Origin: Lachnospiraceae bacterium
Lineage (GTDB): Bacteria > Bacillota > Clostridia > Lachnospirales > Lachnospiraceae
Length of the DNA: 44,664 bases
Direction: 5' to 3'
Assembly: GCA_030531165.1 (NCBI GenBank)
Contig: JAUNOI010000012.1
Coordinates: forward strand, 1 to 44,664
The notes under the pieces were generated by a model, which was given only the letters and a program-made list of their open reading frames with translations, was not told the origin of the DNA and ran no database searches. Positions 1 to 44,664 of this stretch are shown here, piece after piece. Position numbers and translations under genes: made by a program. Position 1 is the stretch's first letter, and each line of letters begins with the position of its first letter.

Positions 1-153
1 CCCTATTTGGGTCCAAGATTGTGAACGAGTTTAACGAGTTTCGCAATTACCTAAATAATATAACTTGTTTCTCTATGTAATAAGCGTTTGATCATTAGAA
101 AGATCCTTGGGCCTAAATCGTTCTAATGCATATCCGCTTTTTACATCATAAAA
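1..153. other. Gene-free edge with imperfect inverted repeat
   Basis: No open frame continues past gutM here on the minus strand. I see a tandem duplication of AACGAGTTT (24-41) and an imperfect inverted repeat between about 5-19 and 103-118 (ATTTGGGTCCAAGAT against ATCCTTGGGCCTAAAT). There is no clear U-tailed terminator, so transcription from gutM may continue beyond position 1, where the remaining glucitol PTS subunits would be expected. The repeat could also be the edge of a mobile or repeated element; the window does not settle this. Confidence 0.3.
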
Positions 154-639
154 TTATAAATCATCGATATCGAAATCCTCTTCCATATCCTCTGCTGCAT
201 TTAACTCCGCAGCGAATGCATCCTCTGATTCATAGGCAAATCGCATCTCAATTGCCTCAAGTGCCTGAATAAAACCTTTGTAATAATTCTGTTCTTTCTG
301 CGTCATGCTTCGAAATTCTGTCAGGTAGTCGTAAATCGTCTCACCTTCCACGATCGGACGCTTTTCAATAATCTCTTTTAACGGTTTAAATCTGGCAAAT
401 AACGTGATCCCTTCCATAATCTGACCGCCTGTGATAACACCTTCTCTGTTACACCCTATGATCACAATATTCCCCTTAATAATTCCAAACTTCGCTTTCT
501 TTTGTCCTACTCCGATCGTACCCAAACTTCTGCTCTCTCTCAAAGCTTTCTGATAGGCACGAATCTGAAATACCGAAAGAAATGACTGTAACAGATAAAT
601 TAAAAACAGTGCAACGAATATTTTTAAAATTGCATTCAT
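154..639 (-). CDS. gutM: GutM-family glucitol operon activator-like protein
   Basis: A 161-residue protein with one N-terminal hydrophobic segment (about residues 3-26) followed by the GutM-type core (QKALRESRSLGTIGVG, then a KGNIVIIGC stretch) and a very acidic C-terminal tail. Family knowledge: GutM of enteric bacteria (about 119 residues) is an accessory activator of the glucitol operon, and the longer clostridial form usually sits directly before the glucitol PTS IIC gene. Its molecular action is poorly defined, and the membrane-anchor-like start argues against a simple DNA-binding protein. It has its own promoter (719-746) preceded by the same 18-base box found before the SorC gene. The start is supported by a purine-rich AAAGGTGG site a few bases upstream. 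Confidence 0.8.
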   Translation of the reverse strand: MNAILKIFVALFLIYLLQSFLSVFQIRAYQKALRESRSLGTIGVGQKKAKFGIIKGNIVIIGCNREGVITGGQIMEGITLFARFKPLKEIIEKRPIVEGETIYDYLTEFRSMTQKEQNYYKGFIQALEAIEMRFAYESEDAFAAELNAAEDMEEDFDIDDL

Positions 640-718
640 GCAATATCCACCTTTCTATATGGCACTTTAAACAAAAAAATCGATATAAATACACAATTTT
701 TTTGTTCAATATATTTAT

Positions 719-746
719 ATTTTACATGAAATAAAATTCATGTCAA
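719..746 (-). promoter_or_regulatory. Sigma-A promoter of gutM
   Basis: Reading the minus strand, TTGACA (741-746) is followed after 16 bases by TAAAAT (719-724). It faces gutM and leaves a leader of about 70 bases. Confidence 0.6.
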
Positions 747-756
747 CCATTTCGAC

Positions 757-774
757 TTGAACATTTGTATAAGT
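757..774. promoter_or_regulatory. Putative SorC operator, copy 1
   Basis: The plus-strand 18-mer TTGAACATTTGTATAAGT is identical to 6977-6994. It ends 10 bases upstream of the -35 box of the gutM promoter, the usual place for an activator. A second related stretch, TCATTTAT followed by GTATTTGTT, lies further out at 791-813 and resembles 7007-7027 beside the other copy. Binding by the SorC protein encoded at 5913-6878 is inferred. Confidence 0.6.
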
Positions 775-824
775 ACATTTTCCAGAACGATCATTTATAT
801 TTTTGTATTTGTTAATTTTTTGTT

Positions 825-1532
825 TTAGTTATCTTGCTTTAATTCATTATATTTTTCTAACAAATTAGCATATTTTTCCAACAACTCCACATACTTTTGA
901 TAATAATCATCTTGTTGATTTTCACTCTGCAACACGGATTTTTCTTTTGTTTGAGATTGTAAATCCATGATCTTTTTTTCCGTTTCAAAAGAATCTTCTT
1001 TCTTCGATTCTTTATATTGCTTCATCAGATCCTGCGTCGTCGGATTATCGGAATTCTCTTTCGCTTTATAGTATGCAGCCGTCAGATCCGTCATGTCCGG
1101 TTTACGCTCCGGAAAGTTCTCCTCCCAGATTCCCTTCATACCGCTTTCCACACGCTGAGCCACAGTCGGCCGAATCTCTTTTTCCGGCTTCATAATACAG
1201 ATAATCTTATAAATTGTCGGATTCTTCTTTGCATACAATAATAATCCAACCGAAATTACCGCTGCTGTGAATAACGCACACGAAATCTGTATCCACCAGA
1301 AACCAAGCGCTTTATCAGTTTCGAAAAAGTGTTCATATACAAGAAGTGCCGCACCTGCAATCAGCAGCATGGCAATTAAAAGTTTCCATCCCATCACTGC
1401 CGAACCTTTTATCTTGTCTATCTCTTCCATCGTCCATTCTGTCCGATTACGATTCTGCCGCATACCTTCTTTACCAACATTAAAACCAATTGCAACCGCA
1501 TAAACAACAGCTGCAGCTATCATACCCCACAT
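825..1532 (-). CDS. Unknown membrane protein with C-terminal coiled coil
   Basis: I do not recognise this 235-residue protein. It has three hydrophobic stretches: a short one at the N-terminus (about residues 3-19), and two good membrane helices (about 46-70 and 76-101). A long polar, charged cytoplasmic tail follows and ends in a heptad-like coiled coil (about 205-235, repeated LLEKY). The start is chosen for an AGGAGG site seven bases upstream. It lies between the PTS IIA gene and gutM, on the same strand. A weak terminator-like hairpin upstream (1611-1651) and a separate gutM promoter downstream suggest it is only loosely tied to the sugar operon. A role in the transporter is possible but unsupported by any motif. 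Confidence 0.7.
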   Translation of the reverse strand: MWGMIAAAVVYAVAIGFNVGKEGMRQNRNRTEWTMEEIDKIKGSAVMGWKLLIAMLLIAGAALLVYEHFFETDKALGFWWIQISCALFTAAVISVGLLLYAKKNPTIYKIICIMKPEKEIRPTVAQRVESGMKGIWEENFPERKPDMTDLTAAYYKAKENSDNPTTQDLMKQYKESKKEDSFETEKKIMDLQSQTKEKSVLQSENQQDDYYQKYVELLEKYANLLEKYNELKQDN

Positions 1533-1610
1533 AGAACATCCTCCTGAAAATTAAATAGATTCTCGCAAAACATTTTTTGTCATATAGGAAATCCAATGGA
1601 TTTTCTATAC

Positions 1611-1651
1611 AACGAAAAAGGGACACGACAATCTGCCATGCCCCTATCGTT
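1611..1651 (-). terminator. Weak hairpin with U-tract after PTS IIA
   Basis: On the minus strand an imperfect stem (AGGGGCATGGC against GTCGTGTCCCT) is followed by TTTTT. An outer AACGA/TCGTT pairing extends it. It probably attenuates or ends the transcript from the aldolase-IIA genes. Confidence 0.4.
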
Positions 1652-1676
1652 CTTTTATAATACGATATTATAAAAA

Positions 1677-2051
1677 TTAATATACTTCAATTTTAGTACC
1701 TGGCTGTAAATCATCTACTGTGAGCGCTTCCCCTGCAGCCTCTAACATAATACAACCTGGTCTTTCTGGTTCCGGACCGCCTTTAAAATCAATCGTAGCA
1801 TGTCCAAGTCCTCTTAATGTAGCGTTCGCTTCAGAACCTACTGCAGAAACTGTAAATGCTTTTTCACCAATAACAAATGTATCACCAACTTCGACATCTG
1901 CCATCAATTCAGATTTCGTATGTAAAACACACAACTCTGCTAATGCAGGTGGTGCATCATCATTGAATAAGATAATAAAGTTTGTAGATGGATCTCCTAA
2001 AAATGCAAATGCATCTGGTCCATGTCCTGTGATTTTTGTATTAAATTTCAT
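1677..2051 (-). CDS. srlB: PTS glucitol/sorbitol-type enzyme IIA
   Basis: A 124-residue protein matching the glucitol IIA family over its full length. It has the KITGHGPDA start, the block FNDDAPPALAELCVLHTK with the likely phosphorylated His44, a GEKAFTVSAVGSEAN core and LGHATIDFKG. In this family IIA takes phosphate from HPr and passes it to the IIB domain, so the incoming polyol is phosphorylated during uptake; it acts in the cytoplasm. The start is supported by AAGGAGAAC upstream. It follows the aldolase by about 175 bases. No IIB or IIC gene lies in the window, so the rest of the permease is probably beyond gutM. The actual substrate may be another polyol, given the unusual catabolic genes beside it. 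Confidence 0.9.
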   Translation of the reverse strand: MKFNTKITGHGPDAFAFLGDPSTNFIILFNDDAPPALAELCVLHTKSELMADVEVGDTFVIGEKAFTVSAVGSEANATLRGLGHATIDFKGGPEPERPGCIMLEAAGEALTVDDLQPGTKIEVY

Positions 2052-2226
2052 TGCGTTCTCCTTTCATTCTAGCCAATATCCATACTGTTATTCTACCTTC
2101 TAGCTGTAACCCTTGTCAATGTTTTTTGTGCATTTTGATAAATATCTTTTCCATATACTGACAGTCTGCTATTGTTTTTTATGTAAAAGGTCAAGAACTC
2201 AATTCATATTTTATTTTTTCATTTTC

Positions 2227-3060
2227 TTATGCCTGTTTTGTCTCAAAAACTTCATAATAATGCTTCAGGCAAGATTGCATTCCTTCTTTTACAGCTGCTA
2301 ATAATGATAAATAATCTTCCGGCGCTGTTTTTTTAACAGAATCCATTGCAGCCAAATACAGATCTGTATAGATATTTACCTTGGAAATACCTTCTTTTGC
2401 ACATCTGTTCAAATTATCATCCCCGGATCCGGAACCGCCATGAAGGACTAATGGCACATCGGTAGCTGCATGAATGGCATGCAGAGAATCAAAACTAATC
2501 TCAGGAATCGCTTTCGCTTTATATACGCCGTGGGCGGTTCCGATTGAAATTGCCAGGGAATCACATCCGGATTCTTCTGCAAACTTCTTCGCTTCCTCCG
2601 GCTGTGTATACAACGCTTCTGTATCATTTGTATCGAAGTTGCTGGCTACATGTCCGATTTCCGCTTCTACAGAAACATCTTTTGCCTTTGCATATTCCAC
2701 AACCTCTTTTGTTGTGGCTACGTTTTCTTCAAAGCTCTTCATAGATGCATCAATCATAACAGATGTGAATCCAAGATCGATCGCTTTTTTACATGTATCT
2801 ACACTCATACCATGGTCCAAATGTAAAACAACAGGTATTGTCGCTTCTTCGGCATACTTTTTGCCAACCAGCGCTACATCTTCCAGGGTCATATTCGGAC
2901 CCAGATGTCCCTCTGCTACACCGATAATCAACGGCAACCCCAGCTCTTCCGCAACGCCTACATGCGCTTTCATACTTTCCATATCTAATACATTTGCAGA
3001 TGGAATCGCATAATGTTCTTTCTGTGCTTTTTGAAATAATTCTTTTGAATTGACTAACAT
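2227..3060 (-). CDS. Class II ketose-bisphosphate aldolase
   Basis: A 277-residue zinc-dependent aldolase of the fructose/tagatose-bisphosphate (FbaA/GatY/KbaY) family. Visible signatures are HLDHG (catalytic Asp82, zinc ligand His83), EAEIGHV with Glu134, GTAHGVY with His177, VLHGGSGSG with His207, and the phosphate-binding SKVNIYTDL. The family splits a ketose bisphosphate into dihydroxyacetone phosphate and an aldehyde. The start has a clear AGGAGG. It lies 15 bases after the YjbQ-like gene, so the two are cotranscribed. The product dihydroxyacetone phosphate would connect to the TIM-like isomerase two genes upstream. Substrate choice (fructose, tagatose or a shorter sugar) cannot be read from the sequence. 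Confidence 0.92.
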   Translation of the reverse strand: MLVNSKELFQKAQKEHYAIPSANVLDMESMKAHVGVAEELGLPLIIGVAEGHLGPNMTLEDVALVGKKYAEEATIPVVLHLDHGMSVDTCKKAIDLGFTSVMIDASMKSFEENVATTKEVVEYAKAKDVSVEAEIGHVASNFDTNDTEALYTQPEEAKKFAEESGCDSLAISIGTAHGVYKAKAIPEISFDSLHAIHAATDVPLVLHGGSGSGDDNLNRCAKEGISKVNIYTDLYLAAMDSVKKTAPEDYLSLLAAVKEGMQSCLKHYYEVFETKQA

Positions 3061-3075
3061 CGAAATACCTCCTGT

Positions 3076-3606
3076 TTATTCTCCGATAACGATTATTTTG
3101 CATTTACGAGGGCGCGGACGAGTACGGTCAAAATCCACAAAATAAATATATCCCGTCGAACCGACACCGAGTTTTCCTCCATCTACTTCCAGCGTTTCAC
3201 TAGATCCTAAGATTGTAGATTTAATGTGAGCATCGCAATTTAATAATGCGGTACGGTCTCCGCCCGGAAGATAGTCGGCCGCATTTGGCCAGGATTCCAC
3301 ATCCTGAAAATGAGCTTCACCCGGATACATATATTCGCCGGAAGGCGGCATTTCCGTCTGATTCGGCACAATCTTCTGTAAACATTTATCCAGATCAATC
3401 TGAAGGAATTCTGTTCCATCTTCTATCGTATCATGCACGAATTCTTCAAAAAATACCGAACATGTCGTATGAGGGGAGATGATCGTCACGATTCCATTCT
3501 GAATTTTGCTATTTGTAATCGCCTCTTTTACCTGAGGAGTAATATTAATGAAAGTTGGTGTGGTACCATGTGATTGTAATTGAATTGTCTCTTTATATAC
3601 AGCCAT
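3076..3606 (-). CDS. YjbQ/UPF0047-family protein, long form
   Basis: A 176-residue protein starting at MAVYKETIQL; an AAGGAGAAC site just upstream supports this start over a longer in-frame one. It carries the family block SPHTTCSVFFEE (about residues 44-55) and NCDAHIKSTILG, equivalent to the PHTTAAL and N-DAHLK-LLG motifs. Family members are usually near 140 residues and lack an agreed role; some have a weak thiamine-phosphate synthase activity. This one is longer, mainly through an insertion with PSGEYMYPGE before the NCDAH motif, and the usual C-terminal GTWQ-like motif is changed to GSTGYIYF. It sits between the TIM-like gene (11-base gap) and the aldolase (15-base gap), so it very likely serves the same sugar pathway. 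I would not call it a thiamine enzyme. Confidence 0.85.
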   Translation of the reverse strand: MAVYKETIQLQSHGTTPTFINITPQVKEAITNSKIQNGIVTIISPHTTCSVFFEEFVHDTIEDGTEFLQIDLDKCLQKIVPNQTEMPPSGEYMYPGEAHFQDVESWPNAADYLPGGDRTALLNCDAHIKSTILGSSETLEVDGGKLGVGSTGYIYFVDFDRTRPRPRKCKIIVIGE

Positions 3607-3617
3607 TGTTGTTCTCC

Positions 3618-4319
3618 TTAATTCTCTGATTCTGTACGCTCTATGTATGCCTTTTTGATCGCCTCTGCCATCTCTCTGACACGAAGCGCTGGAGATGGTG
3701 CATTTAAAATACCTGAAGTACATCCAGTTCCATCTGAACCTGCTTTTACGATCTTATAGCAGTCATCCGCTGTACTTACGCCTGACGCGATCATTGGCTG
3801 TACATTCGGATTGACTTTTCTGATCTGCTTTACTGTTTCGATCATATAAGAATCATCGGCAATCTGTCCGGTTCCGATCAGATCTGTCGGTTCCGCGATA
3901 ATAATGTTAGGATCCATAAGCGCAACTGCCTTTGCCTCAGTAGTAGAGTCCGCACACACGATCGTAACCATATCCAGTTCTTTCGCACGGCAAATAGAAG
4001 CATAGAGATCTGCAAGCATCTTTGGATTTTCCGCATGATTTAAAAATACTGCTTCTGCTCCTGCTTCTTTTAAAGATTCCGGAAGCACATGTCCCATTCC
4101 GCGTCCAGGCGTCAAAGGATCCAGCGACTGCGCACATACCGTAATGTATTGTGTATTTTCCTTAATCAGACGGATGTCCGCATAAGGACATGTAAAATAA
4201 ATCTGAATGCCAACTTCTCTTGCTACCTGATCAGAAGCCTTTGCCAGCTCTAAACTTGCATTTCCATATAAATAAGATTTCGGATTAACAACTAAAAATG
4301 GTTTTTCTGCTTTTGCCAT
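3618..4319 (-). CDS. TIM-like triose (or tetrose) phosphate isomerase
   Basis: A 233-residue protein of the triosephosphate isomerase family in its short, archaeal-like form (bacterial glycolytic TIM is about 250). Catalytic residues are present: Asn12 and Lys14 in VVNPKSY, His95 in FLNHAENP, Glu143 in IAEPTDLIGTG, and a phosphate-binding IASGVST and GSDGTGCTSG. The changes around the motifs suggest a paralogue dedicated to this operon and not the housekeeping enzyme. TIM-like paralogues act on erythrulose phosphates in erythritol pathways (TpiB/EryH type), which makes a tetrulose phosphate a reasonable substrate guess. The start has AAAGGA. It is preceded by the SAF-domain dehydrogenase and a strong intercistronic hairpin, and followed at 11 bases by the YjbQ-like gene. 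Confidence 0.85.
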   Translation of the reverse strand: MAKAEKPFLVVNPKSYLYGNASLELAKASDQVAREVGIQIYFTCPYADIRLIKENTQYITVCAQSLDPLTPGRGMGHVLPESLKEAGAEAVFLNHAENPKMLADLYASICRAKELDMVTIVCADSTTEAKAVALMDPNIIIAEPTDLIGTGQIADDSYMIETVKQIRKVNPNVQPMIASGVSTADDCYKIVKAGSDGTGCTSGILNAPSPALRVREMAEAIKKAYIERTESEN

Positions 4320-4423
4320 AATAAATTCCTTTCTCTATATGACACTACTCATCACTAACATTCTCCCCAGAATGAAAGCGCCATCTTTCATTAATCATTT
4401 CGATGATTTATCATCTGATAGAC

Positions 4424-4456
4424 ACAAGTACGCCGTTTGCAGGATGGCGTACTTGT
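4424..4456. other. Strong intercistronic hairpin
   Basis: ACAAGTACGCC (4424-4434) pairs perfectly with GGCGTACTTGT (4446-4456) around an 11-base loop. It has no U-tract on the coding side, so it is more likely a processing or stabilising stem between the dehydrogenase and isomerase genes than a terminator. Confidence 0.55.
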
Positions 4457-4488
4457 ATCGTGATTTATTTTAAATCAAATTATCAATA

Positions 4489-5811
4489 TTATAATAAATT
4501 GGTTTTTCCGTAGATTTTATCCTGTTCCTGACGCAATTTGTACACGTATGTACTTGTATCAAGCTGGATATCATCTAATGTGATCAACTGACCTTTCTTA
4601 ACATCTCTCTTCATAACCGCTTTATCTGTAACTAAGCCGAATGGTACGTATTTGTTCGCATCAGAAACGGCAGCTTCACAGATAGAACCATGAGTAGTAT
4701 ATCCACCCATTCCATCGATCGTCTGTCCTGCTTTTAAGTCGATCTTAGCACGTGTGATACATTCAGCAACCAATCCATCAATTGGTACGCACTGAGGTTC
4801 TTTATCAATCACTAACTTAGCAACGGTCAATGGAGTCTCTAAGTTACATAAGTGATATGGACGGTATAATGTCCAGAGAGGTCCAGGACCCATGCTGTGG
4901 TATCCCATCTGATATGCAATTTCATCATTTGGTGTAGATACTGTTACGAATACACCAGGAGCGATTCCGTTAACATATTCAACAACACCATGTTTATTTA
5001 AGATACCACCATCCTCTTTTAATTTGAAGACATCGTTTAACTCTTTTACGCCTTCTGTTCCAGGAGAAACCTGTGGACCATGTCCTCCGATCACGTCAGG
5101 AATCAAACCAGTGTAATTACACATAGCTGTCATCTCTACCATTGTCTTTGTACCATCTTTGAATGCACAAAGCATACGCGGAGACATCTTTCTTCTTGTA
5201 GCTTCTTCTAATACTGTGTCAGGATTGCAGTCATAGTCAAGTTTATTATTTTTACCTTTACCCATAACTTCAACTGTCATTCCCATTGCTCTTGCAAAGC
5301 AGTAAAGTTCCATAACAGCACCCGGTTCATCACCAGCAGAACCTGTATAGATAACGCCTTTGCTTGCAGCATATCTCTTTAAGTAAGGTCCGATAACAAC
5401 ATCCGTTTCAACATTCATCATTACAACGTCTTTTCCGTTGTCCATTGCTTCAATCGAAAGTTTTGCTCCAACATCAGGATGACCTGTAACATCTACCAAT
5501 ACCTGAACAGCATCGGCGCTTGTTGCAATGGATGTATTTGTAGTAGCAACGAATTTACCAGCTTCGATTGCTGTATTTGCCTCTTCGATCGTATCAACAC
5601 AAGCGATCATCTCGTCTGTGATACCTGCGTATTTGAATGCTGCTACTGCTAAGTCTAATTTAAGGTCTGCTACTACCGCAGCTTTGATACCCTTCATAAG
5701 GCACATCTGAGTTACCATTCCTCGTCCCATCTGACCTGCACCAACGATACCTGTCATGATGATTTTGCCTTCTTCTTCTCTTTTGATTAATTTTTGATCC
5801 ATATTCAGCAT
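4489..5811 (-). CDS. COG4091-like NAD(P) dehydrogenase with SAF domain
   Basis: A 440-residue protein. An AAGGAGG nine bases upstream fixes the start at MLNMDQKL, although the frame stays open for ten more codons. It begins with a Rossmann fold (GIVGAGQMGRG, about residues 21-31), followed by a homoserine-dehydrogenase-like catalytic region containing GSAGDEPGAVMEL and NPDTVLEEATRRKM. It ends with a SAF domain (about 345-425, FGLVTDKAVMKRDVKKGQLIT), a fold also found in antifreeze-like and flagellar proteins. Family members are annotated as predicted homoserine dehydrogenase-like and sit beside sugar genes in many bacteria, but I know no firm reaction. As first structural gene after the SorC regulator it probably acts early on the imported sugar phosphate, as an oxidoreductase or oxidation-isomerisation enzyme. 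Confidence 0.85.
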   Translation of the reverse strand: MLNMDQKLIKREEEGKIIMTGIVGAGQMGRGMVTQMCLMKGIKAAVVADLKLDLAVAAFKYAGITDEMIACVDTIEEANTAIEAGKFVATTNTSIATSADAVQVLVDVTGHPDVGAKLSIEAMDNGKDVVMMNVETDVVIGPYLKRYAASKGVIYTGSAGDEPGAVMELYCFARAMGMTVEVMGKGKNNKLDYDCNPDTVLEEATRRKMSPRMLCAFKDGTKTMVEMTAMCNYTGLIPDVIGGHGPQVSPGTEGVKELNDVFKLKEDGGILNKHGVVEYVNGIAPGVFVTVSTPNDEIAYQMGYHSMGPGPLWTLYRPYHLCNLETPLTVAKLVIDKEPQCVPIDGLVAECITRAKIDLKAGQTIDGMGGYTTHGSICEAAVSDANKYVPFGLVTDKAVMKRDVKKGQLITLDDIQLDTSTYVYKLRQEQDKIYGKTNLL

Positions 5812-5912
5812 GTTTAAGTTCCTCCTTGTTTTAAACATCACACAACTCTATGTTAAGAATCGGCAATCCTCATAAAGGCCCAAGAGATTGTCCATTCTTT
5901 AACATCTGATTA

Positions 5913-6878
5913 CTACTGAAGCATCTTCTGTGCACAATCAACATCTGTGATCAACATGTTGATAAACTGTCCTCTGATCGCACCTTTGATCGCATGCGCT
6001 TTTTGAGCTCCACCGCCGATGCCAATGCGGTTTTCCACTCGTTTTAATTCCTTGATCGGAATGCTTGCAACCTTATCATTGAATTCCCTGAACGGCTCCG
6101 TATTTCCTTCGCGGTTAAAATACCGAAGTGCAATATCGCCGACCGCCCCGTGGTCCACAAACTTCGTCAGCTGTTCTTCTGTAATATAGCCTGCGGAAAC
6201 CATTGTGGAGTTTCTCTCAGGAATTCCAATGCCCATAATGACACTATTTAATTTCTTAAAGTAGTCATATATATAATTTACAGATTCCTCCTGAAGAAAT
6301 CCTTTCATGACTTCCTCATTCCGAAATACTGCCGGTGCCAGAAACTGTACATAGCGGCCTCCAAACTTCTGTGCGAAATCCGCTGCAATCTGGTTCGCCT
6401 GTACATTGACTTTGCCCACTTTCATCTGGCTAATACCACCAAACATCGGGACAAATAAAAACTGTTTGTCAAATTCATATTTTTTCTTGACATTTGCCAC
6501 ATGATACAGAGTACTTCCCATCGCAACTCCAATTGTATCTCCATCTTTAAACAGATGGGAAAGATAATCGAAACTCGCTTCACTCAGTCTCTGAATTCTG
6601 TCTTCCTCCGTATCTAAAGGTTGATTATCTACAATAATGACTTCCTTTAAACCATATTTTCTCTCCAGATCTTTTTCCAGCTGTCCATAATCAAATTCGA
6701 TTGGATTGATCACTTCAATCCGAACAATTCCCTGTTCCCGTCCAATCTTCAGCATTCTGGAAACTGTCGCTCTGGATAATCCCAAGGAATCGCAAATGTC
6801 TTGTTGTGTCATCTCATCTGTATAATATAAATCACAACATTTATATACCAGTCTCAAATCATCAACTATCTTTTTCAT
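5913..6878 (-). CDS. SorC-family sugar-phosphate-sensing regulator
   Basis: A 321-residue regulator with an N-terminal helix-turn-helix (about residues 20-45, TQQDICDSLGLSRATVSRM) and a C-terminal effector domain of the SorC/DeoR-NagB-like fold (DTIGVAMGSTLYHVAN, LFVPMFGG, GIGIPERN, GDIALRYFNREG, IGIGGGAQKAHAI). This family binds phosphorylated sugars and can activate or repress. The start has CAGGAGG. It leads the operon and has a consensus promoter at 6939-6967. The identical 18-base box upstream of this promoter and of the gutM promoter suggests it binds both. Because the box lies just upstream of -35 in both places, activation with autoregulation is the simplest reading. Confidence 0.9.
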   Translation of the reverse strand: MKKIVDDLRLVYKCCDLYYTDEMTQQDICDSLGLSRATVSRMLKIGREQGIVRIEVINPIEFDYGQLEKDLERKYGLKEVIIVDNQPLDTEEDRIQRLSEASFDYLSHLFKDGDTIGVAMGSTLYHVANVKKKYEFDKQFLFVPMFGGISQMKVGKVNVQANQIAADFAQKFGGRYVQFLAPAVFRNEEVMKGFLQEESVNYIYDYFKKLNSVIMGIGIPERNSTMVSAGYITEEQLTKFVDHGAVGDIALRYFNREGNTEPFREFNDKVASIPIKELKRVENRIGIGGGAQKAHAIKGAIRGQFINMLITDVDCAQKMLQ

Positions 6879-6938
6879 TTCCGCCTCCTGTTAGTCACGT
6901 GCAGTTTCATCAGCCCTGTAAGTTATCCTTACAATGAC

Positions 6939-6967
6939 ATCATATCAACGCATTTATTCATTGTCAA
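6939..6967 (-). promoter_or_regulatory. Sigma-A promoter of the SorC operon
   Basis: Minus strand: TTGACA (6962-6967), 17-base spacer, TATGAT (6939-6944). The transcript would start about 60 bases before the SorC start codon. Confidence 0.75.
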
Positions 6968-6976
6968 TAATTATTA

Positions 6977-6994
6977 TTGAACATTTGTATAAGT
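6977..6994. promoter_or_regulatory. Putative SorC operator, copy 2
   Basis: TTGAACATTTGTATAAGT, identical to 757-774, nine bases upstream of the -35 box of the SorC promoter. A second shared stretch (TCATTTAT followed by GCATTTGTT) lies at 7007-7027. Confidence 0.6.
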
Positions 6995-7065
6995 CGTTTT
7001 TAATATTCATTTATTTATGCATTTGTTCTTTTCAATATGAAAATTCGTCTGAATATGTCAATTTA

Positions 7066-7815
7066 TTAACAATTAATTGATCTTCCACCATCAATAATAT
7101 AATTGCTTCCGGTAATCCATGCCCCTTTTTCCGAAATTAAAAAGCAGATTAGCTCTGCCACATCATCCGCTGTCCCAATTCCCATCGGATAGGCATTCGA
7201 AGAATCCTCCAAATACTCTTCATATTCCCTTCCTGACATCATATGATTGTGAATCTGAAAACCAGTATTGATCAATCCTGGATTTACTGTATTTACCCTG
7301 ATATAATAGTTTGATAATTCTTTGGCAAGCGATTTTGTCATCATATCCACCGCAGCCTTGCTTGCAGAATATGCCATGCAGCCTCCTGTAATCTGCGACG
7401 CGATCGATGAAACATTGATCACGCATGCAGATTCCGCACGTTTTAAAAGACGGGACATCTTTTTTATGATCTTAAACGGAACATGCACATTTACTTCGAA
7501 CACTTTTTTCCATTCTTCAGAAGAGATATCCTCTATTCCTCCGCCTGCCATAATTGCTGCATTATTAATCACAACATTGACATATCCGTACTTATTAAAT
7601 AAATATTGATACGCCTCATCAATCACCTCTTCATCCATGATATCTCCCTGGATAAAGAAAACTTTATCCGAATTTAACCTTTTCTTTGTTTTTTCAATTT
7701 TTTCTGTATTTCTTGACACAGAGATAACCTCATAATCCCTCTCGAGCAGTTTCTTCAGCAGAACAAAGCCGAGTCCGCTGGTACCACCTGTAATAAACGC
7801 TACCTTTCTCATCAT
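7066..7815 (-). CDS. SDR-family oxidoreductase
   Basis: A 249-residue classical short-chain dehydrogenase. TGGTSGLG (residues 9-16) is the NAD(P)-binding motif and NNAA the central structural motif. The catalytic Ser, Tyr and Lys appear in INVSSIAS and AYSASKAAV, followed by VNPGLINTGF and a C-terminal GSNYIIDGG. I place the start at the ATG six bases after GAGGTG; an in-frame GTG three codons earlier is less likely. Substrate is not readable. It ends only 70 bases before the SorC operator on the same strand, so it could be a polyol phosphate dehydrogenase for the operon (E. coli SrlD is also an SDR), but it has its own upstream region with a palindrome (7835-7872). Confidence 0.85.
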   Translation of the reverse strand: MMRKVAFITGGTSGLGFVLLKKLLERDYEVISVSRNTEKIEKTKKRLNSDKVFFIQGDIMDEEVIDEAYQYLFNKYGYVNVVINNAAIMAGGGIEDISSEEWKKVFEVNVHVPFKIIKKMSRLLKRAESACVINVSSIASQITGGCMAYSASKAAVDMMTKSLAKELSNYYIRVNTVNPGLINTGFQIHNHMMSGREYEEYLEDSSNAYPMGIGTADDVAELICFLISEKGAWITGSNYIIDGGRSINC

Positions 7816-7834
7816 AACACACACCTCATTTGAT

Positions 7835-7872
7835 AATATTTATAGAAAACACTCTCATTTTCTATAGATATT
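7835..7872. promoter_or_regulatory. Palindrome upstream of SDR gene
   Basis: AATATTTATAGAAAA (7835-7849) and TTTTCTATAGATATT (7858-7872) form a 15-base inverted repeat with one mismatch around eight bases. It lies 20 bases before the SDR start and within the divergent region to the gene at 8010, so it could be an operator for either. Confidence 0.45.
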
Positions 7873-8009
7873 ATACATTATTCTTTATTATTTGAAAATA
7901 ATCATTGTTATATTTCACAAGAATTCACTCTTTTTATACATTTTTTTGTATGTTTATTATGACATTTGATGCTATAATAACACTATGTACGAAAAGAAAG
8001 GAATGTTTT

Positions 8010-8927
8010 ATGTATTATTACCATTTTCATCAATGGCTTTCCTTTTTTTATTTTTACTGTTTATTTGGATGGTGTTTTGAATCCACCTATGTTTCATTAG
8101 CAAAAAGACAATTTGTCAACAGAGGATTCATGAAAGGGCCATGGCTTCCACTATATGGAACCGGCGCGATCTGTGTTTTATTTGTGACACTTCCGTTTCA
8201 GGATAACCCGGTACTCGTGTATTTTGTCGGAGCAGTTTGTGCCACTATTTTAGAATATATCGTCGGCTCTTTGATGGTCGCTCTTTTCAAGGTCCGCTAT
8301 TGGGATTACAGCTATCGGAAAATCCAGCTTCACGGACACATCTGCCTTGTCTCCACGATCGCATGGGGATTTTTAAGCCTGCTGATGGTCTATGTAGTAC
8401 ATACTCCGGTTGCACGTTTCATTTTAAATTTAAATAACGATCTTGTATCAGTTGTTACCTTTATCATTACAGTTCTAATGGTATTTGATTTTGCAAATTC
8501 GTTCCGTCGTGCTATGGATCTGCGAAATCTCATTATTCAAGCAGAAAAATTAAAGAACAACCTTGCAGAACGCATCGAATTGCAAAAAGAACTCGTCAAA
8601 TCCGGTACAGAAGAGAAACTTGCAATTATGAGATCGCGTGCAGACTACAGTTTTGAATATTACAGCGATCAGTTAAAAGATAAAAAGGCCGAACTTCAGG
8701 CTGCTTTTCTGGAACAAAAGTACGATACATTTGAACAGATCGCTCAGTTTGAATGGATGATCGAACGGGAAATCTACGAAATGAAACAGCGCAAGGACAA
8801 TCTTATCAGAAAAATGCAGGATCCCGCTACCTATGAAATGCGACGCAATCCTGGATTTAAGGCGCCTTCTTTGAAAAAGGAATTTTCAAAATATAAAAAA
8901 ATAATCGGTAAAGACTCAAAAAAATAA
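8010..8927 (+). CDS. CmpB-like (PF06541) membrane protein
   Basis: A 305-residue protein starting at MYYYHFHQW, placed by the AAAGGA site seven bases upstream. The first 175 residues hold about five membrane helices with the family signature GWCFESTYVSL, FVNRGFMKGPWLPLYGTGA and WDYSYRKIQLHGHICL. This family is labelled putative ABC-transporter type IV, but there is no ATPase beside it and its function is unknown. The C-terminal third is charged and alpha-helical, likely coiled coil, and would sit in the cytoplasm. It is a single gene, divergent from the SDR gene and convergent with cysE, with a shared hairpin terminator. Confidence 0.85.
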   Translation: MYYYHFHQWLSFFYFYCLFGWCFESTYVSLAKRQFVNRGFMKGPWLPLYGTGAICVLFVTLPFQDNPVLVYFVGAVCATILEYIVGSLMVALFKVRYWDYSYRKIQLHGHICLVSTIAWGFLSLLMVYVVHTPVARFILNLNNDLVSVVTFIITVLMVFDFANSFRRAMDLRNLIIQAEKLKNNLAERIELQKELVKSGTEEKLAIMRSRADYSFEYYSDQLKDKKAELQAAFLEQKYDTFEQIAQFEWMIEREIYEMKQRKDNLIRKMQDPATYEMRRNPGFKAPSLKKEFSKYKKIIGKDSKK

Positions 8928-8936
8928 GAAAGCCAA

Positions 8937-8987
8937 AAAAGTTCTTCGAACATTCTGCTGCTATACAGATACATTCGAAGAACTTTT
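8937..8987. terminator. Bidirectional terminator
   Basis: AAAAGTTCTTCGAA (8937-8950) pairs with TTCGAAGAACTTTT (8974-8987), with A- and T-rich flanks on both sides. It separates the convergent genes at 8010-8927 and 9023-9994. Confidence 0.8.
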
Positions 8988-9022
8988 CTTATATACCGAA
9001 ACCCGTAAGTACGAGTCCCGGA

Positions 9023-9994
9023 TTAAATCATATAGTGCCAGGAATCATCCTGTCCCGGAATTTTCTCTTCCTTAGCATCTTTAAATGTTTCTTCTCCCTT
9101 TTGGCTCATTCTAAGTTCATGATTCTTAATACTTACCCTGGTTCCTGGGGCGATAGAAGCTGTGATAAATGCATTACTTCCGATGACCGCACCCTCTCCG
9201 ATCACCGTCTCTCCTCCTAAGATAGATGCACCGGAATAGATTGTAACATTATCTTCAATCTTTGGATGACGCTTTGTACCATGAAGACTCTGACCGCCTC
9301 TTGTCGACAGCGCTCCCAGCGTTACTCCCTGATATACTTTTACATTATCGCCGATCTCTGTCGTCTCACCTACTACGATGCCGGTTCCATGATCGATAAA
9401 AAAGTATTTGCCGATTGTTGCCCCCGGGTGGATATCGATACCGGTCTCGCTATGAGCATATTCTGTCATAATTCGCGGAATTAATGGAACTTCCATCCGG
9501 AACAGCTCGTGTGCAAGACGATTTACGGTGATTGCAAGCAATCCGGGATAAGATAAAATAATCTCCTCCTCGTAATAGGCTGCCGGGTCTCCATCAAATG
9601 CCGCCTGCAGATCTGTTTCTATATATTCGCGTATACTCGGTATTTTTTTGAAAAAAGCAATCGCAATCTGTTCCGCCGCATCGCTTCTTTCATCTTCCGA
9701 AACATGTTCGTATTTTTTTGAATAACGTAGTGCGATCATAATCTGCTTATTCAGATTATACATCACATCCTCAATTAAAATAGAAAGATGATGCTCTACA
9801 TTATAAATGCGGTAGGATTTATTTCTCGAATATCCTGGATAAACAATCTTGATCAGCTTATGTACAATTTCAATAATAATATCCTTATCCGGCTGACCAA
9901 ACGGCTCTATCTTATCAATGGCACGCTCATTTTCATAGTCGGCCAGAATATCCTTGACAATTCCTTTTATCTCTTTTTCAATTGCTTTTTTCAT
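9023..9994 (-). CDS. cysE: Serine O-acetyltransferase
   Basis: A 323-residue protein of the EpsC/CysE family. The N-terminal half is alpha-helical (SATase-N-like, YYEEEIILSYPGLLAITVNRLAHEL). The C-terminal half is a left-handed beta helix of hexapeptide repeats with the family motifs DIHPGATIGKYFFIDHGTGIVVGET, VYQGVTLGA and KRHPKIEDNVTIYSGASILGG. It transfers acetyl from acetyl-CoA to serine, the first step of cysteine synthesis, in the cytoplasm. It is longer than E. coli CysE because of the extended N-terminal helical region typical of clostridial EpsC-type enzymes. It follows trpS by 99 bases on the same strand. No cysK is present in the window. Confidence 0.95.
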   Translation of the reverse strand: MKKAIEKEIKGIVKDILADYENERAIDKIEPFGQPDKDIIIEIVHKLIKIVYPGYSRNKSYRIYNVEHHLSILIEDVMYNLNKQIMIALRYSKKYEHVSEDERSDAAEQIAIAFFKKIPSIREYIETDLQAAFDGDPAAYYEEEIILSYPGLLAITVNRLAHELFRMEVPLIPRIMTEYAHSETGIDIHPGATIGKYFFIDHGTGIVVGETTEIGDNVKVYQGVTLGALSTRGGQSLHGTKRHPKIEDNVTIYSGASILGGETVIGEGAVIGSNAFITASIAPGTRVSIKNHELRMSQKGEETFKDAKEEKIPGQDDSWHYMI

Positions 9995-10093
9995 CCTTCA
10001 CTGCCCCCATCTTTTCGAATTCATTTCTTTCATGCATTTTGGTATAACGAAAAGAACCCCCTTCCGTATAAAAAAGAGGCTCTTTTTCTTTTG

Positions 10094-11182
10094 TTATTTA
10101 TTTTGATATTTTTGAATATGTTTTTTGATCAACTCTTCATCTTCAAAATAATTAATTCTCATAGCAGCCTTTACTTCATCTAATGTCTGTGCTGCAACCG
10201 CACGGGCTTTTTCACTTCCCGTCTTTAGAACATCATATACATATGCGATATCTTTTTCGTATTCTTTTCTTCTGGCACGAATCGGGGAAAGTTCTTCATT
10301 CAGCACTGCATTTAGAAAACGCTTAACTTTAACATCTCCAAGTCCACCTCTCTGGTAATGCGCTTTTAGTTCATCCAGATTTGCGTAATCCGGCAGATAT
10401 TCTGCAAAATATTCATCTTTACAAAATGCATCCAGATAAGTAAATACCGTGTTGCCTTCGATCTGCCCCGGATCCTGCACCCGAATATGATTTGGATCGG
10501 TATACATACTCATGACTTTTTTCTGAACGGACTTTTCATCTTCCGCGAGATAAATACAATTGCCTAAGGATTTACTCATCTTAGCCTTGCCATCCGTACC
10601 CGGAAGTCTTAGACAGGCTTCATTATCAGGAAGCAGAATCTCCGGCTCAACCAACGTATCACCATAAGTCTGATTAAACTTACGTACGATCTCTCTCGTC
10701 TGTTCAACCATCGGCATCTGATCCTCACCCGCCGGAACCACTGTTGCTTTAAATGCCGTAATATCCGCAGCCTGACTGATCGGATAAGTGAAGAATCCGA
10801 CTGGAATACTTGTTTCAAAATTCCTCATCTGAATCTCTGTCTTAACAGTAGGATTTCTCTGTAAACGGGAAACGGTTACTAAATTGGAATAATAGAAGGT
10901 CAGTTCCGTCAGTTCCTGAACATAGGACTGAATGAATAACGTTGACTTTGCCGGATCTAATCCAACAGACAAATAATCCAGTGCTACTTCTATAATATTC
11001 TCACGTACTTTGTCCGGATTATCCGCATTGTCAGTCAACGCCTGCGCATCTGCGATCATAATATAAACATCATCAAATTCCCCTGAATTCTGTAACTCTA
11101 CTCTCCGTCTGAGGGAACCAACATAATGACCAACATGAAGCTGACCAGTCGGACGATCCCCAGTTAAAATAATTTTCTTCAT
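10094..11182 (-). CDS. trpS: Tryptophanyl-tRNA synthetase
   Basis: A 362-residue class I synthetase that charges tRNA-Trp. The HIGH-type motif is [10 protein letters not shown] (residues 13-22) and KMSKS lies at 201-205. [11 protein letters not shown]-type and [14 protein letters not shown] stretches match the family. It is somewhat longer than typical bacterial TrpS (about 330). The start is preceded by CAGGAGAT. The upstream gap is only about 100 bases and holds the HAD terminator, so there is no room for a T-box leader. It may be cotranscribed with cysE. Confidence 0.95.
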
Positions 11183-11247
11183 AAAATTTATATCTCCTGT
11201 TTATTATAAATATGTATATTTTTGCATTTATGTTTCTATTGTAACAC

Positions 11248-11285
11248 AAAACAGCATCTTTGGAAACTATCCAAAAACGCTGTTT
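11248..11285 (-). terminator. Terminator of the zinc operon
   Basis: On the minus strand AAACAGCGTTTTTGGA pairs with TCCAAAGATGCTGTTT and runs into a short U-rich stretch, three bases after the HAD gene stop. Confidence 0.7.
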
Positions 11286-11287
11286 GC

Positions 11288-11992
11288 CTATTTCGTAATC
11301 TCTTCTATCACTTCCAACAGCTCTTTCTCGCTGAACACCTCTCTGTCTGCCCGAATTTCACCTTCCGGCATCTGTCGATGGCGGTGATTAAACCAGATCA
11401 CATGCCACCCCGCTTTCTTCGCTCCTTCGACATCGACTTCAAACGTATCCCCGATAAACCACGTCTTTTCGGAATCAAGCTGCAATGCCTGCTGCACGGC
11501 AAAGAAAGCATTTGGATTCGGTTTCGTATAACCGATATCTTCCGATATGAATATTCGTTCATCTGAAAACCATCGGTCAAGACCTAATGTCTGTGCTTTC
11601 TTGTTTTGATATTTGTGCTTTCCATTCGTAAGCGCTCCGATTGGGATATCCTGTCCCTTACAATAATCTAAAATCTCCTGCACTCCTTCCGGCACATGGA
11701 TATGCTTCTGATAGTACCGGTAACGCTCTTCAAACTTTGCCGCCAGTTCTCCCGTCACTTCAATTCCGACATCCGCATAAGTCTTTCGAATGCGATAGGC
11801 AAATTCTTCTTCCGCAGAAATCAATCCTTTTTCATGCATATAAAACGCTTCGTCACTATAGATTCTGGATGCCATAAAAAGCTGCTCGCAGTCAGCACCC
11901 GTCCGTGACGCGAACAGTTCCTGATGTGCCCGCTCAAAAGGCTCCATCAGATTATAGAGCGTATCATCAACGTCAAATATTATCGTTATCAT
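11288..11992 (-). CDS. HAD-superfamily phosphatase, YjjG-like
   Basis: A 234-residue HAD hydrolase with motif I DVDDTLYN (residues 7-14), motif II TNGK, and motifs III/IV ending in GYTKPNPNAFF and WFIGDTFEVDVEGAKKAGW. The cap is helical, as in subfamily I. The layout resembles YjjG-type nucleotide phosphatases, but substrate cannot be assigned. The ribosome site is weak (AAAGG immediately before ATG). It begins 18 bases after znuB, so it is probably read with the zinc operon, without evidence for a zinc-related role. Confidence 0.85.
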   Translation of the reverse strand: MITIIFDVDDTLYNLMEPFERAHQELFASRTGADCEQLFMASRIYSDEAFYMHEKGLISAEEEFAYRIRKTYADVGIEVTGELAAKFEERYRYYQKHIHVPEGVQEILDYCKGQDIPIGALTNGKHKYQNKKAQTLGLDRWFSDERIFISEDIGYTKPNPNAFFAVQQALQLDSEKTWFIGDTFEVDVEGAKKAGWHVIWFNHRHRQMPEGEIRADREVFSEKELLEVIEEITK

Positions 11993-12010
11993 CCTTTGTT
12001 TCTCTTTCTT

Positions 12011-12826
12011 TTAACTTTTTATTTTCCCTATCAATGTAAATAATAAAAACATGATCAGATTCGCACAGACGACACTCGCACCGGACGGTGTTCCATACAC
12101 ATATGAAAAGATCATTCCGGCAAAAAAGCATCCGACGGATAATACCGCCGAACTGATCACGACGGATAAGAACTTTTTAAACACCTGCATCGAAGTCAGC
12201 GCCGGAAAGATGATCAAACTGGAAATCAACATCGCCCCCATCATCCGCATGCCGAGTACAATCGTAATCGCTGTCAAAAATGCAATGATCATGTTATATG
12301 ATTTTACCTTAGTTCCGGTCGCTTTGGCAAATGTTTCGTCAAATGTAATTGCAAATATGCGATTATAAAAGATGATAAACAGTACCAATACTGCAATACA
12401 AAGAATAATACTCAGCCTTGCATCTTCTTTGCTGACCGAAAGGATACTTCCAAACATATAATTATATACTTCCATATTCATTCCGGTCGTAATGGAAATC
12501 GCCATGACACCGATCGCAAGTGCACCACTGGAAATCAACGCAATCGCCGAATCACCTTTAATCTTCGCATTTTCGCTCAATTGCAGCAGCAAAAAAGCTG
12601 CCGCTACAACAACCGGAATCGTCAGCTTTAACGGTGCTACTCCAAGTGCCGTTGCAATCGCCAGCGTTCCAAATCCAACATGAGATAATCCATCCCCGAT
12701 CATAGAATATCTCTTCAATACTAAGCTAACTCCTAACAAGGCCGCGCATAATGATACCAAAAATCCAACGAACAGCGCCCTCGTCAAAAAATCATATTGG
12801 AGCATCTCACGCAATACACTAATCAT
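12011..12826 (-). CDS. znuB: Zinc ABC transporter permease
   Basis: A 271-residue ABC-3 family permease with about eight membrane helices. The start at MISVLREMLQYDF is set by GGAGGA seven bases upstream, although the frame is open for 43 more codons inside znuC. Family marks are LSHVGFGTLAIA and MMGAMLISSLIIFPALTSM. It overlaps the end of the ATPase gene by eight bases, typical of translational coupling. It would form the membrane channel for zinc (manganese is the alternative in this family); zinc is favoured by the zur gene that starts the operon. Confidence 0.92.
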   Translation of the reverse strand: MISVLREMLQYDFLTRALFVGFLVSLCAALLGVSLVLKRYSMIGDGLSHVGFGTLAIATALGVAPLKLTIPVVVAAAFLLLQLSENAKIKGDSAIALISSGALAIGVMAISITTGMNMEVYNYMFGSILSVSKEDARLSIILCIAVLVLFIIFYNRIFAITFDETFAKATGTKVKSYNMIIAFLTAITIVLGMRMMGAMLISSLIIFPALTSMQVFKKFLSVVISSAVLSVGCFFAGMIFSYVYGTPSGASVVCANLIMFLLFTLIGKIKS

Positions 12827-13529
12827 TTCTATCCTCCTCCATCCAGGCTCGTCCGACTTTAGAACGCTTATATCCCTGCGTCGTTCCAAAGAATATCTGC
12901 CTCTCTGCCAACTGCAAGATATGGGTTGCCTCTCTGACCGCCGTACCGATATCATGCGAGATCATGATCACCGCAATCCCATGCTTCCTGTTCAGGTCCC
13001 GGATACAGCGATACATCTCCTTTGTTGTTGCGGGATCAAGCCCTGTCACAGGCTCATCCAATAACAACACCTTCTGCGTTGCACAGAGAGCTCTTGCCAA
13101 TAGTACTCTCTGTCGCTGGCCTCCGGACAACTCCTGATAACTGCGGTTTCTCAATTCATAGATTCCCATGATCTTCATCTTCTCATAGGCTTCCTGGCGG
13201 TCTTTCCTTCCAAAGAAAATACGATTGCCCAGTCTGTTTAATCTTCCCGACACGACAACTTCATAGACGCTTGCCGGAAAATTCTTCTGTATATCCGTCT
13301 GCTGTGGCAGATAGCCAATTTCATTCTTCTTTAGTCCGTCAGAAAGAATCAACTCCCCTTCCATCGGAGAGATCAACCCCAAAATTCCTTTCATCAGCGT
13401 ACTTTTTCCTGATCCGTTTTCGCCGACTACACAGAGATAATTTCCCTCTTCTACCTTAAAATTCAACTGTTCTGCAACTGCTTTCCCTTCATACCCGAAA
13501 GCAGCATTTTTACACTCTATGAAAGCCAT
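12819..13529 (-). CDS. znuC: Zinc ABC transporter ATPase
   Basis: A 236-residue ABC ATPase with Walker A GENGSGKST, Q-loop GYLPQQTD, signature LSGGQRQR, Walker B VLLLDEP, D-loop and switch His in MISHD. The order and sequence are those of the ZnuC/AdcC group. It starts directly after the znuA stop and overlaps znuB, so the three genes are one unit. It powers metal uptake from the membrane-anchored binding protein. Confidence 0.93.
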   Translation of the reverse strand: MAFIECKNAAFGYEGKAVAEQLNFKVEEGNYLCVVGENGSGKSTLMKGILGLISPMEGELILSDGLKKNEIGYLPQQTDIQKNFPASVYEVVVSGRLNRLGNRIFFGRKDRQEAYEKMKIMGIYELRNRSYQELSGGQRQRVLLARALCATQKVLLLDEPVTGLDPATTKEMYRCIRDLNRKHGIAVIMISHDIGTAVREATHILQLAERQIFFGTTQGYKRSKVGRAWMEEDRND

Positions 13530-14486
13530 TTAATTCAAAGCCTCCTTCAACACTTCTACGTTCTCCCGCATAAAATCCAAATATCCAAGTCCCTGTTCAA
13601 ATTGTTCCTTTGTAATATTATGGCAGGCATGAAATTCCCTCTTTACTGCGCCCGTATCCTCGCAGATCGTATCTGCCATCTGCTGATTTGACAATTCCGT
13701 ATGGAACACAACCGGAATTCCCTCTGCCTTTACTTTATCGATCAAAAAAGCCACCGTCTTTGCGCTCGGTTCCGTATCCGATGCACACCCCGGAAATGCC
13801 GCATAATACGTCAGTCCATATTCCTCCACAAAATACCGGAGCGGGAAGCGATCTCCAAATATCAGCGTTTTTCTTTCTGCATGATCCACAACATCCCAAA
13901 ATGCCTGATCGAGTTCACGGAGCTGTGCCACATAACTTTCGGTATTTTCCTGGTATACGGATTTATATTTGGGATCTGCCTTTTCAAAAGCTTCTCCCAG
14001 CGCTTTTGTAATTTTGACCGCATTTTCAGGAGCCGTCCAAACATGTTCGTCGTATTCTCCTTCTTCTTCATCCTCATGTTCATGTTCTTCTGTTTCCATT
14101 CCTTCGACTGCCTCTTCTTCATACAATTCTACACAGTCCATCAGGCGAACAACTGTAATCTCCCGATCGAGATCATCCAGAATATCACTGACCCATTCCT
14201 CGGACTCTCCTCCCGTATATACGAACACATCAGAATTTTGGATCTTTATCATATCCCGCGGTGTCGGCTCATAAGAATGAGCCTCTTCTCCCGGTGCAAG
14301 CAACATGGTTACGTCAGCGACACCTGCTGCTACATGCTGTGAAAAATCATATGGCGCAAAATCCGTAGCGACAATATCGATTTTATCCGTTTTTTTCTCG
14401 GAATCCACTTTCTCATAATGACATCCGGTAAGAAGATTCACACATAAGACAATACAAATTATCATGATTAACAAGCGCTTTGTCAT
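13530..14486 (-). CDS. znuA: Zinc-binding lipoprotein of ABC transporter
   Basis: A 318-residue solute-binding protein of the ZnuA/AdcA group. It has a lipoprotein signal peptide ending in LLTGC with Cys22 as lipid site. The metal site pattern is visible: a His in AHSYEPTP, an Asp-Glu-His in YDEHVW, and Asp in CASDTEPS. An acidic, His-containing loop (EHEHEDEEEGEYDEH) precedes the second ligand, as usual for zinc rather than manganese proteins. The third position reads FGDRFPLRYF where many relatives have a His, as in several Firmicute homologues. It captures zinc outside the membrane for ZnuBC and lies 15 bases after zur. Confidence 0.92.
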   Translation of the reverse strand: MTKRLLIMIICIVLCVNLLTGCHYEKVDSEKKTDKIDIVATDFAPYDFSQHVAAGVADVTMLLAPGEEAHSYEPTPRDMIKIQNSDVFVYTGGESEEWVSDILDDLDREITVVRLMDCVELYEEEAVEGMETEEHEHEDEEEGEYDEHVWTAPENAVKITKALGEAFEKADPKYKSVYQENTESYVAQLRELDQAFWDVVDHAERKTLIFGDRFPLRYFVEEYGLTYYAAFPGCASDTEPSAKTVAFLIDKVKAEGIPVVFHTELSNQQMADTICEDTGAVKREFHACHNITKEQFEQGLGYLDFMRENVEVLKEALN

Positions 14487-14501
14487 TCAAAACACCTTCT
14501 T

Positions 14502-14915
14502 TCACTTTTCTGCTCTTTCACATGATTCACATATTCCATACAAGATAGAATTCTGGCACTGCAGTCGAAAATGATGGTGTTCCATCATATGATCTGAGAT
14601 TTCATCCATAAAACTACAGTTTAAATGAATCATGCGCCCGCACTTTACACACTGCATATGCAAATGTTGATGACACCGATCTTCTTCTACATATTGGAAA
14701 ACTGCCTTCTTACCATCTTCCTGCTGATACTTTAAAACTTTGTGATCCATAACAAGCTTGTCCAGATATCGGTAGATCGTACTTAGATTCACATGTTCCT
14801 GATTCTCGATCAAAAACTGTTCTATATCAGAAATACTGACCGCATGATCTTTTTCTTCTATCAAATATTGCCAGATCATCCTTCTGCCCTTTGTTTTATA
14901 TTCGCGTTTTTTCAT
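14502..14915 (-). CDS. zur: Fur-family zinc regulator (Zur)
   Basis: A 137-residue Fur-family repressor. It has the winged helix with LSTIYRYLDKL, the His-rich HQHLHMQCVKCGRM block and a structural zinc site made by CVKC and CESC. Fur-family members may sense iron, zinc or peroxide; position at the head of znuACB makes zinc the best choice. It would repress its own operon through the 39-bp palindrome over the promoter. It starts an operon with znuA (15-base gap), znuC, znuB and the HAD gene. Confidence 0.88.
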   Translation of the reverse strand: MKKREYKTKGRRMIWQYLIEEKDHAVSISDIEQFLIENQEHVNLSTIYRYLDKLVMDHKVLKYQQEDGKKAVFQYVEEDRCHQHLHMQCVKCGRMIHLNCSFMDEISDHMMEHHHFRLQCQNSILYGICESCERAEK

Positions 14916-14952
14916 TTTATTCTCTCCGATTGCTGTTTATACATTGTTATGT

Positions 14953-14981
14953 ATTATAAAAAAGAATCATGTAAATGTCAA
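14953..14981 (-). promoter_or_regulatory. Consensus promoter of the zinc operon
   Basis: Minus strand: TTGACA (14976-14981), 17-base spacer, TATAAT (14953-14958). Both boxes are perfect consensus, so the operon would be strongly expressed unless repressed. Confidence 0.8.
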
Positions 14982-15014
14982 TTAATTTGCAAATCTTTTG
15001 CAAATTAATTGACA
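14976..15014. promoter_or_regulatory. 39-bp perfect palindrome, likely Zur operator
   Basis: TGTCAATTAATTTGCAAA (14976-14993), TCT, then its exact reverse complement (14997-15014). It covers the -35 box of the zur promoter. The core is an 8-3-8 repeat of TTTGCAAA. Zur binding is inferred from position. Confidence 0.7.
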
Positions 15015-15033
15015 GGATAAATTTTCCTGTACA

Positions 15034-15075
15034 GAAAAAAAGACTGTTCACAAAATTTCTTTTGTGATACAGCCT
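15034..15075 (-). terminator. Terminator after alarmone synthetase gene
   Basis: On the minus strand AGGCTGTATCACAAAA pairs with TTTTGTGAACAGTCT and is followed by seven T. It isolates the zinc operon from the upstream genes. Confidence 0.85.
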
Positions 15076-15081
15076 TTCTTC

Positions 15082-15777
15082 TTAATCTGCCATTGAATGT
15101 ATCGCCTGTTCAATTTCTTTATTGATCGCCTGCATCTCCAGATCCAGCTTTGCGCTCTCCTCGGCACACCTCTTTAACCGCTTTTCTACATCTTCCACCC
15201 GTGGAATGTCCTTTTTATATCGAACCTTGTGCTCAAGACTCGCCCAAAAATTCATCGCAATTGTTCGAATCTGGACTTCAACCTGCATATATTCCTTATT
15301 ATCTGCAAGAAAGATAGGAATCTCAACAATCAGATGCAGGCTACGATATCCATTTGATTTAGGATGCTGAATGTAATCTTTCTTTCTGATCAAACGTATA
15401 TCATCCTGCTTTAATAACACATCTGCTATATAGTAGATATCATCTACAAAAGAGCAGATAACCCGTATTCCTGCCACATCATGGAGATTCTCATAAATGC
15501 TTTCCGTAGTGATCGGCCATTTATTCCGATGCAGCTTTTCAACAATACTGCTCGGTGTCTTGATCCGGCTGGATAACGCCTCAATCGGATTACGATTATA
15601 TCTGACGCTAAAATCCTCATTCAATACTTCTAATTTTGTCCGCACCTCTCTAATCGCACATCGGTACTTCATCATAAGACGATGGAATTCTCCTGTTCCC
15701 TGTATCTGGCTCGCTGCTGACTGAATGACCCGGTATTCTTCAGGATGCTTCTTCTTTTCTTCCATCTTTGCCATCAT
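15082..15777 (-). CDS. Small alarmone synthetase (RelQ-like)
   Basis: A 231-residue single-domain (p)ppGpp synthetase. The start is placed at MMAKMEEKK because of AGAGGA eight bases upstream; the frame is open further into the previous gene. The synthetase motifs are IKTPSSIVEK, RVICSFVDDIY, DYIQHPKSNGYRSLHL and VEVQIRTIAMNFWASLEHKVRYK. There is no HD hydrolase, TGS or ACT domain, so it is of the RelQ/SAS class that makes alarmone from GTP or GDP and ATP. A helical C-terminus (about residues 200-231) fits the oligomerisation region. It starts five bases after the deacetylase stop, so the two are coupled. Confidence 0.9.
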   Translation of the reverse strand: MMAKMEEKKKHPEEYRVIQSAASQIQGTGEFHRLMMKYRCAIREVRTKLEVLNEDFSVRYNRNPIEALSSRIKTPSSIVEKLHRNKWPITTESIYENLHDVAGIRVICSFVDDIYYIADVLLKQDDIRLIRKKDYIQHPKSNGYRSLHLIVEIPIFLADNKEYMQVEVQIRTIAMNFWASLEHKVRYKKDIPRVEDVEKRLKRCAEESAKLDLEMQAINKEIEQAIHSMAD

Positions 15778-15781
15778 ATTT

Positions 15782-16759
15782 TTATTCCTCTGCTGTATCT
15801 GCCGTACCCTCTTCTTCATCCGCTTCTATTGGCGGGAAGGAGAAGTATTTTTCTCCATTTTCGAATCCACCGCGGAATTCAGCCAAATCCGTTACCGTTA
15901 CAAGCTGATATCCCTGATCGATAAGTTCAGGTACTAATTTTTTTGATGCATTTAATGTACTCTGATATAAAGAATGCATTAAAATGATATCTCCATCTTG
16001 TGCTTCTCTCGCAATTTTATAAACGGAATTCGCATTCCTGCTCTTCCAGTCCATCGTATCAATCGACCATAAAATAATTGGAACACCACAATTCTCTTTT
16101 ACTACGCTGTTAACTGCACCTTCCGGAACCCGAAACATGATCGGATCTGCTGTTTCTCCAAAACTTCTTAACACTTCTTCATTCTTATGAATCTGCTCCA
16201 GCATGTTCTCTTTTGAAAGAAGGGTTAAATTCTTATGATTGTAAGTGTGATTTGCCAATTCACTATTCGAATCCGCAATTGCCTGTTCCTGTTTCTCAAG
16301 GCTTGGGATCTCTTTGATGCGGTTTCCTACTTCAAAAAATGTTGCTGCAGAATCATACTGATCAAATAATGCTGCAAAATCCGAGGAAAACTGAGACGGA
16401 CCATCATCATATGTAATCGAGATCATCGGCTTTGTTCCGTCAACGGTTCTCACAACCGCGCCATCATCATCGGTATAATAAATCTTCTTTTCATCCTGGA
16501 GAACAAAACGCCCTGTAAGAATCTCACCATCTTCTCCGTAATAATAAGACTTTCCATCTTTTTTCTCCCAACAGTTCTTCTTGACTTCTTCTGTTGTCGG
16601 ACTTTCGTTTATTCTCTCTTCCGCCGCTCTCGTGCCTTTTGCTTTTATATATGCATTGCGCGCCTGCCAGCAGCCAAATAATACAACTGCAATTGCAATA
16701 ACTCCCAGTATGATTCTTTTATGATTGTTTTTTCTTTTTTTGTAAGTTCTTTTTGCCAT
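15782..16759 (-). CDS. Membrane-anchored polysaccharide deacetylase
   Basis: A 325-residue protein with a basic N-terminus and one signal-anchor helix (about residues 14-31). A short choline-binding-like repeat region follows (SYYYGEDGEILTGRFV, about 71-86), then a NodB domain. NodB motifs are ITYDDGPS with Asp118 and Asp119, HTYNH with metal ligands His171 and His175, FRVPEG and WSIDTMDW, and a final MHS. The enzyme removes acetyl groups from cell-wall sugar polymers outside the cell. The C-terminus is acidic. It is first of a two-gene unit with the alarmone synthetase. Confidence 0.9.
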   Translation of the reverse strand: MAKRTYKKRKNNHKRIILGVIAIAVVLFGCWQARNAYIKAKGTRAAEERINESPTTEEVKKNCWEKKDGKSYYYGEDGEILTGRFVLQDEKKIYYTDDDGAVVRTVDGTKPMISITYDDGPSQFSSDFAALFDQYDSAATFFEVGNRIKEIPSLEKQEQAIADSNSELANHTYNHKNLTLLSKENMLEQIHKNEEVLRSFGETADPIMFRVPEGAVNSVVKENCGVPIILWSIDTMDWKSRNANSVYKIAREAQDGDIILMHSLYQSTLNASKKLVPELIDQGYQLVTVTDLAEFRGGFENGEKYFSFPPIEADEEEGTADTAEE

Positions 16760-16924
16760 AAATACTATAACCTCTACCTTCTCTAGTCCCTATTCGACGT
16801 TTTTCAATATCATACGGCATTATTATAGTCCATAATAATTTTTTTGTAAATAAAGTACATCTTAAAAAGGTTTACAAATTTCTTAATTATTTTTCTCTCC
16901 CTTGTGCCTTCGCGTAAACCGAAA

Positions 16925-16952
16925 AGGACAGAATGCATCCACATTCTGTCCT
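16925..16952 (-). terminator. Terminator after GpsA-like gene
   Basis: AGGACAGAATG and CATTCTGTCCT form a perfect 11-base stem with a six-base loop, followed on the minus strand by TTTTC. Confidence 0.7.
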
Positions 16953-16988
16953 CTGCCTTTTTAATCTATGAAATCTTTATAAAAATAC

Positions 16989-18032
16989 TTATTCTGTAAT
17001 CATTGTAAAGTCTTCCCAAGGAATATTTACTTCTGCACCTTCATTAATAATCGCATCTACATGCATTAATAATGGGTAATCGCTTAAAGAAACAACGCCT
17101 CTTTCTGCAAGTTTACGAACAGCTCTTGCAGTTCTTGTTGCAATAACGATCGATTCTAATGTCACGCCTGCTAATTCCTCCATTGCTTCCTGGAATGTTA
17201 ATCCACGTCCTAATAATGTTCCGATCTTACGTGTTCTTCCGCCAAATACTGTCACGTACAAATCTCCGGCTCCATGAACGATATTTTCCGGTTTTCCTCC
17301 GATCAACTCTAACAGACGAGTCATTTCCTTTACGCCCTGTCCAAATAATGCTGCCTGAGAATTATAATGCACTGCTCCGATCTTTCCATCTCTCTTTTCA
17401 GCAAGTCCAACTGACAGTGATACTCCCAATGCATAAGCATTTTTCATAGCAACTGCACATTCTACTCCGACTACATCTGTAGAAAGACTAATATGATAAT
17501 AATCTGTTGCTAATAAAGATTTGATATATTTTAATGTGTCCATATCTTTACCGCAGAAAGCAACATGGCTGTCGTCATGATCTGCTAATTCATAACTCGT
17601 ACATGGACCACCGATCGCATTGAAATTAATGTTCTTTCCTTCCGGCTGTCTTTCTGCAAAGATCGTTGGATAAGGAACTAATGTTCCATCTTCCAAATCT
17701 ACCATACCTTTTGTTACCGTTAATAATGGTACTTCTTCCGGAATAATTGGAAGTACTTCATCACAGAACCAGTCTAAACCAAAGCTGCTGACTCCGCCTA
17801 AGATCAAGTCTGCTCCAACTAAAGCTTCCTGAACTTCTTCATACTGATAATACTTGATACCATCGTGAAGTGTTCTTTTTAATGTAATATGAAAATTATC
17901 TTTTCTTAATCCATCAATAATGTCACGATCTAATGGTGATCCAACCAGTCTTACTTCATGTCCGTTTTCGAATGCCGGGAAAGTGATTGCAGAGTTCATC
18001 TGACCTGCACAGATAAATGTAATAACGCTCAT
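16989..18032 (-). CDS. GpsA-like glycerol-3-phosphate dehydrogenase
   Basis: A 347-residue protein starting at MSVITFICAGQ, set by CAGGAGGAAC upstream. The C-terminal domain has family marks: conserved Lys in AVAMKNAYALG and GAGDLYVTVFGGRTRKIGTLLGRG. The N-terminal nucleotide site reads ICAGQMNSA, departing from the usual GxGxWGTA, so it is a divergent paralogue and may use another polyol or sugar phosphate. The gene is divergent from a LacI-family regulator, with palindromic sites between them and a consensus promoter of its own. That pairing suggests inducible sugar-related control rather than the housekeeping lipid role of GpsA. Confidence 0.82.
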   Translation of the reverse strand: MSVITFICAGQMNSAITFPAFENGHEVRLVGSPLDRDIIDGLRKDNFHITLKRTLHDGIKYYQYEEVQEALVGADLILGGVSSFGLDWFCDEVLPIIPEEVPLLTVTKGMVDLEDGTLVPYPTIFAERQPEGKNINFNAIGGPCTSYELADHDDSHVAFCGKDMDTLKYIKSLLATDYYHISLSTDVVGVECAVAMKNAYALGVSLSVGLAEKRDGKIGAVHYNSQAALFGQGVKEMTRLLELIGGKPENIVHGAGDLYVTVFGGRTRKIGTLLGRGLTFQEAMEELAGVTLESIVIATRTARAVRKLAERGVVSLSDYPLLMHVDAIINEGAEVNIPWEDFTMITE

Positions 18033-18083
18033 ATTTGTTCCTCCTGATAAAATAGCCTCTTGCTTTACTTGTTTACTGATTAT

Positions 18084-18112
18084 ATATAACCACATAATTT
18101 CTCATATGTCAA
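18084..18112 (-). promoter_or_regulatory. Promoter of the GpsA-like gene
   Basis: Minus strand: TTGACA (18107-18112), 17 bases, TTATAT (18084-18089). Confidence 0.65.
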
Positions 18113-18119
18113 ACATCAC

Positions 18120-18141
18120 AAATGGCTATTTTAAGCCATTT
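18120..18141. promoter_or_regulatory. Palindrome beside gpsA-like promoter
   Basis: AAATGGCT, six bases, AGCCATTT, directly upstream of the -35 box of the dehydrogenase promoter. It is unlike the ATTAATCA sites, so another regulator may use it. Confidence 0.4.
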
Positions 18142-18155
18142 TTTAAGCATTTACT

Positions 18156-18177
18156 ATTAATCATTTTTTTGATTAAT
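18156..18177. promoter_or_regulatory. ATTAATCA-N6-TGATTAAT site
   Basis: A perfect 8-base inverted repeat that shares its half-site with 18261-18287, so probably a second binding site for the adjacent LacI-family protein. Confidence 0.5.
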
Positions 18178-18228
18178 TTCACATTCCTCTCCCAATCTGA
18201 AAAAAACGTTTTCTTAAAAATGAATTCC

Positions 18229-18257
18229 TTGAATAAATGCCGTTTTAACGTTATACT
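18229..18257 (+). promoter_or_regulatory. Promoter of the LacI-family gene
   Basis: TTGAAT (18229-18234), 17 bases, TATACT (18252-18257). The expected start, about 18264, falls inside the palindrome at 18261-18287. Confidence 0.65.
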
Positions 18258-18260
18258 ATA

Positions 18261-18287
18261 ATTAATCAAATGTTATCTTTGATTAAT
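18261..18287. promoter_or_regulatory. LacI-type operator over the transcription start
   Basis: ATTAATCAAA, seven bases, TTTGATTAAT: a perfect 10-base inverted repeat. A further ATTAATCAAA lies just downstream (about 18295-18304). The position fits autorepression. Confidence 0.6.
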
Positions 18288-18385
18288 CATCACAATTAAT
18301 CAAAATAAATCAAAATAATTTTCTTAACCGAAGAGGAAATATACTTTATATTTTCTCTGAATTTTGCAAATAAAAGGAGTTCTTC

Positions 18386-19480
18386 ATGGGAAAGCGAAAT
18401 AAAGTAACAACAAGGGATATTGCAGAATATGTGAATTTATCTCAATCCACAGTTTCCATGATTCTGAGCAAACGTGCCAATGTTTCATTTTCAAGGGAAA
18501 CCATAAGCCGGGTAGAAGAAGCCGCAAAAGAACTCGGATATAAAAAACCGGAAGCCGGCGTAAAGAAAAAGGAAAAAAATCTGGCAAAAAGTATTATTGT
18601 TATCTGCCCGACTTTTTCAAACGGATATTATACAATGGTGAATCAGTCCATTAATGAACAGGCACAAAAATACGGCTACACCGTATTCACGGTATCTACA
18701 CTCCGTGATGCAGATCAGGAAGCCTCTTACCTGAAATTACTGCTCGGATTTGAACTCGCCGGAATCATCGCTCTTTATCCTCCTGATAAAATGGCAGCGT
18801 CTAACACGCTTTCTAAGCAGGTTCCGTTTGTCCTGATCGGAGATAAACCAAAAAACTGCCGCTTCGACTCGGTCGAACTCGACAGCAAAAAAACTGGCTA
18901 TATGATCGGCGAACATTTGATCGAACTTGGCCACAGACACATTACCTTTGTTTCTTTTCCGATCAAAGCAAAAGAGATCAACCGCATTTATCGTCTGGAA
19001 GGACTACGGGAGAGTTTTGAAAATTACGGTATCGATCCGGCTCAAATTATCATTCAAACCCCTTCTTCCTCAGACTATCGGAAATATAATCCGGATAATC
19101 CGGAATATGAAAATGGATATCTGCAAACAAAAAAGGCTCTGCAGGAACATACATTATCTACCGCATTTATTGGCAACAATGATATCACCGCTTATGGAAT
19201 TATGGCTGCAATTGCTGACTGCGGTTACAAAATTCCAAAAGATTTCTCCGTTTGTGGATTTGATAACTTCTCACTTTCAGGCATGCCGCAGATCTCACTG
19301 ACAACGGCAGAACACGCAGCAAGACAAAAAGGCAAAGAAGCAGTCGATATGATCTATCGAAAAAATCAACAGAAAAAAGATACTTCCAACCACTCCTATA
19401 TTATGAGAATGGAATACGAACCGGAGTTGATCGTCAGAAAATCGACAGGAAAATGCCCGATCCGGGATGACAGGAAATAA
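18386..19480 (+). CDS. LacI-family transcriptional regulator
   Basis: A 364-residue regulator. The N-terminal LacI helix-turn-helix reads TTRDIAEYVNLSQSTVSMILSK with the hinge region ending EAAKELGYKK. The rest is a periplasmic-binding-protein-like effector domain (IIVICPTFSNGYYTMVNQSINEQ, FVLIGDKP, GYMIGEHLIELGHRHITFV, FIGNNDITAYGIM, FSVCGFDNFSLS). The start has AAAGGAG. It likely represses itself and the divergent GpsA-like gene; the effector is probably a sugar or derivative but cannot be named. It ends at a bidirectional terminator shared with citrate synthase. Confidence 0.92.
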   Translation: MGKRNKVTTRDIAEYVNLSQSTVSMILSKRANVSFSRETISRVEEAAKELGYKKPEAGVKKKEKNLAKSIIVICPTFSNGYYTMVNQSINEQAQKYGYTVFTVSTLRDADQEASYLKLLLGFELAGIIALYPPDKMAASNTLSKQVPFVLIGDKPKNCRFDSVELDSKKTGYMIGEHLIELGHRHITFVSFPIKAKEINRIYRLEGLRESFENYGIDPAQIIIQTPSSSDYRKYNPDNPEYENGYLQTKKALQEHTLSTAFIGNNDITAYGIMAAIADCGYKIPKDFSVCGFDNFSLSGMPQISLTTAEHAARQKGKEAVDMIYRKNQQKKDTSNHSYIMRMEYEPELIVRKSTGKCPIRDDRK

Positions 19481-19498
19481 AGCGGAAAAATCCGCTTT
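19479..19498. terminator. Bidirectional terminator
   Basis: AAAGCGGA, AAAA, TCCGCTTT: an 8-base stem with A and T flanks, between the convergent regulator and citrate synthase genes. Confidence 0.8.
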
Positions 19499-19500
19499 CC

Positions 19501-20859
19501 TTACCTGTCATAAAAATCCGACTTTTCTTCCATTACGCTCAAATACGCCGGTCGGATAATCTTACTCATCCCAACCATCTCTTCAATTCGGTGTGCACTC
19601 CATCCGACGATACGTGCCATTGCAAACATCGGTGTATACAATTCTCTCGGAATACCAAGCATTTCGTACACAAATCCGCTGTAAAAGTCAACATTCGGGC
19701 TGACTCCTTTATAGATCGGTCTCTTTTCCCGAATTAGTTTCGGTGCCAATTCTTCGACAGCGTTGTATAGAAATATCTGATCATTCATACCTTTTTCTAA
19801 TGCAAGCCGCTCCACGAAACTTTTAAAGATGACCTCTCTTGGATCAGAAAGAGAATAAACCGCATGTCCCATTCCATAGATCAACCCTTTTCCATCAAAT
19901 GCTTTCCCATCCAGAATCTTTTCCAAATATGCAGCGATCTCATCTTTATCATGGATATCCTTTACATTCTCACAAATATCATCCATCATATCCATAACCT
20001 TCAAATTCGCGCCGCCGTGCTTCGGGCCTTTTAAAGAAGACATTGCCGCTGCGATTGCGGCATAAGTATCGGCACCGGAAGAGGTTACCACTCGTGTGGT
20101 AAATGTAGAATTATTACCGCCGCCATGCTCCATATGTAACATCAGTGCAATATCCAATACCTTCGCCTCCAGCCTTGTATACTGCTTATCTGGACGCAGC
20201 ATCATTAAGATATTCTCCGCTGTCGATAACATCGGATCCGGATCATGAATAAACATGCTTTTATCATTTATATAATAATCATATGCAATATATCCATATA
20301 CAGCAAGCATCGGAAATACGCTGATCAGCTCCATACATTGTCTGAGACTGTTTTCCACAGATGGATCCAGTGCATGATTATCATAATTCGATAATGTTAA
20401 GATACTTCTTGTCATAGAATTCATAATATCCTGGCTCGGACGTTTCATAATGACATCCCTTGTAAAATGTGGCGGCAGTTCCCTACATACAGATAAAACA
20501 GCACAAAACCTTCTTAAATCCTCATCTGTCGGCTTCTCTCCAAATAATAGCAAATACGCTGTCCGCTCGAAGCAAAATCCCTTTTTATGCGTTTCTGCCA
20601 CCAACTCTTCAATTGGGTATCCACGATACCAGAGATGTCCCTCATCCGGTACCTTCTTCCCATTCTCTATCTTAAACGCGCTAATCCTCGATATATTGGT
20701 CAAACCTGCAACGACGCCCTTCCCTGATATATCTCTTAAACCTCTTTTTACCCCATATTCCGTATATAAATTATCGTTTATCTCATTGTTTTTTCTGCAG
20801 ATTTCTTCCTGCTCTCTCGCATAAATCTGAACTCTTTCCATTACGTCTTCATAATTCAT
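19501..20859 (-). CDS. gltA: Citrate synthase
   Basis: A 452-residue citrate synthase; the start at MNYEDVMERV is fixed by GGAGGT upstream. Active-site motifs are MLHMEHGGGNNSTF, GPKHGGAN, GMGHAVYSLSDPR and PNVDFYSG, with the C-terminal RIVGWSAHRIEEM. It joins acetyl-CoA and oxaloacetate. The N-terminal extension before the WYRGYPIEEL block is longer than in the small type II Firmicute enzymes. It stands alone, without aconitase or isocitrate dehydrogenase nearby; in such anaerobes it would supply the oxidative branch to 2-oxoglutarate and glutamate. Confidence 0.94.
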   Translation of the reverse strand: MNYEDVMERVQIYAREQEEICRKNNEINDNLYTEYGVKRGLRDISGKGVVAGLTNISRISAFKIENGKKVPDEGHLWYRGYPIEELVAETHKKGFCFERTAYLLLFGEKPTDEDLRRFCAVLSVCRELPPHFTRDVIMKRPSQDIMNSMTRSILTLSNYDNHALDPSVENSLRQCMELISVFPMLAVYGYIAYDYYINDKSMFIHDPDPMLSTAENILMMLRPDKQYTRLEAKVLDIALMLHMEHGGGNNSTFTTRVVTSSGADTYAAIAAAMSSLKGPKHGGANLKVMDMMDDICENVKDIHDKDEIAAYLEKILDGKAFDGKGLIYGMGHAVYSLSDPREVIFKSFVERLALEKGMNDQIFLYNAVEELAPKLIREKRPIYKGVSPNVDFYSGFVYEMLGIPRELYTPMFAMARIVGWSAHRIEEMVGMSKIIRPAYLSVMEEKSDFYDR

Positions 20860-21045
20860 TGGTATCCACCTCCAATTTCTACTAAAAACTACTATTTCTA
20901 TCAAAAAAATTAATTTTGGATATTCTATCACAAATTCAAAGAAAAGTATTGCCTTTTTATATTTTTTTAATAAAATAGCGGAAAAGTTAATTTATAAACG
21001 GAATATTAACAACTACCGACATTCCCTCTTTTTATTACAAAAAAA

Positions 21046-21062
21046 GACGGTCAAAACCGCCT
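21046..21062 (-). terminator. Terminator after Cof-type HAD gene
   Basis: Minus strand AGGCGGT, TTTG, ACCGTCT with a G-T pair, followed by seven T. Confidence 0.75.
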
Positions 21063-21066
21063 TTTT

Positions 21067-21882
21067 CTATATTAACCCAAAATATTCTAATGCCTGATAT
21101 ACCCCATGATCTTCAATATTAGCGGTCACATACGTAACCTTATCCTTTAATTCCGGCGAGCCATTTCCCATCAAAATCGATTCACCCGTATGTTCCAGCA
21201 TCGCAATATCATTTGGTGAATCGCCGATCGAAATCGTATCCACAATATCCATATCCAGATAATTTAGCAAATAATCAATACCCGTCGCCTTTGAATATCC
21301 CTTTGGAATGACTTCCCAAAAGTCAATATCACGTTCAATGATCGAAAAATGGTCCTCCAAAAATGAACGAAACTTCAATGGCGGATTTTCACGATCAAAC
21401 CACATCGAAAATTTATCCACACAAAAATTAATATCTCCATTATAAGCATAATATTGCACATCTACATTCTGCTTTTTAAAATAACGCTCGGATGAAAACA
21501 GATCTTTAAACGATGCTTCCGGCGGGAAAATCAGTCCCTTCCGCCCTTCAAAGAAGATATCAATATTTTCTTTTTCGTTCCATTTTATCAGCTCGCGTAC
21601 CAGCTCTTTCTCAATCTCTGCATGCAGGATTTCTTTGCCATGATAAGTAATATAGGTCCCACATCCACAGACATAGCCATCAAACGGATATTGTATAATA
21701 CTGCTTCCCACTGTTCCAATCGGTCTGCCCGTATTGATAAAGCATAAGTGTCCATTTGCCTGCGCTTTTTCCAAAGCTTTTACTGCTGACCCCATCATAT
21801 CCGTACTTGTCTCTGCAATCAACGTGCCATCAATATCAAAAAAAATTAATTTTTTACTCATCTGTCTCCCATGACCGCCCAT
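21067..21882 (-). CDS. Cof-type HAD phosphatase
   Basis: A 271-residue HAD hydrolase of subfamily IIB. Motif I is FFDIDGTLI, motif II INTGRP, motif III Lys in KGYSKATGI, and motif IV SIGDSPNDIAML, with a Cof-type cap containing GYVCGCGTYI. Such enzymes dephosphorylate sugar phosphates or flavin phosphates with loose specificity. The ATG at the start overlaps the stop of the upstream gene (TAATG) with GGAG six bases ahead; a second ATG seven codons in (21861) is possible. Last gene of a three-gene unit. Confidence 0.88.
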   Translation of the reverse strand: MGGHGRQMSKKLIFFDIDGTLIAETSTDMMGSAVKALEKAQANGHLCFINTGRPIGTVGSSIIQYPFDGYVCGCGTYITYHGKEILHAEIEKELVRELIKWNEKENIDIFFEGRKGLIFPPEASFKDLFSSERYFKKQNVDVQYYAYNGDINFCVDKFSMWFDRENPPLKFRSFLEDHFSIIERDIDFWEVIPKGYSKATGIDYLLNYLDMDIVDTISIGDSPNDIAMLEHTGESILMGNGSPELKDKVTYVTANIEDHGVYQALEYFGLI

Positions 21883-22238
21883 TACTTTCTCCGCTTATTA
21901 TTTGAATAAGTGTACTTCATGGGTGTTTTTTTCTTTTTTAAAAACTTTTTTGTCGCAACCAAATATAACAAAAGCGTCAATACAACTGCTGCATCTCCCG
22001 CATACATCAGATAGATTGATACCTTCGGTGACAGAACCATTGCTTGACCAACAAAGATTAGTGTTAAAGATACTGCAAATAACCAAGTCAGCAATCCCAT
22101 CGGTTTTGAAAATGCCCTTATGGACTCTTCTGTGTATTTGTCCCCCGCAACATATGCTTTTCCTTTTGCAATCTGTGAATATCCTGCCACCACAAGAAAT
22201 ACTACGATTGCTATATCAACTACTATTTTTAATCTCAT
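21882..22238 (-). CDS. Small unknown membrane protein
   Basis: A 118-residue protein with three hydrophobic segments (about residues 5-22, 48-68 and 76-95) and a very basic tail. I do not recognise a family motif. The start has AGGAGG. It is 27 bases after the COG2426 protein gene and overlaps the HAD start by one base, so the three are cotranscribed. Confidence 0.7.
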   Translation of the reverse strand: MRLKIVVDIAIVVFLVVAGYSQIAKGKAYVAGDKYTEESIRAFSKPMGLLTWLFAVSLTLIFVGQAMVLSPKVSIYLMYAGDAAVVLTLLLYLVATKKFLKKKKTPMKYTYSNNKRRK

Positions 22239-22265
22239 ACCTTTTATCCTCCTGTAATATCCTGC

Positions 22266-22766
22266 TTATCCAATCATAGTTCCTAATACACCATAAGAAA
22301 CAATATCCATAATCACCGTTGCCATTAATACACCAAGAAGTATCGCTAACGATGCCTTTTTAATATCAAATTCCAGTAAAGACGCAATCAACGAACCGGT
22401 CCACGCCCCTGTTCCCGGAAGTGGAACACCGACAAACAACAAAAGAAAGATGAACTCTCCTTTTTCTACACCCGACGACTTTTTCTCTGCACGGGCTTCT
22501 AACTTATATACCAATCCACTTAAGATATTATGCTTTTTCATAAATTCAAATATTTTTTTAATAAACAGCAGTATAAACGGGATTGGAATGATATTGCCGA
22601 TGATACATATGATATTCGCCTTGATCAAAGGAATCTTCAACAAGGTTGCGACTACTACCCCTCCACGCAGTTCAATCAGCGGCAGCATGGAAACAAAAAA
22701 TACAAAAAGCTCTTTCGGAAGAAAATGTCCCAAAGAACTTTGATACCATAATACTAAACTTTCCAT
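22266..22766 (-). CDS. COG2426/Sm_multidrug_ex family membrane protein
   Basis: A 166-residue protein with about four helices. Family marks are SMLPLIELRGGVVVA near the start, IGNIIPIPFILLFI and VGVPLPGTGAWTGSLIASLL. It is often labelled small multidrug export protein, but direct evidence for drug export is thin. The start has GGAG upstream. It heads the small unit with the 118-residue protein and the HAD phosphatase. Confidence 0.85.
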   Translation of the reverse strand: MESLVLWYQSSLGHFLPKELFVFFVSMLPLIELRGGVVVATLLKIPLIKANIICIIGNIIPIPFILLFIKKIFEFMKKHNILSGLVYKLEARAEKKSSGVEKGEFIFLLLFVGVPLPGTGAWTGSLIASLLEFDIKKASLAILLGVLMATVIMDIVSYGVLGTMIG

Positions 22767-22883
22767 AATCGAATCTCCATTTTAAAATTTTAGTCATTAT
22801 AATTTTACAATATGGTATTATAACATAATTTATTCTTTTGTCATACACTTCTTTTTTTCTTAAATGAAAGAGTAAACCAAAAA

Positions 22884-22916
22884 GAGCCATTGTACTGATA
22901 TTTAGTGCAACAGCTC
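22884..22916 (-). terminator. Terminator after NlpC/P60 gene
   Basis: Minus strand GAGCTGTTGCAC and GTACAATGGCTC form an imperfect stem followed by TTTTT. Confidence 0.6.
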
Positions 22917-22933
22917 CTGATTTCTTAATTTTA

Positions 22934-23836
22934 TTACTTTACAATTCTTCTGACACAGTTCACCGAACGATAATCAGCTCTCGAAATATGTATCCCCGTC
23001 GATGTACTTCCGGCATGTACCACCTGATTATTACCAATATAGATTCCAACATGTCCGCTTCCATTCTGAACGTTATAACAGATCAAATCTCCAGCCTTTT
23101 TGTTAGACCAACTTACTGCTTTTCCATAAGATCTTTGCGATACAGAGCTATGTGGCAAAGAGTATCCAAAATGAGCAAATACCGCCATCGTAAAACCAGA
23201 ACAATCTGCTCCCTTTGTTAAACTGGAACCACCCCATTTGTATGGATTTCCTACAAACTTCAGCGCATAATTGGCAACCGCACTCCCCGTTACGGATGAA
23301 GTAGATATCGATCCCGACGATGGTTTGCTACTGGATAAATAACTGCTATATACATAGCGGTAAACACCATTATACTTTACTTTCGTCCAGCTCCCACTTG
23401 TTCCATAACAGGTTACCTTTGTTCCTCTCGCATAACTTCCAACTTTGGTACCACTCGTTGATGCTTTCGCACGAATCGCCAGTGAACTTGCCGTTACATA
23501 TCTTGTATAAGCACTGCTCGAACTGCTTGAGCTTCCGGATGTGGATGGCTTTTTGCTGGACAGATAACTTGTAGATACATAACAGTAAGAACCGTTATAC
23601 TTTATCTTCGTCCAACTTCCACTTGTACCATAACAGATTACTTTTGCGCCTCTTCTATAACCACCTATAACACTCCCACTCATGGATGCTTTCTTGCGAA
23701 TATTCAGCGAGCTTGCTGTTACATATCTCGTATAAGATGCATATGCATCATGATAAGAAAAGCAAAAAAACATTCCAAATGTAAGAACCGCAATCGTCAA
23801 TAAGCTGAGAATCCTACCAAATAATTTTTTTCTCAT
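22934..23836 (-). CDS. Secreted SH3-SH3-NlpC/P60 peptidoglycan hydrolase
   Basis: A 300-residue secreted protein. A signal peptide covers about residues 1-33 (cut near AYA). Two bacterial SH3 repeats follow (about 35-95 and 108-170), each with YTRYVTASSL and GTSGSWTK, joined by a Ser-rich linker. The NlpC/P60 domain (about 185-300) has the catalytic Cys in GADCSGFTMAVF, His in SGHVGIYIG and a third polar residue at VVHAGS. It cuts stem peptides of peptidoglycan and is likely used in cell separation or wall turnover. The start has AAAGGAG. A shortened, broken copy of the same gene lies at 33243-33427. Confidence 0.93.
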   Translation of the reverse strand: MRKKLFGRILSLLTIAVLTFGMFFCFSYHDAYASYTRYVTASSLNIRKKASMSGSVIGGYRRGAKVICYGTSGSWTKIKYNGSYCYVSTSYLSSKKPSTSGSSSSSSSAYTRYVTASSLAIRAKASTSGTKVGSYARGTKVTCYGTSGSWTKVKYNGVYRYVYSSYLSSSKPSSGSISTSSVTGSAVANYALKFVGNPYKWGGSSLTKGADCSGFTMAVFAHFGYSLPHSSVSQRSYGKAVSWSNKKAGDLICYNVQNGSGHVGIYIGNNQVVHAGSTSTGIHISRADYRSVNCVRRIVK

Positions 23837-23962
23837 ATAATCTCCTTTCTTTGGTTTTCATCTTACTTTAATATCATACATCAAATTTATCAATTTGTAA
23901 ATAATTTTGTAATAACTATTAAGAATTCATTAACTCATGGAAATTTCCTATGAATTAAAAAA

Positions 23963-23995
23963 GCCGCACAGATAACTATAACGCATTTGTGCGGC
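23963..23995 (-). terminator. Terminator after OFA transporter gene
   Basis: GCCGCACA (23963-23970) pairs with TGTGCGGC (23988-23995), followed on the minus strand by six T. Confidence 0.85.
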
Positions 23996-24019
23996 AAAAG
24001 AAAGTAGAAATTTTTTCCA

Positions 24020-25243
24020 TTAAGCTTTATTTAATTTGCGATAAAGAAATGTTAATATAATCCCTGCTGCACTCAGCGCGCAGGCAACTAAAAATGCATT
24101 CTGGTATGCTCCGGTTCCTTCATAGATATTTCTCATAATCTGAGGACCAAAATATCCTGCCAGAGCAAATCCAATAAACATAATTCCATAATTGACGCTG
24201 TTATGCTTTGCACCAAACTGGTCTGCCGTAAAGCCGGGAAATACTCCCATAAATGAGCCGAAGCTCATTCCGACTACCGACAGTCCGATATAGAAGGTCG
24301 TAACGGTGTTCATCCCCGAAACATATAAGCAGATTAATCCGATCATTGACAGGAAACAAGCTGCCATAAGCGTATTGATCCGTCCGATCTTATCCGAAAT
24401 ATATCCTGCAAGAATCCGTCCCAGTGCATTAAAGAAAGCAAGAACCGATACTGCTGCACTTGCGGCGATCGCTGTCATGCCGATCATGCTTTGTGCCACT
24501 GCAGATGCCTGGGAAATGATCATCATTCCACTGAATGCCCCGCTTGTTAATAATAACAGCATGACATAAAATACCGGTGTTTTCATCATTTCCTTCCAGT
24601 CCATATCGTTCTTCACTGCCGCTTTGTTTGCAGGAGGAATATATCCTTCCGGTATATAACCTTCTGGACATTGTTCTAATACGAGCGTACATAAAAGAAT
24701 GATAATCAGGAATACAGCCCCGACAATTTTAAAGGCAAATGCAGCATCCGTTTTCCCAACGATCATAGTAACAACAGGCGGTAAGATAACCGAACTTCCT
24801 CCATAAACAGCCGTTGTAATTCCTCCAATAAGTCCCCGTTTATCCGGGAAATATTTGACACTTGTGGAAATTGTACATCCATATGCCATTCCTAAGCCAA
24901 GCCCTGCGATCAGACCATAGGTCACGATCAGGAAATTCACACTCGTAGCAAATCCAGAAGCGATCATGCCGCCTCCAAACATAAGACCTCCCAATGCAAT
25001 GACTTTTTTGGGTCCTAAACGGTCATTGACCCATCCTCCTGAAATCATCGTAATGGGGCCTACCGAATTGGCAATTGTATATACGATTGCCAGATCACCA
25101 GGTGTTACATTTAGGTGTAAACTCGTATTAAAATATTCCGTCATAGCAGAAGCAAAAACGCTCCATGCATAAATTGATCCAAGACATAAATTGATCAGAC
25201 ATGCTGACGCCAAAATCATCCATCTTTTTTTATCCATATTCAT
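24020..25243 (-). CDS. MFS transporter of the OFA (oxalate:formate) type
   Basis: A 407-residue major-facilitator protein with 12 predicted helices. The first helix WMILASACLINLCLGSIYAWSVF and the loop GGWVNDRLGPKKV, GLGLGMAYGCTISTSVKYFPDKRGLIGG are typical of the oxalate/formate antiporter family; GRILAGYISDKIGR repeats the motif in the second half. The substrate is likely a small organic anion but cannot be named. The start has AGAGGG. A LysR gene on the same strand lies just upstream, separated by a terminator, so regulation by it is plausible. Confidence 0.87.
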   Translation of the reverse strand: MNMDKKRWMILASACLINLCLGSIYAWSVFASAMTEYFNTSLHLNVTPGDLAIVYTIANSVGPITMISGGWVNDRLGPKKVIALGGLMFGGGMIASGFATSVNFLIVTYGLIAGLGLGMAYGCTISTSVKYFPDKRGLIGGITTAVYGGSSVILPPVVTMIVGKTDAAFAFKIVGAVFLIIILLCTLVLEQCPEGYIPEGYIPPANKAAVKNDMDWKEMMKTPVFYVMLLLLTSGAFSGMMIISQASAVAQSMIGMTAIAASAAVSVLAFFNALGRILAGYISDKIGRINTLMAACFLSMIGLICLYVSGMNTVTTFYIGLSVVGMSFGSFMGVFPGFTADQFGAKHNSVNYGIMFIGFALAGYFGPQIMRNIYEGTGAYQNAFLVACALSAAGIILTFLYRKLNKA

Positions 25244-25282
25244 ATTTTTCCCTCTTTTTTCTTTTCATCATAGCATAAAAAA

Positions 25283-25315
25283 AGCAGCGATACCTAGCAA
25301 CCGAATATCACTGCT
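25283..25315 (-). terminator. Terminator after LysR gene
   Basis: AGCAGTGATA and TATCGCTGCT pair on the minus strand and run into seven T. Confidence 0.85.
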
Positions 25316-25321
25316 TATCAA

Positions 25322-26203
25322 CTAAATGTTGATACCTATATCATGAGAATGATCCATAATCGCCTGAATCAAAGGTTCCTTATGCCTGTCCGACTTGCAT
25401 ACCATATATAACTTCCATGGTATCGAATCTTCAATCACAATACATCTTAGATTTTTCGAATGTTTCGAGCAATCATGAATATTGACGTCAATGCCAACAC
25501 CCATCTTTTCTTCACAAAACTTATAGATCAGCTGGCTTTCCATCGTATTGATGACAATTTCCGGCATAAACCCAAAATCATTACACCTTTGAATCAGGCT
25601 AAAATGACATTGGTATTTTTCGTTCAGTGTAATCAACTTCTCTCCTTCTAAATCTCTTATTGAGATCGACTCCCGATCAAACAGCGGATGTCCCTCATAG
25701 ATTACGGCATACAATTTCGTCCGAAATAATTCTTCCTCTATAATATTCTTCTCCGCCACTCTGCCAACAACAAATCCAACGTCAATCTCGCCTCTCTTTA
25801 CCTTTTCCTTAATCTCCGCATTCACACCCTCTTCCCATGTAATGCTGACATTTTCGTATTGATTCCGAAAATCCTCGATGATCCGAAATGGAAGAACATG
25901 CAAGGCGCCACATGAATAGCCGATCTTTAATTGATTTTTCCTATCCCCCAACCGCTTCATATTGATCTGAATCTCATCTAATTGAGCAATCAGCTCATTA
26001 CATCGGTAATAGAAATAGCGCCCACTCTCCGTCGCTTCCAACCCTGCATGCGTCCGATAAAATAAAGGCACCTGAAATTCATCCTCCAAATGTTTGATGA
26101 TCTTACTCAAGCCCTGCGGCGTAATAAATAATTGTCTGGCTGCTTTATGAATGCTTTGTTCCTCATAACAGCGTATAAAGCATCTGATATCCCTTGTATC
26201 CAT
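25322..26203 (-). CDS. LysR-family transcriptional regulator
   Basis: A 293-residue LysR-type regulator. The N-terminal helix-turn-helix is FIRCYEEQSIHKAARQLFITPQGLSKIIKHLEDE, followed by a substrate-binding domain (LKIGYSCGALHVLP, GEIDVGFVVGR, KLITLNEKYQCHF). The start has AGAGGTGAAG. It sits between the OFA transporter downstream and a divergent ZIP transporter, so either could be its target. Effector unknown. Confidence 0.9.
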   Translation of the reverse strand: MDTRDIRCFIRCYEEQSIHKAARQLFITPQGLSKIIKHLEDEFQVPLFYRTHAGLEATESGRYFYYRCNELIAQLDEIQINMKRLGDRKNQLKIGYSCGALHVLPFRIIEDFRNQYENVSITWEEGVNAEIKEKVKRGEIDVGFVVGRVAEKNIIEEELFRTKLYAVIYEGHPLFDRESISIRDLEGEKLITLNEKYQCHFSLIQRCNDFGFMPEIVINTMESQLIYKFCEEKMGVGIDVNIHDCSKHSKNLRCIVIEDSIPWKLYMVCKSDRHKEPLIQAIMDHSHDIGINI

Positions 26204-26329
26204 TCTTCACCTCTGATAATCATCAATTTCCCGTATTTATCTTTTTATTAACTATATCACATTTTTTATCATTCTTCTTCATTTTATTTGCTCGTTCGAC
26301 ACAAATATGTTAATCTTAAACTTGGAAAT

Positions 26330-26449
26330 ATGACACAGGATCAACCGACAATGCATATGGTAAAACAGGAGTTTATGAATGCTAACGTTAGATTGACCCG
26401 AATGTCTGAGAAATTTTGCAACAGGTATGCAAACAAATATGTGAAATAA
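26330..26449 (+). CDS. Possible 39-codon leader reading frame
   Basis: An open frame from ATG at 26330 (or ATG at 26375, which has ACAGGAG five bases upstream) to TAA at 26447-26449. The predicted peptide is basic (NANVRLTRMSEKFCNRYANKY). It ends 17 bases before the TTG start of the ZIP gene and could act as a coupled leader. I see no homologue; it may be a chance frame. Confidence 0.3.
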   Translation: MTQDQPTMHMVKQEFMNANVRLTRMSEKFCNRYANKYVK

Positions 26450-26466
26450 AAGAGGAGTATGAAATC

Positions 26467-27249
26467 TTGACGAAAGAAATTTTATGCGGTATCCTGATTC
26501 CCTTTGCCGGAACAACGCTTGGTTCGGCATGCGTTTTATTTATACGGAATCGTATGAATGAAATGCTACAGCGTATCCTGATCGGATTTGCCGCAGGTGT
26601 TATGGTCGCAGCCTCCATCTGGAGCTTAATACTTCCTGCTATGGAACAGGCGGCAGCAATGGGACATTTTGCCTTTCTCCCTGCTGTTCTGGGATTCTGG
26701 TTTGGAATTTTATTCTTACTGCTGTTAGACAAAACCATCCCGCATCTCCATGCAAACAGCGATGAACCCGAAGGGATGAAATCAAATCTGCAAAAGACGA
26801 CCATGCTCGTATTAGCAGTTACCCTTCACAACATTCCGGAAGGTCTGGCGGTCGGCGTGGTACTGGCAGGATGGCAGAGTGGTAATACCGGTATTACCAT
26901 GATGGGAGCTATGGCACTTTCAATCGGTATTGCGATTCAAAACTTCCCGGAAGGTGCGATCATATCTATGCCTCTTAGGGCAGAAGGGATGAAGAAACGG
27001 AAAGCCTTTTTCTATGGTATGCTTTCCGGCATTGTAGAACCAATTGCGGCAATCCTGACCGTTTTTGCATCAGAACATATTATTGTGCTGCTCCCCTATC
27101 TACTGGGATTTGCAGCAGGAGCGATGATGTATGTCGTCATCGAAGAACTGATTCCGGAAATGTCAGCTGGCAAACATTCTGACTTAGGCACAATTGCCTT
27201 TGCCGTCGGATTTAGCTTAATGTTAATTTTAGATACGGCATTAGGTTAG
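26467..27249 (+). CDS. ZIP-family metal transporter (GufA-like)
   Basis: A 260-residue ZIP protein with about eight helices. Metal-site motifs are VTLHNIPEGLAVGV and AIQNFPEGAII, with Glu-Glu in VVIEELIPEM. The family imports zinc or related divalent metals. I place the start at TTG (26467) because of GAGGAG nine bases upstream; the frame has no ATG before the first helix. The TTG start and the upstream small frame suggest limited translation. It has no metal-regulator gene beside it and ends at a strong terminator. Confidence 0.87.
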   Translation: MTKEILCGILIPFAGTTLGSACVLFIRNRMNEMLQRILIGFAAGVMVAASIWSLILPAMEQAAAMGHFAFLPAVLGFWFGILFLLLLDKTIPHLHANSDEPEGMKSNLQKTTMLVLAVTLHNIPEGLAVGVVLAGWQSGNTGITMMGAMALSIGIAIQNFPEGAIISMPLRAEGMKKRKAFFYGMLSGIVEPIAAILTVFASEHIIVLLPYLLGFAAGAMMYVVIEELIPEMSAGKHSDLGTIAFAVGFSLMLILDTALG

Positions 27250-27264
27250 CCGGATGAGACAACA

Positions 27265-27297
27265 AAGGGGGGGAACAACGAATACTGTTCCCCCTTA
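27265..27297. terminator. Bidirectional terminator
   Basis: AAGGGGGGGAACA and TGTTCCCCCTT form a GC-rich stem between the convergent ZIP and MATE genes. Confidence 0.75.
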
Positions 27298-27377
27298 CTT
27301 TGTGCCTTTACGCACTGGATGCAGGCTGCCCACAGGCAATTACATTTCCCTATCCATCCTATTACATTCTCTTTTTT

Positions 27378-28745
27378 TTAGATATTTTTTTCTTCCTCTA
27401 ATCGCTTTAGCAGCCTCGATAATACGATAGTCGCCGCAATTGCGAGTACAACTTCCGCAACAGTCTGTGCATAGGCAAGTCCATACAGTGGAAAAAGCAT
27501 ATTGAGCACGAAGAGTGCCGGTATTTCCAGTACAATTTTCCGCAAGATTGCAAATATCAGAGATTCTTTTCCCATACCGCACGACTGGAATACTCCGACA
27601 ACGAGAAAATCGGTACATAAAAAAGGCAGTGACAGGCACATTCCATGCAGGAACCGGCTTCCATAATATATAATCTGTTCATTTTTCATAAATGCACCTA
27701 CGAGCATATGCGCACTAAAATAATATCCAATCGTCATACAGATCATAAATCCAACAGAAATTTTTGCCGTAAAAAAGATTCCTTCTTTTAGGCGTTTTAC
27801 ATTTTTGCTCGCATAGTTATAGCTGATCAGAGGCATAATTCCCTGCGAAATTCCGAGTGCCGCATATAACGGCACCATATTGATCTTTTGTGCAATTCCC
27901 ATTGCCGCTACTGCATCCGAGCCAAAAGCCGCAGTAAAATTATTGAGTATTGTCATTCCAGTCACATTTAACAGATTCTGAATTGACGCCGGAATTCCTA
28001 CCGCCATTACCCCAATGACCACTTCTTTGTGGACTTTCAGCATCTTCGGATTCATACATACGCAGGTTCTGCCTCGTTTTATAAACAGCAGAACAAAGAA
28101 ATACGCGCATGCAAAACAATTTGCAAGAAATGTCGCACATCCGGCACCTGCTGCTCCCATATCAAGTCCCCATGGCAGAATGAAAAATGGATCCAGCACA
28201 ATATTCAACAGGCATCCGCTCATCGTACCGATACTCGCATGAAGTGCCGATCCTTCCGCACGTACCAGATAACCTAAAACGACATTTAAAATTGCCGGAA
28301 TCGCCCCACAAGTAACCGTCCATTTCAAATATGCACCGGTTGCATCCATCGTGACCGTATTCGCGCCTAATAATGTCAAAAATGACTGCCGAAACATCGT
28401 ATACAAAAGCGAAAAAAGAAGCCCGCAGATCAACGCACAATAAAAGCCAAATGCAGAGCTTTGATAAACGGTCTGATAGTCCTTTCGTCCCAGCGCTCTG
28501 CTCATCATGCTGGAACTTCCCACACCGAACAGATTATTCACCGCATTAAATGCAAGCAAAACCGGTGCCGCGAGTGTCACTGCCGCATTTTGCACCGGAT
28601 CATTGACCATTCCAACAAAATATGTATCCGCCAGATTGTAAATCACCATCACGAGACAGCCGATGATCGTCGGAACCGCTAACTGTGCAACTGCTTTTGG
28701 AATCGGCGTCTGTTCAAAAAGTTCTGTTTTTTTCTCATCTATCAT
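27378..28745 (-). CDS. MATE-family efflux transporter (first)
   Basis: A 455-residue MATE protein with 12 helices in two repeats. N-terminal family marks are AVPTIIGCLVMVIYNLADTYFVG and LFGVGSSSMMSRALGRKD; the second half has GISQGIMPLISYNYASKN. It would export cationic drugs or metabolites using a sodium or proton gradient; substrate unknown. The start has GGGGAT upstream. It is divergent from the NADH oxidase gene with a shared 213-base promoter region. Confidence 0.9.
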   Translation of the reverse strand: MIDEKKTELFEQTPIPKAVAQLAVPTIIGCLVMVIYNLADTYFVGMVNDPVQNAAVTLAAPVLLAFNAVNNLFGVGSSSMMSRALGRKDYQTVYQSSAFGFYCALICGLLFSLLYTMFRQSFLTLLGANTVTMDATGAYLKWTVTCGAIPAILNVVLGYLVRAEGSALHASIGTMSGCLLNIVLDPFFILPWGLDMGAAGAGCATFLANCFACAYFFVLLFIKRGRTCVCMNPKMLKVHKEVVIGVMAVGIPASIQNLLNVTGMTILNNFTAAFGSDAVAAMGIAQKINMVPLYAALGISQGIMPLISYNYASKNVKRLKEGIFFTAKISVGFMICMTIGYYFSAHMLVGAFMKNEQIIYYGSRFLHGMCLSLPFLCTDFLVVGVFQSCGMGKESLIFAILRKIVLEIPALFVLNMLFPLYGLAYAQTVAEVVLAIAATIVLSRLLKRLEEEKNI

Positions 28746-28958
28746 ATTATCCCCAATCCTTTCCTCTCTAATATCATTTATAAATATGCAAACTTTCGCT
28801 TTTACTATCCCAAAATGTGTTTAAAAATCGCTTTCTGCAAAATATATTCTACAATTCTATTTTAGCATTATATTATAACATTGAAATAAATTTTTACAGC
28901 ACATAAATTCTATATTTTTTGAAATACTATGAAATAAAAACGAAAAGGAGACCTCGCT

Positions 28959-30296
28959 ATGTCTGAAAAAATTGTTGTGATCGGCGCTAATCACGCCGGA
29001 ACTGCCGCTTTAAACACCATACTCGACCACTATCCGGATAAAGAAGTCATTGCATTTGACGCAAATTCCAATATCAGTTTCTTAGGATGCGGTATGGCCC
29101 TATGGATTGGCGGTCAAATTTCCGGACCGGAAGGCCTGTTTTATTCAAGTAAAGAAATTTTAGAGAAAAAGGGTGCTGTCATTCACATGAATACAAAAGT
29201 ATCAGATATTGATTTTACTAAAAAAATAATATTTGCAGAAACTTCTTCCGGCAGGTCCATGGAACAACCCTATGATAAATTGATCCTTGCAACCGGATCC
29301 GTTCCTATAAAATTTCCCCTGGAAGGAATGGAGCTGCAAAATGTTCAATTTGTGAAATTATACCAAAATGCACAGGACGTCATTCAGAAACTGAAAAATC
29401 CAGCGATCCGCAAGATTGCCATTGTAGGGGCCGGCTATATCGGCGTCGAACTTGCAGAGGCATTTCAAAGAAATGGAAGAGAAGTGACGCTCATCGATTC
29501 CGCTCCCGGCTGCCTGACCGGATATTATGATCATATTTTTACAAACCGCATGGAAGAAAATCTTCGGGAACACGGTATTCAACTCGCCTTTAGCGAAACT
29601 GTCAAAAGGCTGGAAGGAAAAAATCATGTAGAAAAAGTAATTACAGATCAAAACTCCTATCATGCCGATATGGTCGTTTTCTGTACCGGTTTTCATCCAA
29701 ATACGACATTAGGTCGCGATCTTATAAAACAATTTCCAAATGGTGCATATCTCGTCAATCGCCGCCAGGAGACAAGCATCGAGCATGTATATGCAGTTGG
29801 TGATTGCACAACCGTATACAATAACGCTTCCCAAAAGACGGATTACATTGCCCTTGCCACAAATGCAGTTCGCTCCGGCATTATTGCAGCACACAATGCC
29901 TGCGGCACAGTTCTGGAATCTCCTGGCGTACAGGGATCAAATGGCATCAATATCTGGAATCTAAAGATGGTCAGCACAGGACTTTCCCTCAAAAAAGCTC
30001 AAAGTATGGGATTTGATGCAGACTGTGTTGATTATGAAGATTATCAAAAAGCCGGATTTATGGAGAAGGATAATTATAAAGTAGTAATCCGAATTGTCTA
30101 TGACAGGAAAAGCCGCATCATTCTAGGTGCACAACTCTGCTCGGAATATGATATTTCAATGGGTATCCATCTGTTCTCAATGGCAATTCAAGAACAAGTT
30201 ACCATTGATAAGTTAAAATTATTTGATCTGTTTTTCCTGCCACATTTTAACCAACCGTATAATTATATTACAATGGCAGCGTTAAATGCGCGATAG
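28959..30296 (+). CDS. nox: NADH oxidase, water-forming type
   Basis: A 445-residue FAD protein of the NADH oxidase/CoA-disulfide reductase group. It has the FAD site [12 protein letters not shown], a single redox Cys44 in [10 protein letters not shown], the NAD site [15 protein letters not shown], and the second FAD site [13 protein letters not shown], with a C-terminal dimerisation domain. The Cys as sulfenic acid supports four-electron reduction of oxygen to water. For an anaerobe this would give oxygen protection and regenerate NAD. The GCGMALW context matches Nox better than peroxidase relatives. The start has AAAAGGAG. It is divergent from the MATE gene. Confidence 0.9.
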
Positions 30297-30329
30297 CTGC
30301 GCAATATTCAGTAAACTAAGCTCTACAGT

Positions 30330-30500
30330 TTACCACTCTGTTATCATAACAAACGGCATCTCTGTCTTCACTGACGAGATGCCTGCATTTTTAAATTCCA
30401 TCATCCCTTTCATTATATCGTAATGCATAGATTCTGAATTTAACAACGCGCTGTCCATATCAAATATGATCGCCTCTAATATATTCTCTCTCTTCTCATT
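30330..30500 (-). pseudogene. Decayed HAD-family remnant
   Basis: A minus-strand frame reads ILEAIIFDMDSALLNSES followed by MHYDIMKGMMEFKNAGIS and stops at 30330. This matches HAD motif I (FDMDGxLxxSE) with the Gly changed to Ser, then a truncated body. It overlaps the end of the Cof-type HAD gene in another frame and has no clear start codon or ribosome site. It is probably the stump of a beta-phosphoglucomutase-like gene. Confidence 0.55.
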
Positions 30501-30504
30501 GCAA

Positions 30505-31287
30505 TCAAAATAACTGTTCCCGCCAAATATCCGTTACATTTTCACAGACATATGAGGCAGCCTCTTTGACATCATCCTTCGCATCAGCTTTTGCATAGCT
30601 GTTCGGAGTCACTTCAAACATGGAAATATCATTCTGATTATCCCCAAAGACCATAATCTCTTCCGGTTTTAATCCTTTCATCTTTAAAACCTCACGAAGC
30701 GCCTTGCCTTTGCCACTCCCTTTTATAAGATAATCCATCCATGCATTACCCGTCGCAAGAATCTGAGCGTACTCTCCAAACTGATCGGTTAATTGCCGTT
30801 TAATTCTCTCCGCATTTTTCTCATAATCATAAATATTCATTGATATCTTAATAATCGGCTCATCAATATCTCGAATTCGCTTTAACATCTTCGCTGGAAG
30901 TCCATAGTCGTTTAATATATAGTTCTTAAACCACTCCGTCTTCGGAAAGAAATAACAATCCTCCACACCCGAAATTAAAATATCCACTTCTTCAATACTC
31001 TGCGCATATTCTGCCATCTCAATTGCAAGCTCTCTCGGAATCGTCTCTACAAATACACGCTTACCATTCTCCATTGCGACCGCACCATTATCCGAAAGAT
31101 AACCGATTCGATCCGCATACCTTCCAAATGCGTCATAAATATTAACATATTGACGGCCGCTTGCCGCGTAAAATTCATATCCCCTGTCTAAAAGTTCCTT
31201 TAAATCATCAAAAAATCCCGGCTGAAAATCTTGCGTTCCTTCCGGAATTAACGTTCCATCCAAGTCACTAACTATTAATTTTATCAT
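30505..31287 (-). CDS. Cof-type HAD phosphatase
   Basis: A 260-residue subfamily IIB HAD protein. The start at MIKLIVSDLDGTLI is set by GGGAGA upstream; an extension of 21 codons is open but unlikely. Motifs are SDLDGTLI, AASGRQ, Lys in KGSGKGKALREV and VFGDNQNDISMF. Substrate unknown (sugar phosphates are usual). A consensus promoter lies at 31322-31350, so it is separate from the PadR gene upstream. Confidence 0.88.
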   Translation of the reverse strand: MIKLIVSDLDGTLIPEGTQDFQPGFFDDLKELLDRGYEFYAASGRQYVNIYDAFGRYADRIGYLSDNGAVAMENGKRVFVETIPRELAIEMAEYAQSIEEVDILISGVEDCYFFPKTEWFKNYILNDYGLPAKMLKRIRDIDEPIIKISMNIYDYEKNAERIKRQLTDQFGEYAQILATGNAWMDYLIKGSGKGKALREVLKMKGLKPEEIMVFGDNQNDISMFEVTPNSYAKADAKDDVKEAASYVCENVTDIWREQLF

Positions 31288-31321
31288 CTGTTCTCTCCCT
31301 GCTATTTCGATTTTTGTTCCT

Positions 31322-31350
31322 ATTATAGAAATGGAGAGGAAAAAGGTCAA
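31322..31350 (-). promoter_or_regulatory. Promoter of Cof-type HAD gene
   Basis: Minus strand: TTGACC (31345-31350), 17 bases, TATAAT (31322-31327). Confidence 0.7.
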
Positions 31351-31366
31351 GAAAAATGAACAATAT

Positions 31367-31678
31367 CTATGTATCCAACCACCTTTTTCCGTCCTCTTGC
31401 ATCTGTTTTAATCGGGCATATTCGTTCTGCAACATCTTTCTACCCTCATTCGTAATCACATACCATTTCTTCCGTCCCTGCTGATCTGTCTTCCTGATAA
31501 TCTCATTTTCCTCAAATCTCGAAAGCATCGCATATAAAGTACCAGGGCCAACTTTGACTCTGCCATGAGATAATTCTAATACCTTCGCCATAATATCTAC
31601 CCCGCAGCATTCTTCCATTAATGATAGTAAAATATAATACATTGGCTCCGTTAAGGTTTGAAATTGTTCCCTTGCCAT
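31367..31678 (-). CDS. PadR-family regulator (first)
   Basis: A 103-residue winged-helix PadR protein (MYYILLSLMEECCGVDIMAKVLE, VGPGTLYAMLSRFEENEIIRK, GRKKWYVITNEGRKMLQ). It lacks a long C-terminal helix and fits the small PadR-s2 group. It follows the DUF2812 gene by 13 bases on the same strand, an association common in Firmicutes, with PadR normally repressing the pair. Twin palindromes in the promoter at 33091-33145 are the likely operators. Confidence 0.9.
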   Translation of the reverse strand: MAREQFQTLTEPMYYILLSLMEECCGVDIMAKVLELSHGRVKVGPGTLYAMLSRFEENEIIRKTDQQGRKKWYVITNEGRKMLQNEYARLKQMQEDGKRWLDT

Positions 31679-31691
31679 TTTCTTGTCACTC

Positions 31692-32999
31692 CTATAAATC
31701 GAGTTTCTCTCGAATCACTTTTATCTGACTGTCTGTCAGTTTTCCATCGCTATACTCAAGTTCCACAATTTTTTCCGGATACCGGATGCAGTATTGTAAT
31801 CCATCATAATACGCCTCCCTGGCTCCCCACTGTCTCGTGACATCCTCAAGTTTCTCATCTGTATCTTCTACCAAGTCTTTCATATCCTTGACTTTCTCGC
31901 TCCATTTTATCTTTAAAATTTCATGATAAGAACATTGATCCACACAATATGTCATATTAACATCTTGATCATAATACAATTCATAAGAATACGAAAAGCC
32001 AAAACCGTAACTATCACCGTCTTTGTTATAACTTTTTAATATATAACTATCTATTCCCAAATCACTTAATGTCAGTGGTAGTTCTGACTGTACCTTTGCA
32101 ATGTCTTTTTCGTCCACCTTTATATCATAATCAATACCCAAAGCTAAACCCACGATAAAACAAATAAGCAATACAGCCATCCAAATACCATAAGCCCCGA
32201 TTGCAGCATTCTTTTTCACACTTTTGCCACTGGGACGAAGCAACAATGTAATCATATATGTTATGATAATTGCTACTCCTGCACAGATAACGGAATGCAT
32301 TAATATATAATCTTCTCTTATTCCACAAAGAACAATCCCGCCAATAAACCCCAGCACAATCGCGATCTTCTTATGATCAAAACCTATAGAGGATATCGTA
32401 TAACGCTGTTTTCTATTACCATAAAAAGGAATCTTACCACATTTTAATTCTCTGTTATGATTTCGTATATGAAGATATGATATTGCTGCTTTCATACTTA
32501 TATAAAGAGAAATCACCATACACGTGATCATGATAAGAAACTGTTCATTGTCAAATATATGATTTCTCATACCATTTCCCCACAAGAAGGCACTGATCAG
32601 GAAAATTGCCACTGAAACAATGAGCCAGGATGCTTCCTCCTTGATTGCTTGTTTTATATTTTCCAACTTTTCATCCGGCGAAACAATTTCCATCGCATCG
32701 TCCTGAATTTTCTGGAATACACAAAACTTTCCACGTACGTCGACAAGCTCCCATCCAGCTTCTTTACAGTATTCAGAATAATCCAAAGCGTCCTCTGAAG
32801 GTTTCATATCAAATTCATCCCCTTTGGGAAATGCTTGAACATCATAACAGACCTCCTTCGGCTCTCCCTGTTCAAATTCCATGCCGATCCGCCACCTCTT
32901 AAAATGCCATCCTTTTAAAGACATATATTCTAAATAGCGAGCCATTTCATCACATTCATAATAAGAAAAATTTCGAAATACATGTTTGATTTTACTCAT
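31692..32999 (-). CDS. DUF2812 membrane protein
   Basis: A 435-residue protein; I use the ATG after AGGAG(8), three codons inside a GTG alternative. The N-terminal cytoplasmic domain (about residues 1-115) is DUF2812, with YLEYMSLKGWHFKRW and YKEAGWELV-like blocks. Several membrane helices follow (about 135-290), then an extracellular or periplasm-side domain. Function of DUF2812 is unknown; it is usually next to a PadR repressor, as here. It could be a PadR-controlled envelope-stress or transport accessory protein, but this is conjecture. Confidence 0.85.
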   Translation of the reverse strand: MSKIKHVFRNFSYYECDEMARYLEYMSLKGWHFKRWRIGMEFEQGEPKEVCYDVQAFPKGDEFDMKPSEDALDYSEYCKEAGWELVDVRGKFCVFQKIQDDAMEIVSPDEKLENIKQAIKEEASWLIVSVAIFLISAFLWGNGMRNHIFDNEQFLIMITCMVISLYISMKAAISYLHIRNHNRELKCGKIPFYGNRKQRYTISSIGFDHKKIAIVLGFIGGIVLCGIREDYILMHSVICAGVAIIITYMITLLLRPSGKSVKKNAAIGAYGIWMAVLLICFIVGLALGIDYDIKVDEKDIAKVQSELPLTLSDLGIDSYILKSYNKDGDSYGFGFSYSYELYYDQDVNMTYCVDQCSYHEILKIKWSEKVKDMKDLVEDTDEKLEDVTRQWGAREAYYDGLQYCIRYPEKIVELEYSDGKLTDSQIKVIREKLDL

Positions 33000-33090
33000 A
33001 ATACTCACTCCTGTTTCGATTATTATTACATTGGAAATTCCAACAAAATTTCTTTTAATAAATAGAAAATATTTTTTTCTTATGTTTTAA

Positions 33091-33145
33091 TATCGAGTAT
33101 CGATATTTATATATTTATTATATTATCGATACTCGATATTGTCAA
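33091..33145 (-). promoter_or_regulatory. Consensus promoter with twin PadR-type operators
   Basis: Minus strand: TTGACA (33140-33145), 17 bases, TATAAT (33117-33122). A 6-3-6 palindrome TATCGA-TAC-TCGATA (33124-33138) fills the spacer and a second, TATCGA-GTA-TCGATA (33091-33105), lies just past the start. Together they make a 16-base perfect inverted repeat. The layout matches the other PadR promoter at 38381-38429. Confidence 0.75.
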
Positions 33146-33155
33146 GAAAATAAAT

Positions 33156-33221
33156 AGGAGTCAACGTAATTGTGATATGCCCCCTGTCAAGTAGACAGGG
33201 GGCATATCATTGCCGACTCCT
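33156..33221. other. Nested long hairpin
   Basis: GATATGCCCCCTGTC (33174-33188) pairs perfectly with its complement (33194-33208) over a five-base loop. An outer stem AGGAGTC/GACTCCT (33156-33162, 33215-33221) encloses it. There is no clean U-tract on either side. It may be an old terminator of the broken NlpC gene, a small RNA or a miniature repeat. Confidence 0.5.
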
Positions 33222-33242
33222 TAACTTTTTGCTTTTTTAATT

Positions 33243-33427
33243 TTATTTTACAATTCTTCTGACACAATTGACAGAACGATACGTTGCAGATGATATATGT
33301 ATACCCGTTGAGGTACTTCCACTTGTTCCCTTTTGTAGCTTCCAACTTTTGTTCCACTTGTGGATGCAGTCTTGCGAATGTTCAGAGAACTTGCTATTAC
33401 ATACCGTGTATAAGTCACAAACACACC
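33243..33427 (-). pseudogene. Deleted copy of SH3-NlpC/P60 gene
   Basis: The minus strand reads an SH3 start (YTRYVIASSLNIRKTASTSGTKVGSY) and then, in a shifted frame, the NlpC/P60 tail (GSTSTGIHISSATYRSVNC, RRIVK, stop). Everything between, including the catalytic Cys and His, is gone. Both ends closely match the intact gene at 22934-23836, so this is a paralogous copy reduced by an internal deletion between GT-type SH3 and tail sequences. Confidence 0.8.
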
Positions 33428-33460
33428 TTGGAAATTAAAACAATTACTTCTATCATCCTG

Positions 33461-34792
33461 TTATTGTTCTCTTACAGATTTCCGATAAATCATAAAAGCG
33501 ACAACCGCTGTCATTAGTTCTGCAATCCAAAAAGCATTCCATACCCCGACGGGACCCCATATCTTAGATAATAAAAATGCGGTCGGAATAATGATGACGA
33601 CATATCTGCATAAAGAAATCATAAGGGATTGCGTTCCTTTTCCAAGTCCCTCTAAAGCACCTGAAGATGCCACTGAAACAGCAGAAGCGATAAATCCTGC
33701 ACTAATCACACGAAGTGCTATCTGCCCCGCCATGATCGTCTCTGGATTATTTGTAAATAAACTGATCAATTGTCTAGAAGCAATCAAACATATCGCCGTT
33801 CCGATTGCCATAATGATACCACACATGCAAAGAGTTATCTTGTAAATCTTCTTTACTCTTGTATGCTCTTTGGCACCAAAATTATAGCCAATGATCGGCC
33901 GCATTCCCTGAATAATCCCATTCGCCGGAAGATATAGAAATAGCTGTAATTTATAATAGATGCCCAAAACCGCAACATAACTTTGTGAATAAAGCGCTAA
34001 AAGGGCATTCAAGCTAGAAATCAACAGCGATGGAAGAGCCATATTTAATGTTGCAGGTATGCCGATTGCATAAAGTTTAAAATCAATTTCTTTATTTAGG
34101 GAACAGCACTGTCTGCTAATGTGCACAGGAATTGGGCTTACAATATAAACAGCCAGATAAACAATCAAAGTAAGCAACTGACCGATACAAGTTGCATAGG
34201 CCGCCCCTCTGATTCCCATCTTTGGAAAGATACCAATTCCAAAAATAAATAATGGGTCTAATATGATGTTCGTAATAGCCCCACACAGCAAACTAAACAT
34301 TGTCACTTTCATTCTACCGACAGATTGAAAAATCTTTTCGCTGGAAATACTTAACATGATTACCAATGAGAAAGAGAATACGATCGTTGAATATTGTATG
34401 CCTAAATGAATGACATCTTTGTTTGATGTAAACATACGTAAAAACGCAGGCATAATGCAAATACTTGCAATCGTAATTACAATTCCATGAATAGCTGAAA
34501 ATAACAAACCATGTGTTGCTGCCATATTCGCATTCTTCTTATCCCCGGCACCCAAATGATATGCTATCACGGCATTAATACCTACTCCAAATCCAACCGC
34601 AATGGCTGTAATCAAATTTTGAACCGGGTAAACCAATGACAATGCAATCATTGCATTTTCACTAATCTGGGCTACAAAAAAGCTGTCCACAATGTTATAC
34701 AACGAATTCACAAACATTGATATGACCATTGGCAATGCCATCGATACAAGCAATGGAAAAACCGGTTTTGTTCTCATAAAACTTTCATCCAT
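33461..34792 (-). CDS. MATE-family efflux transporter (second)
   Basis: A 443-residue MATE protein with 12 helices. Marks are MALPMVISMFVNSLYNIVDSFFVAQ, VGFGVGINAVIAYHLGAGDKK and NGIIQGMRPIIGYNFGAKEH. It is only distantly like the exporter at 27378-28745, so not a recent copy. Substrate unknown. The start has AAAAGGAGAG. It stands alone between a terminator and the NlpC pseudogene. Confidence 0.9.
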   Translation of the reverse strand: MDESFMRTKPVFPLLVSMALPMVISMFVNSLYNIVDSFFVAQISENAMIALSLVYPVQNLITAIAVGFGVGINAVIAYHLGAGDKKNANMAATHGLLFSAIHGIVITIASICIMPAFLRMFTSNKDVIHLGIQYSTIVFSFSLVIMLSISSEKIFQSVGRMKVTMFSLLCGAITNIILDPLFIFGIGIFPKMGIRGAAYATCIGQLLTLIVYLAVYIVSPIPVHISRQCCSLNKEIDFKLYAIGIPATLNMALPSLLISSLNALLALYSQSYVAVLGIYYKLQLFLYLPANGIIQGMRPIIGYNFGAKEHTRVKKIYKITLCMCGIIMAIGTAICLIASRQLISLFTNNPETIMAGQIALRVISAGFIASAVSVASSGALEGLGKGTQSLMISLCRYVVIIIPTAFLLSKIWGPVGVWNAFWIAELMTAVVAFMIYRKSVREQ

Positions 34793-34853
34793 TTTTATCT
34801 CTCCTTTTCACGCAAATGTGCATCCTTCCAGAGATTTCTTATGAAATAAAAAA

Positions 34854-34889
34854 CGCCACACAATTACCCTTATGAGTAATTGTGTGGCG
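34854..34889 (-). terminator. Terminator after glutamate synthase-like gene
   Basis: A perfect 14-base stem (CGCCACACAATTAC against its complement, 34876-34889), followed on the minus strand by TTTTTTAT. Confidence 0.9.
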
Positions 34890-34979
34890 AAAATAGTTAA
34901 ACTAGAAAAATCCACACTCGTTTTAACATCCATACCTTATCATATGTTTTTTTCAATGTCAAGTTACTGCTTTCCTCTA

Positions 34980-36401
34980 CTACAGACCGGCATGACGGAT
35001 ATCGGTATGATCGGAAATTTCATGGTTAATGGTCACCAAATCCTCCAGCGACAAATCATGAATCGAATTATGTCCGGTCACTCTAGCAAATGTCTTTAAT
35101 TCTTCAAGAGAAACATTTAAGAAATTAGCCACTCTCTGTGCTGCTGCATCCACCTTTAATCTGGCACGCAATTCTTTATCTTGTGTTGCAATTCCTACCG
35201 GACAATTACCGCTACCACAAATACGATATTGCTGACATGCTGCAGCAATCAATCCTGCGGAAGCAATTGCTACTGCATCCGCACCCATTGCTAACGCTTT
35301 TGCGAAATCAGCAGATACACGAAGTCCTCCGGTAATCACCAGTTGGATATCTGAGCGAACAGAATCCAGATACTTTCTTGCACGATGTAATGCATAAATC
35401 GTCGGTACAGAGGTCGCTTCTCTCAGTAAGAATGGACTGGAACCAGTCGCACCACCACGTCCATCGATCGTCACGAAATCAGGCTCCGCGTAAACACAGT
35501 ATTCCAGGTCTCTTTCAATTCTACCAGCCGCAATCTTAATACCGATCGGTCTGCCATCAGAGCGATTTCGAAGCATCGTCACCATCTCTTTTAAGTCTTC
35601 TTTTGTCTGAATTTCCGGAAACTTGCTTGGACTTTGGATATCTTCACCCGGTTTCTTTCCACGAATGGACGCTACTTCTGGCGTTACTTTCTCTCCCGGT
35701 AAATGTCCACCCATTCCCGGTTTTGTACCCTGTCCAATTTTAATCTCAATTGCATCTGCTGTTTTTAAATTTTCATCCGTTACACTATACTTATTCGGTA
35801 TGTATTCAAAAATATATTTATAAGCTGCTGCTTTTTCTTCTGGTAATATTCCGCCTTCTCCACTGCACATAGCAGTTTTCGCCATTGCCGATCCTTTTGC
35901 AAGTGCGACTTTAATTTCTTCTGATAACGCACCAAATGACATATGTGAAATATAAATTGGACTATTTAAAATCATCGGCTTTTTGGCATTTTTTCCGATT
36001 ACAGTCGTTGTTCTCACAAAATCATCATCATTTAATGGCGGCGGATTTAACTGTGCACCAAGAATTAAAATGTCATCCCAATTCGGCATTGGCATTTGTG
36101 TCCCCATAGAACCACCAATCGATTTCCCTGTCACTGCCATCTGATGAATCTCTGCCATATAACGGGCAGATGGATCATTTCTGACAAATCGTTTGTCATA
36201 CGATAAATCTAATTCCGTCAAATCCTCATCGGCCGCATCACAGACTGCATCTTCTCCTCCTATTGTATCTGCTTCCTCTTCCATCGGAACAAATTTATCT
36301 GCCGGCTGTTTACAGACCGGACAAACTTCCAACTGGGAAAATGGTGCGCCTTCCTTTTCTTCATCATATACATAACCACATATAGAACATACAAACTTCA
36401 T
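34980..36401 (-). CDS. Rubredoxin-glutamate synthase (GltB2-type) fusion
   Basis: A 473-residue protein starting at MKFVCSICGY after GGAGGG. Residues 1-38 form a rubredoxin domain with Cys5, Cys8, Cys27 and Cys30 (CSICGYVYD and CPVCKQ). The rest is the FMN-binding glutamate synthase central domain in its archaeal-type, stand-alone form: MSFGALSEE, GIKIAAGRI, DFVTIDGRGGATG, LVITGGLRVSADFAKALAMGADAV and the iron-sulfur Cys cluster CQQYRICGSGNCPVG. There is no glutaminase domain, so ammonia or another subunit must supply nitrogen if it makes glutamate. The rubredoxin could feed electrons to the flavin. A consensus promoter lies at 36485-36513; it is monocistronic. Confidence 0.9.
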   Translation of the reverse strand: MKFVCSICGYVYDEEKEGAPFSQLEVCPVCKQPADKFVPMEEEADTIGGEDAVCDAADEDLTELDLSYDKRFVRNDPSARYMAEIHQMAVTGKSIGGSMGTQMPMPNWDDILILGAQLNPPPLNDDDFVRTTTVIGKNAKKPMILNSPIYISHMSFGALSEEIKVALAKGSAMAKTAMCSGEGGILPEEKAAAYKYIFEYIPNKYSVTDENLKTADAIEIKIGQGTKPGMGGHLPGEKVTPEVASIRGKKPGEDIQSPSKFPEIQTKEDLKEMVTMLRNRSDGRPIGIKIAAGRIERDLEYCVYAEPDFVTIDGRGGATGSSPFLLREATSVPTIYALHRARKYLDSVRSDIQLVITGGLRVSADFAKALAMGADAVAIASAGLIAAACQQYRICGSGNCPVGIATQDKELRARLKVDAAAQRVANFLNVSLEELKTFARVTGHNSIHDLSLEDLVTINHEISDHTDIRHAGL

Positions 36402-36714
36402 TTTCTGCCACCCTCCATTCAATTTCGGCTATAAAACTTGCACTACAAAACCTTCTCATTTTATTAGTAATATCTCACATAAATATGTTAGAATACTTTC
36501 TATTATTTGTCAATATTATCCTAAATCATTATGTTATTTTGAACATTACAGCATTCAAGACTTTTGTTATTTTCTATCACATTCCATGCAACACGTTCTA
36601 CATAGCCAATTTTATGCCCTTTTTTATTATTTGTTTTATGATACTGATAGTAAAATAATGCAAAACATTGAAACAATAAAATAAGATATTGGCAATATAA
36701 ACATATAACCATAT
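36402..36714. other. AT-rich intergenic stretch
   Basis: Holds the promoter of the glutamate synthase-like gene. A 63-codon minus-strand frame here (36521-36712) has no ribosome site and low-complexity composition, and I do not regard it as a gene. Confidence 0.6.
36485..36513 (-). promoter_or_regulatory. Promoter of glutamate synthase-like gene
   Basis: Minus strand: TTGACA (36508-36513), 17 bases, TAACAT (36485-36490). Confidence 0.65.
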
Positions 36715-38034
36715 CTATAAAGCATTTTCTTGCCTGCTTAATTTAGATATATGAATTGGCAAAATATTTTTATATCTGTAAATACTCAATATCGTTCCCA
36801 TCAAAATATAACTCGTAATAATACAGCTTCCACCGGCAGAAAAGAACGGTAAAAATGTTTGCGTTATCGGAAACAATCCAATATTCTCTAAAATATTAAG
36901 CGCTATATTGACAAAAAAGACCATACTGCAACCACAGCCCATCATCATTCCCAGTTGATTTTTTTGTTTGAAAGAAATATGAAAACATCGTATCACAATA
37001 AATGACAAAACTACACCTACTGCGATTCCCGCTAAGATCCCATAACTAGAAATAAGATAGCCAAAAATATAATCATTATTAAAGTTTGGTAATCGCTTTA
37101 TTAAATCAGCAGAATTACCACCAGCCAAAAAACTGCTTCCGAAGGAAGCTTTGAGTATATTTGTAATATAATTTTCCCCTTTTGTTCTTAGGATTGCCAA
37201 AAGTCTGGCTTCCTGATATGCCGTAAGCCAGTGAAATGCCACCGACAGGATTAATAAAATAATCGGTAATACGATTGCACTTCCCCAAAACAAGAAAAAG
37301 AATTTTTTCTTTGAAACTTGAAACCATCCTTTGTAAACAGCAATAGATAATAGAACGGACATAGAAACAAATAAGATCTCAGCAAGTACTAAATTAGGTA
37401 ATCGCAATGCAAAGATTACCGGAATCATCATCCAAACTAACGATTTTAAAATCCCCTGTTTTCCAGTGCCATGATATTGATAAAGTATCGCTCCATAGAT
37501 TGGTACATACAGCATCATCCAGCAAAAATAATTGACCCGAAACTCTGCAATATGAACAGCAGTCATATTCCCATTTACCATCATTCCAAAAGCCCAAACA
37601 CTACAAAATAGAAAAGTGAGAAAAATGGTGCCTATGCATTTTGCATGACGGGCCATAAAACTATAATCCACCCTATACACAATCAGCATAACTACAAATC
37701 CAACTACTGTATATCGCATAAACTGATTGCTGCCAGCTCCTGCATCGCCAATCAAAGAATGAATCACAATGCCCACAATACTGATGATCGCCATGAAAAA
37801 AATCATGTCCCAGGCCATTGCCGGACGATGCACCCTGTCAAGAGAAATACCAGTTTCTACCGGATCACCCATATCCCGCACTGCTGCCATTTCTGCCATC
37901 TCTTTTTGCATACCGTTTGCAATATTATCTTCTATCTGATCTTCCATATGTGCCCGGATTTCATCTTCGATCAGAGCATGCGCCTTTTTACAGCGAACCT
38001 GTTCTAATAAAAGTCTTAAATATTCTTCCATCAT
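36715..38034 (-). CDS. FtsW/RodA/SpoVE-family protein with HAAS-like N-terminus
   Basis: A 439-residue protein. Residues 1-70 are a soluble helical HAAS-like prefix (LRLLLEQVRCKKAHALIEDEIRAHMEDQIEDN, MAAVRDMGDPVETG). The rest has about 10 helices of the SEDS family, with FNNDYIFGYLISSYG, FPITQTFLPFFSAGGSCIITSYI, the two typical C-terminal motifs. SEDS proteins polymerise peptidoglycan glycan strands with a partner PBP, but no PBP is nearby. Several PadR-associated relatives in Firmicutes have this prefix and unknown role. Its start lies 47 bases inside the padR 3' end, so the two are translationally coupled. Confidence 0.85.
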   Translation of the reverse strand: MMEEYLRLLLEQVRCKKAHALIEDEIRAHMEDQIEDNIANGMQKEMAEMAAVRDMGDPVETGISLDRVHRPAMAWDMIFFMAIISIVGIVIHSLIGDAGAGSNQFMRYTVVGFVVMLIVYRVDYSFMARHAKCIGTIFLTFLFCSVWAFGMMVNGNMTAVHIAEFRVNYFCWMMLYVPIYGAILYQYHGTGKQGILKSLVWMMIPVIFALRLPNLVLAEILFVSMSVLLSIAVYKGWFQVSKKKFFFLFWGSAIVLPIILLILSVAFHWLTAYQEARLLAILRTKGENYITNILKASFGSSFLAGGNSADLIKRLPNFNNDYIFGYLISSYGILAGIAVGVVLSFIVIRCFHISFKQKNQLGMMMGCGCSMVFFVNIALNILENIGLFPITQTFLPFFSAGGSCIITSYILMGTILSIYRYKNILPIHISKLSRQENAL

Positions 38035-38365
38035 TTACACCCCCCATGATTAAGACATTGGAAACTGCACCTACATACTCCTTCCATTCTTCTGTCTTTT
38101 TTTCCAAATGAGCTCTTCCTTGTTTTGTAATGCTATAATACTTTCGAATCTTTCCACCTACTTTTTGCTCATAGACAGTAACTAATTCCTTATCTTCTAA
38201 ACCATGTAATAATGGATAAAGCGTTCCTGCTTTTAATTCAAATACATTTTGCGAACGGCTTCTAAGTGTGTCAATCATTTCATATCCATACATATCTTTT
38301 TCAGATAATAACTTTAAAATTAACATTGCCAAACTTCCCGACATTAATGACTTTTCAATTGCCAT
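37988..38365 (-). CDS. PadR-family regulator (second)
   Basis: A 125-residue PadR protein (MSGSLAMLILKLLSEKDMYGYEMIDTL, LKAGTLYPLLHGLEDKELV, GGKIRKYYSITKQGRAHLEK). It begins the operon with the FtsW-like gene and overlaps it by 47 bases. The start has AGGAGGT, which directly follows the downstream operator. It likely represses its own promoter through two palindromes (38381-38429). Confidence 0.92.
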   Translation of the reverse strand: MAIEKSLMSGSLAMLILKLLSEKDMYGYEMIDTLRSRSQNVFELKAGTLYPLLHGLEDKELVTVYEQKVGGKIRKYYSITKQGRAHLEKKTEEWKEYVGAVSNVLIMGGVNDGRIFKTFIRTGSL

Positions 38366-38380
38366 TTCTTTTTACCTCCT

Positions 38381-38429
38381 TATATAGATTATCTATATAA
38401 ATAATATATCGATAATCTATATATGTCAA
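38381..38429 (-). promoter_or_regulatory. Promoter with twin PadR-type operators
   Basis: Minus strand: TTGACA (38424-38429), 17 bases, TATTAT (38401-38406). TATAGA-TTA-TCGATA (38407-38421) lies in the spacer and TATATAGA-TAA-TCTATATA (38381-38399) covers the region just before the ribosome site. Confidence 0.75.
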
Positions 38430-38431
38430 GT

Positions 38432-38464
38432 AAAAAAACAGAGACATTTGATTCTCTGTTTTTT
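38432..38464. terminator. Terminator between proA and padR regions
   Basis: AAAACAGAG and CTCTGTTTT pair around ten bases with A and T tracts outside. It lies downstream of proA and of the small frame at 38487-38576. Confidence 0.75.
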
Positions 38465-38486
38465 AGAAAGCAATTATTTTTCAGAC

Positions 38487-38576
38487 CTACTCTTCACTCA
38501 TATACATGTCATCCGTAATCTCCCATGTTTTCATCTCTTTTTCAGGAACTCTAGACCCAACAACATGTAGATTCAC
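38487..38576 (-). other. Possible remnant of a gene tail
   Basis: A 29-codon frame after proA reads VNLHVVGSRVPEKEMKTWEI then TDDMYMSEE and stops at TAG just before the terminator. It has protein-like composition but no good start. It may be the 3' end of a lost gene or chance. Confidence 0.25.
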
Positions 38577-38609
38577 ACTTTTTAGTCATTGGTTGCACCA
38601 TAAAGTTTA

Positions 38610-39839
38610 TCATCGAGTATTTCCACACCCCTGTACGACATATTTCCAAGTTGTCAACCCGGATAAGGTAACCGGTCCACGGATGTGGAGTTTTTGTGTT
38701 GAGATTCCAACTTCCATACCAAATCCGAGGGATTCGCCGTCCGTAAAACGCGGGGAAGCGTTAGTATAAACAACGCCAGCATCAACCATGTTGGAGAACT
38801 GTGCCGCTGTTTCAGAATCATTCGTGACAATAGCCTCCGAATGACCACTTCCATAATGCTTTATGTGGTCAACGGCCTGCTCCATGTCAGAAACAATCTT
38901 CACATCTAGAATCAGGTCATTCGCTTCGGACGCATATTCATGTTCTAAGACCGGCTGTATCGCGGACGAAATCCGACAACTATCCAGACAGCCATGCAAT
39001 GATATGCCTTCACGGGACAGTCGGGCAGCCAGTTTTGGCAAAAAGGAGTCCGCAATTTCATAGTGAATCAAAGTGGTCTCAACACTGTTACAGAGTAGAG
39101 GCTTTGATTTTGCTGTTGCGATGATTTCAAGCGCCATGTCCTCGTCTGCTTTTCGGTCCACATATACATGGCAATTACCAGGCCCCAAACAAATCCACGG
39201 TACATTTGCAGTTTCTTGTACCAGTGTAATAAGCTGCTGATTTCCTCGCGCCAGCAAAAGATCAAGGGAATCATTCTCCATCAATCGGCAAAGTGAATCT
39301 TCACTACAATCTTCCAGAAGCTGTACTGCTTTTATGGATAAGCCACACTCTATCAACGCGTTCTGCGTCAGAGAAACAATGGCACGATTTGTTTCCAGCA
39401 TCTCCGACCCGCTGCGCAAAATACAACTGTTTCCAGTTCTTAAACACAGCGCCATGATTTCAAAGGTTGCAGTCGGACGCGTTTCATAAACAGCCGCGAT
39501 TGTACCGATAGGAACTTTTTTTCTGGCAGCCGTCATATGATTAGGTAATTCCCATGATTGCTCACAGACATTTACAACATCAGATTGTTCTGCCAAGCGC
39601 TGCATTCGCTCAATTGTTTCATTTAACAAGTCAGATGTTAGTGTCAATCTTTGCAATCGCAGAGAAGTCAATCCATGAGCCTCTGCCAGCTTCAAATCTT
39701 TTCTGTTTTGCTCTAAAATAAATTGTTTGTTCTCAGACAATTTCTGACAAACCGCAGACAATATGTCAGCAATTTGTTTATCTGACATAACATACAGCGA
39801 TTCTGCCGCCCGTTTTGCGTTCTTTATAAGTTGTTGCAT
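38610..39839 (-). CDS. proA: Glutamate-5-semialdehyde dehydrogenase
   Basis: A 409-residue aldehyde dehydrogenase-fold protein matching ProA end to end. Key parts are KKVPIGTIAAVYETRPTAT, LRSGSEMLETN, the catalytic Cys in KPLLCNSVETTLIH and the C-terminal FGMEVGISTQKLHIRGPV-type block. It reduces glutamyl phosphate to glutamate semialdehyde in proline synthesis. The start has AAGGAGG. Usually proB is next to it; here there is none, and the upstream neighbour is a methionine gamma-lyase-like gene 54 bases away. Base composition appears richer in GC than genes at 31-37 kb, which would fit acquisition as a block. Confidence 0.92.
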   Translation of the reverse strand: MQQLIKNAKRAAESLYVMSDKQIADILSAVCQKLSENKQFILEQNRKDLKLAEAHGLTSLRLQRLTLTSDLLNETIERMQRLAEQSDVVNVCEQSWELPNHMTAARKKVPIGTIAAVYETRPTATFEIMALCLRTGNSCILRSGSEMLETNRAIVSLTQNALIECGLSIKAVQLLEDCSEDSLCRLMENDSLDLLLARGNQQLITLVQETANVPWICLGPGNCHVYVDRKADEDMALEIIATAKSKPLLCNSVETTLIHYEIADSFLPKLAARLSREGISLHGCLDSCRISSAIQPVLEHEYASEANDLILDVKIVSDMEQAVDHIKHYGSGHSEAIVTNDSETAAQFSNMVDAGVVYTNASPRFTDGESLGFGMEVGISTQKLHIRGPVTLSGLTTWKYVVQGCGNTR

Positions 39840-39893
39840 TGTGCTTTTCCTCCTTGAAAAACATGATCGAGTAAAAATATCTCTATTCTAACA

Positions 39894-41126
39894 CTACCTG
39901 CCTGATTGACCATCTTCCAGTAACTTGTCGAGCCCCTGCTGCAGATCCTCCAGGATATCCTGAGGATCCTCCAATCCTACGGAAAGACGGACCAATCCAG
40001 CTGGAATCCCAGCCTCTTCCAATTCTTGATCCGAGTACGGAGAATGAGACATAGAAGCAGGATGCTCGATCAAGGTTTCCGCATCGCCCAAGCTGACTGC
40101 CAGTAGACAGAATTTCAACGAGTTCAGTAATTTGGCACCCGCGGATCGTCCCCCTTTTACTTCAAAGGAGACCATTCCCCCGAAACGTCGCATTTGTTTT
40201 TGGGCCAGTTCGTGACCCGAATGCTCTGGCAGGCCTGGATAGTATACCTTTTCCACTGCGGGATGAGAAGCCAACAGGTGTGATACCAGCTCAGCAGTGC
40301 TGCAGTGTTGTTCCATACGCAAAGGAAATGTCTGTAAACCACGCATAACTAAATAGGCCTCAAACGGACCAAGTACAGCACCGGTCATTGTCTTAAGTCC
40401 ACGGCGGCGAATCTGCTCCATCAGCGAGCTAGACCCAATTGCTGCCCCTGCGATCACATCTCCATGGCCATTCAGGTATTTTGTCAACGAATGAAGCACA
40501 ATGTCACATCCTAAAAACAGAGGACGCTGCAAATAGGGCGTAGCAATTGTGTTATCCACAGCGACTAGGATTTCGGGACAATACTCATGTGCCCGGCGAG
40601 CAATCTCCCAAAGATCCGTGATTTTCAGGGTTGGGTTTGCAGGCGTTTCCATATAGACCATCGCGGTGTTTTCCCGCAAAGCATGATTCAGGTTATTTGG
40701 CACAGATAGATCAATAAATTCTACATCCACCCCGAATTCCTTCGCTCCCTCTGTTAGAAGCTCATACGTACCGCCATAGAGGGTACAATCTGCAATCAAG
40801 TGACTTCCTGGCTTGCAGAAAGTCCAAACCGTTGCCGCAATTGCTCCCATACCGGAGCCAGTCACCACAGCGGCTTCTCCTCCCTCTAACAGGGCCAGCC
40901 GTTCCTCCAATGCTGTTAACGTAGGGTTGCCCATTCGGGAATAGTAGTAGCCCGGCTGTTCACCAGAAAAACGCATGGCACCAGACTCACAGTTAGGGAC
41001 AGCAAAAGTAGATGTCTGATAAATAGGGGTAGCTACGGAGTCATAAGTCTGATCCGTGAGGCGTGTACCACGAATTGCAGCAGTGGAATAATGAATAGTT
41101 TCTACATGATTATATTGACTGGTCAT
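39894..41126 (-). CDS. Methionine gamma-lyase-like PLP enzyme
   Basis: A 410-residue Cys/Met-metabolism PLP enzyme. PLP Lys216 lies in LHSLTKYLNGHGD; SGEQPGYYYSRMGNPT, GSGMGAIAAT, METPANPTLKI, RRGLKTMTGAVLGPFEA and GDAETLIEHPASMSHS all follow methionine gamma-lyase more closely than cystathionine enzymes. The enzyme would split methionine to methanethiol, ammonia and 2-oxobutyrate. However, the Cys that marks true methionine gamma-lyases (LYGC, Cys116 in P. putida) is Gly119 here, so cystathionine or O-acetylhomoserine activity is also possible. The start has GGAGGA. A LysR gene is divergent, with a palindrome between, so it is probably its regulator. Confidence 0.85.
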   Translation of the reverse strand: MTSQYNHVETIHYSTAAIRGTRLTDQTYDSVATPIYQTSTFAVPNCESGAMRFSGEQPGYYYSRMGNPTLTALEERLALLEGGEAAVVTGSGMGAIAATVWTFCKPGSHLIADCTLYGGTYELLTEGAKEFGVDVEFIDLSVPNNLNHALRENTAMVYMETPANPTLKITDLWEIARRAHEYCPEILVAVDNTIATPYLQRPLFLGCDIVLHSLTKYLNGHGDVIAGAAIGSSSLMEQIRRRGLKTMTGAVLGPFEAYLVMRGLQTFPLRMEQHCSTAELVSHLLASHPAVEKVYYPGLPEHSGHELAQKQMRRFGGMVSFEVKGGRSAGAKLLNSLKFCLLAVSLGDAETLIEHPASMSHSPYSDQELEEAGIPAGLVRLSVGLEDPQDILEDLQQGLDKLLEDGQSGR

Positions 41127-41214
41127 AGTAATTCCTCCATTTTTTATTGACTTTCTTTTAGCTTTACTATATCATAGTCTTATGATTCAAAAAAGATGAA
41201 TTATTCAAATAACT

Positions 41215-41233
41215 AATTCGAATAATTCGAATT
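41215..41233. promoter_or_regulatory. Perfect palindrome, likely LysR site
   Basis: AATTCGAAT-A-ATTCGAATT, a 9-1-9 palindrome with the T-N11-A core of LysR sites, between the lyase-like gene and the LysR gene. Confidence 0.6.
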
Positions 41234-41357
41234 TAAGCCAAATCAATATTACAAAGAAAGAAAATAAACTCATAGAGTTCTCCACATGTTATTAGTCAAA
41301 TATATGTTGAGATTTAGTATTTTACGTAGCTAGCTGGATTACGGACCGGGGGAAGAT

Positions 41358-42242
41358 ATGGATATACGAGAATTGATTACATTTACAAAAATTGTTCAAA
41401 CGGGGACTTTTGCAAAGGCGGCAGAAACCCTCAACTACGCACCTTCTACAGTAACTGCTCAGATCAAATCACTGGAAAAGGAATTTGGTGTGTTGTTCGA
41501 GCGAAATTCATTTGGTGTGTCTTTGACACCAAGAGGGCAGGCCATTTTACCTTTAGCAAACCAAATCTTAGAGATTAACACTTCCATGCAAGAGATCGTC
41601 CAGGATGAAACAAAGATTTGCGGCCCCCTTCGAGTAGGAAGTGTAGAAACTCTTTGTGTCCATGTGTTGCCGCATGTTTTAAGGCATTTTCAAAAGTATT
41701 ATCCAAGCGTGGAATTTTCTGTTGAGATAGCGTCCAGTAGTGAATTACACAAGATGCTTTTATCGCATCAGGTAGATCTTATTTTAACTTTAGAGGAACC
41801 ACAAAACTCAGATATACTTTGTTGTGGCTGGTCCAGACAGGAAGAGATTGTTGCCGTCGTCTCTGAAAACCATCCATTAGCAAAAGAAGCGATCTATGAA
41901 CCGGCAGAGCTGATTCAGTATCCTCTTGTTTTATCTGAAAAAGGATGCAGTTACCGACAATATTTATTATCCTGGTTTCAAATGGAACACTTACAGCCAA
42001 ATGTCTTTTTGGAAGTTGGAAACACTGAAATGATAAAAAATTTTATTCTGTCTGGATTTGCAGTTGGGTATTTACCACGCTTTGCAATTCGCCAAGAACT
42101 TCAAGAGCGAAAAATTGTTCCTCTGGCGGTCAAAAATCTGGAATCTTCTATGGCTAGTCAGCTTCTATATTTGAAAGCCACGCCATTGACGCCTGCCATG
42201 AAAAAAATGATTTCTATTATGCATGATGAGGCGCAAGTCTAA
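41358..42242 (+). CDS. LysR-family regulator of the lyase/proA unit
   Basis: A 294-residue LysR-type protein (helix-turn-helix FTKIVQTGTFAKAAETLNYAPSTVTAQIKSLEKEFG, then a periplasmic-binding-like domain with GPLRVGSVETL, VDLILTLEEP, NFILSGFAVGYLPRF). The start follows a G-rich GGGGGAAG. It is divergent from the methionine gamma-lyase-like gene and likely controls it in response to a sulfur metabolite. Confidence 0.9.
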   Translation: MDIRELITFTKIVQTGTFAKAAETLNYAPSTVTAQIKSLEKEFGVLFERNSFGVSLTPRGQAILPLANQILEINTSMQEIVQDETKICGPLRVGSVETLCVHVLPHVLRHFQKYYPSVEFSVEIASSSELHKMLLSHQVDLILTLEEPQNSDILCCGWSRQEEIVAVVSENHPLAKEAIYEPAELIQYPLVLSEKGCSYRQYLLSWFQMEHLQPNVFLEVGNTEMIKNFILSGFAVGYLPRFAIRQELQERKIVPLAVKNLESSMASQLLYLKATPLTPAMKKMISIMHDEAQV

Positions 42243-42556
42243 AATTTACAATATTTGTAATACTAAATATTAATAACTGCTTTATATACTTTTTATTATG
42301 TCATCAAATATGTTGATAATAGCATATTCGTTTTGATTGTATTCAATACTCCTTATGTGCAGTAATTACGCTAGTTTTAAATTACAAAAAATAGCGCCCT
42401 TATCCGGTAAAGCAGAAGCGCTATTTCTAATTCTGAAAATATAACTCGAAAACCAGGTAGCCATCCTTACCATGGTTATCGATCCTCTTGTTGAGTATAT
42501 TATATGTAAAATTATAAAACCCGTCAATTCAATCAAACAAAGTAGAAGTTATATAC
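42243..42556. other. Intergenic stretch with one terminator
   Basis: Apart from the hairpin at 42389-42426 and a weaker AACCAGGTAG/CTTACCATGGTT stem near 42452-42478, I see no gene or promoter here. Confidence 0.6.
42389..42426. terminator. Bidirectional terminator
   Basis: AAATAGCGC and GCGCTATTT form a 9-base stem with A and T tails, between the LysR gene and the small membrane protein gene. Confidence 0.75.
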
Positions 42557-42973
42557 TCACTTTGTGTCCCAACAAAGGATGTATTCCCCATCTGCTTTTA
42601 CAAATTTAGTGACCGCATGGTAACGCTTTCCTTCCTCCACAACAATGGTAGCAGTAGGTGTTTCATCATCAAGTTTTAGAATGATTTCACCTTTATTTCC
42701 TTGTATTTCTACATAAACAGTTCCTTTTGTCATACTTTTTGAAAAAGTAAACTGATACTTTTTTCCTTTCTCAAGGCAAATAACTCGTTTCGTCATGCCA
42801 TTACAAGAAGAAAATTTTGCCTTCATGCAATTTTTTGTTTTTCCAAACGGAACAGACCCCTTATAAAACAGAGCAGCTTTGGCTTTGTATACCAAAAATC
42901 CATTTGTATAAAGAATATAAGCAAAAATGATTGCCATAGTTAGTAGTACAAAAATAAGCAGTATATTTTCCAT
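42557..42973 (-). CDS. Small membrane-anchored protein of unknown role
   Basis: A 138-residue protein with one N-terminal helix (about residues 4-26) and a beta-rich outer domain (KGTVYVEIQGNKGEIILKLDD, then EYILCWDT). I do not recognise a family; the outer part could be a small beta-sandwich. The start has AAGGAGAA. It lies 90 bases downstream of the XRE regulator gene on the same strand and may be its target. Confidence 0.65.
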   Translation of the reverse strand: MENILLIFVLLTMAIIFAYILYTNGFLVYKAKAALFYKGSVPFGKTKNCMKAKFSSCNGMTKRVICLEKGKKYQFTFSKSMTKGTVYVEIQGNKGEIILKLDDETPTATIVVEEGKRYHAVTKFVKADGEYILCWDTK

Positions 42974-43066
42974 AAAATTCTCCTTACAAAGCCCAGATTT
43001 CTTTAATACAAAATCTCCTCAATCTTATAAACCTAGGCAAATCACTCTGAGTTTGTGCCAATCATA

Positions 43067-43510
43067 TCATTTCCAATGTTTTAATTGTGAAAGATATGTG
43101 TTAAATTGAACTCGACGCTCTTCATCCGCTAAATTTTCAGGATTCGGCATATGGGTAACTAGATAATTAATCAGAGAATCTTTCGATTTATATGCAAATT
43201 CACCATCTGTATAGCACCATTTACAATAATCCTCATTGTAGCCTCCATCCGGTTCACGGCTAATCAAGTCATCTTCGGTTAACGGCATGCCACAACATTG
43301 ACAAACAAGCTGTCGAGGCGAACCAAGAAGCGTGTTAATGGTTACATCAAATTCTTTCGACAATAATTTTAATGTATCTGTATTTGGCTGTGTCTCACCA
43401 GTTTCCCAACGACTAACTGCCTGTCTGGTAACCATCACCCGCTTTGCCATTTGTTCTTGTGTAAGATGATTTTTTTCACGTAAGGTTTTAAGTATATTTT
43501 TTATCTCCAT
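43067..43510 (-). CDS. XRE-family regulator with zinc ribbon
   Basis: A 147-residue protein. Residues 1-62 are an XRE helix-turn-helix (LREKNHLTQEQMAKRVMVTRQAVSRWETG). The C-terminal part is a zinc-ribbon domain with CQCCGMPL and YCKWCYTDGEF, four to five Cys as zinc ligands. This fusion is common in clostridia and usually regulates a neighbouring gene; target here unknown. The start has AGGAGGAAC. Confidence 0.88.
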   Translation of the reverse strand: MEIKNILKTLREKNHLTQEQMAKRVMVTRQAVSRWETGETQPNTDTLKLLSKEFDVTINTLLGSPRQLVCQCCGMPLTEDDLISREPDGGYNEDYCKWCYTDGEFAYKSKDSLINYLVTHMPNPENLADEERRVQFNTYLSQLKHWK

Positions 43511-43602
43511 AACTGTTCCTCCTAGATATTAGTATATCTTAATTATGGACTAACACTGCGATTTCAGCAAGCAACTCGCTGTTGCTATAAATAATCAATT
43601 TA

Positions 43603-43830
43603 TTACACAACAAAAAAATTCTTCGTGAATCCCTGTTTTGACTCAAGTAACTCTATTTCTGCAGCAACACTTGCCTTGTCTCTACTTGACAAAATACGCT
43701 GATAGTACATTGTATTTATCTGTCTATTTAACTGCCTGGAACTCCATCCTGCTTTTGCAGCTTCTTCAGTATAAAATTTTCTTTCATCTTCATTGGAAAT
43801 TCTCATTAAGAAGCGATAATGTGTCCACAT
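43603..43830 (-). pseudogene. YhcG (DUF1016) N-terminal fragment
   Basis: The reading frame gives WTHYRFLMRISNEDERKFYT, then EEAAKAGWSSRQLNRQINTMYYQRILSSRDK, matching the N-terminal domain of YhcG-family PDDEXK nucleases. The rest of that protein, including the nuclease domain, is missing. The fragment joins directly to the broken deoD sequence, which points to a deletion or insertion scar. Confidence 0.7.
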
Positions 43831-44329
43831 CATCATGATAAAAAATATCCGTTGATAAAATATTACCAGCAACCGTTTTTATTTTCATTCGTTCTCCTGC
43901 TTCTACTACTGCTCTGGCTAATTCAAAATCAGCCGTAGGTGCATAGGTTCCAGGCAGATGATATTGTTTGGCATAAGCAGAATCTGTACTGGCACCGATT
44001 CCAATTACAACATCCCTTAATTGAACCCAGTCGCTAATAGCTCCAGCTGTTCCAATTCTGATAATCTGCTCTACATCATAAAAGTGAAAAAGTTCATATG
44101 TGTAGATTCCTACGGACGGCATTCCCATGCCTCCTCCGCATACGGTTACTTTCTTTCCCTGATATTCCCCTGTGAATGCCAGCATATTTCTGATTTCATT
44201 GACACATTCATAATTTTCAAGAAATGTTTCCGCAATAAACTTTGCTCTTAATGGATCTCCAGGCATCAATACGATCTATGCAATCTGTTCCTTTTTTGCC
44301 CCCATATGTGGAGTTGGTATATTACTCAT
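43829..44329 (-). pseudogene. deoD: deoD purine nucleoside phosphorylase pseudogene
   Basis: From ATG at 44329, with AAGGAG upstream, the frame reads MSNIPTPHMGAKKEQIA and then TAG (44276-44278) where relatives have a coding residue. It continues in the same frame as MPGDPLRAKFIAETFLENY, the phosphate-binding GTAGAISDWVQLRDVV, and TDIFYHDDV, then leaves DeoD homology at about 43829. About a third of the protein is missing. Re-initiation at 44266 could make a fragment, but without the C-terminal part it would be inactive. Confidence 0.85.
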
Positions 44330-44455
44330 TCTCCTTCCTGTTCTATCATTCCATATCATTATTATAACATTCTTGTAACGTCTCTGAAACCTTCATCCCC
44401 TGTATTAAAATTGCATTTTTCGACTCTAAAATTTACTTCATCTAAAATCATTCTG

Positions 44456-44626
44456 CTAAAGTAATTTTGCCATTCCCATAACCCGAGTACCACTAATCTT
44501 ACCATTTGTTAATTGTACTTGGGATAAAATCCGACTGGGACACCCCATCGCAGCCCCTTGATAAATTGTATATGTATTCCATCCTTCATGTGCTCTCTCT
44601 GAAACAAACTGGTCCTCTGTCAAGAT
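44456..44626 (-). pseudogene. Possible PhzF-family C-terminal remnant
   Basis: A minus-strand frame between two stops reads EGWNTYTIYQGAAMGCPSRI, then SQVQLTNGKISGTRVMGMAKLL. This resembles the end of PhzF-like isomerases (QG-x-MGRPS-x-I). There is no start codon in reach. Assignment is tentative. Confidence 0.4.
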
Positions 44627-44664
44627 TTAGTACAAGTTAAAATGAGAATTTTCTCCCCCATTTT

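Follow-up and report, generated by a model that had tools for sequence, protein, structure and literature searches.

Type II DXP reductoisomerases (DXR-II, also called DRL) are represented by the Brucella enzyme (PDB 3upl and 3upy, the latter being the B. abortus DXR-II of PMC3847144), and an excerpt of PMC10663253 includes DXR-II proteins in COG4091. The excerpted text of PMC3847144 asks how a DXR-II that is redundant with DXR-I could evolve and persist, and ties its scattered spread to no lifestyle trait except animal pathogenicity. Among sugar-alcohol systems, the glucitol-type PTS is that of the enteric srl/gut sorbitol operon, and the sorbitol PTS of Salmonella has been reported, in the title of Testa et al., to carry 2-C-methyl-D-erythritol (ME). 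In the pathways for erythritol and threitol (LerK-LerI-DerI, EryABC) a TIM homologue acts on a tetrulose phosphate. Regulation there is of the SorC type in the case of EryD. LerI is a TpiA homologue acting on erythrulose phosphate, according to an excerpt of PMC10733421. In the DHAP shunt (MtnK/DrdK, MtnA/DrdI, DrdA), DrdA splits 5-deoxyribulose 1-phosphate into DHAP and acetaldehyde (PMC6079011, in part), whilst the Rhodospirillum MTA-isoprenoid shunt leads from MTRu-1P through MTXu-5P to DXP (PMC10663253, in part).

The window, a 44,664-nucleotide stretch of DNA from a gut bacterium of the Lachnospiraceae, carries six genes between positions 1677 and 6878, all minus-strand open frames (Table 1). 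The first-pass annotation had described five genes in tight order. The genes are real and those for TIM, YjbQ and the aldolase are indeed tightly packed; however, there are six, and the others are set further apart: the TIM gene begins 169 nt after that for DXR-II, and 175 nt, including a promoter-like site, precede IIA. With srl/gut the locus has in common the glucitol-type IIA and GutM and, in relatives, IIC and IIB. It differs in its SorC-type regulator, DXR-II, TIM, YjbQ and aldolase, and no classical sorbitol-6-phosphate dehydrogenase was recognised by Pfam or NCBIfam among the operon proteins of the window, as the first-pass annotation had stated. Its view of a polyol PTS operon without a known matching pathway also stands, since none was found in open-licence papers among the matches listed. 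IIC and IIB are missing from the window because the contig stops at position 1; in the close relative L043 an HMM scan places both after GutM, and in L043 and L063 they pass the SrlA and SrlE cut-offs.

Table 1. Features of the locus (positions in the window)
Feature	Position	Strand	Evidence and remarks
SorC/LsrR-type regulator	5913..6878	-	PF04198 9.3e-62; best NCBIfam match DeoR of Bacillus type, 214.8 bits, cut-off 420 not reached
DXR-II (DRL, COG4091)	4489..5841	-	PF21135 5.9e-61; PDB 3upl 6.8e-95; probable ATG start 5811 inside the frame
Archaeal-type TIM paralogue	3618..4319	-	NF003302 172.8 bits, cut-off 132 passed
YjbQ/UPF0047	3076..3606	-	PF01894 5.4e-24; TIGR00149 71.7 bits, cut-off 67.75 passed (scores from an over-extended 215-aa frame, start 3723); start set at ATG 3606, preceded by a ribosome-binding site
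Class II ketose-phosphate aldolase	2227..3060	-	PF01116 3.4e-91; TIGR00167 252 bits, cut-off 215.6 passed
Glucitol/sorbitol-type PTS IIA	1677..2051	-	PF03829 2.7e-29, over cut-off; TIGR00849 75 bits, below cut-off 189.55
Membrane-type ORF	825..1532	-	Homologues in L005, L006, L043; no Pfam or NCBIfam family matched
GutM	154..639	-	PF06923 1.2e-22
Candidate operator ACTTATACAAATGTTCAA	6977..6994	-	9 nt upstream of the -35 box, regulator promoter
Candidate operator, second, exact copy	757..774	-	10 nt upstream of the -35 box, GutM promoter
Promoter-like site, regulator/DXR-II unit	6939..6967	-	TTGACA-17-TATGAT, 11/12 consensus, TG before second hexamer
Promoter-like site before IIA	2090..2119	-	TTGACA-18-TAGAAT, 11/12, consensus only
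Promoter-like site, GutM-IIC-IIB unit	719..746	-	TTGACA-16-TAAAAT, 11/12, consensus only

The COG4091 protein, which the first-pass annotation had left as a SAF protein without a reaction, is a DXR-II by sequence, an assignment we regard as firm. It is 42% identical to Brucella DRL (181/432 aligned residues), and its PDB matches are 3upl and 3upy only. The text of PMC3847144 names 23 sites at which DXR-II is conserved but DLO1 and/or DLO2 vary. All 23 match, including G121, T229, H250 and V351, where the DLOs differ, and all five substrate or dimer residues beyond these (E174, F178, K191, K193 and Y322) are kept. Its Gly at 121 and Thr at 229, where DLO1/DLO2 have Ala/Ser and hydrophobic, Pro, Ser or Ala residues, respectively, place it outside the DLO class, a separation made at named residue positions with a tree that held no DLO sequence. 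Over the full table of PMC3847144, 30 of the 56 divergence sites match, compared with a match rate of 40% for the full alignment, and 26 differ from Brucella.

The bacterium's own genome and its nearest relatives contain ispG and lack the normal dxr (DXR-I); in the former, no DXR-II other than the operon copy, and no other DXR of any type, was found. An assembly gap is ruled out as the reason by the cdsA-rseP junction, which is closed to 19 nt in its own contig and where the relative L129 has dxr. The same gene order without dxr is seen in L127 (Anaerostipes sp. 992a) and L128. Across 391 sampled genomes of the class Clostridia (36 DXR-II carriers, 355 non-carriers), DXR-I is missing from 27/36 carriers compared with 38/355 non-carriers (Fisher p 1.5e-16), or from 26/34 compared with 25/283 among genomes at least 90% complete (p 2.4e-17). 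The association persists (p 2.3e-7) when family f34, with its 14 genomes, is left out, the one step taken to account for kinship, and ispG is present in 36/36 carriers. Counting against it, DXR-I is retained by all six carriers in families f10, f24, f27 and f60 and by two of four in f47. Since canonical dxr is gone, DXR-II would make the MEP for isoprenoids, and a dual role, in which the operon dehydrogenase would also serve as the DXP reductoisomerase of the cell, is well supported.

That the sole recognisable DXR lies in a sugar-alcohol uptake operon suggests import and use of ME, and maybe its recycling. We rate at about even the prospect that this operon imports and degrades ME, its dehydrogenase doubling as DXP reductoisomerase; the identity of the substrate and the last steps are what we infer. 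The PTS would bring ME in as MEP, and DXR-II would interconvert MEP and DXP, oxidatively for degradation and in reverse for isoprenoids. The TIM-like protein and YjbQ may then shift the ketone from C2 to C4, yielding a 5-deoxypentulose 1-phosphate that the class II aldolase would cleave to DHAP and acetaldehyde. DXR favours MEP, so the step from MEP to DXP would need a pull from below. ME, an isoprenoid intermediate of plants, is a branched tetritol, and the tetritol-like substrate suggested in the first-pass annotation is thus plausible. No paper on such an operon (ME catabolism, YjbQ operons or DXR-II with a PTS) was recognised among the matches listed from open-licence PMC. It is possible, if somewhat short of an even chance, that the use of ME as food, by an undescribed pathway, is widespread among gut Clostridia and relatives, with one DXR-II working both ways and the TIM-like protein and YjbQ forming a new carbonyl-walking module. 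Several points count against ME degradation: two carbonyl shifts are needed, it is odd to find an essential isoprenoid gene inside a substrate-regulated operon, and the NAD-type Asp discussed below also occurs in L059, whose DXR-II is near ispD and ispF.

The link between DXR-II and the PTS recurs across genomes. We collected 45 related public-genome loci by likeness to the window protein, several of them cut by contig ends; they hold 39 DXR-II genes with a length of 400 aa or more, of which 36 lie within 8 kb of IIA or GutM and 20 within 9 kb of TIM or YjbQ. A second count found IIA or GutM near 13/38 DXR-II genes, and in the tree 49 of 50 PTS-linked DXR-II rows fall within one set of 56 (support 99/89). 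The association is not chance. The window protein has all of K191, K193 and T229, which bind the substrate, and of the dimer residues E174, F178, R320 and Y322. All 49 PTS-linked homologues keep K191, K193, T229 and R320, whilst E174 and F178 are kept in 46 and Y322 in 48. At the end of beta-strand 2 the window enzyme has Asp in place of the Brucella Ala-Arg-Arg, so NAD rather than NADP is expected as cofactor; this Asp is present in 49/49 PTS-linked homologues compared with 12/28 others. A mere stray isoprenoid gene is ruled out by the recurring PTS link together with this residue.

The same evidence bears on an ordinary sorbitol operon, in which sorbitol-6-phosphate dehydrogenase would be encoded beyond position 1 or by the SDR frame at 7066-7824, with DXR-II a passenger housekeeping gene. 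We regard this as improbable. The glucitol-type IIA and GutM agree with it, as does the SDR just upstream, which likewise adjoins the regulator in L004, L006 and L043. However, the best NCBIfam model for the SDR reaches 188 bits against a cut-off of 215, sorbitol-6-phosphate dehydrogenase is absent from the best 25 of 235 families for it, and L005, L007 and most other loci showed no such SDR next to the regulator. The PTS link of DXR-II is found in many loci, and the NAD-type residue in every PTS-linked homologue. The dehydrogenase beyond position 1, raised in the first-pass annotation, has no counterpart in L043 and L005, where IIC- and IIB-type ORFs are followed by short ORFs whose starts, judged by eye, do not resemble a dehydrogenase, but L006 does have a zinc alcohol dehydrogenase there, and its locus adds a second aldolase.

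The TIM paralogue is a dedicated one, as the first-pass annotation held, and of archaeal type. K14, H95 and E143, which we take to be the catalytic Lys, His and Glu of TIM, are invariant in 11 aligned sequences. Near relatives carry a separate canonical TIM; none was found in the bacterium's own genome, which is incomplete. YjbQ adjoins 56 of 65 TIM genes. In class-sample genomes with DXR-II, 6/7 occurrences of the archaeal-type TIM have an aldolase next to them (the miss being L051), compared with 0/29 regions fetched from non-carriers, whereas the archaeal-type TIM over cut-off occurs in 6/36 carriers and 42/355 non-carriers. The tie to DXR-II therefore holds only for the aldolase-linked archaeal-type TIM and not for this TIM as such. 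Against degradation of ME by this route, an archaeal-type TIM over cut-off is missing from 9 of the 14 class-sample genomes with a PTS-linked DXR-II. In L103 (genome G116) the aldolase adjoins DXR-II, with no TIM or YjbQ within the 13 kb examined.

In L149 (and its look-alike L150) the triad of TIM, YjbQ and aldolase is fed by a pentulose kinase together with an Rpe-like epimerase, and FSA/transaldolase and transketolase adjoin it in L063; the triad may accordingly act on pentulose phosphates of other kinds. These neighbours favour degradation of another polyol (a pentitol, a hexitol or a hydroxymethyl-branched one such as apiitol), with the phosphate of that polyol as the main substrate of DXR-II and DXR activity being a second use that permitted loss of dxr. 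The naming of the PTS for glucitol, the additional dehydrogenase and aldolase of L006 and the tabled sites unlike Brucella DXR-II point the same way. We nevertheless consider it unlikely, albeit a serious contender: the enzyme retains the residues named as typical of DXR-II and those for the substrate, and a linear or apiitol-type substrate should, from the logic of the pathway, end up as ordinary pentose or hexose phosphates, leaving the aldolase triad unneeded.

Degradation of ME would resemble described systems only in part. With Brucella DXR-II the window enzyme shares its family, its occurrence without DXR-I and the residues named as diagnostic or assigned to substrate and dimer; it differs in its PTS operon with an aldolase triad, its Asp for Ala-Arg-Arg and its predicted, mainly oxidative direction. 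The erythritol and threitol pathways are alike in the TIM homologue and SorC-type regulation, but here a PTS would replace the kinase, an aldolase end would replace erythrose 4-phosphate, and the proposed substrate is branched. An EryABC/LerK-type tetritol pathway was rejected, as the nine window proteins that were scanned (Pfam, NCBIfam) include no recognisable kinase or tetritol dehydrogenase. The proposed cleavage of 5-deoxypentulose 1-phosphate to DHAP and acetaldehyde is shared with the DHAP shunt, whose upstream enzymes and substrate are different and whose fuculose-type DrdA corresponds here to an FBA-type class II aldolase (PF01116); no MtnK/MtnA-type kinase or isomerase and no fuculose-type aldolase were found among the same nine proteins. 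The MTA-isoprenoid shunt likewise joins deoxy-type ketopentose 1-phosphates and 5-phosphates and feeds DXP, but it has a RuBisCO-like protein and a cupin, and the direction proposed here is the opposite.

The operon might instead run from DHAP and acetaldehyde through DXP to MEP, making isoprenoids with no need of DXP synthase, or its PTS might serve only to salvage ME for isoprenoids. To this we give little credence. DXR-II is the only DXR found, 172 species without Dxs have no known substitute (PMC10663253, in excerpt), and PTS-linked DXR-II loci with no triad nearby would suit salvage; the PTS, the SorC-type regulator, the NAD-type DXR-II and its strong codon bias (the strongest codon signal among the listed window ORFs) fit degradation better.

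A catabolic PTS role would be a direct and testable answer to the question of DXR-II redundancy. If true, a catabolic origin would explain the presence of DXR-II beside DXR-I, followed by several losses of DXR-I, and isoprenoid synthesis in gut bacteria would be tied to diet. Moreover, an NADH-type DXR useful for isoprenoid engineering would be predicted, and YjbQ/UPF0047, a widespread family, would gain a metabolic function and a first pathway context.

Regulation of the locus probably depends on the SorC-type protein as an activator of both transcription units, judging from operator placement: through identical operators it would turn on the regulator/DXR-II unit and the GutM-PTS unit. An Rfam scan of positions 1-8000 gave 0 matches, and promoter-like sites, scored by consensus match only, are overall no commoner than in shuffles (23 compared with 22.4). 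The candidate operator has two matches with at most three mismatches, where 0.13 are expected, and two were seen in 1 of 100 shuffles. Sites resembling it are found at the equivalent place in L043, L005 and L006.

The six genes of the operon, resolved by ORF calling and an HMM scan, encode a SorC-type regulator, a COG4091-type dehydrogenase, a paralogue of archaeal-type triosephosphate isomerase (TIM), YjbQ, a class II aldolase and a glucitol-type PTS IIA. Beyond IIA lie a membrane-type ORF and GutM, and position 1 is the contig end. L043, a near relative, has the gene order of the window and continues into glucitol-family IIC and IIB.

The first-pass annotation had taken the central protein for a SAF dehydrogenase of unknown reaction. 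It matches the DRL catalytic domain PF21135, and its only PDB matches are two sequences, 3upl and 3upy, the latter being the Brucella abortus DXR-II structure (PMC3847144). In the alignment with Brucella, 181 of 432 residues are identical. The text of PMC3847144 names positions at which DXR-II is conserved and the related oxidoreductase groups DLO1 and/or DLO2 vary, as well as substrate and dimer residues; the DLO groups entered our comparison through these named positions. We checked 29 positions. All 23 text-named DXR-II sites and the five further substrate or dimer residues are identical in the window protein, and position 318, our own addition, differs. Across all 56 sites tabulated in that paper 30 are identical and 26 different, compared with 175/433 over the whole alignment; the sites highlighted for DXR-II are fully kept and the wider list is kept in part. 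The domain, the two structures and the 23 sites overturn the earlier assignment, and by sequence the protein is almost certainly a DXR-II.

The window's own genome carries ispG and one DXR-II, whilst a genome search did not find canonical DXR-I. As the assembly is only 85.5% complete, we inspected the dxr site itself. Here, a pyrH-like ORF, frr, uppS, cdsA, rseP, ispG and a 1465-aa ORF are contiguous (frr to ispG identified by HMM), with a gap of 19 nt between cdsA and rseP. In L129, from a genome with DXR-I, dxr lies exactly between these two genes. ORF starts in L127 (Anaerostipes sp. 992a, a record not labelled as a MAG) and L128 follow the order of the window's genome, without dxr. Among the 24 searched genomes behind the 45 related loci, nine have DXR-I, and ispG is present in 24/25 once the window's genome is included.

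A sample of 391 Clostridia genomes contained 36 with DXR-II and 326 with DXR-I (E ≤0.001). Each of the 36 DXR-II carriers has ispG, and only 9 of the 36 have both enzymes (Fisher p 1.5e-16 for DXR-I presence, carriers vs non-carriers). Among genomes of ≥90% completeness, 8/34 carriers vs 258/283 non-carriers have DXR-I (p 2.4e-17). These p values ignore kinship, apart from leaving out the 14 genomes of family f34, which gives p 2.3e-7. The exchange repeats within families f1, f78 and f56, but not everywhere. In f1, the window's genome lacks DXR-I and all 15 DXR-II-free members have it; in f78, it is absent from two carriers and present in two non-carriers; in f56, 4/5 carriers are without it and both non-carriers have it. 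DXR-I is kept by 2/4 carriers in f47 and by 6/6 in f10, f24, f27 and f60. It is very probable that the window DXR-II serves as the DXR of the cell.

DXR-II genes encoding ≥400 aa numbered 39 in the related loci and 38 in the class sample. IIA or GutM lies within 8 kb (hereafter PTS-linked) in 36/39 of the former, a set whose retrieval by likeness to the window protein biases it towards the window's kin, and in 13/38 of the latter. Of the 79 tree rows, 50 are PTS-linked, the window among them; 49 of these group in a single set of 56 (support 99/89), and L063 is the one outside. Seven rows of the set are not PTS-linked: L049, L055 and L057 are second DXR-II copies in PTS-bearing genomes, L008, L010 and L018 each lie <2 kb from a contig end on one side, and the last is L051. 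Outside the set, the DXR-II of L113 is flanked by an HI0933-type flavoprotein and a class I (I/L/M/V) tRNA synthetase, and the copies in L100 and L064 have neighbours that resemble these; all three, and L059, look like housekeeping copies. The setting of L059 backs a role in making 2-C-methyl-D-erythritol phosphate (MEP) for Firmicutes DXR-II.

By the usual Rossmann rule, Asp at the end of beta-strand 2 favours NAD. The window and 49/49 PTS-linked homologues have Asp there; the 28 other homologues have Ser (14), Asp (12), Glu (1) or Asn (1), and 7 of these 12 Asp fall in the PTS-linked tree set. Since L059 also has Asp, this residue alone is no proof of degradation. A duplicate DXR-II in L017 could be an assembly effect or a real duplication.

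Coordinates of the operon, its neighbouring features and comparison loci
Feature	Locus	Coordinates	Remarks
Six-gene operon	window	1677–6878	all minus strand
DXR-II gene	window	4489–5841	minus strand
Membrane-type ORF	window	825–1532	without family; between IIA and GutM also in L005, L006, L043
SDR gene	window	7066–7824	upstream of regulator; beside regulator in L004, L006, L043, not found there in most other loci
Inverted repeat	window	4424–4456	gap between DXR-II and TIM genes; 11 bp, perfect (by eye), without T run
DXR-II near ispF, ispD	L059	9395–14210	two genes away, same strand
Two identical DXR-II rows	L017 (Anaerostipes MAG)	4566–8455	regulator-like ORF between
TIM-YjbQ, XylB-like kinase, Ara/Fuc isomerase-like protein, GutQ-like SIS	L147	5112–11926	no DXR-II; HMM-scanned
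Same set	L155	2416–7083	no DXR-II; HMM-scanned in part
Same set	L142	3896–8492	no DXR-II; by look
TIM-YjbQ-aldolase, FGGY pentulose kinase, Rpe-like epimerase	L149	7361–11676	beside SorC-type regulator; HMM-scanned
Same set	L150	5827–10269	beside SorC-type regulator; look-alike ORFs

The window TIM paralogue keeps its catalytic residues. The genomes of the near relatives L043, L005 and L006 encode both this paralogue and a canonical TIM; in the window's own, incomplete genome the search found the paralogue and no canonical TIM. The loci examined contain 65 TIM-like genes (67 rows, less two places seen twice, L130 and L131), and 56 of them have a same-strand YjbQ no more than 1.5 kb away. In the related loci, YjbQ is beside 21/21 and the aldolase beside 19/21; for TIM-like genes apart from DXR-II (L118–L125) the counts are 8/8 and 6/8. 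Archaeal-type TIM over the cut-off (NF003302, 132 bits) occurs at 56 places in 48/391 genomes, seven of them in DXR-II carriers (G000, G063, G117, G263, G332 and two in G385). The aldolase is adjacent at six of these seven, the miss being L051 (G332), vs 0 of 29 non-carrier regions, drawn from 26 genomes and part of those available (Fisher p 3.6e-6). TIM-YjbQ is therefore the wider pair, whilst the set with the aldolase goes with DXR-II. In the distant family f34, L063 has IIC, IIB, DXR-II, aldolase, TIM, YjbQ and IIA together, and its genome holds a second DXR-II ~39 kb away (L062). Elsewhere, TIM-YjbQ co-occurs with XylB-like kinases, Ara- or Fuc-isomerase-like proteins, GutQ-like SIS proteins and FSA, the last beside the set in L147; L147, L155 and L142, all from DXR-II-free Clostridia, probably encode a second pentose-type pathway. 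Away from the operon, L002 (G000:C144) carries a neighbouring pair of class II aldolase-like ORFs that share 39% and 35% identity with the operon aldolase.

The Salmonella sorbitol PTS transports 2-C-methyl-D-erythritol (ME), according to the title of Testa et al. By analogy, the operon PTS would import ME and deliver MEP, the product of DXR, which DXR-II, in reverse, would turn into DXP. The TIM-like protein and YjbQ would then make two carbonyl shifts, taking the DXP ketone from C2 to C4, the carbon that neighbours the CH2-phosphate; the route calls for two such shifts, and the operon encodes two small enzymes without an assigned role, which we propose as the isomerases. The resulting 5-deoxypentulose 1-phosphate would be cleaved by the aldolase to DHAP and acetaldehyde. 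PMC10733421 describes LerI as a TIM-family member acting on erythrulose phosphates, and PMC6079011 describes DrdA as splitting 5-deoxyribulose 1-phosphate, a compound of this kind, to these same products. The analysis establishes the gene content, the DXR-II identity, the loss of dxr and the conserved linkage; the substrate, the direction of the route, its two isomerisations, the cleavage and the regulation are proposals. Three findings count against an ME pathway. Of 14 genomes with PTS-linked DXR-II in the class sample, nine have no archaeal-type TIM over the cut-off; L103 has an aldolase beside DXR-II, and no TIM or YjbQ in the stretch examined; and in L149 and L150, whose genomes also carry DXR-II, a pentulose kinase and an Rpe-like epimerase feed the three-gene set. 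On these grounds the three genes may handle pentulose phosphates in general, or PTS-linked DXR-II may in many cases work in salvage alone. The central protein is most likely an essential isoprenoid enzyme incorporated into a PTS operon whose putative degradative pathway is coherent. Within this reading, the chances that ME is the substrate are about even, and the three enzymes acting in detail as proposed is a tentative, somewhat doubtful suggestion.

Two-fold codons end in C more often in the DXR-II gene (share 0.43–0.44) than in any other window ORF listed (next 0.34), which suggests high expression. Promoter-like sites precede the regulator and GutM, and 9–10 nt upstream of the -35 box of each lies an exact copy of one 18-base sequence. 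Allowing up to 3 mismatches, shuffles gave 0.13 matches on average, and 1 in 100 gave two. The position of this candidate operator suggests an activator site. Upstream stretches were examined in eight loci: no such site was seen in L007, L032 has one >200 nt upstream of its regulator, and L043, L005 and L006, picked as the nearest loci, have similar sites (≤3 mismatches) at both corresponding places. The inverted repeat between the DXR-II and TIM genes is a possible mRNA processing or attenuation site.
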